Below the pieces are notes generated by a model, which searched no databases, was not told where the DNA came from, and saw nothing but the letters and a program-made list of their open reading frames with translations. A stretch of DNA of 64,000 bases from an uncultured Pelagibacteraceae bacterium (GTDB taxonomy: Bacteria > Pseudomonadota > Alphaproteobacteria > Pelagibacterales > Pelagibacteraceae): the NCBI GenBank assembly GCA_902605035.1, contig CACLBB010000001.1, positions 1-64,000 of the forward strand, written 5' to 3'. Of the stretch, positions 1-64,000 are shown one piece after another (the stretch's first letter is position 1; the number at the start of each line of letters is the position of its first letter). A program made the position numbers and the translations under genes.

Positions 1-2
1 CT

Positions 3-371
3 GTTTATCAAAAATCTAATAAACTTAAAAAATTAATTAATGCAAATCTTGATATATTTAAACAAGTAGGCAGAATCAATAAGATTTTAAAAGAAAAAAC
101 TAGCGACAAAAATACAATTGATATTTTAGTTTTAAAAGAAAAACTTTCTTTGAGATTTGACGAAGAAGTAGATTTAATTTCTCAAAGGGACAGAATTTTA
201 CAAAAAATAGAAAGTATTAATAAACAAATTTCTAGCCTAAGTAATAAGCTTAAAAATAAGGCGTATGTGACGAAAGCACCCAAAGTATTAGTTCAAAATG
301 ATAAAAATTTAATTAAAGAATTAACTATTGAAGATGGAAAATTAAGAAGTATTGTGTCAAGTATTAACTAA
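3..371 (+). CDS. valS: Valyl-tRNA synthetase, C-terminal end (partial)
   Basis: The open frame runs in from the left edge without a start, so only about the last 122 residues are present. They are the C-terminal part of ValS: a charged, helical stretch ending in the ValS arm, which begins around [17 protein letters not shown] and contains the [11 protein letters not shown] segment typical of the family. In ValS this coiled-coil arm contacts tRNA-Val. The stop is two bases before ilvD, so the two are probably co-transcribed. Identification rests on the tail only. Confidence 0.85.
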
Positions 372-373
372 AT

Positions 374-2092
374 ATGCCAAAAATTGATAAGAAAAAATTA
401 CCCAGTCGTCACACTTCTTTAGGACCTGATAGAGCTCCTCATAGGTCTTTTTATTATGCTATGGGAGAAACAGAACAAGACGTAGCTAAACCTTTTGTTG
501 GAGTAGTTTCAACTTGGAATGAGGCAGCTCCATGTAATACTGCATTAATGAGACAAGCCCAGTCTGTTAAAAAAGGTGTTAAACAATCTGGAGGTACACC
601 AAGAGAATTTTGCACTATAACTGTTACTGATGGTATTGCCATGGGTCATGAGGGAATGAAGTCTTCTCTAATTTCTAGGGAAGTTATAGCTGACTCAGCT
701 GAGTTAACCGTCAGAGGACATTGTTATGATGCTTTAGTTGGAATTGCTGGCTGTGATAAATCATTACCAGGGTTAATGATGTCGATGTTAAGATTAAATG
801 TTCCAAGTGTTTTTATTTATGGTGGTTCAATCTTGCCTGGAAAATACAAAGGGAAAGATGTAACAGTTGTAGATGTATTTGAGGCTGTGGGAAAACACTC
901 TTCAGGAAAAATGACTTCCGAAGAACTTAGAGAATTAGAATTAGTTGCATGTCCAAGTGCAGGTGCTTGTGGAGGTCAGTTCACAGCTAATACAATGGCG
1001 TGTGTCTCTGAAGCAATAGGATTGGCATTACCATACTCTGCTGGAACACCAGCTCCATATGAAGAAAGAGATAAGTATGCTCTTGAAAGTGGTAAAACAG
1101 TAATGAGCTTATTAGAAAAGAAAATTAAACCAAGAGATATAGTAACAAAAAAATCATTAGAAAATGCAGCAACTATTGTAGCCGCAACTGGAGGATCGAC
1201 CAACGCAGCTCTTCATTTACCAGCTTTGGCGAATGAAATTGGTGTTAAATTTGATTTAATGGACGTTGCTAAAATATTTAAAAAGACACCTTATCTTGCT
1301 GATTTGAAACCTGGAGGACAATTTGTTGCTAAAGATATGTGGGAAGCAGGAGGAGTTCCCATGTTATTAAAAACTTTATTCGACGGAGGATTTATTCACG
1401 GTGATTGTATGACTGTAACAGGTAAAACAATGAAAGAAAATCTAAGAAATATAATATTTAATAAAAATCAAAAAGTTTTGAGAGAATATAATAAACCATT
1501 ATCACCAGATGGTGGCGTCGTTGGTTTAAAGGGAAATTTAGCACCCGAGGGAGCTATTGTAAAAATAGCTGGATTAAAAAAATTGCAGTTTACAGGTAGA
1601 GCTAGATGTTTTGATAATGAGGAAGAAGCTATGAAAGCAGTCCAAACTAAAAAATACAAAGATGGAGATGTTATTATAATTAGATACGAAGGCCCAAGAG
1701 GAGGACCAGGTATGCGAGAAATGTTATCAACGACAGGCGCGATTTATGGTCAAGGTAAAGGAGAAAAAGTTGCTTTAATAACAGATGGTAGATTTTCAGG
1801 AGCTACCAGAGGTTTTTGCGTTGGACATGTTGGACCAGAAGCTGCTTTAGGTGGTCCAATAGCTTTACTTAAAAATGGAGACAAAATAGATATTGATGCA
1901 AAAAAAGGAACTTTAAATGTCAGATTATCTAAAACCCAATTAGCATCTAGAAAAAAAAAATGGAAAACAAAAAAATCTGCGTTTGGATCTGGGACTCTAT
2001 GGAAATATGCACAAACAGTCGGTCCAGCATATTTAGGTGCTCCGACACACCCAGGCAAGAAAAAAGAAGTTAAAGATTATTCTAAAATTTAA
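374..2092 (+). CDS. ilvD: Dihydroxy-acid dehydratase
   Basis: IlvD dehydrates 2,3-dihydroxy-isovalerate and 2,3-dihydroxy-3-methylvalerate to the 2-oxo acids in valine, isoleucine and pantothenate synthesis, in the cytoplasm. The 572-residue length is usual. Cluster-ligand cysteines are visible at C54 (NEAAPCNTA), C126 (AGCDKSLPG) and C198 ([11 protein letters not shown]), as is the glycine-rich [10 protein letters not shown] segment near the C-terminus. The ATG follows valS by two bases. The stop codon overlaps the next start as TAATG, so manC is translationally linked. Confidence 0.97.
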
Positions 2093-3294
2093 TGAAGATT
2101 AGACCAGTCATTTTATGTGGAGGCGCTGGAACTAGGTTGTGGCCTAACTTAAAAAATCATCAAGCTAAGCAATTTATTGATTTTGGTGGTTGGACTTTGT
2201 TTGGTAAAACTTTAGAGAGAGTTAAAGGTCCTTTATTTGATGTGCCTATAATAAGTACTAATATAAAGTACCTTAAAAACGTTAAAAAAAGCTTAAAAAA
2301 ATATAAAATTTCCAAATTCAAAATTATAGTAGAACCAGCAAAAAGAAATACAGCAGCAGCTATTCTATCTTCTATTTTAATTAAAGATATACCTTATCAT
2401 CAACCTATAGTTTTTTTATCTGCTGATCATTTAATCGAAAAAGCAAATAGCTTTAATAGAGAAATAAAAAAGAATAAGAATTATTTAACAAATGACAATA
2501 TTTTCATTTTTGGAATAAAACCCAATTTACCTTCAGATCAATATGGATATTTTTTAATGAAAAAAGAAAAAAATTTAAATAAAGTTTACAAATTTTTTGA
2601 AAAACCAAGCCAAAAAAAAGCAAAATTAATAATAAATAAAGGAGGACACTGGAATTCCGGAATGTTTTTTTCAAGAAAAGACTCAATTATCAATAATTTT
2701 AAAAAATACCAAAAAAAAATTTATCGATATACTTTATTAGCATTTTCTAGAAGCAAGTATCGAAATAATACATGTTATTTAAATAGAAATGCATTTGAAA
2801 AAAATCCCTCAAAATCATTTGATTATGCGATTTTAGAAAAAACAAAAAAAATTAATGGCATTAAATTAAACATTCTTTGGTCAGATTTAGGAAGTTGGAA
2901 AGAAATTCTTTTATATTTTAAAAAAAATAAGATGAAATATTTTAATAAAAAAAACACTTTCTTTAGACCATGGGGTAGTTATACAAATTTATACTACGGT
3001 AATAAATTTTTGATCAAAGAAATAAACATAAAACCAAAGGGAATTTTAAGTTTACAAAAACATTTTCACCGATCTGAACATTGGGTAGTTACACAAGGAA
3101 AACCAAAAATCACCTTAAGTAAAAAGTTTTTTTCAAAAAAACCTTATGAGACAATTTTTATTCCACTTGGAGCAATTCACAGAATTCAAAATCCCAGTGA
3201 AAAACCAGTAAAAATTATGGAAGCACAGTTAGGCTCAATACTTAAAGAAACTGACATTGTCCGTTACGAGGATGTTTATGGTCGTACTATCTAA
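2092..3294 (+). CDS. manC: Mannose-1-phosphate guanylyltransferase (ManC/AlgA type)
   Basis: The protein makes GDP-mannose from mannose-1-phosphate and GTP for surface polysaccharides. The N-terminus has the nucleotidyltransferase loop CGGAGTRLWP at about residues 10-19. The C-terminal third (from RPWGSYTNLYYG, about residue 292) is the cupin domain that in bifunctional ManC/AlgA is the phosphomannose isomerase, with HFHRSEHWVV resembling its metal-site strand. At 400 residues it is shorter than the usual 465-480. The start overlaps ilvD by one base. The 3' end overlaps the convergent xthA by eight bases. Confidence 0.92.
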   Translation: MKIRPVILCGGAGTRLWPNLKNHQAKQFIDFGGWTLFGKTLERVKGPLFDVPIISTNIKYLKNVKKSLKKYKISKFKIIVEPAKRNTAAAILSSILIKDIPYHQPIVFLSADHLIEKANSFNREIKKNKNYLTNDNIFIFGIKPNLPSDQYGYFLMKKEKNLNKVYKFFEKPSQKKAKLIINKGGHWNSGMFFSRKDSIINNFKKYQKKIYRYTLLAFSRSKYRNNTCYLNRNAFEKNPSKSFDYAILEKTKKINGIKLNILWSDLGSWKEILLYFKKNKMKYFNKKNTFFRPWGSYTNLYYGNKFLIKEINIKPKGILSLQKHFHRSEHWVVTQGKPKITLSKKFFSKKPYETIFIPLGAIHRIQNPSEKPVKIMEAQLGSILKETDIVRYEDVYGRTI

Positions 3295-4063
3295 TTTCAA
3301 GTTCAATAGGGGTATGATCTGATGGTTTAATTTTTGATCTTGGTTTTTTATTAATATTTATAGAGGAAATATTTTCAATTAAGTTATTTGATAAAAGAAA
3401 ATGATCAATTCTCATCCCATAATTTTTTTGCCACGAACCTGAAAAATAATCCCAGAAAGTGTATTCTTGTTTTTTTTTATTTATAAAACGATAAACATCT
3501 TTAAAACCTAAATTTAATAATTCTCGATACTTTTTTCTAATCTCTAATTTACCGAGAGCATCATTTTCATATTTTTTAAAATCATAAACATCTATTTCTT
3601 CAGGAATAATATTATAATCTCCGGCAATTAATAAATTCGAATTTTCTGAAAGTCTTTTTTTAATATTTCTAATAAAAGAGGTTAACCAATTTTTTTTGTA
3701 TTCATACTTTTCTGTATCAACTGGATTTCCATTTGGAACATAGATATTTATTAACTCAATTTTTTTATTTTTAAATTTTACTTCACCAGTGATTATTCTT
3801 GATTGTTTTAAATTATCTTTTATTAAATTTTTATTTATATTTTTAATTTTTATTTTTGAAACAATAGCAACACCATTATAGCTTTTTTGACCAAAAACAT
3901 AGGAATCGTAATTATATTTCTTGAATATATCGTATGGAAAGTTTTCATCTTGAGTTTTTATTTCTTGAAATAATAAAATGTCTGGATTTGCCTCTTTGAT
4001 ATAATCTAAAATATTTTCAATTCTAGCCCGCACTGAGTTAACATTCCAAGATACAATTTTCAT
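3287..4063 (-). CDS. xthA: Exodeoxyribonuclease III
   Basis: This is an EEP-fold AP endonuclease and 3' exonuclease of base-excision repair. The N-terminal MKIVSWNVNSVRAR, the LLFQEIKTQD motif with its catalytic Glu, the AGDYNI motif and the C-terminal SDHTPIELEIR with its catalytic Asp-His are all present. I chose the ATG at 4063, which gives the canonical N-terminus and overlaps the erpA stop as TAATG. An in-frame ATG ten codons upstream would add a non-homologous MWLWIIFFCL extension. The length of 258 residues is normal. Confidence 0.95.
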   Translation of the reverse strand: MKIVSWNVNSVRARIENILDYIKEANPDILLFQEIKTQDENFPYDIFKKYNYDSYVFGQKSYNGVAIVSKIKIKNINKNLIKDNLKQSRIITGEVKFKNKKIELINIYVPNGNPVDTEKYEYKKNWLTSFIRNIKKRLSENSNLLIAGDYNIIPEEIDVYDFKKYENDALGKLEIRKKYRELLNLGFKDVYRFINKKKQEYTFWDYFSGSWQKNYGMRIDHFLLSNNLIENISSININKKPRSKIKPSDHTPIELEIR

Positions 4064-4380
4064 TAAACAGAAAAAGATAATCCACAACCACATGAAGCGG
4101 TTGCCTTAGGATTATCAATAGTAAAAGACTCACCTATCATTTCTTTTTTAAAATCTACAACAGATCCTGATATTAAGTCTAAAGATGTTTTGTCTATAAT
4201 AGTCTGTTCAAAAATAATATCATCTTTATCAATTTTTTCATCAAAACTAAAATTGTATTTAAAACCTGAACAACCACCACCCTCGACAGTTATTCTAAAA
4301 TATTTCTTATTTGTTTCACTCAAAATGATTTTTTGTATTTGATTTTTAGCCCTATCTGTAAATTCTAATTTTTTTTCCAT
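4063..4380 (-). CDS. erpA: A-type iron-sulfur cluster insertion protein (ErpA/IscA family)
   Basis: This 105-residue A-type carrier delivers Fe-S clusters to apo-proteins. The three family cysteines are visible: one in GGGCSGFKY and two in the C-terminal SCGCGLSF motif. It lies upstream of xthA on the minus strand with a one-base overlap. It is divergent from dgt, with 31 bases between the starts. ErpA and IscA cannot be separated firmly by eye. The dgt-erpA-xthA neighbourhood recurs in alphaproteobacteria, which favours ErpA. Confidence 0.9.
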   Translation of the reverse strand: MEKKLEFTDRAKNQIQKIILSETNKKYFRITVEGGGCSGFKYNFSFDEKIDKDDIIFEQTIIDKTSLDLISGSVVDFKKEMIGESFTIDNPKATASCGCGLSFSV

Positions 4381-4411
4381 AATTATCTAGTATATAATCT
4401 ATATAGTAACC

Positions 4412-5551
4412 ATGCAAAAAAATTCAATAAATACATTCTCTAAATTAGCCGTTCCTTTAAAGTCAAAGGGTAGATTTTTTAAAGAAAACAAAACTAAACT
4501 CAGGTCAGATTTTCAAAGAGATAGAGATAGGATAGTCCATTCAACTGCATTTAGAAGATTAAAACATAAAACCCAAGTGTTTGTTAATACATCAGGAGAT
4601 CATTTTAGAACGAGAATTACTCATTCTTTAGAAGTATCTCAATTAGCTAGAACATTATCAAAATTTTTTAATTTAAATGAGGATCTTTCAGAAACTTTGA
4701 GTTTAGCTCATGATTTGGGTCACACACCTTTCGGACATGCTGGTGAAGAAGAGCTCAACAAGTGTATGAAAAAATTTGGAGGTTTTGATCACAATATTCA
4801 AACTATTAGAATTATCCTATTTTTAGAAAATAGATACTACGATTTCAAAGGTCTTAATTTAACTCTAGAGACGTTAGATGGTCTACTAAAACATAATGGA
4901 CCAATAAGAAATTTTAAAAAATATGACAAGATTATAGGTAAGAATTATTTTAAAAAAAAAATTAAATTTTCACTGAGTCCGTCACTAGAGGCACAGATAG
5001 CATCTATTTCAGACGATATAGCTTATAACAGTCATGATCTTGAGGATGGTCTTAAGTCAAATTTATTTCAACTTGAAGATTTAAATTCTATTCCAATTTT
5101 AAAAAATATTGTTTTTAAGCACAAAAAAAAAATTAAAAATTATTCAGTTGACTTGATCATCAGACAAATTGTTAGAGAATTAATAAACGTTATGGTTGAA
5201 GATATTATTATAAATACAAAAAATAATATAAAAAAAACCAAAATAAAAAATTTAAATGATGTTTATAAAGCAAAATATCCAATCGTAACTTTTTCAAAAA
5301 AAATGCGCAAATTTGACAAAAAAATTAAAATTTTTTTAAGAAAAAAAATGTATTATCATAAAAAAGTAAAAAGAAATACAAATCAAGGAAAAAAAATTAT
5401 AAAAAAATTATTCTTTGCTATAAAAAAAAATCCAAATAAATATTTAAATGTTAGTAAGTACGATAAATCAAATAGTGTTAGATCTATTTGTGATTTTATA
5501 GCTGGCATGACTGATAGATATGCAATAAATCTTTATAATAAAATAAAATGA
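4412..5551 (+). CDS. dgt: Deoxyguanosinetriphosphate triphosphohydrolase-like protein (HD domain)
   Basis: This is an HD-superfamily dNTP triphosphohydrolase that would cleave dNTPs to deoxynucleoside and triphosphate. The N-terminal RIVHSTAFRRLKHKTQVF segment, H71 in ITHSLEVSQLAR and the HD pair H100-D101 in LAHDLGHTPFGHAGE are the family hallmarks. At 379 residues it matches the shorter alphaproteobacterial group rather than E. coli Dgt. A TATAAT box at 4393-4398 lies just before the start. The gene overlaps argS by four bases (ATGA). Confidence 0.93.
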   Translation: MQKNSINTFSKLAVPLKSKGRFFKENKTKLRSDFQRDRDRIVHSTAFRRLKHKTQVFVNTSGDHFRTRITHSLEVSQLARTLSKFFNLNEDLSETLSLAHDLGHTPFGHAGEEELNKCMKKFGGFDHNIQTIRIILFLENRYYDFKGLNLTLETLDGLLKHNGPIRNFKKYDKIIGKNYFKKKIKFSLSPSLEAQIASISDDIAYNSHDLEDGLKSNLFQLEDLNSIPILKNIVFKHKKKIKNYSVDLIIRQIVRELINVMVEDIIINTKNNIKKTKIKNLNDVYKAKYPIVTFSKKMRKFDKKIKIFLRKKMYYHKKVKRNTNQGKKIIKKLFFAIKKNPNKYLNVSKYDKSNSVRSICDFIAGMTDRYAINLYNKIK

Positions 5552-7272
5552 ATATATTCGACAATTATTTGCAAAAAATAAATAAACTAATTTTAGACAA
5601 TAAAAAAAGTTTAAATTTAAAGAATCTTGATAATTTGAAAAATATAAATTTGGAAGTCCCTCCAGAACAATTTAATTTCGATTTGTCTACTAATATTTCT
5701 TTAGTTCTTTCTAAACCAAATAAAATTGATTCAAATGATTTAGCAAATAAAATAAAAGAATTATTTATAAAATTTATTATCCATTTTGAAAAAGTTGAAG
5801 TAGCTGGGCCTGGATTTATAAATATAAAATTATCCAAGGAAGGAATTTTGTCAAATATTAAAGATATTTTCAATAATAGGAATTTTTATGGAGCAAAAAA
5901 ATCAAATAAAACGTTTAACATAGAATTTGTTTCTGCAAATCCAACGGGACCAATGCATGTAGGACATTGCCGTGGAGCTATATATGGCGACGTATTATCA
6001 AATCTTTTATCATTTAATGGCAATAAAGTAGTTAAGGAATATTATATTAACGATTATGGAAATCAGATTGAAAACTTTGTTGAGTCTGTCTATCGAAGAA
6101 TTAGGGAGATAAAATATAATGAAAAATTTATTGCAAAAGAAAATTTATATCCTGGAGATTATATAAGAGAGATTGCTAACAATATTTTAAAGCAAAATAA
6201 AAATATAGCAGTTAATAATTTTAAAGATTCATTTAAAGAATTAAAACAACTTTCCTTAAAAGAGTCTATGGCATTAATTAAAAATGACTTAAAATTACTT
6301 GGTATAACACATGATATTTTTTCCTCTGAAACTGATCTTATTAACAAAGATTTAGTTAGTAAGGCTGTAAAGTGTTTAAAAAAAGATAATTATGTAGAAG
6401 AAGGATTTCTCACCCCTCCAAAAGGTGAGCTTTCTAAAGATTGGAAAAAAATAAAAAGATTAATATTTAAATCAACACTATTTGGAGATGATATGGATAG
6501 AGCTTTACAAAAGAATGATGGATCATGGACTTATTTTGCTAATGATGTTGCCTACCATATGGATAAAATAAATAGAAAATTTAATAATTTAATAAATATT
6601 CTTGGAGCTGATCATACTGGCTATATTAAGAGAATCACTGCAGCAGTGTTAGCCTTATCCAAAAAAAAAGTTAATCTTAATTGTAAAGTTTGTCAATTAG
6701 TGAAACTTTATAAAGATGGCAAACCATTTAAAATGTCAAAAAGAGCGGGAGACTTTATATCAGCTCAAGATTTATTAAATGAAGTTGATAAGGACTCTTT
6801 AAGATTTATGATGTTAAATAGAAGTAATGATGTAGAGTTAGATTTTGATTTTGATAAAGTTAAAGAAAAAACAAAAGATAATCCAGTTTTTTATGTTCAA
6901 TACGCTTACGCTCGAATTAATTCTATTGTAAGAGCTTTAAATATAAATTTAAATGACAAAATCTTAATTGCACCCGACAAATTTAATCCAAATATTTATG
7001 AAGAAAAGATTTTAAGAAAAATTTTTGAATGGCCTAAAATTATTGAGTCAGCTTCTTTTAAGTATGAACCACATAAAATTCCTTATTATTTATATGAGCT
7101 TTCGACACTTTTTCACTCGTATTGGAGTAAAGGAAATGAGGATAACAAATTTAAATTCATTAAAAATGGAAAAGTAGAAAGAGATGAGACTCTCGCATTT
7201 GTTTTTTTAATTGCAATAGTAATCAAAAATGGAATGAATATCTTAGGTGTTTCCCTTCCTGAAAAAATGTAA
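5548..7272 (+). CDS. argS: Arginyl-tRNA synthetase
   Basis: This class I synthetase charges tRNA-Arg. The HIGH-equivalent is HVGH at residues 137-140 within NPTGPMHVGHCRGA. The KMSKS-equivalent is KMSKRAGD. The C-terminal helical anticodon-binding domain follows FYVQYAYARI. The length of 574 residues is normal. It overlaps dgt by four bases, and its stop shares a base with the start of the following small membrane protein (TAATG). It sits in the conserved alphaproteobacterial argS-nagZ-scpAB block. Confidence 0.97.
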   Translation: MNIFDNYLQKINKLILDNKKSLNLKNLDNLKNINLEVPPEQFNFDLSTNISLVLSKPNKIDSNDLANKIKELFIKFIIHFEKVEVAGPGFINIKLSKEGILSNIKDIFNNRNFYGAKKSNKTFNIEFVSANPTGPMHVGHCRGAIYGDVLSNLLSFNGNKVVKEYYINDYGNQIENFVESVYRRIREIKYNEKFIAKENLYPGDYIREIANNILKQNKNIAVNNFKDSFKELKQLSLKESMALIKNDLKLLGITHDIFSSETDLINKDLVSKAVKCLKKDNYVEEGFLTPPKGELSKDWKKIKRLIFKSTLFGDDMDRALQKNDGSWTYFANDVAYHMDKINRKFNNLINILGADHTGYIKRITAAVLALSKKKVNLNCKVCQLVKLYKDGKPFKMSKRAGDFISAQDLLNEVDKDSLRFMMLNRSNDVELDFDFDKVKEKTKDNPVFYVQYAYARINSIVRALNINLNDKILIAPDKFNPNIYEEKILRKIFEWPKIIESASFKYEPHKIPYYLYELSTLFHSYWSKGNEDNKFKFIKNGKVERDETLAFVFLIAIVIKNGMNILGVSLPEKM

Positions 7273-7535
7273 TGATTAAACTGTTAAATATATTGTTGTT
7301 GCTTTTAATTTTATTTTTTGTTTTTAGTGTATACAATTATTATTCATCTAATTATAACATTAAATCTACAAATTTTAATAGATTAACTCTTGATACAATA
7401 TTAAAAAACAAAATATCTGATTTACCAGTTTTAACTGATGACACAAATAATGTCATTGAGTTTAACGACTCGTTTAACAATGAAATTGAGAAAACTAAAA
7501 ATAGAAGTTTTTGGAATTTACTCAAGTCCGAATGA
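7272..7535 (+). CDS. Small single-span membrane protein in the SPOR-protein slot
   Basis: This 87-residue protein is not recognised by sequence. Residues 4-22 are one strongly hydrophobic helix (LLNILLLLLILFFVFSVYNYY), followed by a short polar region. In many alphaproteobacteria the gene between argS and nagZ encodes a membrane-anchored SPOR protein. Here only an anchor plus a short stalk remains, with no SPOR domain visible. It overlaps argS by one base and nagZ by four, so it is clearly part of the operon. Its function is unknown. Confidence 0.75.
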   Translation: MIKLLNILLLLLILFFVFSVYNYYSSNYNIKSTNFNRLTLDTILKNKISDLPVLTDDTNNVIEFNDSFNNEIEKTKNRSFWNLLKSE

Positions 7536-8476
7536 AAAAAAAAGCTATAATAATTAGTATAAGTGGTTACAAATTGCTTGAAAAAGAAAAAAAATTATTA
7601 TCTTACAATAAACCTTGGGGCTTAATACTTTTCAAAAGAAATATTAAATCTCTAGTACAAATAAAAAAACTTATAAGAGAAATAAGACAAGCTTCTAATG
7701 ATTCTAAATTTCCTATTTTAATAGATGAGGAAGGACGCGCCGTTTCTAGATTAGGAAAAATAATTAGTCACAGTTTTTCTCAAAAAATGTTTGGAGATTT
7801 TTATAAAAAAAATAAAGATTTAGGGTTAACTTTTTACAAAAATTATCTAAATAATCTTATATCTTTATTAAAAATGATCGGTATTAATATCAATACAGTG
7901 CCTGTTCTTGATGTTCTTAGAAAAAAAACCACTAAAATTATTGGAAATAGAAGTTTCTCATTTGATCCGAAAATAGTAAAATTGCTTGGTCAAATTTGTG
8001 TAAAACAGTATGACTTGAACAAATTAGGGACTGTAATTAAACATATACCAGGTCATGGATGCGCTGGTTCGGATAGTCACTTAAGATTACCTATAGTAAA
8101 TTTAAAATTAAAAGATTTAAATAAATATGATTTTTTTCCATTTAAATCTAATAGCTCTAAATTCGCTATGACTGCACATGTTTTGTACACAAAAATTGAT
8201 GAAAAAAACGTTGCAACTTTTTCGAAAAAAATAATTAGAAATATAATTCGAAAAAAAATTGGTTTTAAAGGAATATTAATTTCAGACGATATTTGTATGA
8301 AGGCATTAAAATATGATCTGATAACAAACGCGAAAAGATCTCTTTCAGCAGGTTGTAATATTGTTTTGTATTGTGGTGGTAATTACTCTCATAATAAAAA
8401 GCTTTTAAAAGAAGTTCCATTTATAGACAAATTTACAGCTAAAAAAACTTCAGAATTTTACAAATTTTTAAGATAA
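7532..8476 (+). CDS. nagZ: Beta-N-acetylhexosaminidase, glycoside hydrolase family 3
   Basis: NagZ removes terminal GlcNAc from muropeptides during cell-wall recycling in the cytoplasm. The diagnostic loop VIKHIPGHGCAGSDSHL and the nucleophile region LISDDICMKAL (Asp) are present. The early LILFKRNI segment and IDEEGRAVSRL also fit. I chose the ATG at 7532, which overlaps the previous stop as ATGA and gives 314 residues. An in-frame TTG at 7511 would add seven unlikely residues. No signal peptide is seen. Confidence 0.92.
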   Translation: MKKKAIIISISGYKLLEKEKKLLSYNKPWGLILFKRNIKSLVQIKKLIREIRQASNDSKFPILIDEEGRAVSRLGKIISHSFSQKMFGDFYKKNKDLGLTFYKNYLNNLISLLKMIGININTVPVLDVLRKKTTKIIGNRSFSFDPKIVKLLGQICVKQYDLNKLGTVIKHIPGHGCAGSDSHLRLPIVNLKLKDLNKYDFFPFKSNSSKFAMTAHVLYTKIDEKNVATFSKKIIRNIIRKKIGFKGILISDDICMKALKYDLITNAKRSLSAGCNIVLYCGGNYSHNKKLLKEVPFIDKFTAKKTSEFYKFLR

Positions 8477-8485
8477 AATCGATTT

Positions 8486-9223
8486 ATGGAATCAAAAAAT
8501 TTAGAAAATATATCAGTTGATATACCAAACTATTCTGGTCCTTTAGAGGTATTATTGGACTTAGCTAAAGCTCAAAAAGTTGATTTAGCAAAAATTTCAG
8601 TATCAATTCTTGCAGACCAATTTTTAGAGTATATCAAAAATAGTAGTAATTTAAATTTAGAAACCGCTTCTGAATATTTATTAACAGCCACATGGTTAGC
8701 TTATTTAAAGTCTAAATTACTTTTACCTGAGGATGAAGATGATAACTTTAAAGCTTTAGAAGTTGCTGAAAAATTGAAATTACAATTAAAAAAATTAGAG
8801 TTGATAAGGTTACTTTCTGATCAAATATTGCAAAAAAAGAGATTGGGTGTTCACATTTTTAGTAGAGGAATGAAAGGCGGCATTAGATCGATTAATACAC
8901 CTGTTTATGATGTCTCTTTATACGAATTATTAAAATGTTATTCAGATGTTCAAATAAAAAAAACATTTCAAACTATTAATATCCCAAAGCTACCAGTATT
9001 TTCAACCGAGGAAGGTATTAAGAGTATTAAAGATAATTTAAATGAAATAAAAGATTGGAAAAATATTAATGACTTTATACCTAAATTTTATTTTAGTAAA
9101 AAAATGAAAAAAACAGGTGTAGCTGGAATTTTTGCAGCAACTCTTGAACTGGCAAAAGAAGGTTTAATTGATATTTTGCAAAAAAAAATGTTTGATAATG
9201 TATTAATTAAAAAGAAATTATAA
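8486..9223 (+). CDS. scpA: Segregation and condensation protein A
   Basis: ScpA is the kleisin subunit that bridges the heads of the SMC condensin. The N-terminal PNYSGPLEVLLDLAKAQKVDLAKI segment is the family signature. The C-terminal part (AGIFAATLELAKEGLIDIL) matches the winged-helix end that binds the SMC cap. The length of 245 residues is normal. It begins nine bases after nagZ and abuts scpB, as in other bacteria where scpA and scpB are paired. Confidence 0.94.
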   Translation: MESKNLENISVDIPNYSGPLEVLLDLAKAQKVDLAKISVSILADQFLEYIKNSSNLNLETASEYLLTATWLAYLKSKLLLPEDEDDNFKALEVAEKLKLQLKKLELIRLLSDQILQKKRLGVHIFSRGMKGGIRSINTPVYDVSLYELLKCYSDVQIKKTFQTINIPKLPVFSTEEGIKSIKDNLNEIKDWKNINDFIPKFYFSKKMKKTGVAGIFAATLELAKEGLIDILQKKMFDNVLIKKKL

Positions 9224-9226
9224 TTG

Positions 9227-9919
9227 ATGAAAAACAAAAATAAAAATAAAAACAATATTATTTCATTTCCATCAACAATTTCAAAACTTGAACGACAAGT
9301 AGAGGCAATACTTTTTGCTGCATCTGAACCTCTCGATATTGAAACTATAGAAAAAAGAGTTCAAACTTCTGCAAATATTTTAAAAATTTTAGAAAAAATT
9401 AAAGATAATTATAAAAATAGAGGTATAAATTTAACTTGTATAAGAAATAAATGGTCATTCAGAACCGCAGAGGATCTTTCAAAATTAATGTCTTTACAAA
9501 AATCTACACAAAAAAAATTATCTAAAGCTACAATAGAAACTTTAGCGATTATTGTTTATCATCAGCCTGTTACAAGATCAGAAATTGAAGAAATTAGGGG
9601 AGTGTCATTTGCTTCAAATACGCTTGAAATTCTTTTGGAACTAGATTGGGTAAGACCTTCAGGAAGGAAAGATGTTCTTGGTAAGCCTATTCAGTACGCA
9701 ACTACGGAAAATTTTTTAAACCATTTTAATGTTCAAAAATTATCTGATTTACCAACTATTGAAGAACTTGGTTCTGCAGGGCTAATTGATACTTCAACAA
9801 TTGATAAATCTATTTTTGGAACTGGAAAATTTTTCAAAGAACAATCAATAAAATCAGACCAGAATATTTATGATGATATAGAGGATGCAATTAAGAAAGC
9901 TCCTGAAACAGACAAATAA
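9227..9919 (+). CDS. scpB: Segregation and condensation protein B
   Basis: ScpB forms a dimer on ScpA in the SMC complex. The protein shows two winged-helix regions. The first is around RQVEAILFAASEPLDIETIEKRV and the second around LSKATIETLAIIVYHQPVTRSEIEEIRGV, the latter being the most conserved ScpB block. A TTG immediately upstream (9224) is also in frame. The ATG at 9227 was preferred. Length is about 230 residues. The N-terminus is Asn/Lys-rich and low complexity. Confidence 0.93.
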   Translation: MKNKNKNKNNIISFPSTISKLERQVEAILFAASEPLDIETIEKRVQTSANILKILEKIKDNYKNRGINLTCIRNKWSFRTAEDLSKLMSLQKSTQKKLSKATIETLAIIVYHQPVTRSEIEEIRGVSFASNTLEILLELDWVRPSGRKDVLGKPIQYATTENFLNHFNVQKLSDLPTIEELGSAGLIDTSTIDKSIFGTGKFFKEQSIKSDQNIYDDIEDAIKKAPETDK

Positions 9920-9959
9920 TTATATTTATTTAATAAGAATTATCGTATATAAATAATCT

Positions 9960-10160
9960 ATGGGAAATATTGGATGGACAGGTATTATTATAATTGCAAT
10001 CTTGATTGTTATTCTTTTTGGAAAAGGTAAAATTTCAAGCATAATGGGAGATCTTGCAAAAGGAATAAAAAGTTTTAAAAAAGGAATGTCTGACGATACT
10101 ACATCGAATAACGAAGACAAAAATAGTAATTCTGATAATTCTAATTCTGAAAATAAGTAA
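9960..10160 (+). CDS. tatA: Twin-arginine translocase subunit TatA
   Basis: TatA forms the pore component of the Tat pathway, which exports folded proteins. The 66-residue protein has a short N-terminal membrane helix ([21 protein letters not shown]), the FGKGKI hinge and the amphipathic helix [16 protein letters not shown]. The tail is low complexity (Asn/Ser/Asp). tatB follows after six bases. A Tat-type signal is found on the M48 lipoprotein at 25.2-26.0 kb. Confidence 0.94.
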
Positions 10161-10166
10161 TCTTAA

Positions 10167-10394
10167 ATGCCTCAAATTGGTTGGTTAGAGATATTAGCAG
10201 TAGTAATCGTTGCAATATTAGTATTAGGCCCTAAAGAGTTTCCCATAGCATTAAAAAAAATTGGTTCTTATATTGGAAAAATTAAAAATACCTTTAGCAG
10301 TTTTCAAAGGGAAGTAACTTCGGCAACTAAAGATTTAGATGTTGAAGAAGAATTATCTAAAGAAGAACAAAAAGACAAGACGGATGGCAAATAG
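10167..10394 (+). CDS. tatB: Twin-arginine translocase subunit TatB
   Basis: TatB works with TatC as the receptor for twin-arginine signal peptides. The protein begins MPQIGWLEILAVVIVAILVL, followed by the LGPKEFP hinge that separates TatB (and its conserved Glu/Pro region) from TatA, and then an amphipathic helix. At 75 residues it is much shorter than the roughly 170 of E. coli TatB, a typical shortening in this genome. The last 11 bases overlap tatC. Confidence 0.9.
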   Translation: MPQIGWLEILAVVIVAILVLGPKEFPIALKKIGSYIGKIKNTFSSFQREVTSATKDLDVEEELSKEEQKDKTDGK

Positions 10395-11139
10395 CAATTC
10401 ATTTACAAGTCATTTTGTAGAACTTAGATCAAGATTAATTAAATCAATATTTATTATATTATTTATTTTTATAATTTCTTATACTTTTGCAGAAGAGATT
10501 TATAATTTTTTAGTTCAACCTTATGCAAGCGCGGTAAAAGATGATCAAAACGCTAGAAGATTGATATTTACTGCTTTACACGAAACTTTTATCACTTATT
10601 TAAAAGTAGCTTTCTTTGCTGCTCTCTTTTTAGGAAGCCCAATCTTATTAATTCAAATTTATAAATTTATTGCACCAGGCTTATATAAAAATGAAAAAAA
10701 AGCAATTCTACCTTATCTAATTTTTACTCCAATTCTTTTTTTGTTAGGTGGTTTATTGGTTTATTATTTAGTAATGCCGCTAGCAATAAAATTTTTTTTG
10801 TCATTTGAAACTGTTGGTTCCACTACCAGTTTGCCAATTCAACTAGAAGCTAAAGTAAATGAGTACCTTTCTTTAATAATGAGACTAATCTTTGCTTTTG
10901 GTATAAGTTTTCAATTACCAATTTTATTAAATCTATTAGCTAGAATTGGTGTTGTTAATTCTAATTATCTTAAAAAAACAAGAAGATATGTAATTGTTAT
11001 TATTTTTACAGTTGCAGCTATATTAACACCACCTGACCCTATTACTCAAATTGGTCTGGCTATACCTTTATTATTACTTTATGAATTATCTATTATAACA
11101 GTAAAATTTACAGAAAAAAAAATTGATAAAGAAAAGTAA
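10384..11139 (+). CDS. tatC: Twin-arginine translocase subunit TatC
   Basis: TatC is the multi-span core receptor of the Tat translocon. The N-terminal SFTSHFVELRSRLIKS segment is the family signature. The later PGLYKNEKKAILP loop and several hydrophobic spans fit the six-helix topology. I chose the ATG at 10384, which gives the canonical N-terminus and about 251 residues. An upstream in-frame ATG at 10339 lies deep inside tatB and would add a lysine-rich stretch. Confidence 0.95.
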   Translation: MANSNSFTSHFVELRSRLIKSIFIILFIFIISYTFAEEIYNFLVQPYASAVKDDQNARRLIFTALHETFITYLKVAFFAALFLGSPILLIQIYKFIAPGLYKNEKKAILPYLIFTPILFLLGGLLVYYLVMPLAIKFFLSFETVGSTTSLPIQLEAKVNEYLSLIMRLIFAFGISFQLPILLNLLARIGVVNSNYLKKTRRYVIVIIFTVAAILTPPDPITQIGLAIPLLLLYELSIITVKFTEKKIDKEK

Positions 11140-11142
11140 AAA

Positions 11143-12390
11143 ATGCACGATTTAAAAGAGTTAAGAAAAAATTTAGAAATATATAAAAAAAAATTTGAAA
11201 ACAGAAATGCTGATTTTAGTATTGACGAATTTAATCGATTAGACAACAATAATAGAGATTTAATTCACAAAAAAGAAACACTTGAACAAGAGAAAAAACT
11301 ATTATCAAAATCAAAAGATAAAACTAACCGTGAAAAATCAAAAAAAATTACAAACCAAATTGATAAATTAATTTTACAACAAAAGGAAACTCAAAAAAAT
11401 TTAAATAAAATTCTTTTTAACCTTCCAAACATTTCTTGTAAAGATGTTCCTATAGGTAAAGACGAAAAACAGAATAAACTTGTTAAAAAGTTTGGAAAGA
11501 TAAAAAATTTTGATTTTAATTTAAAATCACACATAGAACTAGGAAACAAAGATAATAATATTGATTTTGATTCCTCAAAAAAACTTTCTGGCTCAAGATT
11601 TGTTGTTCTTAGAGATAAATTTGCTTTGCTAGAAAGAGCATTGATAAATTTTATGTTGGATATTCATACCACTCAGTTTAGTTATATAGAGATTTCACCC
11701 CCTTTAATTGTAAACGAAGATGTGATGTTTGGTACTGGCCAACTGCCTAAATTTGAAGACGATCAATTTGAAATTAAATTTGATGGCTCTGATCAAAAAA
11801 AATTTTTAATTCCAACAGCAGAAGTTGTTCTTACTAATTTAGTTAAAAAATCCAATTTAAGTATTAAAGAACTACCACAAAGATTTGTTGCAGCCACTCC
11901 TTGTTTTAGAAAAGAAGCAGGTAGTTATGGCAAAGATACTAAAGGTATGATGAGACAACATCAATTTTATAAAGTTGAACTTGTGAGTATTGTGGAGCCT
12001 CAAAAATGTCTAAACGAATTAGATAGAATGTTAAATTGCGCTGAGGAAGTGCTTAAGAAATTAGATATTCCTTATCAAATAATTCTTTTGTCATCAGGTG
12101 ATATGGGTTTCAGTGCTGAAAAAACTTTTGACATTGAGGTATGGATACCCTCTGAAAAAAAATATAGAGAAATTTCTAGTTGTTCTTCGTGTTCTACCTT
12201 TCAAGCTAGGAGAATGGGAGCTAAATATAAAACTAATAAAGGCAATGAATTTGTAGGTACATTGAATGGATCAGGCTTAGCAGTTGGACGGCTAATGATT
12301 GCATTGCTGGAGAATAATCAAAATAAAGATGGTTCAATTAGTATTCCAAATAATTTAAAAAAATATATGAATAATTTGGACAAAATTTGA
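11143..12390 (+). CDS. serS: Seryl-tRNA synthetase
   Basis: This class II synthetase charges serine tRNAs, including the tRNA-Ser(TGA) in this window. The N-terminal part (about residues 1-100) is the lysine-rich coiled-coil arm that binds the long variable arm. Catalytic motifs follow: RFVAATPCFRKEAGSYGKDTKG (motif 2) and LNGSGLAVGRLMIALLE (motif 3). The length of 415 residues is normal. In many alphaproteobacteria surE and pcm lie next; here yajC follows after 47 bases. Confidence 0.97.
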   Translation: MHDLKELRKNLEIYKKKFENRNADFSIDEFNRLDNNNRDLIHKKETLEQEKKLLSKSKDKTNREKSKKITNQIDKLILQQKETQKNLNKILFNLPNISCKDVPIGKDEKQNKLVKKFGKIKNFDFNLKSHIELGNKDNNIDFDSSKKLSGSRFVVLRDKFALLERALINFMLDIHTTQFSYIEISPPLIVNEDVMFGTGQLPKFEDDQFEIKFDGSDQKKFLIPTAEVVLTNLVKKSNLSIKELPQRFVAATPCFRKEAGSYGKDTKGMMRQHQFYKVELVSIVEPQKCLNELDRMLNCAEEVLKKLDIPYQIILLSSGDMGFSAEKTFDIEVWIPSEKKYREISSCSSCSTFQARRMGAKYKTNKGNEFVGTLNGSGLAVGRLMIALLENNQNKDGSISIPNNLKKYMNNLDKI

Positions 12391-12401
12391 ATATTATTCA
12401 C

Positions 12402-12428
12402 TTGTTTAACTAACTCTTTTATTATAAT
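12402..12428 (+). promoter_or_regulatory. Possible promoter for yajC-secDF
   Basis: TTGTTT at 12402-12407 and a perfect TATAAT at 12423-12428 are separated by 15 bases, in the 47-base gap between serS and yajC. This gap is large for this genome. The -10 box ends nine bases before the ATG, so a transcript from it would be nearly leaderless. The short spacer makes it uncertain. Confidence 0.35.
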
Positions 12429-12437
12429 TATCTTTTA

Positions 12438-12722
12438 ATGAGCGGCCAAGGAATAGCACAATTCATCCCACTGATTTTAATTTTTGTAATATTTTATTTC
12501 TTTTTGATAAGACCACAGCAAAAAAGAGTTAAAGATCATAAATCAATGGTAGAAGCACTTAAGCGTGGTGATGAAGTTATAACTGCAGGTGGAATTTTAG
12601 GAAAAGTTGAAAGAATAATGGAAGACGATCGTATAGAAGTTACAATTGGTGATAATGTAAAAGTACAAATTATAAAATCTACTATAACAAGTTTGTTAAA
12701 AAAAGAAGAAGTAAAAAAATAA
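12438..12722 (+). CDS. yajC: Preprotein translocase subunit YajC
   Basis: YajC is an accessory of the SecDF complex at the inner membrane. The protein has one N-terminal membrane helix (FIPLILIFVIFYFFLIRPQQKRVKDH), where IRPQQKR is the family signature, followed by a small soluble domain (GDEVITAGGILGKVERI). The length of 94 residues is normal. It is the first gene of a yajC-secD-secF run. Confidence 0.95.
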   Translation: MSGQGIAQFIPLILIFVIFYFFLIRPQQKRVKDHKSMVEALKRGDEVITAGGILGKVERIMEDDRIEVTIGDNVKVQIIKSTITSLLKKEEVKK

Positions 12723-12731
12723 TTCTTTTTT

Positions 12732-14276
12732 GTGTTAAATTTTTCAAAAATAAACGTATTATTTATATACCTTATATTTATTTTAATTTCTTTTTTTTCA
12801 CTTTTAAATTTTCAGAACCCAACAAATCCATTAATTGATAAAAAAGTTAATTTAGGTTTAGATTTGCAGGGGGGTTCATATTTGCTTTTAGAAATTGATT
12901 CTGATCCTTTAGTAAAAGAAAAAATTCAGTCTAAAGTAATTCCTTTTAAAAAATTTTTAAAAAATAATGATTTAAAATACTCAAACTTTGTTATAAATGA
13001 AAATAACTTTACTTTTACAATTCAAAATTTAGAAAAGTTTAAAAATTTATTTTTTATTAAAAAGGATAATACAATCAATCCTTATATAAATAAATATAAT
13101 TCTTACGAACTAGACTTGGAAGTTTTAGACACAAATAATGTAAAAATTCTTTTTTCAAAATATGGCCTACTTAGTATAAATAATTCTGCACTTAAACAAT
13201 CAATTGAAATAGTTAGACGAAGAATTGATGATGTTGGAACAAAAGAACCAACCATTCTTCAAAGAGGAGAAAAAAGAATTTTAGTTGAATTACCAGGCTT
13301 AAAAGATCCTGAAAGAATAAAAAATCTTTTAGGAAAAACAGCTAAATTAAATTTTAGACTAGTGGCCAATAATGAAGAATTTGGAGTCGAAAAGCTTATT
13401 TCAGAAAATAATGAAGAATTAAATATTAGTAAGAGAATAATAATGAGTGGTGAAAATTTAATAGATGCTCAACCAAATTTTAACAATCAATCAAACGAAC
13501 CTGCAGTTTCCTTTACTCTTGATAGACTTGGAGCACAAAAATTTGGGAGAGCTACAACTGACAATGTTGGTCAAAGATTGGCTATTGTTTTAGACGGTAA
13601 GATTATAAGCGCACCAACAATTAATGAAGCTATCACTTCAGGAAGTGGGATAATTACTGGAAATTTTTCATTTCAGGAAGCCACAGACTTAGCATTGTTG
13701 TTGAGGTCAGGTGCTTTGCCCACTCCTCTTGATGTTGTGGAGGAAAGGACAGTAGGTCCAGATCTTGGGAAAGACTCAATTAAAGCTGGGTTAATATCAT
13801 TGATAGTTGGCTTTATTTTAGTAATTTTTTTCATGATTTATAAATACAAAGTTTTTGGACTAGTAGCTAATACAGTACTTGTAGCTAATTTGATTATGTT
13901 AATAGGTGTTTTAACGATTTTAGAAGCTACGCTTACTTTACCTGGTATTGCGGGTATAATACTAACTGTTGGAATGGCTGTTGATGCAAATGTTCTAATA
14001 TTTGAAAGGATTAAAGAAGAACTAAAAACAGAAAAATCTATCATACATGCCTTTGATATTGGATATAAAAAAGCAAAAATTACAGTTTTAGACGCTAATA
14101 TTACTACATTAATCGCTGCGGTAATTCTTTTTGCTTTTGGTTCAGGACCAGTAAAAGGTTTTGCAATCACTTTAGGCATTGGAATTGTTACAACATTGTT
14201 CTCAGCATATTTTATGGCAAGGCACATCACATCAGTAATTGTTTTAAATAAAAGAGATGGAAATATAAATTTATGA
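12732..14276 (+). CDS. secD: Protein translocase subunit SecD
   Basis: SecD uses the proton gradient to assist Sec-dependent export. An N-terminal span is followed by the GLDLQGGSYLLLEID block. Next come the periplasmic P1 region with VEIVRRRIDDVGTKEPTI-like sequence and the C-terminal membrane domain with GMAVDANVLIFERIKEE. The start is GTG at 12732, since no ATG lies near the expected N-terminus. At 514 residues it is shorter than E. coli SecD (615). It overlaps secF by four bases (ATGA). Confidence 0.95.
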   Translation: MLNFSKINVLFIYLIFILISFFSLLNFQNPTNPLIDKKVNLGLDLQGGSYLLLEIDSDPLVKEKIQSKVIPFKKFLKNNDLKYSNFVINENNFTFTIQNLEKFKNLFFIKKDNTINPYINKYNSYELDLEVLDTNNVKILFSKYGLLSINNSALKQSIEIVRRRIDDVGTKEPTILQRGEKRILVELPGLKDPERIKNLLGKTAKLNFRLVANNEEFGVEKLISENNEELNISKRIIMSGENLIDAQPNFNNQSNEPAVSFTLDRLGAQKFGRATTDNVGQRLAIVLDGKIISAPTINEAITSGSGIITGNFSFQEATDLALLLRSGALPTPLDVVEERTVGPDLGKDSIKAGLISLIVGFILVIFFMIYKYKVFGLVANTVLVANLIMLIGVLTILEATLTLPGIAGIILTVGMAVDANVLIFERIKEELKTEKSIIHAFDIGYKKAKITVLDANITTLIAAVILFAFGSGPVKGFAITLGIGIVTTLFSAYFMARHITSVIVLNKRDGNINL

Positions 14277-15184
14277 TGGAAAATAAAATAGACTTTTCTT
14301 CACGATTTAAATTAGCAAATATTTTTTCTACAATAATTTTTATTGTAAGTTTAATTTTTATTACATTCAAAGGCCTTAATTACGGCATTGATTTTAAAGG
14401 AGGTACATTAATCGAGTTACGAACTGACACTGAAAATGTTGAAATATCACAAATAAGATCTTCATTAAATTCCATGAATTTAGGAGATGTAAACGTTAAA
14501 GAATTTGGTAAAAAGGGTGATTATTTAATCAAAATTGAGCAAAAAACTAAAAATAATAATAATTTAATACCAAGTATCAAACAAACATTAGTGGAAAATT
14601 TAAATTCTGAAATAGATTTTAGAAGAGTAGAAAACGTTGGACCTAAAATTAGCGCAGAGCTTTTAAAGTCTGGTATTACTGCAATTTCATTGTCTTTAGC
14701 TGCTATGCTTTTTTATATATGGATCAGGTTTGAGTGGCAATTTAGTATTGGGTCTATAATTGCTTTATTTCATGATGTTATTATAACAATTGGAATATTT
14801 TCAATTCTTTCCTTTGAAATTAATTTATCGATTATTGCAGCAGTTTTAACAATAGTAGGGTACTCTATGAATGATACAGTTGTGATTTATGATCGTATAA
14901 GAGAAAATTTAAATAAATATAATAAACTTAATATTAGTGAAATTGCAAACATCTCAATTAATGAAACATTGTCTAGAACAATTATTACCTCAATAACAAC
15001 ATTATTAGCTTTAATGTCTATTTATATTTTAGGGGGTGAAATTCTTAGGGGATTTTCATTTGCAATGATACTTGGAGTTTTAATTGGCACGTATTCATCA
15101 ATTTTTGTCGCTTCACCAATCTTAAAATATTTTAAAGTAAGTTATAAAACTCTTGAAAAAAAAGAAGAAAAAATAGTTCCCTAA
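14273..15184 (+). CDS. secF: Protein translocase subunit SecF
   Basis: SecF is the partner of SecD. Hallmarks are the first span followed by NYGIDFKGGTLIELR, then VGPKISAELLKSGITA, and the membrane-domain motif IVGYSMNDTVVIYDRIREN. The length of 303 residues is normal. It overlaps secD by four bases and ends four bases before the convergent PuuD-like gene. Confidence 0.95.
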   Translation: MMENKIDFSSRFKLANIFSTIIFIVSLIFITFKGLNYGIDFKGGTLIELRTDTENVEISQIRSSLNSMNLGDVNVKEFGKKGDYLIKIEQKTKNNNNLIPSIKQTLVENLNSEIDFRRVENVGPKISAELLKSGITAISLSLAAMLFYIWIRFEWQFSIGSIIALFHDVIITIGIFSILSFEINLSIIAAVLTIVGYSMNDTVVIYDRIRENLNKYNKLNISEIANISINETLSRTIITSITTLLALMSIYILGGEILRGFSFAMILGVLIGTYSSIFVASPILKYFKVSYKTLEKKEEKIVP

Positions 15185-15188
15185 ATAA

Positions 15189-15791
15189 TTAATATAAATT
15201 TTGAGCAGCTACCATTGACAACAACATAGGGAAAGAAAGCAAAGTATTTACTCTAGAGAATATCATAGCAGTTTTAGCAGAGCTAGCCTTTACTTCAGGA
15301 GAGCTATCAACCATCCCAAGTGCTTTTTTTTGATTAGGCCATATAACAAACCAAACATTGTAAGCCATAATTATCCCTAGCCACATTCCTATCCCTATAG
15401 CTGTATTCTTTCCGTAACCACTGCCTATGCCAAGTGTCATCGCTTGATGAGCATATCCATTTAAATATGAAACAATTAAACCTGTTATAATAGTTCCTAA
15501 TGCTGCCCATCTGAACCAAAATAATGCCTTCGGAGCTATAACTTTTCCGATGGCAGGTTTTTGTTCATCTGGAATATTTGGCATAGAGGGTATTTGAACA
15601 AAATTAAAATACCATAATAATCCAATCCACATTATACCAGTTAACACATGAAGATATCTAAACAACCAACTAAAAAAATATCGGTCTAAAGAAAAACCGT
15701 CCCCTCCAAAATGAAGGCCTAATAGAAGAAATAAAGCGATGGCCAATGATATATGTACTGTTTTAGAAAGTGATTGCAATATTGTTATCAT
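15189..15791 (-). CDS. PuuD/urate oxidase N-terminal-domain-like membrane protein
   Basis: The 200-residue protein has about five hydrophobic spans and resembles the N-terminal membrane domain of PuuD-type urate hydroxylases (Urate_ox_N), for example in FSWLFRYLHVLTGIMWIGLLWYFNF and IAYNVWFVIWPNQKKALG-like stretches. The C-terminal cytochrome c part of full PuuD is absent. Histidines in the first two spans could ligate haem. No purine-degradation genes lie near it, so urate as substrate is unsupported. Better described as an uncharacterised member of this membrane family. Confidence 0.65.
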   Translation of the reverse strand: MITILQSLSKTVHISLAIALFLLLGLHFGGDGFSLDRYFFSWLFRYLHVLTGIMWIGLLWYFNFVQIPSMPNIPDEQKPAIGKVIAPKALFWFRWAALGTIITGLIVSYLNGYAHQAMTLGIGSGYGKNTAIGIGMWLGIIMAYNVWFVIWPNQKKALGMVDSSPEVKASSAKTAMIFSRVNTLLSFPMLLSMVAAQNLY

Positions 15792-15817
15792 GATTCACTA
15801 TAACATAGTTCTTTATT

Positions 15818-18697
15818 TTAAGCAGTTTTTTTCATACTAGAATTTCCCAACAATTCTTTAATAAATCTACCCGTATAACTATCTTTATTCTGCGATACTT
15901 TCTCAGGCGAACCCTCAGCTATTATCTTACCACCATTTACTCCACCTTCAGGCCCCATATCAATAATGTGATCAGCAGTTTTAATTACATCTAAATTATG
16001 CTCAATCACGACAACAGTATTTCCTGTGTTAGTAAATGCTTGTAATATTTCTAGAAGTTTCTTTATGTCGTGTGAATGTAAACCAGTTGTTGGTTCATCT
16101 AATATATATAGAGTCCTTCCGGTAGGTCTTTTTGAAAGTTCTTTTGCTAATTTTATTCTCTGTGCTTCTCCTCCAGATAAAGTCGTAGCTTGTTGACCTA
16201 TTTTCATATAGCCTAGACCAACATGCTTTAAAGTAATTAACTTTGATTTTATGTTTTGTATATTTTCAAAAAAATCACATCCTTCATCTACTGTCATATC
16301 GAGAACATCAGCAATATTCTTATTTTTAAAACGAATTTCTAGAGTTTCTCTGTTATATCTTGCTCCTTTACAAGTATCGCATGGAATAAAAACATCTGGA
16401 AGAAAGTGCATTTCATAAGTAATAACACCATCGCCTTCACAAGTTTCGCATCTACCCCCTTTAACATTAAAAGAATATCTGCCAACTTTATATCCCCTAG
16501 CTTTTGACTCAGGTAAATTTGCAAACCAATCTCTAATTGGTCCAAATGCACCTGTATATGTTGCTGGATTAGATCGAGGTGTTCTTCCGATAGGGGATTG
16601 GTCTATATCTATAACTTTATCAATTAATTCATTACCTTTAAATCCAGTAAAAGCTTTTGGTACTTTTCGACTTTTATTCTTATTTAATATTAAATTAAAA
16701 GCATTATATAGAGTGTGCAAAATTAAAGTAGATTTTCCACTTCCTGAAACTCCAGTCACGCAGGTAAAAGTTCCTATTGGGATTTTTAAATTTACTTTCT
16801 TCAAATTATTTCCACTAGCCCCATTAATTTCAATAAATCTTCCATTTTTTGCAGTCCGTCTTTTTCTTGGAACTTGTATATATTTTCTTCCAGATAAATA
16901 GTTACCTGTTATACTATTTTCGTTTTTTATTATTTCTTTTACCGTACCCTCCGCAACGATTGTACCACCATTAAGGCCTGCTTCAGGTCCAATATCAACT
17001 ATGTGGTCCGAGTTTTCCATTGTCTCTATATCATGTTCAACAACAATTACTGTATTACCTAAATCTCTTAATTTTTTTAATGCAGTAATTAATTTTTTAT
17101 TATCTCTTTGGTGCAAACCAATAGATGGTTCATCAAGAACATATAATACGCCAGTCAAACCAGATCCAATTTGAGATGCAAGTCTTATTCTTTGAGCTTC
17201 TCCTCCAGAAAGGGTTCCTGATTCTCTAGACAATGTTAAATAATTTAAACCTACATTAAGAAGAAAATTTAGTCTTTCATTTATTTCTTTTAATATATGT
17301 TGTGCAATTTTGTTTTCTCTTTCACTTAGAACATTCTTTAAATCAGAAAACCATTTTTGAGCATCTTCAATTGATTTTTTTGTAATTTCACTAATATTTA
17401 ATGAATTTATCTTTATACATAGAGCTTCATCTTTGAGTCTCATTCCATTGCATTTTTCACAATTTGACTCGCTTTGGTACTGTGAAATTTCTTCTCTTTT
17501 CCATTCACTATCAGTCTCTAAATATCGTCTTTCTAAGTTATTAATTACTCCTTCAAAAGTTTTCTTTGTATTATAAGAGTCATACCCATCATCATATGAA
17601 AATTTAATTTCTTCTTCATCAGAACCGTATAAAATTATATCTTGAATATTTTTTGGTATTTTTTTCCATTGATCTGCAAGTGAAAATTTAAAATGTTTTG
17701 CTAAGGAGGCTAAAGTTTGAGCATAATACATTGACGTAGATTTTGACCATGGTTCAATGGCGCCATCTTGTAAACTTTTTTTTTGATCTGGTATAACTAA
17801 ATTAGGATCAACGTTTAAATTATGTCCTATACCTTCACATTCTTCACAAGCACCAAAAGGAGAGTTAAATGAAAACAGTCTAGGTTCTATTTCTTCTATT
17901 GTGAAGCCACTTTCGGGACACGAGAATTTGGATGAAAACGTGATTGTTTCAATTTTTCTAAATTTTTTGGGTAAAGTTTCATTTTCATACTCTACAATAA
18001 GAAGACCATTGGACAGATTTACTGCAGTCTCAACACTATCAGCTAATCTATTGCCAAGATTTGAATTTAAAATTACTCTATCTACAATTACAGAAATATC
18101 ATGTTTAACTTTTTTATTCAGGTTCGGAAAATCATCAATATTCAGATATTTCCCATCTACTTTTATTTTAGTGAAACCTCTTTTTTTATAGTTTAAAATT
18201 TCTTTTTTATATTCTCCTTTTCTTCCTCTTACTATTGGTGCTAACAAATATATTGTGCTATTTTTTGGTAATTTTTTAATTCTATCTACCATCTCGCTTA
18301 TTGGCTGTGAAACAATTGGCTTACCAGTGAAAGGTGAAAACGGAATACCTATTCGAGCAAATAAAACTCTCATATAGTCATATATTTCAGTAACAGTAGC
18401 CACAGTAGATCTAGGGTTTTTTGAAGTGTTTTTCTGTTCAATTGATATTGCTGGACTCAAACCTTCAATTAAATCCACTTTTGGTTTTTTCATCTTATCT
18501 AAAAACTGTCTAGCATAAGAAGATAAGCTTTCAACGTAACGTCTTTGTCCTTCAGCATAGATTGTATCAAAAGCTAAAGACGATTTTCCAGATCCAGATA
18601 GACCTGTAATAACAACCAATTTCTCTTTTGGAATTTCAAGAGAAACATTTTTTAAATTGTGTTCTTTGGCGCCTTTTACAACGATTTTTTTCAACAT
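15818..18697 (-). CDS. uvrA: Excinuclease ABC subunit A
   Basis: UvrA is the DNA-damage sensor of nucleotide excision repair. Two ABC ATPase modules are clear: [15 protein letters not shown] near residues 30-45 with its [12 protein letters not shown] signature, and [15 protein letters not shown] later with a second [12 protein letters not shown]. Zinc-binding cysteine pairs are seen in [16 protein letters not shown] and [20 protein letters not shown]. The length of 959 residues is normal. It is divergent from ssb; the 99-base gap shows no GTTC-N7-GTTC LexA box. Confidence 0.97.
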
Positions 18698-18743
18698 ATT
18701 TCTAGTATAAAAAAATAATCAGCTTATATTTATTAACTGATTA

Positions 18744-18752
18744 TGGTATAAT
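18744..18752 (+). promoter_or_regulatory. Extended -10 promoter for ssb-gyrA
   Basis: TGGTATAAT (TGn plus consensus TATAAT) lies 44 bases before the ssb start, in the uvrA-ssb divergent gap. The -35 region 17 bases upstream (TTATAT) is poor, as expected for an extended -10 element. It probably drives ssb, gyrA, coaD, ppi and tgt, which follow with gaps of at most five bases. Confidence 0.5.
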
Positions 18753-18796
18753 TCAATAACTATTTAAAATAAAAAAATCACAAATATTAAAATATT

Positions 18797-19258
18797 ATGG
18801 CAGGAAGTTTAAATAAAGTACAATTAATAGGTCGTTTAGGCGCAGACCCAGATATCAAGCAAATGGTTAACGGTAAAAACGTAGCTAGGTTAAGCATTGC
18901 AACAAGCCAATCTTGGAAAGATAAATCTAGTGGAGAGCGAAAAGAGAAAACAGAGTGGCATAGAATTGTCATATTTAATGAGGGCCTAGTTAATGTTGTC
19001 CAACAATATTTAAAAAAAGGTGCTAACATTTATGTAGAAGGTCAATTAAGCACAAGAAAATGGAAAGATGAGTCTACGGGACAGGACAAATATTCTACAG
19101 AAATCGTACTTCAAGGATACAATTCAAGTTTAACAATGTTAGATAGCAAAGGTACAAAGAACGAAAATCCAAATTTAGTTAGCGAAAACAAAAGCTCCTT
19201 ACCTAATGATAGTTTAAATCAGGATAGTTCGGATTTAGATGACGAGATTCCATTTTAA
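18797..19258 (+). CDS. ssb: Single-stranded DNA-binding protein
   Basis: SSB coats single-stranded DNA in replication and repair. The OB-fold begins with NKVQLIGRLGADPDIKQM and includes TEWHRIVIFNEGLVNVVQQYLKKGANIYVEGQL. A low-complexity linker leads to the acidic C-terminal tip DLDDEIPF that binds partner proteins. The length of 153 residues is normal. It is five bases from gyrA. Confidence 0.97.
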   Translation: MAGSLNKVQLIGRLGADPDIKQMVNGKNVARLSIATSQSWKDKSSGERKEKTEWHRIVIFNEGLVNVVQQYLKKGANIYVEGQLSTRKWKDESTGQDKYSTEIVLQGYNSSLTMLDSKGTKNENPNLVSENKSSLPNDSLNQDSSDLDDEIPF

Positions 19259-19263
19259 AATTC

Positions 19264-21834
19264 ATGGATAAATCAACTATAGAAAAAAAAACATTTAAGC
19301 CTATCTTTGTTCAAGATGAGATGAGTTCTTCTTATCTATCTTATGCCATGAGTGTAATTGTAAGTAGAGCTTTGCCAGATGTTAGAGACGGTCTTAAACC
19401 TGTTCATAGAAGAATAATTTTTGCAATGTACAAAGGTGGGTATGATTGGACTAAACCATTTAGGAAGTCAGCTAGAATAGTTGGTGATGTAATTGGTAAA
19501 TATCATCCTCATGGTGATCAGTCAGTTTATGATGCATTAGTGAGACTCGTTCAAGATTTTTCGATGAGTTTACCTTTGATCGCTGGACAAGGTAATTTTG
19601 GATCAATAGATGGAGATCCCCCTGCAGCAATGCGATATACCGAGACAAAACTTGGAAAAATTGCTCAATTTTTAACTGAAGATTTAGAAAAAAACACAGT
19701 AAATTATAGAAATAACTACGATGAGACCGAAAAAGAGCCTGAAGTTCTTCCTTCTCAATTTCCTAATATATTAGTTAATGGAGCAGGAGGAATAGCTGTA
19801 GGAATGGCAACCAGTATTCCTCCTCATAATCTTAGCGAAATTATCAAGGCAACAATTGCTTATATAGAGAACAAAGATATCACCATCAGTCAATTAATGA
19901 AACATGTGCCTGGCCCAGATTTTCCAACTGGTGGCGTAATAATAGGAAAAGATATTTTAAAGCAGGGTTACAACAAGGGAAGGGGATCTTTTAAAATTCG
20001 AGGTGAAATTGATTTAGAGGAAAAAAAAGGCAGTAGAGAAAGTTTAATAATAAAATCAATTCCATACCAAGTAAACAAATCTATTTTAATAGAAAAAATT
20101 GCTCAACTAGTTCGAGATAAAAAAATTGAAGGCATACGTGATATTCGAGATGAATCAAATAGAGAAGGAATAAGAGTTGTTCTTGAGTTGAGAAAATCTG
20201 TGGAACCTGAAACTGTGAGAAGACAATTATATAAATTAACTAATATAGAGAATTCATTTGGATTTAATACGTTAGCAATTGTAAATAATAAACCGAAAAT
20301 TTTAAATTTAAAAGAATTTATTTCTGAATTCTTAAAATTTAGGGAAGACACTGTTTTAAAAAGAGTAAAGTTTGATTTAAAAAAAGCTGAGGAGAAAGCT
20401 CACATACTTATCGGACTTGCTACTGCAGTTGAGAATATTGACCAAATAATTAAGATAATTAAAAATTCAAAAGATACTGAGGTAGCTAAAAAAAATCTTT
20501 TATCAAATAAATGGAAGGTAAAAAGAAGTGTAAAACTAATTTCACTAATTGAAAAGAAAAAGAATATATCAAATTACCAATTATCAAACCAACAGGTTAA
20601 TGCTATTCTCGAACTCAGACTCCAGAAATTAACAGCATATGGTATAAGCGAGATTGAAAGTGAAATTAGTAAACTTTCCAATTTAATTATTGAGTACAAT
20701 AAGATTATAAATTCAAAAAAGGAACTTTATAAGCTCATTACTAATGAATTACAAAATATCAAAGATAAATTTGGTAAACCCAGAAAAACCAAAATAATAG
20801 ATGCAGTTCTTAATTACAATATTGAGGAAACCATACAAAAAGAGTCAGTAGTTATAAGTATTACTAATCAAGGATATATCAAAAGAAGTCCTTTAAAATC
20901 ATTAAAAGCTCAAAAAAGAGGCGGTAAAGGTAAAACTGGCATATCAACAAGAGAAGAAGATTTTGTGATTCAAATATTTACTGCAAATACCCACACACCC
21001 GTTCTTTTTTTTTCTACTCAAGGTTTAGTCTATAAAATTAAGGCCCATAAAATACCTGAAGGAACTTCAGCTTCTAAAGGAAAATCTATATTTAATATTT
21101 TACCACTTAAAAATTACCACGCTATAAGTTCCATAATGCCTTTGCCCGAAGACGAGTCTGAGTGGAAAAATATGGTGGTTATTTTTGCTACTGCTAATGG
21201 AAATGTAAGAAAGAACACTTTGGAAGATTTTATCAATATTAATAATAGTGGTAAAATAGCTATGAAACTCGATCAAGACGATAAGATAATTGGTGTAAAA
21301 ATTTGTAAAGATGATCAGGATATTTTATTAAGCACTAAGTTTGGAAAATGTATAAGATTTAAATCAAAAAAACTTAGACTCTTTAAAGGTAGATCTTCGA
21401 AAGGAATAAAAGGGATTAAATTAAATGATAATGATAAGGTAATATCATTATCAATTTTAGACAATACAAACATTAGTTCTAAAACATTAGATAAAGATAA
21501 AAAAATTAAAAAGGGTATAGATAGTTTTATACTTTCTGTTTCTGAGAATGGCTATGGTAAAAGATCATCTTATTTGGATTACCGTGTTACAAATAGGGGA
21601 GGAAAAGGTATTATTGGTATAGTAAATTCTCCAAGAAATGGCAATATTTCTGCATCTTTAGTTGTAAGAGAAGGAGATGAAATTATTTTATCTACTGACA
21701 AAGGAAGTATAATGAGATGTGCTGTAAAAGAAATTAGAATTGGAGGAAGAAATACGCAAGGAGTTAGAATTAAAAAACTTTCAGGTAATGAAAAAGTTGT
21801 TTCTGTTATTAAAATAGAAGATAATATTCAATAA
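19264..21834 (+). CDS. gyrA: DNA gyrase subunit A
   Basis: This is the DNA-cleaving subunit of gyrase. The N-terminal domain has SYLSYAMSVIVSRALPDVRDGLKPVHRRI and the catalytic tyrosine in AAMRYTETKL at about residue 122. The C-terminal beta-pinwheel carries a GyrA-box-like KAQKRGGKGKTG needed for DNA wrapping, and a second similar NRGGKGIIG repeat. The 856-residue length and the pinwheel box favour gyrase over ParC. Confidence 0.96.
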   Translation: MDKSTIEKKTFKPIFVQDEMSSSYLSYAMSVIVSRALPDVRDGLKPVHRRIIFAMYKGGYDWTKPFRKSARIVGDVIGKYHPHGDQSVYDALVRLVQDFSMSLPLIAGQGNFGSIDGDPPAAMRYTETKLGKIAQFLTEDLEKNTVNYRNNYDETEKEPEVLPSQFPNILVNGAGGIAVGMATSIPPHNLSEIIKATIAYIENKDITISQLMKHVPGPDFPTGGVIIGKDILKQGYNKGRGSFKIRGEIDLEEKKGSRESLIIKSIPYQVNKSILIEKIAQLVRDKKIEGIRDIRDESNREGIRVVLELRKSVEPETVRRQLYKLTNIENSFGFNTLAIVNNKPKILNLKEFISEFLKFREDTVLKRVKFDLKKAEEKAHILIGLATAVENIDQIIKIIKNSKDTEVAKKNLLSNKWKVKRSVKLISLIEKKKNISNYQLSNQQVNAILELRLQKLTAYGISEIESEISKLSNLIIEYNKIINSKKELYKLITNELQNIKDKFGKPRKTKIIDAVLNYNIEETIQKESVVISITNQGYIKRSPLKSLKAQKRGGKGKTGISTREEDFVIQIFTANTHTPVLFFSTQGLVYKIKAHKIPEGTSASKGKSIFNILPLKNYHAISSIMPLPEDESEWKNMVVIFATANGNVRKNTLEDFININNSGKIAMKLDQDDKIIGVKICKDDQDILLSTKFGKCIRFKSKKLRLFKGRSSKGIKGIKLNDNDKVISLSILDNTNISSKTLDKDKKIKKGIDSFILSVSENGYGKRSSYLDYRVTNRGGKGIIGIVNSPRNGNISASLVVREGDEIILSTDKGSIMRCAVKEIRIGGRNTQGVRIKKLSGNEKVVSVIKIEDNIQ

Positions 21835-21836
21835 AT

Positions 21837-22325
21837 ATGAGAACAGCAATATATCCAGGAACTTTTGATCCTATTACTTTTGGGCATATTGATGTAATTA
21901 AAAAGTCTCTGAAAGTTTTTGATAGAATCATAGTAGCGACAACTGACAATGTTAATAAAAACTATCACTTTTCAATTGATGAGAGATTATCCATAATAAA
22001 AAACTCTTTATTTAAAGATTTAAAATTAAACAAGAATAAGATAAAAATTATTTCATTTGACACTCTCACAATTAATCTTTGCAAAAAATATAATGCAACA
22101 GTTATAATAAGAGGTTTGAGGGCTGTTTCAGACTTTGAATATGAATTTCAATTAGCTGGAATGAATAAAAAGTTAAATTCTAAAATTGAAACAATGTTTT
22201 TAATGTCTGACGTAGAAAATCAAATAATTTCATCAAAATTTGTTAAAGAAATAACAAAACTAAATGGCAACATTAACAAATTTGTCACAAAATCAACTGT
22301 CAAAATGCTAAAAAATAAATTTTAA
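21837..22325 (+). CDS. coaD: Phosphopantetheine adenylyltransferase
   Basis: CoaD joins ATP and 4'-phosphopantetheine to dephospho-CoA in coenzyme A synthesis. The nucleotidyltransferase motif YPGTFDPITFGHIDVI is at residues 5-20. The RGLRAVSDFEYEFQLAGMN block contains the substrate-binding Arg. The length of 162 residues is normal. It starts two bases after gyrA and overlaps the cyclophilin gene by one base. Confidence 0.96.
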   Translation: MRTAIYPGTFDPITFGHIDVIKKSLKVFDRIIVATTDNVNKNYHFSIDERLSIIKNSLFKDLKLNKNKIKIISFDTLTINLCKKYNATVIIRGLRAVSDFEYEFQLAGMNKKLNSKIETMFLMSDVENQIISSKFVKEITKLNGNINKFVTKSTVKMLKNKF

Positions 22326-22882
22326 TGAAGAATTTTATCTATTTATTTATTTTATTTTTTAGTTTAATAAATTCCAACTTACACGCAAAGGAGAATAAAA
22401 TGATTTTAAAATTAGAGTACGGAGAAGTAGAAATTGAGTTATACCCTGAAAAAGCCCCGAACCATGTAAAAAGGTTTAAAGAATTAGCTGATAAAGGAAA
22501 ATATGATAATGTGGTGTTTCATAGAGTTATCGAAGGATTTATGGCTCAAACAGGAGATGTAAAGTTTGGAAATTCAAGTAGTCCAAATTTTAATTTATCA
22601 CTCGCTGGCACTGGTGGGTCAGACCTCCCAGATTTAAAACAAGAATTTTCTGACATTGCCCATACTAGAGGCATTTTATCTGCAGCCAGATCCTCTGATC
22701 CAAACAGCGCTAACAGTCAGTTTTTTATTTGTTTTCAATCTGCTCCTCATTTAGATAGACAATACTCAGTATTTGGAAAAGTTATTAAAGGGATGGAATT
22801 TATTGACAAGATAAAGAAAGGCGAACCTAATAGTGGAGCTGTATCAAATCCTGATAAAATTCTGAGTTTAAGATCTAAGTAA
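22325..22882 (+). CDS. Cyclophilin-type peptidyl-prolyl cis-trans isomerase, exported
   Basis: The protein has an N-terminal signal peptide (residues 1-21, ending around NSNLHA). A cyclophilin domain follows with VVFHRVIEGFMAQTGD (catalytic Arg), GILSAARSSDPNSANSQFFI and a C-terminal YSVFGKVIKGMEFIDKI. It would help folding of proline-containing proteins in the periplasm. The length of 185 residues fits. In related genomes a cytoplasmic second cyclophilin and queA lie here before tgt; only one cyclophilin is present. Confidence 0.93.
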   Translation: MKNFIYLFILFFSLINSNLHAKENKMILKLEYGEVEIELYPEKAPNHVKRFKELADKGKYDNVVFHRVIEGFMAQTGDVKFGNSSSPNFNLSLAGTGGSDLPDLKQEFSDIAHTRGILSAARSSDPNSANSQFFICFQSAPHLDRQYSVFGKVIKGMEFIDKIKKGEPNSGAVSNPDKILSLRSK

Positions 22883-22886
22883 ATAA

Positions 22887-24002
22887 ATGTATAAGAAAGA
22901 ATTTTCTTTTGAGTTAGTAGCTCAAGATGACAAAGCTAGACTCGGAAAAATTTCCACTCCCAAAGGGACCATTGATACTCCTGCATTTATGCCAGTAGGT
23001 ACTCAAGGAACTGTAAAAGGTATTTATCCTGACGATATTAATAAAACGGGCACTCAAATCATTCTTGGAAACACATATCATTTATTATTAAGACCTGGAA
23101 TAGATATACTAAAAAAATTTAATGGTCTTCATAAATTTATGAATTGGAATAAACCTATTCTTACTGACTCCGGGGGCTATCAAATTATGTCTTTATCAAA
23201 ATTCAATAAGATTGATAAAGATATCGGGGCTATTTTTAAATCACATATAGATGGTAAAAAAATAATTCTTAGTCCCGAAAAAAGTATACAAGTTCAAAGA
23301 GCTATTAACTCTGATATAATTATGGTTTTAGATGAATGTCCAAAACTCACTAAAGATAAAAAAGTTTTATCTAAAGCAATAGATGTTTCATCACGATGGG
23401 CTGAAAGATGCAAAATAGAATTTGGCAACAATCAATCCAAAGGTTTATTTGGTATAGCTCAAGGCGGTCTGTATAATGACCTGAGAGAAGAAAGTATAAA
23501 AAAATTAACCAAAATAGATTTTGACGGATATGCTCTTGGCGGATTAGCTGTAGGAGAAACACAAAGTCAAATGTTTAAAATTTTAAGGGAAACTGCAGAT
23601 ATGTTGCCAAAAAAAAAACCTAGATATTTGATGGGAGTCGGCACGCCCTCGGATATTTTAGGTGCAGTTTCATATGGGATGGATATGTTTGATTGTGTTT
23701 TACCAACAAGATCAGGTAGAACTGGACTTGCTTATACATGGGATGGAAAATTAAATATTAAAAATGCAAAATATGCTAAGGATCTTTCTCCCTTAGATCC
23801 AAATTGCAATATAAAAGATTTAAATAAATATTCTAAAAGTTACTTAAATCATCTTATAAAATCTAACGAAATGATGGCATCTATGTTAATTTCTCTAAAT
23901 AATATCTATTTTTATCAACAATTCATGCATGAGATAAGAAGCAATATTAAGAGTGGCACTTTTGCTACTTTTTATAAAAAATATATAGATTATTTTAATT
24001 AA
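22887..24002 (+). CDS. tgt: Queuine/preQ1 tRNA-ribosyltransferase with a degenerate zinc site
   Basis: Tgt exchanges guanine-34 of GUN-anticodon tRNAs for preQ1. The catalytic framework is intact: D94 in LTDSGGYQ, GGLAVGE at 218-224, and the nucleophile D269 in MFDCVLPTRSGRTG. The zinc site is not. The usual Cys-x-Cys-x2-Cys is C307-N-I309-x2-L312, and the fourth ligand His is N338 (SLNNIYFYQQFM). Only C307 of four ligands remains. The length of 371 residues is normal. queA is not beside it. Confidence 0.94.
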   Translation: MYKKEFSFELVAQDDKARLGKISTPKGTIDTPAFMPVGTQGTVKGIYPDDINKTGTQIILGNTYHLLLRPGIDILKKFNGLHKFMNWNKPILTDSGGYQIMSLSKFNKIDKDIGAIFKSHIDGKKIILSPEKSIQVQRAINSDIIMVLDECPKLTKDKKVLSKAIDVSSRWAERCKIEFGNNQSKGLFGIAQGGLYNDLREESIKKLTKIDFDGYALGGLAVGETQSQMFKILRETADMLPKKKPRYLMGVGTPSDILGAVSYGMDMFDCVLPTRSGRTGLAYTWDGKLNIKNAKYAKDLSPLDPNCNIKDLNKYSKSYLNHLIKSNEMMASMLISLNNIYFYQQFMHEIRSNIKSGTFATFYKKYIDYFN

Positions 24003-24009
24003 TAATTAT

Positions 24010-24036
24010 TTGAAATTCTTTTAATATATCTATAAA
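24010..24036 (+). promoter_or_regulatory. Probable tRNA-Lys promoter
   Basis: TTGAAA at 24010-24015 and TATAAA at 24031-24036, separated by 15 bases, lie just upstream of tRNA-Lys. The predicted start is a few bases before the mature 5' end. The spacer is shorter than optimal. Confidence 0.45.
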
Positions 24037-24051
24037 AGAGAATTTCTTTTA

Positions 24052-24127
24052 GGGCCCTTAGCTCAGTTGGTAGAGCACCTCCCTTTTAAGGAGGGTGTCG
24101 ATGGTTCGAGTCCATCAGGGCTCACCA
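24052..24127 (+). tRNA. tRNA-Lys (anticodon TTT)
   Basis: A full cloverleaf folds by eye. It has a seven-pair acceptor stem (one G-T wobble), a D arm GCTC/GAGC, an anticodon stem CCTCC/GGAGG with loop CTTTTAA (anticodon TTT at 24085-24087), and a T arm with GTTCGAGTC. The CCA end is encoded at 24125-24127. It stands alone between tgt and the epimerase gene. Confidence 0.97.
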
Positions 24128-24216
24128 ATAATTTATTATTCTCTAATTAATTTGTATGTTAAGATATGTGAATTATATGTTAAGATTAAACCTTATCTTT
24201 TAAATTACTACATTTA

Positions 24217-25206
24217 ATGAAATATTTAGTTACAGGTGCAGCTGGGTTTATTGGAATGCACACTTGTTCTGAACTTTTAAAAAAAAATTATAAGGTAATA
24301 GGAATAGATAATTTAAACTCCTATTACGACAAGAAGTTAAAACTTGATCGATTAAAAGAATTAAAAAAAGATAGAAATTTTAAATTTTTTAAAAGTGATA
24401 TATCTAACTTTAAAAGTCTCTACAAAATTTTTAAAAAAATTCAACCACAATATGTAATTAATTTAGCCGCTCAAGCTGGAGTAAGATATTCAATAGTAAA
24501 TCCATTTGAATATTCGAAATCTAATTTACTTGGCTTTGGAAACATTTTAGAATGTTGTAAACTCACAAAAATTAGACATCTTATTTTTGCTAGTAGTTCA
24601 AGTGTATACGGCGGAAGCAAAATTTTTCCATTTAAAGAAACTCAAAATGTTGATTATCCAATAAGTTATTATGCAGCTTCAAAAAGATCAAATGAAGTAA
24701 TGGCGCACTCTTACAGTCATTTATTTAAAATACCAATTACAGGTTTAAGATTTTTTACCGTTTATGGCCCCTGGGGTAGACCTGACATGTTTCTGTCTCT
24801 TTTAGCTAATGCAATCAAAAAAAATAAAGTTATAGATGTATTTAATGAAGGAAGGATGTACAGAGATTACACTTATATTGATGATGTAACTAAAGGCATT
24901 ATCAAAATATCAAAAAAAATTCCTAAAAATGTTAAAAATACTTTGAATGCAAATTATACTGCAGCACCTTTCAAGATTTTTAATATTGGCAACAACAAGC
25001 CAATGTATTTAAAAAAAATTATATCTATTACAGAAAATGCATTTAATAGTAAAGTAAAAAAAAGATATAAAGGAATGCAAAAAGGAGATTTGAAATTTAC
25101 TCATGCAAATATAAAAGCTTTGTATAATTGGATAAAATTTAAACCAAAAACAAGCATGGAGCTGGGTATAAAAAAATTTGCAAATTGGTACAACAATTAT
25201 TATTAA
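24217..25206 (+). CDS. NAD-dependent nucleotide-sugar epimerase (UDP-glucuronate 4-epimerase-like)
   Basis: This is an extended short-chain dehydrogenase. The Rossmann motif GAAGFIGMH is at residues 7-15, the catalytic Ser-rich ASSSSVYG is near 126-133, and YxxxK is present as YYAASK near 148-153. The GIDNLNSYYDKKLKLDRL and FFTVYGPWGRPDM stretches resemble the UDP-glucuronate/UDP-galacturonate 4-epimerase branch. It probably supplies a sugar for surface polysaccharide. It sits alone after tRNA-Lys and ends seven bases before the convergent M48 gene. Confidence 0.85.
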   Translation: MKYLVTGAAGFIGMHTCSELLKKNYKVIGIDNLNSYYDKKLKLDRLKELKKDRNFKFFKSDISNFKSLYKIFKKIQPQYVINLAAQAGVRYSIVNPFEYSKSNLLGFGNILECCKLTKIRHLIFASSSSVYGGSKIFPFKETQNVDYPISYYAASKRSNEVMAHSYSHLFKIPITGLRFFTVYGPWGRPDMFLSLLANAIKKNKVIDVFNEGRMYRDYTYIDDVTKGIIKISKKIPKNVKNTLNANYTAAPFKIFNIGNNKPMYLKKIISITENAFNSKVKKRYKGMQKGDLKFTHANIKALYNWIKFKPKTSMELGIKKFANWYNNYY

Positions 25207-25213
25207 AGTTTGA

Positions 25214-26047
25214 TTAAACTTTTATAGGAGGATATTTGATAATAATTTCATTTATCCAGTTTCTTAAATTTTCAATTCTTTTAGCACTTGAAGGGTGTGT
25301 GCTTAAAAACACAGGTGGTTCTTTACCTTTATTTTTTTTAGCCATTCTTTCCCAGAGTTTTACAGACTCTCTTATATCGTAACCCGCGAGTGATGAAAAA
25401 ATTAAACCTAAATAATCTGCCTCTGTTTCTTGTTTTCTTCCAAATGGATTAAATATTCCAACCCTAAATATATCCATACCTGTGTTTTGCCCAATTGTAT
25501 TTCTAGTTCTATTAATTGCCCCGCCAAGAAAAATATCTGCTACTGTTGTTCCTAAGTTAATAGTCATTGCTTGACTTGCTCTTTCAACTGAATGTTTTGC
25601 TACAGCGTGAGCTATCTCATGACCCATAACTATCGATAAAGCGTTTGTATTTTTTGTAATTTTAAGCAATCCTGTATAAACAGCAATTTTTCCACCTGGC
25701 ATGCACCACGCATTAACTACTTTATCATTATCAACAAGCACATAATCCCAGCCAAAGTTTTTAGTAGGATCTTCTTCACCTTTATTTGCAAAAAAAGTAC
25801 TTACTGCTAACTCAATTTTCTTACCTATTTTAATAATTTCTTCAAATTGAGATCCCTTAGTAATCAGTTTGTTTTTCAATCTAAATTGTTCGTATGCTAA
25901 AGCGGCTTGTCTGTTAATTTTTGCTTCTGGAATTATACTCAATTGTTTTCTATCTGTTATTGGCACAGAAGAACAAGAGGGAAGTAACAAAGAACAACAT
26001 CCACAACCAAATAAGCCAAGAAATTTTCTTCTATTTATGTTATACAT
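25214..26047 (-). CDS. M48-family metalloprotease, Tat-targeted lipoprotein
   Basis: The N-terminus has a twin-arginine motif (NRRKFLGLFG, R6-R7) followed by a cysteine-rich hydrophobic segment and a lipobox ending at C25 (LLPSC), so it is predicted to be exported folded and lipid-anchored. The zinc motif HEIAH is at 143-147, and the third-ligand Glu is probably in RKQETEADYLGL. This matches periplasmic M48 proteases of the BepA/LoiP type, involved in outer-membrane quality control. The length of 277 residues fits a protease domain without a TPR tail. Confidence 0.88.
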   Translation of the reverse strand: MYNINRRKFLGLFGCGCCSLLLPSCSSVPITDRKQLSIIPEAKINRQAALAYEQFRLKNKLITKGSQFEEIIKIGKKIELAVSTFFANKGEEDPTKNFGWDYVLVDNDKVVNAWCMPGGKIAVYTGLLKITKNTNALSIVMGHEIAHAVAKHSVERASQAMTINLGTTVADIFLGGAINRTRNTIGQNTGMDIFRVGIFNPFGRKQETEADYLGLIFSSLAGYDIRESVKLWERMAKKNKGKEPPVFLSTHPSSAKRIENLRNWINEIIIKYPPIKV

Positions 26048-26057
26048 ATCTAAATTT

Positions 26058-26135
26058 ATGATATTAAATAATAAATTACTAATTGCAATTTTTATCTTAA
26101 TATTAATATTTATTATTTTCTCAAGCTATTCTTAA
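26058..26135 (+). CDS. Possible 25-residue membrane peptide
   Basis: An ATG-initiated frame of 25 codons encodes one strongly hydrophobic helix (LLIAIFILILIFIIF). It starts ten bases from the divergent M48 start and ends three bases before the DUF502 protein. It could be a tiny membrane protein or leader peptide. In such AT-rich DNA a hydrophobic frame can also arise by chance inside a divergent promoter region. I rate it as possible only. Confidence 0.3.
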   Translation: MILNNKLLIAIFILILIFIIFSSYS

Positions 26136-26138
26136 CCA

Positions 26139-26753
26139 ATGTCAAATAAAACTATTAAAAAATCAATTTTCACAAGAATACGAAATTATTTCATTGCCGG
26201 TATAGTGGTTTTGATACCGATAGGAATTACTTTGTATTTGACAATTTTTATAATAAGAATTTCAGGAAATTTTATACCAAAAGAGATTAATCCAAACAAT
26301 TATCTCCCTTTTAATATTCCGGGGGTAGAAATATTTATTGCTTTATTTTTGATAACTATAATTGGCTGGATTTCACTTTCATTTATTGGAAAAAAATTTT
26401 TTGATTTATTCAATAATTTTTTAAGAAAAATTCCTATTCTTAGAACAATCTATTCGGCTATTGGTCAGATGACCGAAAGTTTTACAAAGACAGATAATAA
26501 GGAAAAGAGTGTTGTTCTATTAGAATACCCTAGAAAGGGTATTTGGGTTGTTGGTTTTGCTACAAAAGAAAATCAAGGTGTAATTAAAGATAAACTTAAA
26601 GAAGAAATTGTTAATGTATTTGTTCCAACTACACCAAATCCCACAAGTGGATTTTTACTGATGTTGCCAAAAAAAGATTTAATATATTTAGATGTATCAT
26701 TTGAACAAGCTTCAAAATTTATTGTTTCCGCTGGGACTACAAATATTAGTTAG
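26139..26753 (+). CDS. DUF502 family membrane protein
   Basis: The 204-residue protein begins with a basic segment. Two hydrophobic spans follow: AGIVVLIPIGITLYLTIFII and FIALFLITIIGWISLSFIG. The PILRTIYSAIGQMTESF and PTTPNPTSGFLLMLPKKDL blocks are the characteristic DUF502 segments. The family's role is unknown, though it is often near recG in alphaproteobacteria, as here, where the two genes converge and overlap by four bases. Confidence 0.88.
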   Translation: MSNKTIKKSIFTRIRNYFIAGIVVLIPIGITLYLTIFIIRISGNFIPKEINPNNYLPFNIPGVEIFIALFLITIIGWISLSFIGKKFFDLFNNFLRKIPILRTIYSAIGQMTESFTKTDNKEKSVVLLEYPRKGIWVVGFATKENQGVIKDKLKEEIVNVFVPTTPNPTSGFLLMLPKKDLIYLDVSFEQASKFIVSAGTTNIS

Positions 26754-28795
26754 ATATCTTCACTATTAATTATTTCAGCTTTATCAAATAATTTTAAAAG
26801 AAAAGAGTATTTCGATTGATCAATGTTATACTGTATATTTTTTACATAATTTTCTGCTAAGCTAAATAGATCTTTATGAATTATTGGATCAGCAAATCTA
26901 AAATTTTTCATTCCACTTTGTTGATATCCAATTAAATCTCCAAATCCTCTTAATCTAAGATCTTCTTCAGCTATAAAAAAACCATCATCAGATTTTTTTA
27001 AAATTTTAATTCTTTTTATAGCATTTTTACTTAATCCATCTTTAAACAAAAGAATACAGGTCCCTTGTTTTTCACCTCTACCAACTCTACCTCTAAGTTG
27101 ATGAAGTTGAGCAAGTCCAAATTTATTTGCATTTTCAATTACTATTAAATTTGCATTAGGAAAATCTATACCAACTTCAATAACAGTAGTAGATACAAGT
27201 ATATAAATGTTCTTATTTAAAAATCTTTTTAAAATGTTTTCCTTTTCAACATTATCTAAAGCTCCATGAATAAGGCCAACTTTATTAGGAAAAATTTTAT
27301 TTATTAAATCATATTTTTTTTTAGCAGAAGAATAATCTAGGAATGAAGATTCTTCAATTAGTGGACAAACCCAAAAAATTTGATTGTTAGCATTTATTTG
27401 TTTTTTTATAAAAGGCCATAATTGATTTATTTTTTTTTCTGGTTTGCTAAGTGTAATAATTTTTTTTCTTTTTGCTGGTTTCTCTGTTATTTTAGAAATA
27501 TCCATATCACCATATAACGACATCATCATGGTTCTTGGTATAGGTGTTGCAGACATTAACAAAACATCACAATTGTCTCCACCTTTTTTTGCAAGTTCAG
27601 ATCTTTGTCTAACTCCAAATTTGTGTTGTTCATCTATAACAATCAAACCTAACTTTTTAAAGTTAATTTTTTTTTGAAATAATGCATGAGTACCTATCAG
27701 CAAATGAGTTTTGCCAGTATTTAAATTTTTTAAAATTTCATTTTTTTTTTTATTTTCTATTTTTCCTGTTAAAAAATCTATTTTTATTTTTGTATTTTTG
27801 AAAATCTTATTTGTTAAATCATAGTGTTGTTTTGCAAGTATTTCAGTTGGTGACATAAAAGCACACTGATAGCCACTTTCTATAATATTAATTATTGCTA
27901 ACAACGAAACAATTGTTTTACCAGAGCCAACATCTCCTTGAATTATTCTAAACATCCTTTTTTCACTTGAAAGATCTCTATTGATTTCTTTTAAAACGTT
28001 TTCTTGACTTTTTGTTAGGTTGAATTGAAGTTTTTTTTTTAAGTCATTAGATCTTTTTTCAGAAAATATTTTGGGTAATTTAACTTTTTTTATCCTTTTT
28101 CTATTCTCCGACAAAGTTAAAAAATTAGCACATAACTCGTCAAAAACTATTCTTCTAAAGCTTTTTGATAAATTATCTTTACTATCCTTTGAGTTATGTA
28201 ATTTTTTTATACTTTCATTCCAATTAAGCAAATTATTTTTATTGATAAAGTCTTTATTTAACCAATCAGTTATATCTGGTAAATTTTTAATTACTTGATC
28301 ATTAATAGCTCTATATTTTTTTTCATTAATTCCTTTGGTAAGATTATACTTTGGTATATTCCGAATTACATAATCTTTGTTTTGTAAAGAAGTAACATAA
28401 TCAGGGTTAGTCATTTGATATTTTTTATTGAAAAAATTAACTTTTCCACTTATTATGATCCATTCATTAATAGGATATAATTTTCTTAAATAACCCTCAC
28501 GACTGTTAAAATAAACAATATCAATTTTTCCTGTTTCGTCTTCACAATTTATTTTATTTGGTAAATTTCTTACTCTCGGAAAATTCAATTTTTTAACGCA
28601 TACTTTAACTGACTGTATTTTACCAATCTCTAATTCATTTAATTTATATAATTTCGATCTATCGGTCTCAGAATATGGAAAGTTAAGAATAATATCTTTT
28701 ATTTTTTCAATTTTTCGCTTTTTTAAATATTTCGACAGCTGATATCCTACACCTTTCAACTTATCTACATCACTAAAAATAAAATCTTTTTTCAT
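26750..28795 (-). CDS. recG: ATP-dependent DNA helicase RecG
   Basis: RecG is a superfamily 2 helicase that remodels stalled forks and branched DNA. Visible motifs are GDVGSGKT (Walker A), VIDEQHKFGVRQR (Walker B, DEQH), LLMSATPIPRT, and the C-terminal HQLRGRVGRGEKQG motif VI. The N-terminal wedge/OB region covers roughly residues 1-170. The length of 681 residues is normal. It is divergent from sdhE by 32 bases. Confidence 0.96.
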   Translation of the reverse strand: MKKDFIFSDVDKLKGVGYQLSKYLKKRKIEKIKDIILNFPYSETDRSKLYKLNELEIGKIQSVKVCVKKLNFPRVRNLPNKINCEDETGKIDIVYFNSREGYLRKLYPINEWIIISGKVNFFNKKYQMTNPDYVTSLQNKDYVIRNIPKYNLTKGINEKKYRAINDQVIKNLPDITDWLNKDFINKNNLLNWNESIKKLHNSKDSKDNLSKSFRRIVFDELCANFLTLSENRKRIKKVKLPKIFSEKRSNDLKKKLQFNLTKSQENVLKEINRDLSSEKRMFRIIQGDVGSGKTIVSLLAIINIIESGYQCAFMSPTEILAKQHYDLTNKIFKNTKIKIDFLTGKIENKKKNEILKNLNTGKTHLLIGTHALFQKKINFKKLGLIVIDEQHKFGVRQRSELAKKGGDNCDVLLMSATPIPRTMMMSLYGDMDISKITEKPAKRKKIITLSKPEKKINQLWPFIKKQINANNQIFWVCPLIEESSFLDYSSAKKKYDLINKIFPNKVGLIHGALDNVEKENILKRFLNKNIYILVSTTVIEVGIDFPNANLIVIENANKFGLAQLHQLRGRVGRGEKQGTCILLFKDGLSKNAIKRIKILKKSDDGFFIAEEDLRLRGFGDLIGYQQSGMKNFRFADPIIHKDLFSLAENYVKNIQYNIDQSKYSFLLKLFDKAEIINSEDI

Positions 28796-28827
28796 CGAAG
28801 TAATTAATTTATGTATAATACAATTAT

Positions 28828-29085
28828 ATGTCTAATAAATTAGAAATTTTAAAAAAAAGATTGATTTACAGAGCTTCGTACAGGGGAACTAAAGAAATGG
28901 ATATTTTGTTAAGTAAATTTGTTAATAAATATATTGATATTTTAGATAAAAACAAGTTGTTAGAGCTAGAAAAATTTTTAAATTTTGAAGATGAAATTAT
29001 TTTAAATTTTTACCAAAATGATATTGTAGAAAAAAAAATTGATAAAAATAAAATATCTAAATTATTTAAAGATTTTAGATTTTAA
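28828..29085 (+). CDS. sdhE: FAD assembly factor SdhE (DUF339)
   Basis: SdhE promotes covalent flavinylation of succinate dehydrogenase. The 85-residue protein has the family RGxxE motif as YRGTKEMDILL near residues 18-28, followed by a helical LELEKFLNFEDEIIL segment. Divergent recG-sdhE next to DUF502 is a familiar alphaproteobacterial arrangement. Its stop abuts the encoded CCA of the antisense tRNA-Ser with no gap. Confidence 0.88.
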   Translation: MSNKLEILKKRLIYRASYRGTKEMDILLSKFVNKYIDILDKNKLLELEKFLNFEDEIILNFYQNDIVEKKIDKNKISKLFKDFRF

Positions 29086-29175
29086 TGGCGGAGAGGGTGG
29101 GATTCGAACCCACGAACGAGTTGCCCCGTTGCTGGTTTTCAAGACCAGTGCTTTCAACCGCTCAGCCACCTCTCC
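29086..29175 (-). tRNA. tRNA-Ser (anticodon TGA)
   Basis: On the minus strand the 90-base sequence folds as a class II tRNA. The acceptor stem is GGAGAGG/CCTCTCC, the anticodon stem is CTGGT/ACCAG with loop CTTGAAA (anticodon TGA), the long variable arm is around CAACGGGGCAACTCGTTCG, and the T arm is GGGTTCGAATCCC. CCA is encoded at 29088-29086. It directly abuts the sdhE stop on the other strand. Confidence 0.97.
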
Positions 29176-29283
29176 TTGAATAATTTCAATTACCTTTATT
29201 ACTATCAAAGCAAATAAATAACAATATCGATGTAGATTGTTGCAATTACTAGTTAATAGTACTTATTTGTGGTATTTAAAAAA

Positions 29284-30288
29284 ATGCTCAAAAACTTATT
29301 CACTATCAAATTGTTAATTATAATTGTTTTTTTTAAAACTCCTTCTCATGCAGAAAATCAAGATTTTACTTCATGGTTAGAAGTTTTTAAACAAAAAGCT
29401 ATAAAATCTGGCATCTCTAAAAAAGTTGTAGAAGATGTAATGTCTGATGCAAAGTTTTTACCTAAGGTAATAGAATATGATAGATATCAACCTGAATTTT
29501 ATGAAGATACTTTTACTTATATTAAGAAACGAACTAATAACAAAAAAGTGAAAAAAGGAATTGCTTTGTATAATAAAGAAAAAAATAAAATCGATAAAAT
29601 AGAAAAAGAATTTTTTGTAGAAAAGGAACTTTTACTTGCTCTAATGGGTATCGAAACGAATTTTGGAAGATACTTAGGTAAGATGGATATAGTTTCTTCA
29701 CTAGCAACATTAAGCTTTGATAAAAGACGTAGTGAATTTTTCACAAAAGAATTATTAATTTTATTAAACCTTGTCGACAAGGATATTATTAGAAAAGATA
29801 TCTTATTTGGATCTTGGGCTGGAGCCTTTGGTAATTTCCAATTTATGCCAAGAACCATAAGAAATTATGCAATAGATTATAACGATAACAAAACTATTGA
29901 ATTAAAAAAAATTGAGGACTCTTTTGCTTCAGCGGCTAATTACTTAAGTAAAATTGGATGGAAAAAAAATACCCCTTGTTTTACCAAAATAGAATTAAAC
30001 AAAAAAATTCCAAAAAAATACCTCAATTCTTCTGCAAGAAATATTAAAAATAAAAAAAAATATAAATTCTTTAAAAAATATATAGTAAACGCAGATTCTT
30101 TAGAAATTAGTGATAATGTTATAGTAGGCATAATAACCCCAGACAAAGACATAATACCTGGTTCAAATATATATGATCCTGCTTTTATAATATACAACAA
30201 CTACGAAAAAATACTTAATTGGAATAGATCTCTTAGATTTGCTTTAGCTGTGTGTACTTTAAAAAATAATTTTAAAAATGAAATATAA
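29284..30288 (+). CDS. Lytic murein transglycosylase (MltB/SLT_2 family)
   Basis: The enzyme cleaves peptidoglycan glycan strands to 1,6-anhydro products. A signal peptide covers roughly the first 20 residues (ending PSHA). The LLALMGIETNFGRYLGKM block carries the catalytic Glu, and GSWAGAFGNFQFMPRTI is the MltB-family signature. ATG 29284 was chosen; an in-frame GTG at 29269 would add five residues. Length is about 334 residues. It overlaps the next gene by 11 bases and heads a cell-wall cluster with the SPOR lipoprotein and dacA. Confidence 0.92.
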   Translation: MLKNLFTIKLLIIIVFFKTPSHAENQDFTSWLEVFKQKAIKSGISKKVVEDVMSDAKFLPKVIEYDRYQPEFYEDTFTYIKKRTNNKKVKKGIALYNKEKNKIDKIEKEFFVEKELLLALMGIETNFGRYLGKMDIVSSLATLSFDKRRSEFFTKELLILLNLVDKDIIRKDILFGSWAGAFGNFQFMPRTIRNYAIDYNDNKTIELKKIEDSFASAANYLSKIGWKKNTPCFTKIELNKKIPKKYLNSSARNIKNKKKYKFFKKYIVNADSLEISDNVIVGIITPDKDIIPGSNIYDPAFIIYNNYEKILNWNRSLRFALAVCTLKNNFKNEI

Positions 30289-31012
30289 TTTAATTTTTCT
30301 TTTAATTTTCCTATTTTCATGTGTTCCTAATCAATATCAACCAATAAAGAAAAGCACATATTCTTCTAAGGGCTTTGCGTATATTTTTAATCAAGAAGAT
30401 TTTGAATCAAAAATTATAAAAAAAAAATTAGATAATAATAATTTTCAAATTGCTCATAATAGATTAAAGCCAGGAACACTCATAAAAATTATTAATTTAA
30501 AAACAAAAGATGAAATAGTTCTAAGAAATAGTAAAAGATTTGAGTATCCTGATTTTTACAAAATAATAATTACTGAACCAGTTGCTAAAAAACTTAAGCT
30601 TGATTATAAAATACCTTTAGTGGAAATTATTGAAGTTAAAAAAAACAAGTCTTTTGTTGCTAAAAAAACAAAAATTTTTAAAGAAGAAGAAAAAATTCAT
30701 AGTAATGCTCCAGTAGAAACAGTTACTATTAATAATATTTCTAAAAATAGTTCTACTATTGCTGGAGAGAGAAAAGTAAAATTTTTTATTATAATTGCTG
30801 ATTTTTATTCTAAAGAATCAGCTTTTTTATTAAAAAAAAGAATCACCAAAGAATTAACAAATTTCAACAATAAAAAATTGTTTATTAAAAAAAAAACTGA
30901 TAAGATTAGTCTCTTATCGGGTCCATATACGACTATTAATTTGATGAAAAATGATTACATTCAACTCAAAAATTTTGGATTTGAAGAACTAGATTTAAGC
31001 ATAAATGAATAA
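30278..31012 (+). CDS. RlpA-like SPOR-domain lipoprotein, catalytic Asp lost
   Basis: A short signal with a lipobox ends at C15 (LFSC). Residues about 55-110 resemble the double-psi beta-barrel of RlpA: IAHNRLKPGTLIKIINLKTKDEIVLRN. The usual catalytic NDRGPF is replaced by NSKRFEY (Asp to Ser85), while H60 is kept. Residues about 168-244 form a SPOR domain (VKFFIIIADFYSKESAFLL), which binds denuded septal glycan. It lies between a lytic transglycosylase and dacA, so a division or cell-wall role fits. Confidence 0.75.
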   Translation: MKYNLIFLLIFLFSCVPNQYQPIKKSTYSSKGFAYIFNQEDFESKIIKKKLDNNNFQIAHNRLKPGTLIKIINLKTKDEIVLRNSKRFEYPDFYKIIITEPVAKKLKLDYKIPLVEIIEVKKNKSFVAKKTKIFKEEEKIHSNAPVETVTINNISKNSSTIAGERKVKFFIIIADFYSKESAFLLKKRITKELTNFNNKKLFIKKKTDKISLLSGPYTTINLMKNDYIQLKNFGFEELDLSINE

Positions 31013-32156
31013 GTTTATAATTTTCATATTTCTTATAATTGTAAATTTAAGCAAAACTGTTTTTGCTTCACCAATGGTAAATGCAAGAACAGCTATTGTG
31101 GTTGATTTTCATTCAAACAAAGTTTTATATGAATATGAACCCGATATACAAATATATCCTGCATCAATGACAAAGATTATGACAACAATTATCGCTTTCG
31201 ATTTAATTAATAAAAATAGAATTTCCTTAGATGACAAATTTGTTGTAACGGAGAATGCTTGGAGGCTGTCTCAAAGCGGGTATTCTTCTATGTTTATTAT
31301 GGTTAATGATGAAGTTTCAGTAGAAGATTTATTAATGGGAATCATTGTAGCCTCTGGAAATGATGCTTGTGTAGCTTTAGCTGAAGGCATAGCTGGCTCG
31401 GAAGAGGCTTTTGCTGAAATGATGAATGAAAAAGCTGCAGAAATTGGAATGACAGCTACTAATTTTTCAAACTCTTCAGGTATAAATGATCCTGAAAATT
31501 ATTCTACAGTTAGAGATATAGCTTTAATGTCAAAATATTTAATAGAAAAATATCCAGATTATTATCCATGGTATGGTGAAAAAACATTTACCTGGGATAG
31601 AACAGGAGGTGATCCAATTAAACAAGGGAACAGAAACCCTTTATTGTACAAAGGTATCGGAGTAGATGGCATTAAAACTGGATATTTAGCTGTTGAAAAA
31701 TATTCTTTAGCTAGCACTATGCAAAAAGAGACGAGAAGAATTATTGCAGTTGGATCAGGTTTCCCTAATAAAAGTTTTAGAAGCTCTGAATCGTTGAAGT
31801 TATTAAATTGGGGTTTTAGAAATACGAATACATATGAAATATCTAAAAAAGATCAAACTTTTTTTGAACTAGATACTTGGTTAGGTACAAAAAATAAAAT
31901 TCAAGCTATTACAAAAGAAGATTACTATTTAACATTAAATAAAAAGGATATTAGACATTTAAAAGTATTTTTAGAGTATGATGGACCTATTAAAACACCT
32001 ATTCAAAAAAACCAAAAAATTGCTAAGTTAATAGTAACAAATAAAGATGAAATCATAAAAACTTTGCCTTTATATGCATCTGAAAAAATTCCAAAAGTAA
32101 ATTTTTTTAAAAGCTTAATCATATCTCTAAACTATTTGATTTGGGGAGATGTTTAA
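31005..32156 (+). CDS. dacA: D-alanyl-D-alanine carboxypeptidase (penicillin-binding protein 5/6 type)
   Basis: DacA trims the terminal D-Ala from peptidoglycan stem peptides. A signal peptide ends around VFA at residue 21. The active-site motifs are S54-M-T-K57 (PASMTKIM), SGN in VASGNDACVALAEG, and KTG in GIKTGYL. A C-terminal beta domain and a final hydrophobic/amphipathic helix (IISLNYLIWG) fit membrane attachment. The length of 383 residues is normal. It overlaps its neighbours by eight bases on each side. Confidence 0.94.
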   Translation: MNKFIIFIFLIIVNLSKTVFASPMVNARTAIVVDFHSNKVLYEYEPDIQIYPASMTKIMTTIIAFDLINKNRISLDDKFVVTENAWRLSQSGYSSMFIMVNDEVSVEDLLMGIIVASGNDACVALAEGIAGSEEAFAEMMNEKAAEIGMTATNFSNSSGINDPENYSTVRDIALMSKYLIEKYPDYYPWYGEKTFTWDRTGGDPIKQGNRNPLLYKGIGVDGIKTGYLAVEKYSLASTMQKETRRIIAVGSGFPNKSFRSSESLKLLNWGFRNTNTYEISKKDQTFFELDTWLGTKNKIQAITKEDYYLTLNKKDIRHLKVFLEYDGPIKTPIQKNQKIAKLIVTNKDEIIKTLPLYASEKIPKVNFFKSLIISLNYLIWGDV

Positions 32157-32796
32157 AAAAAAACCTTTTTTAATAGTTTTTGAAGGAGTTGAAGGTTGTG
32201 GAAAATCATATCAATGCAAAAAACTGTATAAGAGTCTTAAAAAAAAGGGTATTAGTTCAATTTTAACGAGAGAACCTGGTGGTACTCATTCTGCTGAACA
32301 GATAAGAAAAGTATTACTTAAAGATTATTTTTATAAGGGAAAAAAAGGAAAATTTGACAAATATACTGATACACTACTTTATTTAGCAGCTAGAAATGAA
32401 CATATTATTAATAAAATTAAACCATCTTTAAAAAAAAAAAAAATTGTAATTTGCGATAGGTTTATTGACTCTACCTTAGCCTATCAAGTTTATGGAAAAA
32501 AAGTAAAAAAATCATTTATTGATTATATTCATAAATTTGTATTACAAAATATAAAACCAAATTTAACTTTTATACTTAAAGTATCTCCAAAATCTTCTAA
32601 AAAAAGATTAAAGAATAGAAGAACTAAAAATAGGTATGATAATTTTACCCAATCATTTTATTCAAAAGTTCAAAATTCATTTTTAAAATTAGCTAAAAAT
32701 AAAAAAAATTATATTGTTATTAATTCATCAAATAATGATAATTTAGTTGAAAAAAAAATATTTGAAATAATAAGCAAACGTTTAAATCTTAAATGA
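32149..32796 (+). CDS. tmk: Thymidylate kinase
   Basis: Tmk phosphorylates dTMP to dTDP. The P-loop is GVEGCGKSYQC at about residues 13-23, a slightly unusual version of G-x-G-x-GK(T/S). The REPGGTHSAEQIR block binds dTMP. CDRFIDSTLAYQVYGKKV holds the DR motif. The length of 215 residues is normal. It overlaps dacA by eight bases and holB by four; tmk-holB-metG-tatD is a conserved order. Confidence 0.94.
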   Translation: MFKKKPFLIVFEGVEGCGKSYQCKKLYKSLKKKGISSILTREPGGTHSAEQIRKVLLKDYFYKGKKGKFDKYTDTLLYLAARNEHIINKIKPSLKKKKIVICDRFIDSTLAYQVYGKKVKKSFIDYIHKFVLQNIKPNLTFILKVSPKSSKKRLKNRRTKNRYDNFTQSFYSKVQNSFLKLAKNKKNYIVINSSNNDNLVEKKIFEIISKRLNLK

Positions 32797-33728
32797 ACTT
32801 AGATAATTATGACGATCCAAAAAACTCATTAGTTTTGTTTGGATTACAAGATAAATTCAAGTTTTTGACTGATCTTAATGACAGAGAGTGTCTCCCTAAA
32901 GTTCTTTTAGTTTCTGGTGGTAAAGGAGTAGGAAAATTTACATTAATTAATCACTTTATAACTTATATTTTCGATAAAACAAATTATGATTTGAATAGGC
33001 AGTCAATAAATAAAGATACAATATTTTATAAACAATATTCAAATAATCTATTTCAAGATGTAATCTATCTTTCTGGAAAGAAGTTAAACAACATTAAGGT
33101 AAATGATATACGTGATCTCAAGTCTACAATTTTAAAATCTTCGGTAAAAAAAAATAAAAGATTTATAATATTGGACGATGTAGAAACTTTTAATAAAAAT
33201 AGCTTAAATGCATTATTAAAATTAGTTGAAGAACCAAGTTCAACAAATTATTTCATATTAATAAACAATAAAACTAAACCTTTAATTGATACTATCCGTT
33301 CTAGATGCGTTGAATTGAAAATATTGTTAAATCAAAAAAAACGTATTGAAATCATCGAGTCAATAATAGAACAAAATCAAATTGATGTACAAATAGATTT
33401 TAAATCCTCTGACTTATCACCAGGTAATTTTCTAATATTTAATCAGATTTGTTTAGAAAATGAGATTAATATAGAAGAGGATTATTTAAATAATCTTAGT
33501 CTAATACTCAGTTTATATAAAAAAAAAAAAGATATAAATTTAATTAATATGATTTATTTTATAACGAATAAGTATTTCGATAGTTTATCAAAAAATAAAG
33601 ATAAAAATATCGATGATATAATGGAAAATAAATCTTTTGTTTTTAAGAATATTAATAATTTTTTGATATATAACTTAAATCAAAATTCTTTATTTAATGC
33701 TATAAATGATAAACTACAAAATGAGTAA
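32793..33728 (+). CDS. holB: DNA polymerase III subunit delta'
   Basis: This is the clamp-loader delta' subunit. The N-terminus has a P-loop-like GGKGVGKFTLINHFI. The FIILDDVETFNKNSLNALLKLVEEPSSTNYFILINN block is the strongly conserved AAA+ core with the LLKxLEEP motif, and LIDTIRSRC is the sensor-1 region. The length of 311 residues fits. The C-terminal part is divergent and Asn/Lys-rich. It overlaps metG by eight bases. Confidence 0.9.
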   Translation: MNLDNYDDPKNSLVLFGLQDKFKFLTDLNDRECLPKVLLVSGGKGVGKFTLINHFITYIFDKTNYDLNRQSINKDTIFYKQYSNNLFQDVIYLSGKKLNNIKVNDIRDLKSTILKSSVKKNKRFIILDDVETFNKNSLNALLKLVEEPSSTNYFILINNKTKPLIDTIRSRCVELKILLNQKKRIEIIESIIEQNQIDVQIDFKSSDLSPGNFLIFNQICLENEINIEEDYLNNLSLILSLYKKKKDINLINMIYFITNKYFDSLSKNKDKNIDDIMENKSFVFKNINNFLIYNLNQNSLFNAINDKLQNE

Positions 33729-35262
33729 AAACTTTTACATCACTACACCAATATATTATCCCTCTGGAAAACCTCATATGGGACATGCTTATTCAAGTAT
33801 TGTTGCTGATATATTTGCCCGTTTCAAAAGGTTAGAAGGTTTCGATGTTTTGTTTTTAACTGGAACAGACGAACATGGTCTTAAAATACAAAACGAAGCA
33901 AAAAAAAACAATAAAGACCCAAAAATATTTTGTGATGAAATATCCCTGATATTTAGAAATTTAACAAAAACTTTAAATCTTTCAAATAATGATTTTATTA
34001 GGACAACTGAAACAAGGCATTTTAAATCTGTAGAAGATATATGGAATAGACTCGTAGACTCAGGGGATATTTATTTGGGTAAATATAGTGGATGGTATTC
34101 GGTTTCGGATGAAGCATATTATGACAAAGATGAAATTGAAGACTCCTCTGGCAGTAAAGTTTCAAAAATTTCAGGTTCAACTGTTGAATGGGTTGAGGAG
34201 GAGTCATATTTTTTTAAATTATCCTCTTGGTCTGAAAGATTATTAAAATTTTACAAAGAAAATCCAAAATTTATTTTACCTACATCAAGAAAAAATGAAG
34301 TTGTAAATTTTGTTGAAAAAGGATTAAAAGATTTGTCTATAAGCAGAACATCTTTTTCTTGGGGCATACCAGTACCCAAAAATAAAAAACATATTATTTA
34401 TGTTTGGTTAGATGCTCTTACAAATTATATAAGCGCTTTAAATTATCCAAATATCGACGATAATAAATATAAGAAATTTTGGCCTGCTGACGTGCATATT
34501 ATAGGGAAAGATATTTTAAGATTTCATGCAGTTTATTGGCCAGCCTTTTTATTTGCAGCTAAGTTGTCAGTCCCTAAAAGAGTGTTTAGTCATGGATGGA
34601 TTCTTTCTAATGATAAAAAAATGTCAAAGTCTAAAGGGAACATTTTAGATCCAGTGGAAATTATAAACAATTATGGCATTGATCAACTTAGATATTATTT
34701 AGTAAAAGAAGTTTCGCTAGGAAATGATGGAAGTATTTCAATGGAAAATCTTAAAAATTGTATAAACAATGATTTAGCAAATAATTTTGGAAATTTATGT
34801 CAACGAGTTTTTTCATTTATTAAAAAAAATTGTTCTAACAAAATACCTAAAATTAATAAATTTAATAAAGAAGATGAAAAACTTTTAAATACGCTTAAAA
34901 ATAATTTACCAAATTTAATTAATTTAATGAATGAGCAAAACTTAAACGAGTTTATTAAGATTGTAGTTAGTTACTCGTTTGATGCTAATAAGTATTTTAA
35001 CGATGCAGAACCATGGGCTTTAAAAGAAAAGAATCCAGAGAGAATGAAAGTAATAATTTTTACTGTATGTGAGCAAATTAAGAATATTAGTATTTTGCTC
35101 AATTCAATTATTCCATTAGCTACCAAAAAAGTTTTTGAAGCTATGAATATAAATAAAGATCAGATATATTTAGATAATATTAATAATTTAGAATGCTTTA
35201 ATCATAATATTGAGCTAAAAGAGTTAAATATATTATTCAAAAAGATTGAAAATGATAATTGA
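33721..35262 (+). CDS. metG: Methionyl-tRNA synthetase
   Basis: MetG charges initiator and elongator tRNA-Met. The HIGH motif is HMGH near residues 19-22 (YPSGKPHMGHAYSS), with GTDEHGLKI downstream and KMSKSKGN near residue 297. The knuckle region (YSGWYSVSDEAYYDKDEI) has no zinc cysteines, as in the alphaproteobacterial type. I chose ATG 33721, giving the canonical MSKNFYITTPIYYP. An upstream ATG at 33706 adds five residues. Length is 513 residues. Confidence 0.96.
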   Translation: MSKNFYITTPIYYPSGKPHMGHAYSSIVADIFARFKRLEGFDVLFLTGTDEHGLKIQNEAKKNNKDPKIFCDEISLIFRNLTKTLNLSNNDFIRTTETRHFKSVEDIWNRLVDSGDIYLGKYSGWYSVSDEAYYDKDEIEDSSGSKVSKISGSTVEWVEEESYFFKLSSWSERLLKFYKENPKFILPTSRKNEVVNFVEKGLKDLSISRTSFSWGIPVPKNKKHIIYVWLDALTNYISALNYPNIDDNKYKKFWPADVHIIGKDILRFHAVYWPAFLFAAKLSVPKRVFSHGWILSNDKKMSKSKGNILDPVEIINNYGIDQLRYYLVKEVSLGNDGSISMENLKNCINNDLANNFGNLCQRVFSFIKKNCSNKIPKINKFNKEDEKLLNTLKNNLPNLINLMNEQNLNEFIKIVVSYSFDANKYFNDAEPWALKEKNPERMKVIIFTVCEQIKNISILLNSIIPLATKKVFEAMNINKDQIYLDNINNLECFNHNIELKELNILFKKIENDN

Positions 35263-36028
35263 TTCGCACTGTCATCTTACTTATGAACCTTTGTCTCTCT
35301 CACTAGAAAAGACAATAAAAAGAGCTAATGAGGGAGGTGTTAAATATTTACTTACAATCTCAACAGAGGATAAAAGTTTTAAAAATATTTTGAATATTTT
35401 AAAGAAGCATCGATGTGTATATGGCACATATGGGATCCATCCTCATGAAGCAAAAAACAACAAACAAATTAATTCAGAAAATATATTACTAAATATAAAA
35501 AAAAATAAAAAGATAATTGGAATTGGTGAAACTGGGTTAGACTTCTATTATAATCATTCTGAGAAAAAAGACCAAATAAAGTCATTTATAGAGCATATTG
35601 ATGCATCTCAAAAATCAAACTTACCTTTAATTGTTCATACAAGATCTGCTGAAGACGATACATATAAAATCTTAAAAGATAGTATTAAAAAAAATGATCT
35701 AAAGATTTTAATTCATTGCTTTACTGGTTCAAAAAAATTTGCTTTTAAACTCCTTGATTTAGGAGCATATATTTCTGCAAGTGGAGTTGTAACATTTAAA
35801 AAATCTCAGGATTTAGCAAAAACATTTAAAGAAATACCTTTAGATAAAATTTTAGTTGAAACAGATTCTCCTTATTTGTCACCAGAACCCTTACGAGGCA
35901 AACCAAATGAACCAAGTTTTATAACGCATACAGTAAAATTCCTCTCTGACTTAAAAAATATTTCTTATGGTAGTTTTTCTGCGGCTACAACTAAAAATTT
36001 TTTTAAACTATTTGGAAAATTAAATTGA
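35252..36028 (+). CDS. tatD: TatD family metal-dependent hydrolase
   Basis: This is a TIM-barrel DNase/hydrolase. The IDSHCHL metal motif is at the N-terminus, followed by GIHPHEA, GIGETGLDFYY, LPLIVHTRSAEDDT and the C-terminal VETDSPYLSPEPLRGKPNEP block, all typical. ATG 35252 overlaps the metG stop; a TTG at 35246 would add two residues. Length is 258 residues. Genes of this family adjoin metG in many bacteria. Confidence 0.93.
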   Translation: MIIDSHCHLTYEPLSLSLEKTIKRANEGGVKYLLTISTEDKSFKNILNILKKHRCVYGTYGIHPHEAKNNKQINSENILLNIKKNKKIIGIGETGLDFYYNHSEKKDQIKSFIEHIDASQKSNLPLIVHTRSAEDDTYKILKDSIKKNDLKILIHCFTGSKKFAFKLLDLGAYISASGVVTFKKSQDLAKTFKEIPLDKILVETDSPYLSPEPLRGKPNEPSFITHTVKFLSDLKNISYGSFSAATTKNFFKLFGKLN

Positions 36029-36792
36029 CAAACAAGTTTACTATATTAGGGTGTGGAAGTTCTCTCGGGGCACCTTGGATAACTAATTATAATGGAAGAT
36101 TAAGTAACAAAATAAAGAATAAAAGAACCAGGTGTTGCGCACATATACAGTATCGTAATCTGTCTATCTTAATTGATACTTCACCGGATATAAAAAATCA
36201 ATTTTTAGAAAATAAAATCAAAACTTTAGATGCTATCGTCTATACGCACGAACATGCTGATCAAACTTCTGGTATTTTTGAGATGAGACCTTTTTTTTGG
36301 CAAAACAAAAAAAAAATACCAGTTTATGGAAGCAAAAGAACTATAAAGGCTTTAACTACTAAATATACTTTCTGTTTTAAACCTAGATCTGGTTATCAAC
36401 CAATAATGAGTTCTAATGTCGTAAAAGGAGCTTTTAAGGTTACGGCAAATAAAACATCATTAAATTTTAAAGCTTTTGACGTCATCCATGGAATGATTAA
36501 AGCCACAGGATATGTTTTTAAAGATGTGGCTTATATAAGTGATTGCAATAAAATTCCTAGAAATTCACTAAAAAATCTCTTTAATCTAAATTATTTAGTT
36601 ATAGACTGTTTAAAGATAGAAAAACATCCTTCACATTTTAATTTGGAAGATGCATTGAAACTAGTAGATCTTGTAAAACCCAAAAAAACTGTTCTTACTA
36701 ATCTACATACAGACTTAGATTACGATTATTTAAGAAAAATTCTTCCTAAAAAAATTATTCCTGCTTTTGATGGTTTAAGTTTTAATTTTTAA
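36025..36792 (+). CDS. MBL-fold metallo-hydrolase (PhnP-like)
   Basis: The 255-residue metallo-beta-lactamase-fold protein begins FTILGCGSSLGAPW and has the metal motif YTHEHADQTSGI, with further histidines at DVIHGM and NLHTDLDYDYL. These match the PhnP/RNase Z-like branch found after tatD in alphaproteobacteria. It may act as a phosphodiesterase; the substrate is unknown. The start is TTG, overlapping the tatD stop as TTGA; no ATG lies near. The 3' end overlaps the convergent gpx by 11 bases. Confidence 0.85.
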   Translation: MTNKFTILGCGSSLGAPWITNYNGRLSNKIKNKRTRCCAHIQYRNLSILIDTSPDIKNQFLENKIKTLDAIVYTHEHADQTSGIFEMRPFFWQNKKKIPVYGSKRTIKALTTKYTFCFKPRSGYQPIMSSNVVKGAFKVTANKTSLNFKAFDVIHGMIKATGYVFKDVAYISDCNKIPRNSLKNLFNLNYLVIDCLKIEKHPSHFNLEDALKLVDLVKPKKTVLTNLHTDLDYDYLRKILPKKIIPAFDGLSFNF

Positions 36793-37330
36793 TCTCTTTT
36801 TCTATAAAATCTAAGAATTTTTTCGAGGTAGGTTTTGTAAATGAAGCAAATGTACCTGCAACTTTTCCGTCCTTACCAACGATTATTTTGTGAAAGTTCC
36901 ATTTTGGTATGGCACCAATACCATGGTTATCTTTTGCCCATTTAAAAAAAGGATGAGCTTTACTTCCTATAACACTTATTTTTTCAGTCATCGGAAAATT
37001 AACACCAAAATTTGTTTCACAAAAATCTTTAATTTCTTTATTTGAACCTGGCTCCTGTTTAAAGTTATTTGTAGGAACACCTATTATAACCACATCTTGA
37101 TTTTGATATTTAATCCAAAGTTTTTGTAAGTCACTGTATTGAGGTGTATAACCACATCTACTAGCAACATTAACAACTATTACTACTTTGTTTTTAAAAT
37201 CTTTGAGCTCTATTTTACTCCCATCTATACTATTAAATTCATAATCATAAGCTAAATTTGAATAATTAGCTGATGCATTTGTAAAAAAACCAATCATAAG
37301 TATTAAAAAGAAAAAATTTTTTATCATCAT
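36782..37330 (-). CDS. Glutathione peroxidase family protein, exported
   Basis: This thioredoxin-fold peroxidase reduces hydroperoxides. A signal peptide spans about residues 1-21 (ending NASA). The active-site Cys is C59 in VNVASRCGYTPQYSDLQKLW, with the Gln-containing VPTNNFKQEPG and the WNFHKIIV motif also present. It uses Cys, not selenocysteine. The length of 182 residues is normal. It overlaps the NifU-like gene by four bases, so nhaA, the NifU-like gene and gpx form one operon. Confidence 0.9.
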   Translation of the reverse strand: MMIKNFFFLILMIGFFTNASANYSNLAYDYEFNSIDGSKIELKDFKNKVVIVVNVASRCGYTPQYSDLQKLWIKYQNQDVVIIGVPTNNFKQEPGSNKEIKDFCETNFGVNFPMTEKISVIGSKAHPFFKWAKDNHGIGAIPKWNFHKIIVGKDGKVAGTFASFTKPTSKKFLDFIEKEIKN

Positions 37331-37731
37331 TTTATTTTAAAAGCTTTTAAAAAAGCATCCATAGGCAATATGACACAATCAAATCTATTGATATTTTTTC
37401 TATTTATTAATTCTTTAAACTCTTTAAATTTTTTAGGGAGGATAAAATTAGAATTTTTTTTAAGTAATTTTAACTTTTTTATTTCCTTTGTTAAATCATT
37501 AATTTTTATATTTCTTATTTTTCTAGATAAAAGACTCGCCGATGCTTCACATAAAACACAAGAGTCGGTTTCATATCTCATTGATTTAACTTTTGTTTGA
37601 TCTGCTATAATTTCCAATTTTATATAATCTCCACATAGCGAGTTCCTCATAGATGTTTTATGTGTAAACTCATTTTTCAATCCAGCATTATCTGTGATAG
37701 ATGCAATTTTAATAATTTTGGAACTAATCAT
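37327..37731 (-). CDS. NifU/IscU-like iron-sulfur scaffold protein
   Basis: The 134-residue protein has the U-type scaffold arrangement: C33 (NSLCGDYI), C58 and C61 (DSCVLCEASASLL), and C119 (RFDCVILPMDAF). It would assemble Fe-S clusters in the cytoplasm. The pattern is nearest the SufU/NifU N-terminal type. It overlaps nhaA by four bases and gpx by four. Standing next to an antiporter and a peroxidase is unusual for a scaffold; no other suf or isc gene is near, apart from erpA at 4 kb. Confidence 0.8.
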   Translation of the reverse strand: MISSKIIKIASITDNAGLKNEFTHKTSMRNSLCGDYIKLEIIADQTKVKSMRYETDSCVLCEASASLLSRKIRNIKINDLTKEIKKLKLLKKNSNFILPKKFKEFKELINRKNINRFDCVILPMDAFLKAFKIK

Positions 37732-38900
37732 TTTTTCGAAAAAATAAGTAATAAAAAATACCCAAATACAGTTGATAGAAGAGAGCCAGTTAAAACACCT
37801 ATTTTTACTCCATCCAAATACTCCATATTGTTAGCAAATGCTAAATTTCCAACGAAAAGACTCATTGTAAAACCTATACCAGTTAAAATCGATACTCCAT
37901 ATAATGCTGGCCAAGTTGAATTAGAAGGTTTATCAGCAATCTTTAGCTTTACCGCTAAAAATGAAAGAACAAAAACACCTATTTGTTTTCCAAAAAATAA
38001 ACCTAATACAATACCTAGCGGAACAGGGTTCAACAAAGAGGCAAATGTTAATCCCTCTAAAGAAACTCCTGCATTGGCAAAAGCAAATATAGGCATTATC
38101 AAAAAAGCTACATACGGTGATAGAGCATGTTCTAATTTTAATAATAAAGAATCTTTATTTTTTTTTGTATTATGTGGAATTGTTAGTGCTAATAAAACTC
38201 CAGCTATTGTCGCGTGTATTCCTGACTGATGGGTAAAGTCCCAAAGTAAAACTCCAACAATTAAATATGGTATAAATTTTACTATCTTAAATTTATTTAG
38301 TCCTATTAAAACAATTATTGATATAAACATTAGAATTAAATATTTAATTTCTATATTTCCTGAATAAAAGAAAGCTATAATTACTATGGCTCCTAAATCA
38401 TCAATAATAGCTAAGGCAGTTAAAAAAACTTTTAAAGAAATTGGAACTCTTTTTCCCAATAGAGATAAAACACCCAAAGAAAAAGCTATATCAGTAGCCG
38501 ATGGTATAGCCCACCCATTTAGTGTTTCACTGTTTGAATAATTAATAACAATATAAAATAGTGCGGGTATAGCCATTCCACCAACAGCACCAATAATTGG
38601 CAATAATGCTTGTTTAGGATTAGAGAGTTCACCCTGCAAGAATTCCCTTTTTATTTCTAGTGAAACAAAGAAAAAAAATATAGCCATTAGCACATCATTT
38701 ATCCAATGAAGTACACTTAATTTTAATCCAAAATCTTTAAATCCTAATACTATGTATTTTTCTAATGTAGAAAAGTATAGTTCACTAAAATTTCCGTTAC
38801 TTATTATCAGAGCAAGAATAGCAGCAAAAAGTAAAACCAAACCAGAAGCTGCTTCTAACTTGAAAAAGTATTTAAAAGGTTTTGTAATGTGTTGGATCAT
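37728..38900 (-). CDS. nhaA: Na+/H+ antiporter NhaA
   Basis: NhaA exports sodium in exchange for protons at the inner membrane. The protein has 11-12 hydrophobic spans, the paired aspartates in LTALAIIDDLGAIVIIAFFYS, and WAIPSATDIAFSLGVLSLLG. The N-terminal FKLEAASGLVLLFAAILAL is a family hallmark. The length of 390 residues matches E. coli NhaA. It fits a marine, sodium-rich lifestyle. It is first in a three-gene minus-strand operon. Confidence 0.95.
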   Translation of the reverse strand: MIQHITKPFKYFFKLEAASGLVLLFAAILALIISNGNFSELYFSTLEKYIVLGFKDFGLKLSVLHWINDVLMAIFFFFVSLEIKREFLQGELSNPKQALLPIIGAVGGMAIPALFYIVINYSNSETLNGWAIPSATDIAFSLGVLSLLGKRVPISLKVFLTALAIIDDLGAIVIIAFFYSGNIEIKYLILMFISIIVLIGLNKFKIVKFIPYLIVGVLLWDFTHQSGIHATIAGVLLALTIPHNTKKNKDSLLLKLEHALSPYVAFLIMPIFAFANAGVSLEGLTFASLLNPVPLGIVLGLFFGKQIGVFVLSFLAVKLKIADKPSNSTWPALYGVSILTGIGFTMSLFVGNLAFANNMEYLDGVKIGVLTGSLLSTVFGYFLLLIFSKK

Positions 38901-38935
38901 AGCTATTATTTACTTCTATAGTGGCTATCTTTCAA

Positions 38936-38964
38936 TTGCCAAAAAGGCATAATTAACCTATAAA
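38936..38964 (+). promoter_or_regulatory. Promoter for tRNA-Pro and the DMSP operon
   Basis: TTGCCA at 38936-38941 and TATAAA at 38959-38964 are separated by exactly 17 bases. The expected start is about four bases upstream of mature tRNA-Pro. Because the next coding gene starts six bases after the tRNA, this promoter probably also drives the downstream operon. Confidence 0.6.
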
Positions 38965-38974
38965 AACAGTCGTT

Positions 38975-39051
<77 letters not shown>

Positions 39052-39057
39052 TTCATT

Positions 39058-41280
39058 ATGAATATTAATAAAGTTGTTGTGATAGGATCTGGTACAATGG
39101 GAAGCGGAATAGCAGCCCATTTATGTAACGCTGATATACCAGTTGTATTACTTGATTTAAAAACAGAAATTGCAGAAAATGCAAAAAAGAGAATTTTAAA
39201 ATCTAGACCACCTTTATTATTTGAAAAAGATAAAATTAAAAGCTTAAAAATTGGTAATATCGATGAAGATTTTGATAACGTTACCGACGCTGACTGGATA
39301 ATAGAAGCAGTTGTTGAACGTATTGATATCAAACATCAAATTTATAAAAAAATTTTTGATAAAAGAAAAAAAGACTCTATAGTTTCATCTAATACATCTA
39401 CAATTCCTTTAAAAGTTTTATCAGAAAAATCTAATCTGGAAGACAAAAAAGACTTTTGTATAACTCACTTTTTTAACCCTGTAAGATATATGGGATTGTT
39501 AGAAATAGTTAGAGAAAAGTCAAATGATTTAAATAAGATAAATTCATTGAAGAAATTTTGTGAAGAAAAACTTGGCAAAGGTGTAATAATTTGCGGTGAC
39601 ACTCCTGGTTTCTTAGGTAATAGAATAGGTGTTTACGCTATGCAAGTTGCAATGACTGAAGCCATAAATATGAGTCTTTCGATAGAAGAAGCCGATGCTG
39701 TATTTGGAAGACCTATGGGTATTCCCAAGACAGGAGTTTTTGCTTTATACGATTTAATTGGTATAGATTTGATGTCAGATGTTTTAAAAAGTTTCCAAAA
39801 AGAATTATCAAAAGAGGACGAGTTTCATAAAGTTGTAACTGGTTTGCCTATTATTAAAAAATTAATTGAAACTGGATACACAGGAAGAAAAGGTAAGGGA
39901 GGTTTTTATAGAATGAATAAATCAAAAAATAAAAAATTTTTGGAAGCTCTTGATTTAAAAAAAAATGAATATTTCCCGGTAAAAAAAATTGATTTAAAAA
40001 TCGATAAAATTAATCTTTTAGAATTAATTAATAGAAATGATAAATATGGAAAGTACGCTTGGTCAGTATTATCAAAAATTATCTTGTATTCATCTTCTTT
40101 AGTGCCTGCAATTACAGATGAATATAATGATATTGATGAAGCTTTAAGGCTAGGTTTTAATTGGTCTATGGGCCCATTTGAAATGCTTGAGTCAATAGGA
40201 TTAAAAAATTTTTTTTTAAAATGTGAAAATTTAAATGACAATAAATTTTTAAAGAATTTAAAAGAAAAAAAAATAGAAAATTTTTACGGTGAACGACAGA
40301 AATACACAGATTTACAGACTCTTGGAAAGATTAAGAAAACAGTTATCAAATTGGATAAAAATGACTCAGCAGAAATATTTAGATTTAAAGACTTTAATAT
40401 AGTTGAATTTAATACAAAAGCTAATGCATTAGATTATAATTCTATGGATGCTTTACAAAAAGCTACAGATAAACCTTTGATAATTATGAATGAAAGTATG
40501 CAATTTTCTGCGGGTGTAAATCTAAACTATGTAATGAAATTTATTAAAAATAATGATTTAAAATCTGTAGAAAAATTTATCAAATACTTTCAAGAAACTT
40601 GCAAACATCTTAAGTATTGTAAAAACCCAGTCATATCTGCACCATCCGGTCTAGCTTTAGGTGGAGGAGAAGAAGTAGTTCTTCAAAGCAATCATGTTAT
40701 TTCTCATACTAATATTGTAATGGGTTTGGTCGAAACTATTGTTGGTTTAGTTCCTGCAGGAGGAGGATGTAAAGAATTACTTTGGAGATGGTCACAAACA
40801 AAAGAGGCTAAGTCTGATCCAGATTATGCATCATTAAAAGTTTTTGATATTATAGGTTATGCGAAAACCGCTTCCTCTCCTCAAGAGGCAAAACCTTTAT
40901 TATTTTTAGACAATAACTATAATGTTATTATTAATAGAAATGAGTTGTTACCTGCTGCTAGAACATTGCTCAATAAAAACGTAAATATGTCTCCTCCAAA
41001 TGAATGCAAATTTAAATTATCTGGAAAAAATGTTAGAGAAAAGATGCACAAAATACTTGAAGCATTATATAATGATAAAAAGATTCTAGATCACGGTATG
41101 GAAGTAGGCAAAGAATTAGCATATGTTTTAAGTGGAGGAGATACGGATTTAAATAAAGAGGTAACAGAGGATCAAATGTATAAATTAGAATTAAACAGTT
41201 TTATGAAATTAATCGAAAACAAAAAAACTCAAGATAGAATTATTCATACATTAAGTACGGGAAAACCATTGGTAAACTAA
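39058..41280 (+). CDS. FadN-type 3-hydroxyacyl-CoA dehydrogenase/enoyl-CoA hydratase fusion
   Basis: The 740-residue fusion has the dehydrogenase first: [16 protein letters not shown] at 10-25, SSNTSTIPL, and [15 protein letters not shown]. The crotonase domain is second (about residues 425-640), the reverse of FadB and as in FadN. Both hydratase glutamates align: E539 in [10 protein letters not shown] and E559 in [16 protein letters not shown]. It could hydrate an enoyl-CoA and oxidise the 3-hydroxyacyl-CoA. In this operon it is the best candidate for acting on methylthioacryloyl-CoA; that is inference. It starts six bases after tRNA-Pro. Confidence 0.88.
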
Positions 41281-43041
41281 ATGACAACATATAATGCGCC
41301 AGTTGAAGATATGATGTTTCTTTTTGATAATCTTAAAGATAATAAGGAATATAAAGAAATAGATAAATTCAAAGAAATTAACTCAGACCTAGTTAAAGAT
41401 ATTTTAGTTCAAGCAGCAAAAATTAACCAAGATATTGTTCATCCTTTAGCAAAAGCTGGAGATGATAGCCCGTGTGTTTATGAAAATGGTATTGTTAGAT
41501 CTCCTCCAGGTTATAAAGAGGCTTACAACAAATTTATAAATGATGGTTGGACATCACTTTCGTGTGATCCTAAATATGGTGGTCAAGGGATGCCTAAAAC
41601 AGTAAGTACTTTTTTTGAAGAAATGTTATCATCTGCAAGTTTGTCATTTAAATTATATAGTGAATTAAGTATTGGAGCCTATAATTGTATACTTCATCAT
41701 GCTGATCAAAAAATTAAAGAAAAATTTCTTCCAAAAATAGTAGAGGGTAAATGGAGTGGAACAATGTGCTTAACCGAGTCTCAATGTGGTACAGATTTGG
41801 GTTTAATTAAAACAAAAGCAATTAAAAATAATGATGGATCATTTTCTTTAACTGGTCAAAAAATATTTATTACATCAGGAGATCATGATTTAACAGAAAA
41901 TATAATACATTTAGTGCTAGCAAAAGTACCTGGATCTCCTCAGGGTACTAAAGGTATTAGTTTATTTTTAGTTCCAAAATTTAATGTAAATGAAAATGGA
42001 TCTGTAGGCTCAAGAAATGGAGTAAGTACTTTATCAATAGAAACAAAAATGGGCATCAAAGGATCTCCTACTTGTGTGTTAAATTTCGATAACGCCAAGG
42101 GTTTTCTTATTGGAAAAGAAAATAAAGGATTAAGTTCAATGTTTACAATGATGAATTTGGAGAGAATTGTAGTTGGTATACAAGGATTAGGCATTGCTGA
42201 AACAGCTTATCAAAACTCATTAGCTTATTGTAAAGAAAGAAAACAAGGAAAATCAAATGATAATACAAACAATGAAACAGATTTAATTATAAAACATGCA
42301 GATATAAGAAGAAGTTTGATGACAATGAAGTCATTAATCGAAGGTCAAAGATCCTTAGCTTTTTGGCTGTCTCAACAAGTAGATGTAAGTTTAAATCATT
42401 CTAACGAAAAAATTAAGAAAGAGGCTGATGATATGGTTTCTTTAATGACACCAGTTGTAAAATCTTTTTTTTCAGATATGGGAATGGAAATTACAAATGA
42501 AGCAATACAAGTTTTTGGTGGCTATGGTTATACAAAAGATCAAGGTATTGAACAATTATATCGTGATAATAGGATTACACCAATTTATGAGGGTACAAAT
42601 TCTGTTCAAGCTATAGATCTAGTATTTAGAAAAGTACTTTCAAATAAAATTTTAGACAAATATGTCAGTTTAATTAGGAAGGAAATAAACAATAATAAAG
42701 ATAATCCTGAATTAAAGGATTTTTCAGATACTCTTGAAAAGAAGATAATTACACTGTTAGATTTTGCTAAATATTTAGAACAAAAATTAAAAGTTCAAAA
42801 AGATGATGTAAGTGCAGCTTGTAACGATTTTTTGAAAGTTCTTGGTTATGTTTCTTTAGGTTTCTCATGGTTAAAGATGACTAAGATAAGTTTTAAAAAT
42901 TCCAATAAAAATAAAGATTTTTATAATGAAAAAATTAATACAGCTAAATATTTTTTTGACAAAATATTTCCAAGAGTTGATAGTCACTATCAATCAGCAA
43001 TAACTGGTAGCGAGAGTATTATGAAAGCGAAATTTCATTAA
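41281..43041 (+). CDS. dmdC: Acyl-CoA dehydrogenase, DmdC type (methylmercaptopropionyl-CoA dehydrogenase)
   Basis: This FAD acyl-CoA dehydrogenase has the large-subunit layout of DmdC. The N-terminus TTYNAPVEDMMFLFDNL is characteristic. It also has KWSGTMCLTESQCGTDLGLIKTKA (substrate/FAD region), GGYGYTKDQGIEQLYRDNRITPIYEGTNSVQA, and a C-terminal extension. Its 586 residues match DmdC (about 590) rather than short-chain enzymes. DmdC converts methylmercaptopropionyl-CoA to methylthioacryloyl-CoA. The operon with dmdA and dmdB supports this; a general fatty-acid role cannot be excluded. It abuts the gene before it. Confidence 0.82.
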   Translation: MTTYNAPVEDMMFLFDNLKDNKEYKEIDKFKEINSDLVKDILVQAAKINQDIVHPLAKAGDDSPCVYENGIVRSPPGYKEAYNKFINDGWTSLSCDPKYGGQGMPKTVSTFFEEMLSSASLSFKLYSELSIGAYNCILHHADQKIKEKFLPKIVEGKWSGTMCLTESQCGTDLGLIKTKAIKNNDGSFSLTGQKIFITSGDHDLTENIIHLVLAKVPGSPQGTKGISLFLVPKFNVNENGSVGSRNGVSTLSIETKMGIKGSPTCVLNFDNAKGFLIGKENKGLSSMFTMMNLERIVVGIQGLGIAETAYQNSLAYCKERKQGKSNDNTNNETDLIIKHADIRRSLMTMKSLIEGQRSLAFWLSQQVDVSLNHSNEKIKKEADDMVSLMTPVVKSFFSDMGMEITNEAIQVFGGYGYTKDQGIEQLYRDNRITPIYEGTNSVQAIDLVFRKVLSNKILDKYVSLIRKEINNNKDNPELKDFSDTLEKKIITLLDFAKYLEQKLKVQKDDVSAACNDFLKVLGYVSLGFSWLKMTKISFKNSNKNKDFYNEKINTAKYFFDKIFPRVDSHYQSAITGSESIMKAKFH

Positions 43042-43043
43042 TA

Positions 43044-44672
43044 ATGAACGTATACGAAAAAGATTTAGATAAAAATAAAGCTAATTTTGTTCCTTTAACT
43101 CCACTAACATTTTTAAAAAGAGCAAAAGATATTTATCCAAATTACGAAGCTATAATTTACGAGGATCGAAAATATAGTTGGGTAGAAGTTTATAAAAGAT
43201 GTGTTAAATTTGCTAGTGCCCTAACAAAAATTGGAATAAAAAAAGGTGACACAGTATCATTTTTAGCATTCAATACGCCCGAAATATTTGAAGCTCATTA
43301 TTCAGTTCCCATGACTGGAGCGGTATTAAATACTATCAATATTAGATTAGATGCTAAAACTATTTCTTACATTTTAGAGCACGCGGAAGCTAAAGTTTTA
43401 GTAGTTGATCGACAACTTCATGCTGAAGTTAAAAAAGCGTTAGGCTCTATAAAAAGAAAAATTATTATCATAGATATTAATGATAAATTTGCTGATCAAT
43501 CTAAATTGGAAAAAATAGGGGACTTAGAATATGAGGAATTTTTGAATACTGGTGATGAAAACTATGACTGGAGAATGCCTGATGATGAATGGCAAGCTTT
43601 ATCTTTAAGTTATACGTCTGGAACAACTGGAAATCCTAAGGGTGTTGTGTATCATCATAGAGGATCTTATTTAATGTCAACAGGTAGTGCAGCAGCATGG
43701 AATATGCCTAACAGACTTAATTTTTTAACGATTGTCCCAATGTTTCATTGTAATGGCTGGGGATATCCTTGGACTATTCCTATGCTTATAGGCCGTACAA
43801 TTTGTTTAAGAAATATTGATGTAAAAAAAATTTTTGAATTAATAGAAAAATATAATGTTACACATTTTGGAGGAGCACCTATTATTTTAAATATGATAAC
43901 TGGAGCATCGGAAAAAGATAGAAAAAAATTGAAACATAAAGTTTTTGTTTTAACAGCTGGAGCTCCACCACCAAGTATAATCTTTAAAAAGATGAAAAGT
44001 CTTGGTTTTGAAGTAATGCATGTTTATGGATTAACTGAAACATATGGTCATGTTACCCAATGCGCATGGAACGAAACTTGGAATGATCTTAACGAAGATA
44101 AACAAAATGAAATAAAAGCTCGTCAGGGCGTTAGATATCCTAATACTGAAGGCGTAACCATTATGGACCCTGAAACAATGAGTGAGGTCCCCAAAGATGG
44201 AAAAACAATCGGCGAAATAATGATAAGAGGCAATATAGTTATGAAGGGCTATTTTAAAGATAAAGACGCTACTGATAAAGCTATGAAAGGTGGTTGGTTT
44301 CATACTGGAGATTTAGCTGTTATGCATCCAGATGGTTATGTAAAAATACAAGATAGATCAAAAGATATAATAATATCAGGAGGTGAAAATATATCTTCTA
44401 TAGAAATTGAAAATACACTCTCTAAACATCCATCTGTATCTATTGCTGCAGTTGTTGCTAAACCAGATGAAAAGTGGGGTGAGGTACCGTGTGCATTTAT
44501 AGAAATGATTAAAGATAAACCTGTGACTGAAAGTGAACTTATTAGTTTTTGTAAAGAAACATTGGCAGGTTTTAAGGTGCCCAAAAAAATTGAATTTTGC
44601 GACCTTCCGAAAACATCCACTGGAAAAATTCAAAAGTTCGAACTAAGAAAAAAAGCAAAAGAATTAAACTAA
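43044..44672 (+). CDS. dmdB: Acyl-CoA ligase, DmdB type (methylmercaptopropionate-CoA ligase)
   Basis: This ANL-superfamily ligase shows A3 LSYTSGTTGNPKGVVYHH, A5 HVYGLTETYGHVTQCAW, the GGWFHTGDLAVMHPDGY hinge region, KDIIISGGENISSIEIE, and the C-terminal catalytic lysine region PKTSTGKIQKFELR. The length of 542 residues equals DmdB. It would activate 3-methylmercaptopropionate, the product of DmdA, with ATP and CoA. The assignment rests on subfamily-like features plus the dmdA/dmdC context; medium-chain acyl substrates are possible. Confidence 0.82.
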   Translation: MNVYEKDLDKNKANFVPLTPLTFLKRAKDIYPNYEAIIYEDRKYSWVEVYKRCVKFASALTKIGIKKGDTVSFLAFNTPEIFEAHYSVPMTGAVLNTINIRLDAKTISYILEHAEAKVLVVDRQLHAEVKKALGSIKRKIIIIDINDKFADQSKLEKIGDLEYEEFLNTGDENYDWRMPDDEWQALSLSYTSGTTGNPKGVVYHHRGSYLMSTGSAAAWNMPNRLNFLTIVPMFHCNGWGYPWTIPMLIGRTICLRNIDVKKIFELIEKYNVTHFGGAPIILNMITGASEKDRKKLKHKVFVLTAGAPPPSIIFKKMKSLGFEVMHVYGLTETYGHVTQCAWNETWNDLNEDKQNEIKARQGVRYPNTEGVTIMDPETMSEVPKDGKTIGEIMIRGNIVMKGYFKDKDATDKAMKGGWFHTGDLAVMHPDGYVKIQDRSKDIIISGGENISSIEIENTLSKHPSVSIAAVVAKPDEKWGEVPCAFIEMIKDKPVTESELISFCKETLAGFKVPKKIEFCDLPKTSTGKIQKFELRKKAKELN

Positions 44673-44675
44673 ATT

Positions 44676-45125
44676 ATGTCTAAAATATCTATAAATTTAT
44701 CTTGGAAAATTGGTGAAGGAAAAATGTCTCCTGGAAATTATTCTAATGAACATGAAATTGTTTTTACGCCAAATGTTAAAATTGTCGGAGACTCTGCTCC
44801 TGATTGGTATGGCAGTGAACTAAATACTAATCCTGAACAAGCGTTGGCGGCGTCATTAAGTAGTTGTCATATGATGACTTTTTTAGCATTAGCTGCAAAA
44901 ATGAAGTGGCCATTGATAAGTTATAAAGATAATGCTTTTGCAACCTTAGGAAAAAATTCTAAAGGAAAAATGTCTGTTGTGAAATTAGAATTAAATCCTA
45001 AAGTAAAATTTTCTGGAGAATTTAGTGTTAATGACAACGAAATGAAAAAAATACAAGATAGAGCTCACAGATATTGTTTTATTGCCAATTCACTATCTGA
45101 AGAAGTAAAAGTTTTAGTTAATTAA
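44676..45125 (+). CDS. OsmC family protein
   Basis: This is a 149-residue OsmC/Ohr-fold thiol protein. The two redox cysteines are in ALAASLSSCHMMTFLALA and AHRYCFIANSL. Such proteins reduce organic hydroperoxides or act on thiol-linked compounds. It sits inside the operon, four bases after dmdB and six before the crotonase. A role coping with methanethiol-derived reactive species is only a guess from location. Confidence 0.85.
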   Translation: MSKISINLSWKIGEGKMSPGNYSNEHEIVFTPNVKIVGDSAPDWYGSELNTNPEQALAASLSSCHMMTFLALAAKMKWPLISYKDNAFATLGKNSKGKMSVVKLELNPKVKFSGEFSVNDNEMKKIQDRAHRYCFIANSLSEEVKVLVN

Positions 45126-45131
45126 AATTAT

Positions 45132-45941
45132 ATGAATTCAATAAAAAATAATGAAATATTAAAAACTTCGATTACTCCAGATGGCATTTTACGTTTAATT
45201 TTAAGTAATCCTGACAACCAAAATGTTTTATCAGAAGAAATGATGTCAAACATGCAGTCAGCTTTAGACGAGTCAATTAGCACTAAACGAATTAGAGTAA
45301 TAATTATTTCAGCTGAAGGGCCTATATTCTCTGCTGGTCATGATTTAAAAGAATTAACTAGAAAACGTCAAGACTCTGATAAAGGAAAAAGTTATTATCA
45401 AAAAATAATGAAAAAGTGTTCAAAATTAATGCAATCAATAGTTAACAACCCTAAACCTGTAATTGCTGAAATTAATGGTGTTGCAACTGCTGCTGGATGT
45501 CAGTTAATTGCAAGTTGTGATTTAGCATATGCAAGTAATTTATCTAAATTTGCAACTCCTGGTGTCAATATAGGTTTGTTTTGTTCAACTCCTATGGTTG
45601 CTGTTTCAAGAAACATATCAAACAAACACTCTATGGAAATGCTTTTAGGAGGAGATTTGATTACTGCAGAAAAAGCTGAAAAAATTGGATTAATTAATAA
45701 ATCTATTGATAAGGCAATTTTAAAGGAAGAAACATTAAAAATGGCTCTTAAGATATCAAAAAAGTCAGCTTTAACTTTAAAAATTGGCAAGGAAGCTTTT
45801 TATAAACAAATGAATATGAATTTATTTGATGCTTACAATTATGCTTCAAATGTAATGGTGGAAAATATGTTAAAACTTGATGCTAAAGAAGGAATAGAAG
45901 CATTTATCGCAAAAAGAAAACCTACTTGGCAAGATAAATAA
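45132..45941 (+). CDS. Crotonase-fold protein (ECHDC3-like), catalytic glutamates absent
   Basis: The 269-residue protein has the crotonase oxyanion-hole motif SAGHDLKEL and the block GVATAAGCQLIASCDLAYAS, then KFATPGVNIGLFCSTPMVAVSR, close to the ECHDC3 group. The two hydratase glutamates of classical enoyl-CoA hydratase are replaced by Q124 and G144. A normal hydratase reaction is therefore unlikely. It is not an obvious DmdD orthologue despite its operon position. It might catalyse thioester hydrolysis or isomerisation, or bind a CoA intermediate. Confidence 0.8.
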   Translation: MNSIKNNEILKTSITPDGILRLILSNPDNQNVLSEEMMSNMQSALDESISTKRIRVIIISAEGPIFSAGHDLKELTRKRQDSDKGKSYYQKIMKKCSKLMQSIVNNPKPVIAEINGVATAAGCQLIASCDLAYASNLSKFATPGVNIGLFCSTPMVAVSRNISNKHSMEMLLGGDLITAEKAEKIGLINKSIDKAILKEETLKMALKISKKSALTLKIGKEAFYKQMNMNLFDAYNYASNVMVENMLKLDAKEGIEAFIAKRKPTWQDK

Positions 45942-45962
45942 TTTAAAATTAAGGTAATAAAT

Positions 45963-46736
45963 TTGGATTTTATAATTAATAATACCAAAGTTTTTTCAGT
46001 AGATACTGGAGAAAAGTTCAATGAAAAAAATCCTTCATTAATACTTTTACATGGAAGTGGACAATCTCATGTAGTTTGGTCGTTAACTACACAATATTTG
46101 TCTGGTGAAAATTACAACGTTTTTACACTAGACTTACCTGGACACGGTAATTCAGAAGGGGAGAGCTTAAAATCCATAGAAGATATGGCTCTATGGTTAA
46201 ATAAGGTTATAGAATATTTAGGAATCAAGAAGCCGTCTATAGTTGCTCACTCACAAGGCTGCTTAATAGCTTTAGAATATGCAAATAAATTTCCAAAAAA
46301 TCTTGAAAAAATCGTGTTTATAGCTGGTTCTTACGAGATACCGGTGAATAAAAGTCTTATTGATTTAGCTCTTTCAGGTGATATGGAGTCTTTAAATTTA
46401 ATGATGAAGTGGGGATATGGGAAGTCTAAACAATTTATTGGAGGCAACCCTTTGCAAAAGATATTAAATTCTCCGAGAGAAGTGCGGGAAGTTTTGGCAG
46501 TAGATTTAATTGCGTGCAATAACTATAAAAATGGTCTAAATGCAGTTAAAAAAATTACATGTCCAACTTTTTTTATTTTCGGAGAATTAGACAAAATGAT
46601 AAAGTTGGATAAAGGTAAAGAATTTGCAGGATTTGTATCTAATTCAAAAGTTCATATAATTAAAAACTGTGGTCATATGATTGTTTTAGAAAATGCTTTT
46701 GAGATGAGACAAAAAATTAAAGAATTTTTAAAATGA
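45963..46736 (+). CDS. Alpha/beta hydrolase
   Basis: The 257-residue alpha/beta-hydrolase has the oxyanion motif LILLHGSGQSHVVW, the nucleophile elbow AHSQGCLIAL (Ser), an Asp in FGELDKMIKL and the His in IKNCGHMIVLE. The start is TTG with an AAGG eight bases upstream; no ATG lies near the expected N-terminus. It overlaps dmdA by four bases, so the two are coupled. A CoA-thioester or ester hydrolase in DMSP metabolism is plausible; the substrate is unknown. Confidence 0.85.
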   Translation: MDFIINNTKVFSVDTGEKFNEKNPSLILLHGSGQSHVVWSLTTQYLSGENYNVFTLDLPGHGNSEGESLKSIEDMALWLNKVIEYLGIKKPSIVAHSQGCLIALEYANKFPKNLEKIVFIAGSYEIPVNKSLIDLALSGDMESLNLMMKWGYGKSKQFIGGNPLQKILNSPREVREVLAVDLIACNNYKNGLNAVKKITCPTFFIFGELDKMIKLDKGKEFAGFVSNSKVHIIKNCGHMIVLENAFEMRQKIKEFLK

Positions 46737-47839
46737 AAAATTTTTATATAAGTAAGTCTAGAAGAGTAAGATCAACACCTTTTACATCTAGAATTGAGAA
46801 ACAAGGCGTAAAGAATTATACAGTATATAATCATATGTTATTACCTACAACTTTTTCTTCTGTAGAGGAAGAGTACATTCATTTAAAAAAAGATGTTCAA
46901 GTATGGGATGTATCTGTTCAAAGAGAAATCGAAATTTCAGGTGTAGACGCACACAAACTAGTTCAGTTAATGACGTGTAGAGATCTTTCTAAATCTAAAA
47001 TTGGAAATTGTTATTACGTTCCACTAGTTGACTCAAATGGTGGAATGATTAATGATCCTCTGATCTACAAGCTAAAAGATGATTTATGGAGAGTTTGTAT
47101 AGCTGACTCTGATGTATTGTTGTTTGCTAAAGGTATAGCAGCTGGTAAAAATTTAAAAGTAAATATTTTCGAAGCAAATATAGATACTTTGGCCATACAA
47201 GGACCTAAATCATTTAAGTTAATGGAAGAAGTTTTTGGAACCGTAATAAATAATCTCAAATTTTTTAAGTACGATTTTTTTACATTTAAAGATAATAAAT
47301 ATTTAATCTCAAGAACAGGTTTTTCAAAGCAGGGAGGATATGAAGTACATTTAGAAGATATAAAATCCGGACAGGCCTTGTATGACCATTTCTTTAATAT
47401 TGGTAAAAAATATAATTTAAAACCAGGAGCTCCAAATCATGCAGAAAGAATAGAAGGGGGATTATTATCTTATGGAAATGATATGCTTATAGAGGATAAT
47501 CCATTTGAATGTGGCTTTGAAAGATATATTCATTTAGATACGGGTGTAGACTTTTTAGGAAAAGAAAATTTAATAAGAATTAAAGCTAAAGGTATTAAAA
47601 AAAAACTTATGGGTGTTAAAATCGAGACTAATAAATTAAACTTGACCGATATACATTTGCTAAATAAAGATAACGAAATTATAGGTGATTTAAGATCAGC
47701 GGCTTATTCTCCTGAATTTAAAAAAATTGTTGGTATAGCTATGATTAAAACAAAGTATTTTGATAACAAACAAAATTTTAAAATGATTATTAACGGCAAA
47801 TATATCGATGGAAAAATTTGTGAACTACCCATTACTTAA
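46733..47839 (+). CDS. dmdA: Dimethylsulfoniopropionate demethylase
   Basis: DmdA transfers a methyl group from DMSP to tetrahydrofolate, giving 3-methylmercaptopropionate. The protein has the GcvT fold but DmdA-specific sequence. The N-terminal KNFYISKSRRVRSTPFTSRI, LVQLMTCRDLSKSKIG and SKQGGYEV (198-205, where GcvT has a different segment) closely match my memory of the P. ubique enzyme. The 368-residue length matches too. It is the last clear gene of the dmd operon, overlapping the hydrolase gene by four bases. Confidence 0.93.
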   Translation: MKNFYISKSRRVRSTPFTSRIEKQGVKNYTVYNHMLLPTTFSSVEEEYIHLKKDVQVWDVSVQREIEISGVDAHKLVQLMTCRDLSKSKIGNCYYVPLVDSNGGMINDPLIYKLKDDLWRVCIADSDVLLFAKGIAAGKNLKVNIFEANIDTLAIQGPKSFKLMEEVFGTVINNLKFFKYDFFTFKDNKYLISRTGFSKQGGYEVHLEDIKSGQALYDHFFNIGKKYNLKPGAPNHAERIEGGLLSYGNDMLIEDNPFECGFERYIHLDTGVDFLGKENLIRIKAKGIKKKLMGVKIETNKLNLTDIHLLNKDNEIIGDLRSAAYSPEFKKIVGIAMIKTKYFDNKQNFKMIINGKYIDGKICELPIT

Positions 47840-47842
47840 ACT

Positions 47843-48127
47843 ATGAAAAAAGCTAAGATTTATATCCCTTCAAAAACTGCTATGCAATCAGGTTTTGGTA
47901 AACAAAAAAAATGGGTTCTTGAATTTGAGACAAAAGACTCTAAAATTAATCCATTAATGGGTTGGGAAAGCTCTACAGACACTCTTAACTCAATAAATCT
48001 AAAGTTTCCAAGTAAGGAAAAAGCGATTGAATACGCTAAAAATAATGGAATCTCCTTTAAAGTGATAGAGCCTAATAAGAAAGAGTTTATTATTAAATCT
48101 TATGCAGATAATTTTACGAAAAATTAA
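47843..48127 (+). CDS. Complex I NDUFS4-type accessory subunit
   Basis: The 94-residue protein belongs to the NDUFS4 (18 kDa) family of NADH dehydrogenase accessory subunits found in alphaproteobacteria and mitochondria. AKIYIPSKTAMQSGFGKQKKWVLEFE, NPLMGWESSTDTLNSINLKFPSKEKAIEYAKNNGI and the C-terminal SYADNF are characteristic. It supports assembly or stability of the peripheral arm. It follows dmdA by three bases, away from nuo genes, which is the common alphaproteobacterial situation. Confidence 0.88.
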   Translation: MKKAKIYIPSKTAMQSGFGKQKKWVLEFETKDSKINPLMGWESSTDTLNSINLKFPSKEKAIEYAKNNGISFKVIEPNKKEFIIKSYADNFTKN

Positions 48128-48129
48128 AA

Positions 48130-49137
48130 ATGTGGCGTAGTTTTTTTAAAGATAAAAAGTGGTTTTACTGGTCTTACGGAGGAGGAACTTTTATTCTTTT
48201 ATTGTTAGTAACCCAAACCTATTTAGATGTACTTTTTAACAGTTGGTATAAAGATTTCTACGACATTCTACAAACAGCTGAAAAACGTGATATATCTGAA
48301 TTTTGGGACTCAATTATAAAATTTTTATATATTGCGCTTCCTTATGTAACAATTTTTGCTTTTACAAATTGGTTCACGAGATTGTGGGCTTTTAGGTGGC
48401 GAGAAGCGATGACTTTTTCTTATATGCCTTATTGGAGGTCAACCGAAGCAAAAGTAGAGGGATCTTCACAAAGAATTCAAGAAGATTGTATGAATTTTGC
48501 TAAAATTGTTGAATCAATTGGATTACAAGTTGTTAAAGCAATAATGACATTAATTGCCTTCATACCTATATTATTTGTTCTTTCTTCTAACGTTACAGTC
48601 CCTTTTTTAGATAATGTTTCCGGTTCGTTAGTTTGGGTAGCATTAGTATTAAGTCTTGGTGGAATTATTATAAGTTGGTTAGTTGGTATTAAACTGCCTG
48701 GTTTAGAGTATAATAATCAAAAAGTAGAGGCGGCTTTCAGAAAAGAACTTGTTTACGGTGAAGACGATAGAAAAAACTATGTTCAAGCACCTACAATTTT
48801 ACAATTATTTACAGGTATAAAATTTAATTACCATAAACTTTTTCTTCATTATGGATATTTTGATTTGTGGGCAATTTGGTACAGACAATTGTTCGTAATT
48901 GTACCTTTTTTAATCATGGCTCCTGGCTTATTTACTGCTGCGTTTACTTTAGGTGTAATGATGCAAGTTGTGAATGCTTTTGGTGAGGTTAAAGATGCTT
49001 TTTCAGTATTTCTTTATAACTGGACTAGAATTACTGAGCTAAGATCAATTCATAAGCGGTTAATGGAATTTGAGAATGCAATAAATTATAATAAAAAAGC
49101 GTTGAGAAAACCAAGAAAATCTGATGTAAGAGCTTAA
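48130..49137 (+). CDS. SbmA/BacA-like inner-membrane transporter
   Basis: The 335-residue protein resembles SbmA/BacA, proton-driven importers of peptides in the inner membrane. Features are the N-terminal span, LNSWYKDFYDILQ, NWFTRLWAFRWREAMTFSYMPYW, and the C-terminal FSVFLYNWTRITELRSIHKRLMEFE. Several long hydrophobic spans are present and no ABC ATPase domain. It is shorter than E. coli SbmA (406). The substrate is unknown. It is two bases from the NDUFS4 gene and overlaps the next gene by one base. Confidence 0.87.
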   Translation: MWRSFFKDKKWFYWSYGGGTFILLLLVTQTYLDVLFNSWYKDFYDILQTAEKRDISEFWDSIIKFLYIALPYVTIFAFTNWFTRLWAFRWREAMTFSYMPYWRSTEAKVEGSSQRIQEDCMNFAKIVESIGLQVVKAIMTLIAFIPILFVLSSNVTVPFLDNVSGSLVWVALVLSLGGIIISWLVGIKLPGLEYNNQKVEAAFRKELVYGEDDRKNYVQAPTILQLFTGIKFNYHKLFLHYGYFDLWAIWYRQLFVIVPFLIMAPGLFTAAFTLGVMMQVVNAFGEVKDAFSVFLYNWTRITELRSIHKRLMEFENAINYNKKALRKPRKSDVRA

Positions 49138-50036
49138 TGGAGCTCTATCTTAAACTCATAGATGTATTATTTCCAGTCTTCTTTGTTATTGGAGTAGGTT
49201 ACTATCTTGGAAAAAAAGATCCAAAATTTGATACTAAATTTATAACAAATTTTGCAGGAAATATCGGTACGCCTGCTATGATTTTCTATACAATTACAAC
49301 TACTGGAATTACTTTAGATATATTTATTGAATACTTTATTTATTCTTTAATAATAATCGGTGGTTTTGCAATTGTAGGATTGATTTTTCTTTTCATACTT
49401 AAAAAAGATATTATTAGTGAACTACCACCTCTAATATTGCCAAATACTGGAAATATGGGTGTTCCGATATGTCTTTTTGCTTATGGAACTAGTGGGTTAG
49501 GGGTTGCCTCAGCAGTAGCTTCTGTAATAATACTTCTTCACTTTACGTTAGGTGTTTTACTAGCTAAAAAAAGTTTTTCTCTAGATATACTTATTAAAAA
49601 TGTTCCTATATATGCAATTTTAGCTTCTGTAATCTTTTTATATTTTAAGTGGGATGTTCCTGGATATATCGAAAATACAACTTTTCTTTTGACCTACACA
49701 ACTATTTTTTTAGTACTAATGTCTTTAGGTATCGCATTATCTCGATTTCAAGTTGTTTCCTGGACAAAAGCCTCAATATTAGGGGCGGTAAGAGTTATAA
49801 TAGGTCCAATTATTGGATTTAGTTTGATAAGATATTTAGGTTTAGAAGGATTTCCAGCAGGTGTTTTATTAATACAATCAGCTATGCCCAGTGCAGTTTT
49901 GACTTATTTAGTTGGTTCAATGTATTCAGAAAAAAAAGTCGTAGATAGTGTTGCGAGTGTTATTGTTACCTCTACTGTAATGTCCTTAATAACAGTTCCT
50001 GTAGTTGTTTATTATAGTTTAAAATATTTTCAATAA
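49137..50036 (+). CDS. AEC-family (auxin efflux carrier-like) permease
   Basis: The 299-residue membrane protein has about ten hydrophobic spans. The pattern LPNTGNMGVPICLFAYG and QSAMPSAVLTYLVGSMY is characteristic of AEC-family transporters. Known members carry small organic acids such as malate or malonate. It overlaps the SbmA-like gene by one base (TAATG). It is the last forward gene before a 408-base gap. The substrate cannot be inferred. Confidence 0.88.
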   Translation: MELYLKLIDVLFPVFFVIGVGYYLGKKDPKFDTKFITNFAGNIGTPAMIFYTITTTGITLDIFIEYFIYSLIIIGGFAIVGLIFLFILKKDIISELPPLILPNTGNMGVPICLFAYGTSGLGVASAVASVIILLHFTLGVLLAKKSFSLDILIKNVPIYAILASVIFLYFKWDVPGYIENTTFLLTYTTIFLVLMSLGIALSRFQVVSWTKASILGAVRVIIGPIIGFSLIRYLGLEGFPAGVLLIQSAMPSAVLTYLVGSMYSEKKVVDSVASVIVTSTVMSLITVPVVVYYSLKYFQ

Positions 50037-50444
50037 ATACAGTTAGTTACACTTAGTTATTAATATAAATTATCAATATATAGGTCAGTATAGTTTACTT
50101 ATAAATAGAAAAAGTAAGATAATGATTGAAAATACTAGCTTATTTAAGCACTACATTATGACTAAAAAAAAAATAAATCATATAATTATTGAAAAAAAGC
50201 GTAAATGAATGATTTTTTAAAAAAATAAGTCAAATCATGAAGCAATACCAACGATTTTAGCTCAATTAAAAGTATTAAATATCAACATTTCTAGAAGCCC
50301 TGCAATAAGGGAATATACCGTTTAAACGGCCATAGAGGGTCTTTTTTTTTCGATTATATGTTGTATAGTACAACTAACCGGGGAATAAGTAAATTTAATA
50401 GTGTAGAAGGGTAGATCTGCCCAATCGCCCGTCAAATAACAATT
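50037..50444. other. 408-base intergenic stretch with hairpin-rich segment
   Basis: This is by far the longest gap in the window. The first half is plain AT-rich DNA with only a 28-codon frame (50122-50208) that I do not call. From about 50293 there are several structures. CCCT/AGGG lies at 50298-50310. CCGTTTAAACGG is a perfect palindrome at 50318-50329. A nine-T run is at 50342-50350. GTTGTA-TAG-TACAAC is at 50360-50374, and GGGTAGATCTGCCC at 50409-50422. It could hold a small RNA, terminators for the converging genes, or recombination scar sequence. Confidence 0.5.
50293..50350 (+). terminator. Possible rho-independent terminator or small-RNA 3' end
   Basis: AGCCCT-containing sequence at 50293-50301 can pair with AGGGTCTTT at 50336-50344 (one mismatch), enclosing the CCGTTTAAACGG hairpin, and runs into nine consecutive T from 50342. 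This is the only strong hairpin-plus-T-run I see on the + strand of this gap. It lies about 260 bases past the AEC stop, far for a simple terminator, so it may end a separate RNA. Confidence 0.35.
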
Positions 50445-50720
50445 CTAGACGATTATACCCTCCTTTTTTAGAAGTTTTTTTTTTGTTTTAAGGCCACCTT
50501 TAGCAGAGTATCCTCCGAGTGATCCATTAGATCTTATAATCCTATGACAGGGTATTTGGGTTGGATAGGGGTTTTTAGCTATCGCATTAGCAACGGCTCG
50601 GACTGCTAGAGGCATTCCAATAGCTTTTGCCACTTGTGAGTAGGTTTTCGTGCTGCCAACTGGTATTTTCTTTAAATATTTCCACACTTTTACTTGAAAT
50701 TTGGTGCCTTTTAGCTTCAT
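50445..50720 (-). CDS. ogt: Methylated-DNA--protein-cysteine methyltransferase (single catalytic domain)
   Basis: This protein repairs O6-alkylguanine by irreversible transfer of the alkyl group to its own cysteine. The active site is C58 in NPYPTQIPCHRIIRSNGSLGGYS. The helix-turn-helix and arginine finger are in TKTYSQVAKAIGMPLAVRAVANA. At 91 residues it has only the C-terminal DNA-binding/transferase domain; the N-terminal domain of Ogt/Ada-C is absent. The presence of Cys separates it from alkyltransferase-like proteins. Its start overlaps the upstream small gene as TAATG. Confidence 0.92.
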   Translation of the reverse strand: MKLKGTKFQVKVWKYLKKIPVGSTKTYSQVAKAIGMPLAVRAVANAIAKNPYPTQIPCHRIIRSNGSLGGYSAKGGLKTKKKLLKKEGIIV

Positions 50721-50884
50721 TAGTCAATAATTAGATAAATTGTGAGAGAAATACATATTATAAGGGTTATTAATAAGCCAAAAGCTATCAATTTTTTGCC
50801 TTTAGAACTTGAATTGGTCCAGAAATAGGAAATTCCATAAACTGCAGCTATAAATATTGCTATGGGAAGGATGAATTTTATCAT
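50720..50884 (-). CDS. Small two-span membrane protein (54 residues)
   Basis: An ATG frame of 54 codons on the minus strand (start 50884) encodes two hydrophobic helices, roughly residues 4-21 (FILPIAIFIAAVYGISYF) and 34-53 (IAFGLLITLIICISLTIYLI), joined by a basic TNSSSKGKK loop. Its TAA overlaps the ogt ATG, and it lies 16 bases after the cupin gene, so it is embedded in a tight minus-strand operon. That spacing supports real coding. I do not recognise the family and propose no function. Confidence 0.65.
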   Translation of the reverse strand: MIKFILPIAIFIAAVYGISYFWTNSSSKGKKLIAFGLLITLIICISLTIYLIID

Positions 50885-50900
50885 TTAGGCTTTCAAAAGT

Positions 50901-51311
50901 TCAATTTTTACGCTCGTTTTGGCTTGGTTTGTGAAAATTTGCAAATTGCTTAGAACCCTTATTTGGTCCCACAAATATGAGCGTCCAAGCTGCTTTTCCT
51001 TCAGGAATCTCCAGACTATGAGTGTCTGAGGCCTTTCTAAGACCTATATAGCCTGGACCCCGCCAAAATCGACCCTTTTTCGTGGTTTCCCAATACCCAC
51101 CTTTAAGCACTAAAGTTAGATAGGACCAATAATGATCATGTAAATCTCCTAAATCACTTTTAAGTATCTTGTGGAGGAAGATATTAAATGGAAACCATCT
51201 TGGTCTTTTTCTAAATAATAAATAATACCTAATCATGAAAGGTTTAGCCTCGTCGTAGTCCGGCCAGCTCGGTCCACGATCTAAAAGTAATCTTTTTCGA
51301 CTCTTAAACAT
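50901..51311 (-). CDS. Cupin-fold conserved hypothetical protein
   Basis: The 136-residue protein has a cupin-like metal set: H58 and H60 in DLHDHYWSYLTLVLKGGYWETT, E75, and H98 in DTHSLEI. The spacing fits a mononuclear metal site. The rest is rich in aromatic and basic residues. Similar short cupins are common conserved hypotheticals. No substrate can be assigned. It heads the minus-strand trio with the small membrane protein and ogt, and is divergent from the recombinase gene. Confidence 0.75.
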   Translation of the reverse strand: MFKSRKRLLLDRGPSWPDYDEAKPFMIRYYLLFRKRPRWFPFNIFLHKILKSDLGDLHDHYWSYLTLVLKGGYWETTKKGRFWRGPGYIGLRKASDTHSLEIPEGKAAWTLIFVGPNKGSKQFANFHKPSQNERKN

Positions 51312-51328
51312 GTTCTAAATCTAAACAC

Positions 51329-51356
51329 TTGACAAAAAAAATAAATAATATATTAT
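51329..51356 (+). promoter_or_regulatory. Promoter of the tyrosine recombinase gene
   Basis: A consensus TTGACA at 51329-51334 and TATTAT at 51351-51356 are separated by 16 bases. The predicted start falls near 51363, inside the left arm of the palindrome, giving a leader of about 22 bases with no Shine-Dalgarno match. The -10 box overlaps the outer edge of the palindrome. Confidence 0.6.
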
Positions 51357-51383
51357 TTCCGATAATTAATGGTTATCGGAAAT
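51355..51383. repeat. Perfect 11-7-11 inverted repeat, candidate recombinase core site/operator
   Basis: ATTTCCGATAA (51355-51365) and its exact complement TTATCGGAAAT (51373-51383) flank a 7-base spacer TTAATGG. The right arm ends one base before the recombinase ATG. The layout matches tyrosine-recombinase core sites: two inverted recombinase-binding arms around a 6-8 base crossover region. The right arm shares TTAT and AAAT with the XerD half of dif (TTATGTTAAAT). It could equally be an autoregulatory operator; both functions could coincide. Confidence 0.7.
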
Positions 51384-51384
51384 T

Positions 51385-52299
51385 ATGAGTGATTTAACAA
51401 CTGAAGTAAAAAAATTAGAAATTGAGACTTTAGACAATTTAAAATTATCTAAAGCAAAAAATACATTAAGAGCTTATAGATCTGACTTTAACGATTTTGC
51501 TTTGTTCTGCACAAAAAATAATTTGAAAAGCCTCCCAAGTGATCCTAAAATTGTTTCAATATATCTTACTCATTTATCTAAAAACTCAAAATTTAGTACT
51601 CTGAAGCGAAGATTGGCATCGATAAATATGATGCATAAGTATAAAGGTCATTACTTAGATACCAAGCATCCAATAATAGTTGAGAATTTGATTGGGATTA
51701 AGAGGCAAATAGGAGTATATCAAAAAGCTAAAAAACCATTATTATTCAATGACATAAAAACGATAATTAAGAAAATTGATCAATCCCCAGGAAATATAAG
51801 CAAAAAACAGAGAGATAAAGCTTTAATATTAGTTGGTTTTGCAGGAGGTTTTAGAAGGTCAGAACTTGTATCAATCAATAAACAAGATGTTGAATTTGTT
51901 AAAGAAGGGGTAAAAATATTTGTTAAAAAATCAAAATCAGACCAATCAGGTGAAGGAATGACTAAAGCTATTCCCTCTTTTAAATACAAAGAATATTGTC
52001 CTGTAGAAAACCTAAGATTATGGATGTTTGAAAATAGAAATGATCGAATATTTGCTATTTCTGACAAGAACGTTGCTCTAATAATTAAAAAATATGCTCT
52101 TCAAGCTGGATTTGATGATAAAAAATACGCTGCTCACAGTTTAAGATCTGGATTTGCTACAACAACAGCTGAAAATGGAGCTAGTGAAAGAAATATAATG
52201 GCTATGACTGGTCATAAATCTGTAGAAATGGTTAGACGATATATTAAAGAAGCTGATTTATTTAAAAATAATGCTTTAAACAAAATTTTAAACAAATGA
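51385..52299 (+). CDS. Tyrosine recombinase/integrase
   Basis: This 304-residue site-specific recombinase has an N-terminal SAM-like core-binding domain (about 1-115) and a catalytic domain with all six key residues: R157 (GGFRRSEL), K182 or K183 (VKKSKSDQ), H251 and R254 (HSLRSG), H277 (TGHKS) and Y286 (RRYIKEA). It is complete and presumably active. No tRNA gene or phage structural gene is adjacent. A perfect 11-7-11 palindrome abuts its start. The genes after it are surface-polysaccharide genes, suggesting it belongs to a variable region. Confidence 0.93.
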   Translation: MSDLTTEVKKLEIETLDNLKLSKAKNTLRAYRSDFNDFALFCTKNNLKSLPSDPKIVSIYLTHLSKNSKFSTLKRRLASINMMHKYKGHYLDTKHPIIVENLIGIKRQIGVYQKAKKPLLFNDIKTIIKKIDQSPGNISKKQRDKALILVGFAGGFRRSELVSINKQDVEFVKEGVKIFVKKSKSDQSGEGMTKAIPSFKYKEYCPVENLRLWMFENRNDRIFAISDKNVALIIKKYALQAGFDDKKYAAHSLRSGFATTTAENGASERNIMAMTGHKSVEMVRRYIKEADLFKNNALNKILNK

Positions 52300-52317
52300 A
52301 TTAAATAGAAATAAATT

Positions 52318-53190
52318 ATGAAGAGTATATTAAATAAGATTTCAATAGTTTTAGTTAGTTATAAAAGTTCATTTAAACTAAAAAAATTTGTACAAAAAAT
52401 ACCAAACGAAACTAAGATTTTTATTATTGACAATTCTAAAGATTATTCATTAAAAAAAATATTTAAAAGAAAAAAAAACGTAAAAATTTATTTTAAAAAA
52501 AATGAGGGATATGGATCATCAATAAACTTTGCATCTAAAATAATTAAAACACCATATTTTTTAGTGGTACAACCTGATGTAACAGGAATTAAAAGAATCT
52601 CTTTAATTAGATTTTACAAATATGCGAAAAAATTAAAAAATAAATTTTCAGTCATTGGTCCCCACTTTATAAATGCTTCTAAAAGCGGACATTTCCAGAC
52701 AAGTTTAAAATTCAAAATAAAGGAGATTCATAATGTTCATGGATCAATAATGTTTTTTAACAAAAAAATATTTAATATAAATAAAGGTTTCGATAAAAAT
52801 ATTTTCTTATATTGGGAAGAGACAGATTATAGTAAAAGAGCTAGTAAAAATGGTTATAAAGCATATCAATTAAATATAGTCAAAGTTAAACACGAAAAAG
52901 GTAAAGCTGTAAAAACTAGAAATCTCAAGGATACAAAAAAATTACAAAATCTTTATACTTGGCACTTTATATGGTCAAAATTTTACTATTTTGATAAGCA
53001 TTATGGAAAATTTTTATCTTTAATTTATTTTACCCCAATATTGATGAGAATTTTATTCAGAATACTCATTTATAAGTTGATCAAAAGTAATAAACTAACA
53101 AAGTATTATTTTAGATTGGATGGTTTAATAAGCTCAATTTTAAATAAAAAATCATCTATGAGACTCGAAAAAATATCTATAGACTCATAA
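52318..53190 (+). CDS. Glycosyltransferase family 2
   Basis: The 290-residue protein has a GT-A fold start (ISIVLVSYKSSFKLKKFV) and FIIDNSKD, with FLVVQPDV in the DxD-like position. FLYWEETDYSKRASKNGYKAY resembles the EDxDxxxR block of rhamnosyltransferase-like GT2 enzymes. The C-terminal hydrophobic stretch (LSLIYFTPILMRILFRILIY) suggests membrane association. It probably adds a sugar to a surface glycan. It follows the recombinase by 18 bases and overlaps the convergent methyltransferase gene by six. Confidence 0.85.
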   Translation: MKSILNKISIVLVSYKSSFKLKKFVQKIPNETKIFIIDNSKDYSLKKIFKRKKNVKIYFKKNEGYGSSINFASKIIKTPYFLVVQPDVTGIKRISLIRFYKYAKKLKNKFSVIGPHFINASKSGHFQTSLKFKIKEIHNVHGSIMFFNKKIFNINKGFDKNIFLYWEETDYSKRASKNGYKAYQLNIVKVKHEKGKAVKTRNLKDTKKLQNLYTWHFIWSKFYYFDKHYGKFLSLIYFTPILMRILFRILIYKLIKSNKLTKYYFRLDGLISSILNKKSSMRLEKISIDS

Positions 53191-53754
53191 TATTTGGCTT
53201 AATAATAATTGATTTTCTGTTTCCAGTAATACTTTAAACCCTTTTTCTTTTAAAAAATCTGCAGAATATAAGGTTTTTGCACCTTTATCATCTAATAAGA
53301 CTAAAGAATTTTTATGAAGTTTATTAATAACGGCTTTTGTCTCTTTAAGTTGATGTTGTGAAGCAAGCTCAGCATCATGACCATCAAATGAGTCTAAATA
53401 TAAAAGATCTATCTTTTTATGAAAATCTTGAAGAAATACAATGCTATCCTTTATGTAAAAATATACGTTATTTTTGTATTTTTTTGTAAAATCTTTAGCA
53501 TTTTTAATATTCATCTCAGATATATCACAACTGTGAAGCTCTCCATCTATGAAATGTGCAAATTCTGAAAATATTAGTGTGCTCATTCCATCTTTCCAAT
53601 TGAACTTCTTAAAAAAAATAAACTTGCTTTTTCCTCGTGCAGTGCCTGTTTCAACAATTATTTTTGATCTCCTAATATTTGCTATTTTTAAAGTTTTTTC
53701 AAAAAGCTCAAATCGAATATTTTTTTTATGATTATATTTATTTATGAAGTTCAT
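53185..53754 (-). CDS. Class I SAM-dependent methyltransferase
   Basis: The 189-residue protein has a Rossmann-like methyltransferase core: IIVETGTARGKSKF (motif I), GELHSCDISEMNIKNAKDF (motif II) and IDLLYLDSFDGHDAELASQ (motif IV). It resembles the Methyltransf_24 family found in polysaccharide clusters. The substrate is probably a sugar or sugar-linked acceptor, inferred from context. It overlaps the GT9-like gene by 17 bases on the same strand. Confidence 0.78.
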   Translation of the reverse strand: MNFINKYNHKKNIRFELFEKTLKIANIRRSKIIVETGTARGKSKFIFFKKFNWKDGMSTLIFSEFAHFIDGELHSCDISEMNIKNAKDFTKKYKNNVYFYIKDSIVFLQDFHKKIDLLYLDSFDGHDAELASQHQLKETKAVINKLHKNSLVLLDDKGAKTLYSADFLKEKGFKVLLETENQLLLSQIL

Positions 53755-54769
53755 GATTTAAAATGATTTCTTCTGATATAGAAGAAAATTCTTTTCTGAA
53801 GATAGATTTATAATGACTCATATGTTTAGTAATTCTGCTATAATGATCTAATTTCTCTTCTTCAATAATATCATATATATACAAACCATAATTGAACGCG
53901 ATATGAGTAAATGCACCGTGACAAGAAATAAATAATCTAGATATGGAAATTAATTCAATCATTCTAAACAAATCTAATTTGTCAATTAAATAAATGTAAC
54001 CACTTTTGATTTTAATACGATATAAATTATCATTTACTAATTCTGAAACTTCTTTTAGCTGCTTAAATATACTAGTTTCGATTACTCCAGTTGTAATTAT
54101 CATTTCATAGTTGCTAATATCATATATATTATTAGCAAAATTTAAAATTCCCTCTTTATTAATCGTAATATTCGTCAATTTTTTTGCCTGTTTATACTCA
54201 ATTTGATATTCATCTGTATTCCATTTCTCATCAAGGTGAAGCAAAATCTTTTTCTTAGACTTATCTAAAAAGTTAATAAAATTATTTTTTTTAGTAAGAT
54301 TATTGTTGGTAATCTTGTCATCTTTATTAATATTTAATCCAAAACATTTAGCATTAAGTTCTAAGATTTCATACATACTGTCTTTTACGGTATCATTATC
54401 CAAAAAAACATTATTATAAAATATCTTAATTATCTTGAATTGAAAATTTTTTGAAACATTAAATATTTTTTCTTTTGAATTTAAAAAAATACTAAAAATT
54501 ATTGATCTATTCTTTTTATCAGATACGATAATTCTATCAAATTTTTCTTTTCTAAGAAGAAGAAAAAATTTTAATCTTTCAAGCAGATTTTTTCTCTTAA
54601 ACAAAAAGTAACCATCTATGTAATCAATTTGTTTAATTAATTCTATGTTTTTTTTAGAACAAACGATAAAAATTTTTGAATTTGCGTCTTCTCTTTTAAT
54701 AGCCTTTATTAAAGGAGCTGTGATAAAAAAATCTCCAATACGGTCATTCCTAAAGATTAAATATTTCAT
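53738..54769 (-). CDS. Glycosyltransferase family 9-like protein
   Basis: The 343-residue protein begins KYLIFRNDRIGDFFITAPLIKAIKR, the clear N-terminal signature of GT9 ADP-heptose:LPS heptosyltransferase-like enzymes. The C-terminal half is divergent, but LISISRLFISCHGAFTHIAFNYGL occupies the place of the nucleotide-sugar-binding SxxTGxxHLA loop. An LPS-core or O-chain role is likely; the donor sugar is unknown. Confidence 0.8.
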   Translation of the reverse strand: MKYLIFRNDRIGDFFITAPLIKAIKREDANSKIFIVCSKKNIELIKQIDYIDGYFLFKRKNLLERLKFFLLLRKEKFDRIIVSDKKNRSIIFSIFLNSKEKIFNVSKNFQFKIIKIFYNNVFLDNDTVKDSMYEILELNAKCFGLNINKDDKITNNNLTKKNNFINFLDKSKKKILLHLDEKWNTDEYQIEYKQAKKLTNITINKEGILNFANNIYDISNYEMIITTGVIETSIFKQLKEVSELVNDNLYRIKIKSGYIYLIDKLDLFRMIELISISRLFISCHGAFTHIAFNYGLYIYDIIEEEKLDHYSRITKHMSHYKSIFRKEFSSISEEIILNHELHK

Positions 54770-54775
54770 TTAATT

Positions 54776-55972
54776 TTAGTTATTCTTTATGAATTTAACA
54801 AATTGTTCCTTTATATAATTAATGTCTTTATCAATTAAACCATGATGACAACCTATTAATATTCCATTTTTCATTATATTATTGCTGTTTACTTCTGCAT
54901 TTTTTACTTTTTTGTACTTTCTTTTTTTCATTATTGGTTGTCTTAAGATATTGCCAGTAAATATTGTTCTTGTTTGTACGCCTTTTTTTTCAAGAAATAT
55001 TTGTAGTTTTTGTCTGTTGATTTTGGAGTTTTTTTTTAAGATTACTGGATATGCCAGCCAAGGTGTTTTAAGACCTTTAATTTGTTCAGGCAAATCAAAT
55101 AGCTCAGGAAATCCCGCAAAGAAACTTTTTAAAGTTTCAAAATTTTTTAATCTTGTTGTAATATTTTTTGGTAATTTTTTAAATTGTTCTAAAGCAAAAG
55201 CTGCAGAAATTTCTGAAGGTAAGAAGTTGTAACCTACGTCATGAAAAATATATTTACCATCATAAGGAACTCCATCAACCTTAACATTAAATCTTGCCTT
55301 AATACCTTCAGACTCATTAAAAACTGCTGAGGACCTACCCCATCCTCTTAATAACTTGGCTTTATCATAGCTCTTTTTGTCGTTAAAACAAACCATTCCT
55401 CCTGAACCTGCTCCAGTTATGATATGAGAAGCATACATACTATTTGTGGTTACATCTGAATACTTCCCAAAGTTTTTATTATCAACTCTATATCCTAGTG
55501 TGTCAGCAGAATCTTCAATAATTTTTAGTTTAAATTTTTTTGCAATTTTATGAATAATTTTCCAATTAGGTACGTTACCTATTAAATTAGGTATCATTAT
55601 TGCTTTAGTTTTTTTATTAATAGCTTTGAGGATTTGATCAGTTCTTGCTACAAAGGAATTTTTTTCAACATCTATAAAATGTGGAACTAACCCTAGTTGA
55701 TACATTGGAGCAATTGTAGTTGAAAAAGTAAGTGTTGGAGTTATTATTTCACTTCCTTTTTTTAGATTTAAAGATGCTAATGCTAGCAAATTTGCTGATG
55801 ATCCAGAGTTGACCATTAATCCATACTTTTTACCAAAGGATTTTGCAATTTTTTTTTCAAGTTCTTTAACAGAGGGTCCGTCTATTAATGCAAAAGACTT
55901 ATTCTTTAAAACATTTATGGAAGCTTGAATCTCTTTTTTATCATAAACAGCTTTTCCGTAAAAAATTTTCAT
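54776..55972 (-). CDS. DegT/RfbH-like sugar 3-dehydrase (His in place of PLP lysine)
   Basis: This is an aspartate-aminotransferase-fold, PLP-dependent sugar enzyme with NSGSSANLLAL, IIEDSADTLGY and a C-terminal GNILRQPIMKKRKYK block close to RfbH. The residue that is the Schiff-base lysine in DegT aminotransferases is H183 (YASHIITGAGSGG), as in the 3-dehydrases RfbH/DdhC and ColD. The RfbH region bearing iron-sulfur cysteines aligns with SSAVFNESEGIKARF, which has none. It probably deoxygenates a nucleotide 4-keto-6-deoxysugar at C3. Length 398. Confidence 0.82.
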   Translation of the reverse strand: MKIFYGKAVYDKKEIQASINVLKNKSFALIDGPSVKELEKKIAKSFGKKYGLMVNSGSSANLLALASLNLKKGSEIITPTLTFSTTIAPMYQLGLVPHFIDVEKNSFVARTDQILKAINKKTKAIMIPNLIGNVPNWKIIHKIAKKFKLKIIEDSADTLGYRVDNKNFGKYSDVTTNSMYASHIITGAGSGGMVCFNDKKSYDKAKLLRGWGRSSAVFNESEGIKARFNVKVDGVPYDGKYIFHDVGYNFLPSEISAAFALEQFKKLPKNITTRLKNFETLKSFFAGFPELFDLPEQIKGLKTPWLAYPVILKKNSKINRQKLQIFLEKKGVQTRTIFTGNILRQPIMKKRKYKKVKNAEVNSNNIMKNGILIGCHHGLIDKDINYIKEQFVKFIKNN

Positions 55973-55975
55973 AAA

Positions 55976-58108
55976 TTATCTCTCCCAAAAAAAGTTCTTT
56001 TTATTTGAAAGGCCTAGTGATTTATTGATAATAAACTCTGCTACTAGATTAGAATTAAAGTACTTCATATATTTGTTTTTTCCATTTTTAGCAATAGTTT
56101 TTCTGAGTTTATCATCATTTGCGATCCTTAAAATTTTTTCAGATAAATCGTTTGTGTTCTTGTAGAATACCATTTCTTTATCATTAAAAAAATTTTTATA
56201 CTGCGTCTTTTCGTCAATTAAACAAACTAAACCATTGCCAATTATTTGTGTAATTCTATCGCTACTATAATATTTGATTGCTTCGCCTCTGCTTAGGTTT
56301 AGACCCATTTTAGCATTTGCTATTGTTTTAAAATAATGATCAGCCCAAATAGGCTGAATATTGTTTAAACCATAAATGTCAAATTTAACATCCGGGGTAA
56401 TATTCATTAGATTATTAACAAAGTTAATTCTGTCATCAATTTTACCTGATTTTAAAACTCCTCTATGAACTCCATGACTAAGTGCAAAAAAAACATCAAC
56501 ATTACATGATTTATTATAATTATTTAAAATTTCAAAAGATTTATCGCTTGGATTAGGTATGTAATGAATATCTTTATCTTTTGGTAAAAAATCTAAAACT
56601 GTTGGACTAGTTGTTAAAAAACTAGAGTCAACTACATTGATTTTATCTAAAATCCGTTCTTTATTTCTGTTAAAATCTGGACCTTTTTTATTTAATGGAT
56701 CTAAAAACCACTGGCTTATTTTAACTTTTGGATAATCTTCTTTAAGTTCCTGTATTTGATCTGCAGATATTAAGTCTGCGTGACCCATTACTATAAGATC
56801 TGGTTTGTAATTATAACAAGTTTTTTTTAATTTATCGTTTAAGGTTTTTGCACCTCTTAAGTCACTTAGTGATCTATAATATTTCTGAATATCTCTATCA
56901 CTAAAACCTAGAACACTATGTCCTAATCGAATAAATCCATTATTTATTCTTCGACCTGTATTAAAAAACAATCTTCCATCTAATCTTTCATTAAAATTCG
57001 TAATATGTAAAATTCTTAGGTTATTAATGTTTTTTTTGGTAAAAAAATTATTAGTGTTAACTAGTTTCTCTGACCTGTAGTCATCAATAGTTTTGGTTAC
57101 AAACTCATGTGTTAAACTAAAGTTTTTAACAGACAAACTTTGTAATTTTTTTCTAAGTTTAAGATTATTAATTAGTCTGTTAATATTTTTTTCTAAATTT
57201 TTAACTGTTAGATTATTTAATATTTTTGCGTTTGTTACCGTTTCAGGCAATCCGCCCTTATTTGTTATTATTACAGCGCAACCATTAGCAGATGCCTCTA
57301 AACTAGTTCTTCCAAATGGCTCCTCCCATCTTGAACATGCTACGGCTATACTAGTTTTTTTAAAAATATTAATTACTTCACCATGTTTTTTAAATCCTAA
57401 AATATCAGCATTTTTATGTGAAAGTTTGATTTTTTCTCTTTTTTCATCTCCAATAATTTTTGCCTTCCAAGTCGGATTTTTGTTTAAAACTTTTATAATT
57501 GCCTTTGAAAAAATGTCATAACCCTTAGCCTTATTTAGTTTTCCAACAAAAGTAATCCATTTTTCTTTTTTATTAAGTAAAGATATAGATCCTTTTTTAG
57601 CTGATTGATAAAAAACTGATAATTTATTACTGTTAACAAATTTGTTTTCTAGTCCCTCTAAAAATCTTTTTTTTGACCAATTACTATTGAAAATAATCTT
57701 GTAACATTTTTTTAATAGAAATTTCCTATCACTAATTGATTTCGAACCATCCATAGAGAGAGGATCATTATGAAAGTATAAAGATATAATTCTCTTTTCT
57801 AATTTATTTGAAATAATTTTTACATAACTTGGTCTATTATGAATTTCAATTATCGATGATTTTTTTTCATTTTCTATTTTAATAAATTTATTTACATAAT
57901 TTTTCGTTTGACTAGTTAACGGAATATTAAGTAAGGATATATTTTGATACTTAATAGGAAACTTTTTTTTTAAACTGGTACTTCCATAAACTGTTATTTT
58001 ATTTCTAAATATACTGTTTCTGCTTGTTTCAAAAACGAACAGTGAAACAGCACCAGGATAATTTGGTGAAAAGTTTTCTTTGTACGGTAGTAATACTGAA
58101 ATTTTCAT
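55976..58108 (-). CDS. Tandem two-domain glycosyltransferase
   Basis: The 710-residue protein contains two GT-B units. Residues about 1-345 look like a GT4 enzyme, with WITFVGKLNKAKGYDIF and the EPFGRTSLEASANGCAVIITNKGGLPE block. Residues about 370-700 look like a CgeB-type glycosyltransferase, with LRILHITNFNERLDGRLFFNTGRRINNGF, DLIVMGHADLIS and a C-terminal LNLSRGEAIKYYSSDRITQIIGNG. It may add two sugars in sequence, or be processive. It overlaps the GIY-YIG gene by four bases. Confidence 0.82.
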   Translation of the reverse strand: MKISVLLPYKENFSPNYPGAVSLFVFETSRNSIFRNKITVYGSTSLKKKFPIKYQNISLLNIPLTSQTKNYVNKFIKIENEKKSSIIEIHNRPSYVKIISNKLEKRIISLYFHNDPLSMDGSKSISDRKFLLKKCYKIIFNSNWSKKRFLEGLENKFVNSNKLSVFYQSAKKGSISLLNKKEKWITFVGKLNKAKGYDIFSKAIIKVLNKNPTWKAKIIGDEKREKIKLSHKNADILGFKKHGEVINIFKKTSIAVACSRWEEPFGRTSLEASANGCAVIITNKGGLPETVTNAKILNNLTVKNLEKNINRLINNLKLRKKLQSLSVKNFSLTHEFVTKTIDDYRSEKLVNTNNFFTKKNINNLRILHITNFNERLDGRLFFNTGRRINNGFIRLGHSVLGFSDRDIQKYYRSLSDLRGAKTLNDKLKKTCYNYKPDLIVMGHADLISADQIQELKEDYPKVKISQWFLDPLNKKGPDFNRNKERILDKINVVDSSFLTTSPTVLDFLPKDKDIHYIPNPSDKSFEILNNYNKSCNVDVFFALSHGVHRGVLKSGKIDDRINFVNNLMNITPDVKFDIYGLNNIQPIWADHYFKTIANAKMGLNLSRGEAIKYYSSDRITQIIGNGLVCLIDEKTQYKNFFNDKEMVFYKNTNDLSEKILRIANDDKLRKTIAKNGKNKYMKYFNSNLVAEFIINKSLGLSNKKNFFWER

Positions 58109-58353
58109 TTATAATTCTTTTTAATTTTATTTCGTAATGTTCTATTTTTCTTTATATAACATTCTCTAGAAATTGCCTCTTTTTTTGACCTATGTTTTTC
58201 TTTATAAATTAATTTCCATTTTCTACCTCTTGTGAATTTTGCCCCTCTACTCGTGTTATGTAGTGTGATTCTTTTTTTTAAATCACTGGTATAACCTACA
58301 TATGTTACTGGTTTTCTGCTCAGGGATATGAGCATATAAACGTGATAGTTCAT
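58105..58353 (-). CDS. GIY-YIG domain protein (UPF0213-like)
   Basis: The 82-residue single-domain protein matches the small GIY-YIG family: HVYMLISLSRKPVTYVGYTSDLKKRITLHN, then GAKFTRGRKWKLIYKEKHRSKKEAISRECYIKK. The catalytic Arg (LKKR) and Glu (SRECYIKK) are present. Family members are putative nucleases, possibly involved in repair. It is the first gene upstream of the tandem glycosyltransferase, with a four-base overlap. Confidence 0.88.
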   Translation of the reverse strand: MNYHVYMLISLSRKPVTYVGYTSDLKKRITLHNTSRGAKFTRGRKWKLIYKEKHRSKKEAISRECYIKKNRTLRNKIKKNYK

Positions 58354-58359
58354 TTATTG

Positions 58360-59151
58360 TTAATAACCTTTTCCCGAGTCTTTTTTTTGATCTTTCTTTA
58401 ATTTACTTAAAGCTGACTTAGATGCAGCTGTCATATATCTTTGATCAGATCCTATTGTTACTAGCTGAAACCCCTTTTTAATCATCTTTTCTGCGTACTC
58501 AGGCTGTCCATTTTGTATACCAGCAATTATTTTGTTTTTTTTGGCATGTTCTAAAATTTCCATTATTACATCATATACAGGATCTCCTTCAGGTTTATCA
58601 AAACTTGGTTTTTGGCCAATAGCTAAACTTAAATCAGCAGGACCAATATAAATACCGTCTAAACCAGGAGTTTTCATTATTTCGTCTAAATTTTCTAACG
58701 ACTCTTTTGTTTCAATCATTGCAAATTTCAATATTTCACTATTAGCCTTATCTTCATAACCAGGTCCACCATAAATTAAACTCCGAATAGGCCCATTACT
58801 TCTATATCCATCAGGCGGATACAAACAGGCTTTAACAAATTTTTCTGCTTCTTTACTGTTGCTTACCATTGGACATATAATTCCATATGCTCCAGCATCG
58901 AGTATTTTCATTATTTCTCCAGGCTGATTCCAATTAACTCTAGCCATTGGAACAACATTAGTAGTAGAAATAGCCTGTAACATTCCTAAAGCGTTTTGAT
59001 AATCAATAAGTCCATGTTGCATATCTAAAGTTAAAGAGTCCCAATCTTGATTTGCCATAAGCTCAGCTGTGAAGGAATTAGGAATTTGAAGCCAACCGTT
59101 TATTGCGGATTTTCCAGACTTAAAAATTTCTTTTAATTTATTTTCTCTCAT
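58360..59151 (-). CDS. HpcH/HpaI family class II aldolase
   Basis: This is a metal-dependent class II aldolase that cleaves or forms 2-keto-3-deoxy-type acids to pyruvate plus an aldehyde. The SLTLDMQHGLIDYQN block has the catalytic His (H46). PMARVNWNQPGEIMKILDAGAYGIICPMV, FAMIETKESLENLDEI and GIYIGPADLSLAIG supply the metal-binding Glu and Asp. The length of 263 residues fits. It overlaps the aldehyde dehydrogenase gene by four bases, so aldol cleavage and aldehyde oxidation are probably linked. Confidence 0.9.
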   Translation of the reverse strand: MRENKLKEIFKSGKSAINGWLQIPNSFTAELMANQDWDSLTLDMQHGLIDYQNALGMLQAISTTNVVPMARVNWNQPGEIMKILDAGAYGIICPMVSNSKEAEKFVKACLYPPDGYRSNGPIRSLIYGGPGYEDKANSEILKFAMIETKESLENLDEIMKTPGLDGIYIGPADLSLAIGQKPSFDKPEGDPVYDVIMEILEHAKKNKIIAGIQNGQPEYAEKMIKKGFQLVTIGSDQRYMTAASKSALSKLKKDQKKDSGKGY

Positions 59152-60593
59152 TCGTAGGAAATACCAAAGTGAGTATATTTAATATTCAAATAATCTTTAA
59201 TAGCCATAGAACCACCTTCTCTTCCATACCCAGTTTGTTTTATACCACCAAATGGCGCTTCAGCAACAGCTACAACAGGAGTATTGACAGCAACACATCC
59301 AGTTTCAAGTTTCTCTGAAGCTTTATTTGCTTTTTTTAAATCAGTTGTGTAAACATAACTACATAACCCTAAATCATTATCATTAGCTCTATTTATTACT
59401 TCATCGAAATCTTTAAAACTTAAGATTGGAACTATTGGACCAAAAGGTTCCTCTTTCATTATAGTGAAATTATCTTTAATGTTATCAAAAACTGTAGGTT
59501 CATAATAATATCCTTTATTAAAGTTAGCTGCTCTCTTGCCTCCTAATAATAACTTACCACCTTCTTTTTTTGTAGTTTCAACTAGTTTTTCTACTCCTTC
59601 TAATCTTTGTTTTGTGCACAGTGGGCCTAGTAAAATATCTTTGTCCATACCGTTTCCCATCTTTAATTTTTTTGTTTTTTTAACCATTAGATCAGCAAAT
59701 TCATCTTTTTTTTTTTCATGAATATAAAATCTATTGGGGGATATACATACTTGTCCATTATTTCTAAACTTTGCAGTTATAGCCATGTCTGTAACTTTAT
59801 TTAAATCAACATCATCAAAAACTATGAAAGGTGAGTGACCGCTTAGTTCCATCGTTACTCTTTGCACTTTATCAGCTGCTTGTTTTAATATCAATTTTCC
59901 TACCCTCGTTGAACCTGTAATTGAAATTTTTTTTATTATATCAGATTTTATCAGTTGCTCTGATATGCCTGCTGGATCGCCAGATAATAAATTTACTACT
60001 CCAGGAGGAACTCCTGCTTCTCTACAAATGTCTACAATTTCCATCACACATCCAGGTGTAATAATATCTGGTTTTACGATAACTGAACAACCTGCAGCTA
60101 ATGCAGTAGAGATTTTTCTAGATGCTAAAACCACTGGAAAGTTCCATGGCACTAAAGCAGCAACAACTCCAACAGGTTGATATATTACGTGTATACGAGT
60201 GTTAGGGAAACGACTTTGATTAATTTCTCCAAATATTCTTTTAGTTTCTTCTGAGTTCCATTCAAACATATCTGCAGCTCCACCTACTTCTCCAGGTCCC
60301 TCTGTTAAAGGTTTTCCAACTTCTAGCGTAAGCCATTTTGATAAAATATCAATTTTCTGTCTCATCAATTCAGAAATTTTTCTAATTATTTTCGCTCTTT
60401 CCCAAGGAGAGGTATTTCTCCAAATTTCCAAACCTTTTTCTGCTGATTTTAGAGCTTTTTGTACATCAGAATTATTAGCTTTAGACGCTTTACCTATTAC
60501 TTCTTCAGTGGCAGGGTTTATGACATCATAAGTTTCACCACTAGCAGACTTTTGCCACTTACCATCAATGAACTGTCCGAATTTATCGTACAT
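59148..60593 (-). CDS. NAD(P)-dependent aldehyde dehydrogenase (GabD-like)
   Basis: The 481-residue aldehyde dehydrogenase has the catalytic Glu in TMELSGHSPFIVF and the catalytic Cys in FRNNGQVCISPNRF. It also has the coenzyme segment ITGSTRVGKLI, and KEEPFGPIVPILSF. It resembles the succinate-semialdehyde dehydrogenase branch. The natural substrate may be the aldehyde released by the adjacent aldolase. It is divergent from iolD, with 49 bases between starts, so a shared regulatory region is likely. Confidence 0.9.
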   Translation of the reverse strand: MYDKFGQFIDGKWQKSASGETYDVINPATEEVIGKASKANNSDVQKALKSAEKGLEIWRNTSPWERAKIIRKISELMRQKIDILSKWLTLEVGKPLTEGPGEVGGAADMFEWNSEETKRIFGEINQSRFPNTRIHVIYQPVGVVAALVPWNFPVVLASRKISTALAAGCSVIVKPDIITPGCVMEIVDICREAGVPPGVVNLLSGDPAGISEQLIKSDIIKKISITGSTRVGKLILKQAADKVQRVTMELSGHSPFIVFDDVDLNKVTDMAITAKFRNNGQVCISPNRFYIHEKKKDEFADLMVKKTKKLKMGNGMDKDILLGPLCTKQRLEGVEKLVETTKKEGGKLLLGGKRAANFNKGYYYEPTVFDNIKDNFTIMKEEPFGPIVPILSFKDFDEVINRANDNDLGLCSYVYTTDLKKANKASEKLETGCVAVNTPVVAVAEAPFGGIKQTGYGREGGSMAIKDYLNIKYTHFGISYE

Positions 60594-60642
60594 AAATTAT
60601 TGTTGAATAAAGAATATTTATTAAATAGTTTATATTGAATTT

Positions 60643-62487
60643 ATGAAAAACATTCAACTTACTTGTGCTCACGCTTTAGTAAAATTCCTTATTGCTCAAA
60701 AAACTCTTATAGATGGAAAAAAAGTGCCTTTATTTCCAGGTGTGTTTGGAATCTTCGGACATGGAAACGTTGCTTGTTTAGGTCAAGCTCTTCAAGAGAA
60801 CCAAAAGGAACTCCCAACTTGGAGAGGACATCATGAACAAAATATGGCTCTTTCAGGAATTGCATATTCTAGAGCAAAAAGACGTAAACAAATTTTTGTG
60901 GCAACATCATCAGTAGGTCCAGGCTCAACAAATATGATTACTGCAGCTGCTGTTGCAATGAGCAACAGATTACCAATACTTTTTTTACCAGGGGATACTT
61001 TTGCTAATAGAATGCCAGATCCAGTATTACAACAAGTTGAGCATTTTAATAATCCAGGAATAACACAAAACGATGGATTTAAACCTGTTGTAAGATATTT
61101 TGATAGGATCACAAGACCTGAACAAATTATTTCTAGCTTACAACAAGCTGTTCAAGTGATGTTGGACCCTGCTGATTGCGGTCCTGCTTGTATTTCTTTA
61201 AGTCAAGATGTCCAAGGTGAAGTTTTCGACTATCCAGAGGAATTTTTTAAAGAAAGAATTCATACAATAAGAAGACCTAAGCCTGATGATTTTCAAATTA
61301 AAGAAGCAGCACAATTAATTAAGAAATCAAAGAAACCTCTTATAATCGCAGGAGGAGGTGTTTTTTATTCTGAAGCCACAAATGAACTTAGTTCTTTTGC
61401 AACAAAACATAACATTCCAGTCACTCAAACTGTAATGGGTTATTCTTCAATAAAAAAAAATCATACTCATTATTTAGGAACAATTGGTGGTTTAGGTGGT
61501 AGAGCTGCTAATAATTTAAGCAAAGAAACAGATACTGCAATTGCCGTAGGAACCAAGTTAGCTGATTTTACAACAGGTTCTTGGGCAAATTTTGAAAATT
61601 CTGATTTTAAATTAGTTTCTATAAATGCAGCTCGTTTTGATGCAAACAAACATATGGCTCAAGCTGTGGTTGGTGATGCTAAAGTTTCACTAATTGAATT
61701 ATCTCATGCGTTAGGCAACTGGAAAGCTGATGATAGTTGGTATAAAAAATCAAGGGTGGAACTGAAGAATTGGGAAACTTATGTTGATAAAGAAAGCGGT
61801 CCAACTAATCAAAAACTTCCAAGTTATGCTCAAGTAATTGGAGCTTGTTACAGAAACTCAGATCCAACTGATATAGCAGTAACAGCAGCTGGTGGTTTAG
61901 TTGGTGAAGTTATACAAGTTTGGAAGCCTAGAGAATTAAATACTCATGAAACAGAATGGGGTTTTAGTTGCATGGGTTATGAAATTTCTGGTGCACTAGG
62001 TATTAAAATGGCTAATCCAGATAAAGAGGTTGTATCATTCGTTGGAGATGGATCTTATCTACTTTACAATTCTGACATATATAGCTCTGTAATCACAAAT
62101 AATAAACTAATACTTATAGTTTGCGATAATGGTGGTCACGCTGTAATAAATAGATTGCAATTATATAAAGGTGGTAAAGAATTTAACTGTCTATTTAAAA
62201 GCTCGAAGACTCCTAACCTAGTGCCTGTAGATTTTGCTGGTCATGCTAAGAGCATGGGAGCTGATGGTGAACATGTTAATTCAATTGCCGAATTAGAGGA
62301 AGCTTTTAAAAGAGCAAAAAAATCAAAAAAAACTTATGTAATTTCAATTCATACAGACGGATATCAATGGCTTGAAGGATCAGCATATTGGGAAAGTCCT
62401 ACTCTTGGAATAACCTCAACAGAAGAAAATAAAAAAGCCCTAAAAGAACACTTGGCAGGCAAGAAAAAGCAAAGAAAAGGCGTTTAG
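60643..62487 (+). CDS. iolD: 3D-(3,5/4)-trihydroxycyclohexane-1,2-dione acylhydrolase (IolD family)
   Basis: This is a ThDP-dependent enzyme of the acetolactate-synthase superfamily. The N-terminus TCAHALVKFLIAQKTLIDGKKVPLFPGVFGIFGHGNVACLGQAL is IolD-specific. The GHHEQNMALSGIAYSRA segment bears the ThDP-activating Glu, and the C-terminal SFVGDGSYLL is the metal-binding motif. The length of 614 residues fits IolD. It opens the ring diketone in myo-inositol catabolism. No other iol gene is certain here, so a related cyclic polyol or 2-keto substrate is possible. Confidence 0.9.
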   Translation: MKNIQLTCAHALVKFLIAQKTLIDGKKVPLFPGVFGIFGHGNVACLGQALQENQKELPTWRGHHEQNMALSGIAYSRAKRRKQIFVATSSVGPGSTNMITAAAVAMSNRLPILFLPGDTFANRMPDPVLQQVEHFNNPGITQNDGFKPVVRYFDRITRPEQIISSLQQAVQVMLDPADCGPACISLSQDVQGEVFDYPEEFFKERIHTIRRPKPDDFQIKEAAQLIKKSKKPLIIAGGGVFYSEATNELSSFATKHNIPVTQTVMGYSSIKKNHTHYLGTIGGLGGRAANNLSKETDTAIAVGTKLADFTTGSWANFENSDFKLVSINAARFDANKHMAQAVVGDAKVSLIELSHALGNWKADDSWYKKSRVELKNWETYVDKESGPTNQKLPSYAQVIGACYRNSDPTDIAVTAAGGLVGEVIQVWKPRELNTHETEWGFSCMGYEISGALGIKMANPDKEVVSFVGDGSYLLYNSDIYSSVITNNKLILIVCDNGGHAVINRLQLYKGGKEFNCLFKSSKTPNLVPVDFAGHAKSMGADGEHVNSIAELEEAFKRAKKSKKTYVISIHTDGYQWLEGSAYWESPTLGITSTEENKKALKEHLAGKKKQRKGV

Positions 62488-62495
62488 TTCTGCAA

Positions 62496-63653
62496 ATGCA
62501 AAAAATTTTTAAAATTGGATTAATCGGGTGCGGACACATAGCCGAAACATACTTTAGAGCCCATAAATATTTCAATAATTTTAGAATAATTAAGTGTGCA
62601 GATATAAATAAAAAATCTGCTGAAAAATGTGCTAAAAAATATAAAATTGACTTTGTATCTATAAATAAAATACTTAAAGATAAAGAAATTGAAATAATTT
62701 TAAACCTTACAATTCCTACAGCACATTATGTAGTAGCAAAAAAATCGTTATTGAGCGGTAAACATGTGTATTCAGAAAAACCATTAGCAGTTGACCTTAA
62801 AGATGGTTTAGAACTTGTTAAAATTGCAAGAAGAAAAAAACTTTTTATTGGAAATGCTCCTGACACTTTTTTAGGTGGAGGTAATCAAAAAGCAAGACAA
62901 CTTTTAGATAGGAAAATTATAGGTAATATAAAATTTGGAACAGCAATATTTGCTTTTCCTGGAATTCAATCATACCACCCCAACCCGGAACCATGGTTTA
63001 AAAAAAAGGGAGGCGGACCAGTTATCGATATGGGTCCTTACTATTTAACCGCATTAGTAAATTTATTAGGTCCGGCTAAATTTGTAACAAGTATTTGTAA
63101 TCATAATACAAAAAAAAGAATTATCGGCATCGGACCAAAAAAAGGAAAAAAAATTAAAGTAGAATGCCCTACTACTTACTTTTCGACTATAAGATTTGAA
63201 AATGGAACGACAATTAGATTAACTTTATCATTTGATGTGATTTCTCACTTAAGAAATCATATAGAATTATATGGAGATGAAGGATCTATGATAATACCAG
63301 ACCCTAATATGTTTGGTGGATCTGTTTTATTAAGTAAAAAACTAGGCAGTAAATGGAAAAATTATAAAACAAATAAAATGGTTTTAGGAAAAATTAATAT
63401 TCGAACCCAAAGTTCAAGAGCGAATGAGTCTCCTACTAATGCTAATTATAGAGGTGTAGGACTTGCAGAGATGATTTATTCAATTCAAAAAAAGAAAAAA
63501 CATAGATGCAATGGTAATTTATCTTTACACGTGCTTAATATTATAGAAGGTATTCACAAATCAGCTAAAACTGGTAAAAAATTTTATATAAAAACTAAAT
63601 GCGAAAGGCCTAAATTTTTTACTAGCAAAGAAATAAATTCAATTATTATATAG
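62496..63653 (+). CDS. Gfo/Idh/MocA family oxidoreductase
   Basis: The 385-residue NAD(P)-dependent dehydrogenase has the Rossmann motif IGLIGCGHIAETYFRAH near residue 9 and the family motif YSEKPLAVDL. The C-terminal domain has GGGPVIDMGPYYLTALVNLLG, with the Asp/Tyr catalytic pair. Members include inositol 2-dehydrogenase and many sugar dehydrogenases. It lies eight bases after iolD in one operon, so an inositol or related sugar dehydrogenase is plausible. It overlaps the convergent ROK gene by eight bases. Confidence 0.87.
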   Translation: MQKIFKIGLIGCGHIAETYFRAHKYFNNFRIIKCADINKKSAEKCAKKYKIDFVSINKILKDKEIEIILNLTIPTAHYVVAKKSLLSGKHVYSEKPLAVDLKDGLELVKIARRKKLFIGNAPDTFLGGGNQKARQLLDRKIIGNIKFGTAIFAFPGIQSYHPNPEPWFKKKGGGPVIDMGPYYLTALVNLLGPAKFVTSICNHNTKKRIIGIGPKKGKKIKVECPTTYFSTIRFENGTTIRLTLSFDVISHLRNHIELYGDEGSMIIPDPNMFGGSVLLSKKLGSKWKNYKTNKMVLGKINIRTQSSRANESPTNANYRGVGLAEMIYSIQKKKKHRCNGNLSLHVLNIIEGIHKSAKTGKKFYIKTKCERPKFFTSKEINSIII

Positions 63654-64000
63654 AATTTTGTCTACTTAAAATTGCGGCACCTCTAACGCCACTCGCGTCT
63701 CCAAATTTAGGTTTTAAAAAGACAGTTTTCAAGTTTGACTCATTAATATATTCTGATGTTTTTTTTTTGATATCATCAAGAAAATCTATTTCACTCGAAA
63801 TACCTCCACCGAAAACTATTGCATCTGGATCAATTGTTGTAATAATCAAGATCAAGCTCCTTGAAAGTATTTCTTTATAGTTATTTACGAATAATTTTGC
63901 ATTTTTATCTTTTTTTCTATACAGAGCAAACATCTCTCTTGCAGAAATTTTGTTTTTATATTTATCGTAAAATCTTTTTTCAATTGATTTTCCTGACAAA
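63646..64000 (-). CDS. ROK family sugar kinase, C-terminal part (partial)
   Basis: The frame is open to the right edge, so only about the last 118 residues are present. The IVFGGGISSEIDFLDDI and DASGVRGAAILSR segments are typical of the C-terminal half of ROK kinases such as glucokinase, fructokinase or N-acetylmannosamine kinase. The N-terminal phosphate loop and zinc motif lie outside the window. It converges on the Gfo/Idh gene with an eight-base overlap. Confidence 0.82.
   Translation of the reverse strand, partial: LSGKSIEKRFYDKYKNKISAREMFALYRKKDKNAKLFVNNYKEILSRSLILIITTIDPDAIVFGGGISSEIDFLDDIKKKTSEYINESNLKTVFLKPKFGDASGVRGAAILSRQNSI

Follow-up and report, generated by a model that had tools for sequence, protein, structure and literature searches.

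The stretch of DNA analysed here, a window of 64 kb from the 1.0-Mb genome of a member of the SAR11 group, the most abundant bacteria in the ocean, holds a palindrome that abuts the gene for a Cre/Xer-type tyrosine recombinase (Table 1). As an earlier note on this sequence had described, two 11-base arms at 51355-51383 are exact inverted copies of each other around the spacer TTAATGG, and the palindrome ends one base ahead of the recombinase ATG at 51385, which opens an intact reading frame of 304 amino acids. It was also said to overlap a -10 box, which the sequence confirms: the promoter hexamers are TTGACA (51329-51334) and TATTAT (51351-51356), the latter extending into the left arm, and a comparable TTGACA...TATATT precedes the site in relatives. 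Among the immediate neighbours, which vary between genera, the recombinase itself and one glycosyltransferase gene of the following island are the exceptions. This glycosyltransferase gene recurs in the glycan-biosynthesis island of relatives (window 52318-58108), while most other neighbours change.

Table 1. Features of the recombinase locus, in window coordinates.
Feature	Position	Strand	Basis
Candidate dif site, type A (working name difP)	51355-51383	+	Perfect 11-7-11 inverted repeat, unique in the genome, kept in relatives, at the skew maximum in closed relatives
Left arm ATTTCCGATAA, predicted recombinase-binding	51355-51365	+	Sequence; core TTCCGATAA conserved
Spacer TTAATGG, asymmetric, 7 bp, putative strand-exchange region	51366-51372	+	Same spacer in 48 of 50 SAR11 type A sites from named genomes
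Right arm TTATCGGAAAT, predicted recombinase-binding	51373-51383	+	Sequence; conserved
Sigma-70-like promoter TTGACA-16-TATTAT, -10 overlapping the left arm	51329-51356	+	Matches the consensus at 11 of 12 positions
Cre/Xer-type tyrosine recombinase, 304 aa (working name XerP)	51385-52299	+	Pfam domains, catalytic residues, fold
Variable island: glycosyltransferases, methyltransferase, aminotransferase-like	52318-58108		Open reading frames, Pfam; neighbours mostly unshared among relatives
Interval from site to skew maximum (window maximum 53132, 1.8 kb past the site)	51369-53132		Skew mostly positive before, mostly negative after

By itself, a perfect 11-bp inverted repeat is unremarkable in this window, which contains two with spacers of 4-10 bases; shuffled windows contain 1.2 of these on average, and 0.27 with a spacer of exactly 7. 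A chance origin, under which about one such repeat is expected per window, was rejected because the arms and spacer are conserved beside orthologous recombinases and because of the genomic position of the site, so that the case depends on conservation instead of on the repeat. A transcription terminator was also considered; the palindrome scores as one on the minus strand only, with the -10 region supplying the run of T, and this reading was dropped because spacer and position are kept in relatives. No second full copy had been noticed in the window, and the 29-bp palindrome is in fact found once in the whole genome, even with up to three mismatches allowed.

The recombinase combines a catalytic Phage_integrase domain with an N-terminal SAM-like domain (SAM_1). 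Models for XerA, XerD, XerC and XerS all match it far under their cut-offs, with 84.7 bits against 220 for the XerA equivalog, 84 against 329.6 for XerD and 57.7 against 267 for the XerS equivalog. The catalytic residues R157/R158, K184, H251, R254, H277 and Y286 are invariant in an alignment of 21 homologues that includes relatives with 37-41% identity, from Veillonellaceae among other groups. The best fold match of the predicted structure (mean pLDDT 87) is Cre (E 3.5e-12, TM about 0.75), with XerH (TM 0.60) and XerA behind, and a profile search against solved structures places Cre first over the whole protein and XerD a close second over the catalytic domain.

The site directly precedes the recombinase ATG in orthologues down to about 59-67% identity, with a gap of 2-7 bp in most SAR11 loci, and there is essentially one site per SAR11 genome. 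Conservation upstream of orthologous recombinases, proposed earlier as a check, thus extends to the arms together with the spacer, beyond an operator half. The arm length of 11 bases holds for the perfect repeat in the window but not for the group as a whole: in what is here called type A the conserved arm is 9 bp, TTCCGATAA, whereas type B, found in most other SAR11 genomes, reads TTACTAnnGATAA-TTAATKG-TTATCAnTAGTAA and has arms of 13-14 bp. A search that put no constraint on the spacer collected 50 SAR11 type A sites from named genomes, and 48 of them have exactly TTAATGG. The two types differ in the outer arm bases, which have changed in concert on both sides, and share the inner GATAA/TTATC and the spacer. 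Site types are matched to recombinase subtypes; type B recombinases share about 12 extra residues, inserted into the catalytic domain, and in a tree the SAR11 recombinases form one clade (100/99) and eight of the nine type B recombinases another (99/98). Since both types are present within the same genera, the pattern fits a history in which gene and site would have been swapped between lineages as one cassette; ancient coexistence of types A and B is a possible alternative. The idea that the site might be exclusive to SAR11 was ruled out, as identical arms with other spacers are found in many phyla.

A location at the terminus, another of the checks suggested earlier, was found in closed relatives, where the site lies at the GC-skew maximum and opposite dnaA. 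The cumulative maximum is 1062, 559, 2371, 1515 and 2096 bp from the site in the five closed relatives examined, the skew covering one complete genome (G009) and 400-kb stretches of the four others. The complete genome has its skew maximum at 493446, its site at 492384 and its minimum at base 48, beside dnaA. The distance from site to dnaA amounts to 0.42-0.49 of the genome length in 11 of 11 closed genomes, for which P is about 2e-9 assuming uniform independent positions, although these genomes share ancestry and are not independent. Across five genomes the Escherichia coli KOPS motif GGGNAGGG is oriented toward the site in a ratio of 35:2, and RGAGYAGG in a ratio of 192:38. Similar octamers have a background skew of about 0.65, part of the motif skews being overall strand composition, and the biases are therefore regarded as excesses and not as proof. 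A single site per chromosome at the replication terminus, where GC skew switches, is what a dif module in general is expected to show, and SAR11 agrees with it. Island borders had been named as another place to look, and this guess is partly right too, as the variable glycan island starts right behind the recombinase.

Strong matches to the recombinase (E <=1.9e-88) occur in about 204 SAR11-family genomes, nearly always one each, among 297 genomes of the order that were searched, and in all 11 closed SAR11 genomes; genomes of the sister family match weakly. Dozens of SAR11-family genomes gave no match, for example G032 (99% complete), while no closed SAR11 genome is without the gene. The near-complete assemblies G032, G127, G173, G103 and G120, all without a match, are every one multi-contig, so that loss and an assembly gap look alike. 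The question whether XerC and XerD are also encoded was answered in the negative, with no gene above the XerD cut-off in 23 SAR11 genomes searched, a few of which also encode a more distantly related tyrosine recombinase. Across most of the SAR11 family the recombinase is the sole Xer-like gene. In the sister family all ten genomes searched have an XerCD-type gene above the NF001399 cut-off (313-335 bits), and seven carry another full-length gene of this type (227-249 bits). Judged from these sequences, the simplest history would be that XerC and XerD were lost and that this recombinase stands in their place. FtsK with a gamma domain, the domain that activates XerD in E. coli, was found in 12 of 12 SAR11 genomes.

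The single copy, the kept spacer, the position at the skew maximum and the KOPS-like polarity lead to the reading that the palindrome very probably serves SAR11 as its dif site, acted on by the single recombinase that the neighbouring gene encodes. With equally high confidence, one recombinase and dif would make up a dimer-resolution module in bacteria thought to have none. The earlier proposal of a dif/lox-like core site belonging to the adjacent recombinase is supported by the conservation, the terminus position and the absence of XerC/XerD above cut-off, which, like the anatomy of the site, its single copy and the FtsK gamma domain, are observed; binding, cleavage, activation of the recombinase by FtsK and recombination itself are inferred. 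Homologous recombination between the replicated circular chromosomes can fuse them into a dimer. Septal FtsK, guided by the KOPS-like motifs, would draw the two terminus copies together, two recombinase subunits would occupy both arms of each site, and the enzyme would cut the edges of the spacer via Y286 and swap strands to yield two monomers. The bound recombinase would also repress its own gene; such autorepression is probable because the site overlaps the recombinase promoter.

This overlap, with the palindrome covering part of the -10 hexamer and abutting the ATG, is also what could be expected if the palindrome were purely an operator, serving only repression of the recombinase promoter by the recombinase or by another dimeric regulator. 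An operator, however, has no need of a conserved asymmetric spacer, nor of being located where the skew switches, with polar motifs directed at it, and phages carry the site away from any recombinase gene. We consider a purely regulatory role very improbable, while a double role as operator and recombination site is compatible with the data. A still smaller probability is given to the view that the enzyme is the integrase of an island or mobile element, with the palindrome as its att site and the downstream glycan island as its cargo. The variable island does lie directly downstream of the recombinase and phage-encoded relatives of the enzyme exist, but the site is essentially single copy per genome with no flanking second copy, the gene is near-universal in the SAR11 family and the terminus position is constant.

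Outside SAR11, Veillonellaceae have these arms, around different spacers, close to related recombinases that score about 260-300 bits. No XerC/XerD above cut-off was found in six genomes of Veillonellaceae and related Negativicutes and one Anaerovibrio genome, and local GC skew falls across the site in most loci of these Negativicutes. Going by these sequence features, the TTCCGATAA palindrome is possibly the dif of Negativicutes too. Its loci comprise L211, L217, L220, L240, L252, L272, L310 and L315 in Veillonellaceae and L197, L198, L206 and L238 in Anaerovibrio; Anaerovibrio lipolyticus LB2005 has two copies. On the viral contigs L345, L387 and L388 the start of a recombinase relative is preceded, at 2-3 bp, by TTCCGATAA-N7-TTATCGGAA, a layout like that of SAR11, which may hint at the origin of the cassette. 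Another phage relative, at L478, is preceded by a different palindrome, about 56 bp before position 2689; it reads ATGCACGATAA-TCGGGCG-TTATCGTGCAT, and its arms are likewise 11 bp and its spacer 7 bp.

Sites of both types are also present in viruses. A search of viral contigs gave at least 120 stretches with type A arms and 28 with type B; the type A and B matches listed, together with two further site-bearing contigs, make up a set of 145. Most of the site-bearing contigs among the matches listed encode no recognisable integrase or relative of the recombinase. A large terminase subunit (TerL) like those of pelagiphage isolates is encoded by 102 of the 145, again among the matches listed, and in 100 of these 102, which span several TerL types, the site lies within 1.5 kb of the gene. 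Types A and B stand side by side, 0-11 bp apart, in 27 contigs among these matches. Tandem B and A palindromes beside terminase genes were seen in L318, L340, L377, L402, L409, L438, L449, L450 and L454-L456. The site of L454 falls between terS and terL, near the likely packaging start. Among cultured phages, HTVC035P, HTVC106P, HTVC100P, HTVC024P and Greip have sites at the same terminase spot that exceed the maxima of shuffled sequence, and those of HTVC034P, HTVC203P, HTVC010P and Skadi-4 are weaker or degenerate. At this spot HTVC028P, a phage with its own integrase, has no site, and none was found within the parts read of HTVC027P and HTVC023P. Phage spacers agree within one phage and differ from the host, sharing with it the left half TTAA but not the right half.

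These features make it quite likely that the pelagiphage sites are substrates of the host recombinase. What the enzyme would do there is less certain. The sites could be attP sequences by which the phage integrates at the host dif, in the manner of the integrative mobile elements exploiting Xer (IMEX), which bear a dif mimic and lack an integrase of their own, a combination also seen in the pelagiphage contigs. The scarcity of integrase genes among the matches listed agrees with this, as does a spacer with TTAA in common with the host and a differing right half, which recalls the attP of VGJphi (PMC5357621), and the Legionella IMEX LME-1 provides a precedent (PMC9765430). Against integration stand the mismatch between phage and host spacers and the fact that the SAR11 recombinase gene, an expected neighbour of such a provirus, was found on no viral contig; one pelagiphage TerL type occurs in just 6 of 297 SAR11 genomes, and the sole genome with TerL and dif on one contig has TerL away from dif. 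We regard integration as a possible but doubtful explanation. The alternative, to which we would give about an even chance, is that phage genomes are circularised or resolved to monomers at these sites by the host recombinase, in the way that Cre acts at loxP in P1. The site within 1.5 kb of TerL in 100 of 102 contigs among the matches listed, spacers that match inside a phage and not the host, tandem A and B sites that would suit hosts of either type, and the missing site in the integrase-bearing HTVC028P all point this way. Circularisation or monomerisation is thus favoured over integration, on the strength of the terminase-adjacent position, the host spacer mismatch and the absence of a provirus at dif.

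A provirus at dif was sought in several ways, all within a limited search, and rejected in each. None appeared via the recombinase on viral contigs or via one pelagiphage TerL in 297 genomes, and none via the sites in TerL-positive genomes; the end of the host promoter joined to the left arm gave two matches, both of them phage sites without the host gene. One SAR11 genome, 97% complete, has a pelagiphage-like terminase gene (G052:C1:267499-268710) on its dif contig, 180 kb from dif, which may reflect a provirus integrated at another locus or an assembly error.

In the open-licence literature we found neither a SAR11 dif nor these phage sites described. A survey from 2009 gave Pelagibacter as an example of streamlining able to dispense with dimer resolution, and asked if another recombination system replaces dif/Xer in such species (PMC2731167). 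Contrary to the first of these views, dimer resolution has apparently been kept in SAR11 through a different, Cre-like enzyme, and the module described here is a concrete candidate for the stand-in that the survey had asked about (PMC2731167). Phages related to HTVC010P have been assigned a lytic strategy on the grounds that they lack an integrase (PMC6811365). It seems to us somewhat probable that all these observations belong together: that SAR11 swapped XerCD/dif for a self-linked Cre-like cassette with two specificities, A and B, in the same genera, and that several unrelated pelagiphage lineages, presumed lytic where they lack an integrase, carry the host site or sites by their terminase genes and employ the host enzyme for circularising or integrating their genomes, tandem A and B sites covering both host types. 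The site offers an exact marker of the terminus for SAR11 genomes, the cassette a compact recombinase/site pair that comes in two natural specificities, and the phage sites a testable route by which integrase-less pelagiphages may rely on an enzyme of the host.

Among known systems, Cre/loxP of phage P1 shares with SAR11 a single enzyme, symmetric arms and an asymmetric spacer, and Cre, whose catalytic residues are present in the SAR11 protein, is its best whole-protein match in fold and profile, at about 20% identity. The loxP spacer is 8 bp and the system a phage- or plasmid-borne pair, whereas that of SAR11 is chromosomal and near-universal with a spacer of 7 bp. Cre with loxP at the terminus can stand in for dif in E. 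coli (cited in PMC2731167). The same survey, which listed Pelagibacter as without dif/Xer, reported no evidence of a loxP/Cre-like system in dif/Xer-deficient proteobacteria and a hexamer centre in every proteobacterial dif analysed (PMC2731167). XerCD/dif resembles the SAR11 module in terminus position, the FtsK gamma domain and KOPS-like motifs, but uses two enzymes where SAR11 has one, with no XerC/XerD above cut-off, and a 28-bp site with a 6-bp centre in place of symmetric arms around 7 bp.

The closest parallels in organisation are systems with one recombinase. XerS/difSL of streptococci and lactococci and XerH/difH of Helicobacter and Campylobacter likewise link a single recombinase to its site in the presence of FtsK, and the gene adjoins its site in SAR11 as it does for XerS. 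They differ in a spacer of 11 bp (difSL) or 6-10 bp (difH) and in proteins of about 355 residues (354-362 for XerH-like proteins) against 304, and SAR11 arms are symmetric. With 58 bits against a cut-off of 267, the SAR11 protein is not an XerS orthologue; XerH is a weaker match to it than Cre in profile and fold (TM 0.60 against about 0.75), and the score against archaeal XerA stays below the equivalog level. XerL/dif of the Legionellales is also a single-recombinase system in a group listed as without dif/Xer, with long uninterrupted inverted-repeat arms, a site near the cumulative GC-skew maximum and mimics of the site on mobile elements such as the IMEX LME-1 (PMC9765430). Legionella pneumophila has more than 400 kb between dif and xerL (PMC9765430), whereas site and gene abut in SAR11, and the catalytic tyrosine of Coxiella burnetii XerL, compared here by description alone, is residue 389, which makes XerL longer than the SAR11 protein. 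The SAR11 module would join those of XerS, XerH, XerL and XerA as a further single-recombinase dif system, though one with an enzyme nearer to Cre.
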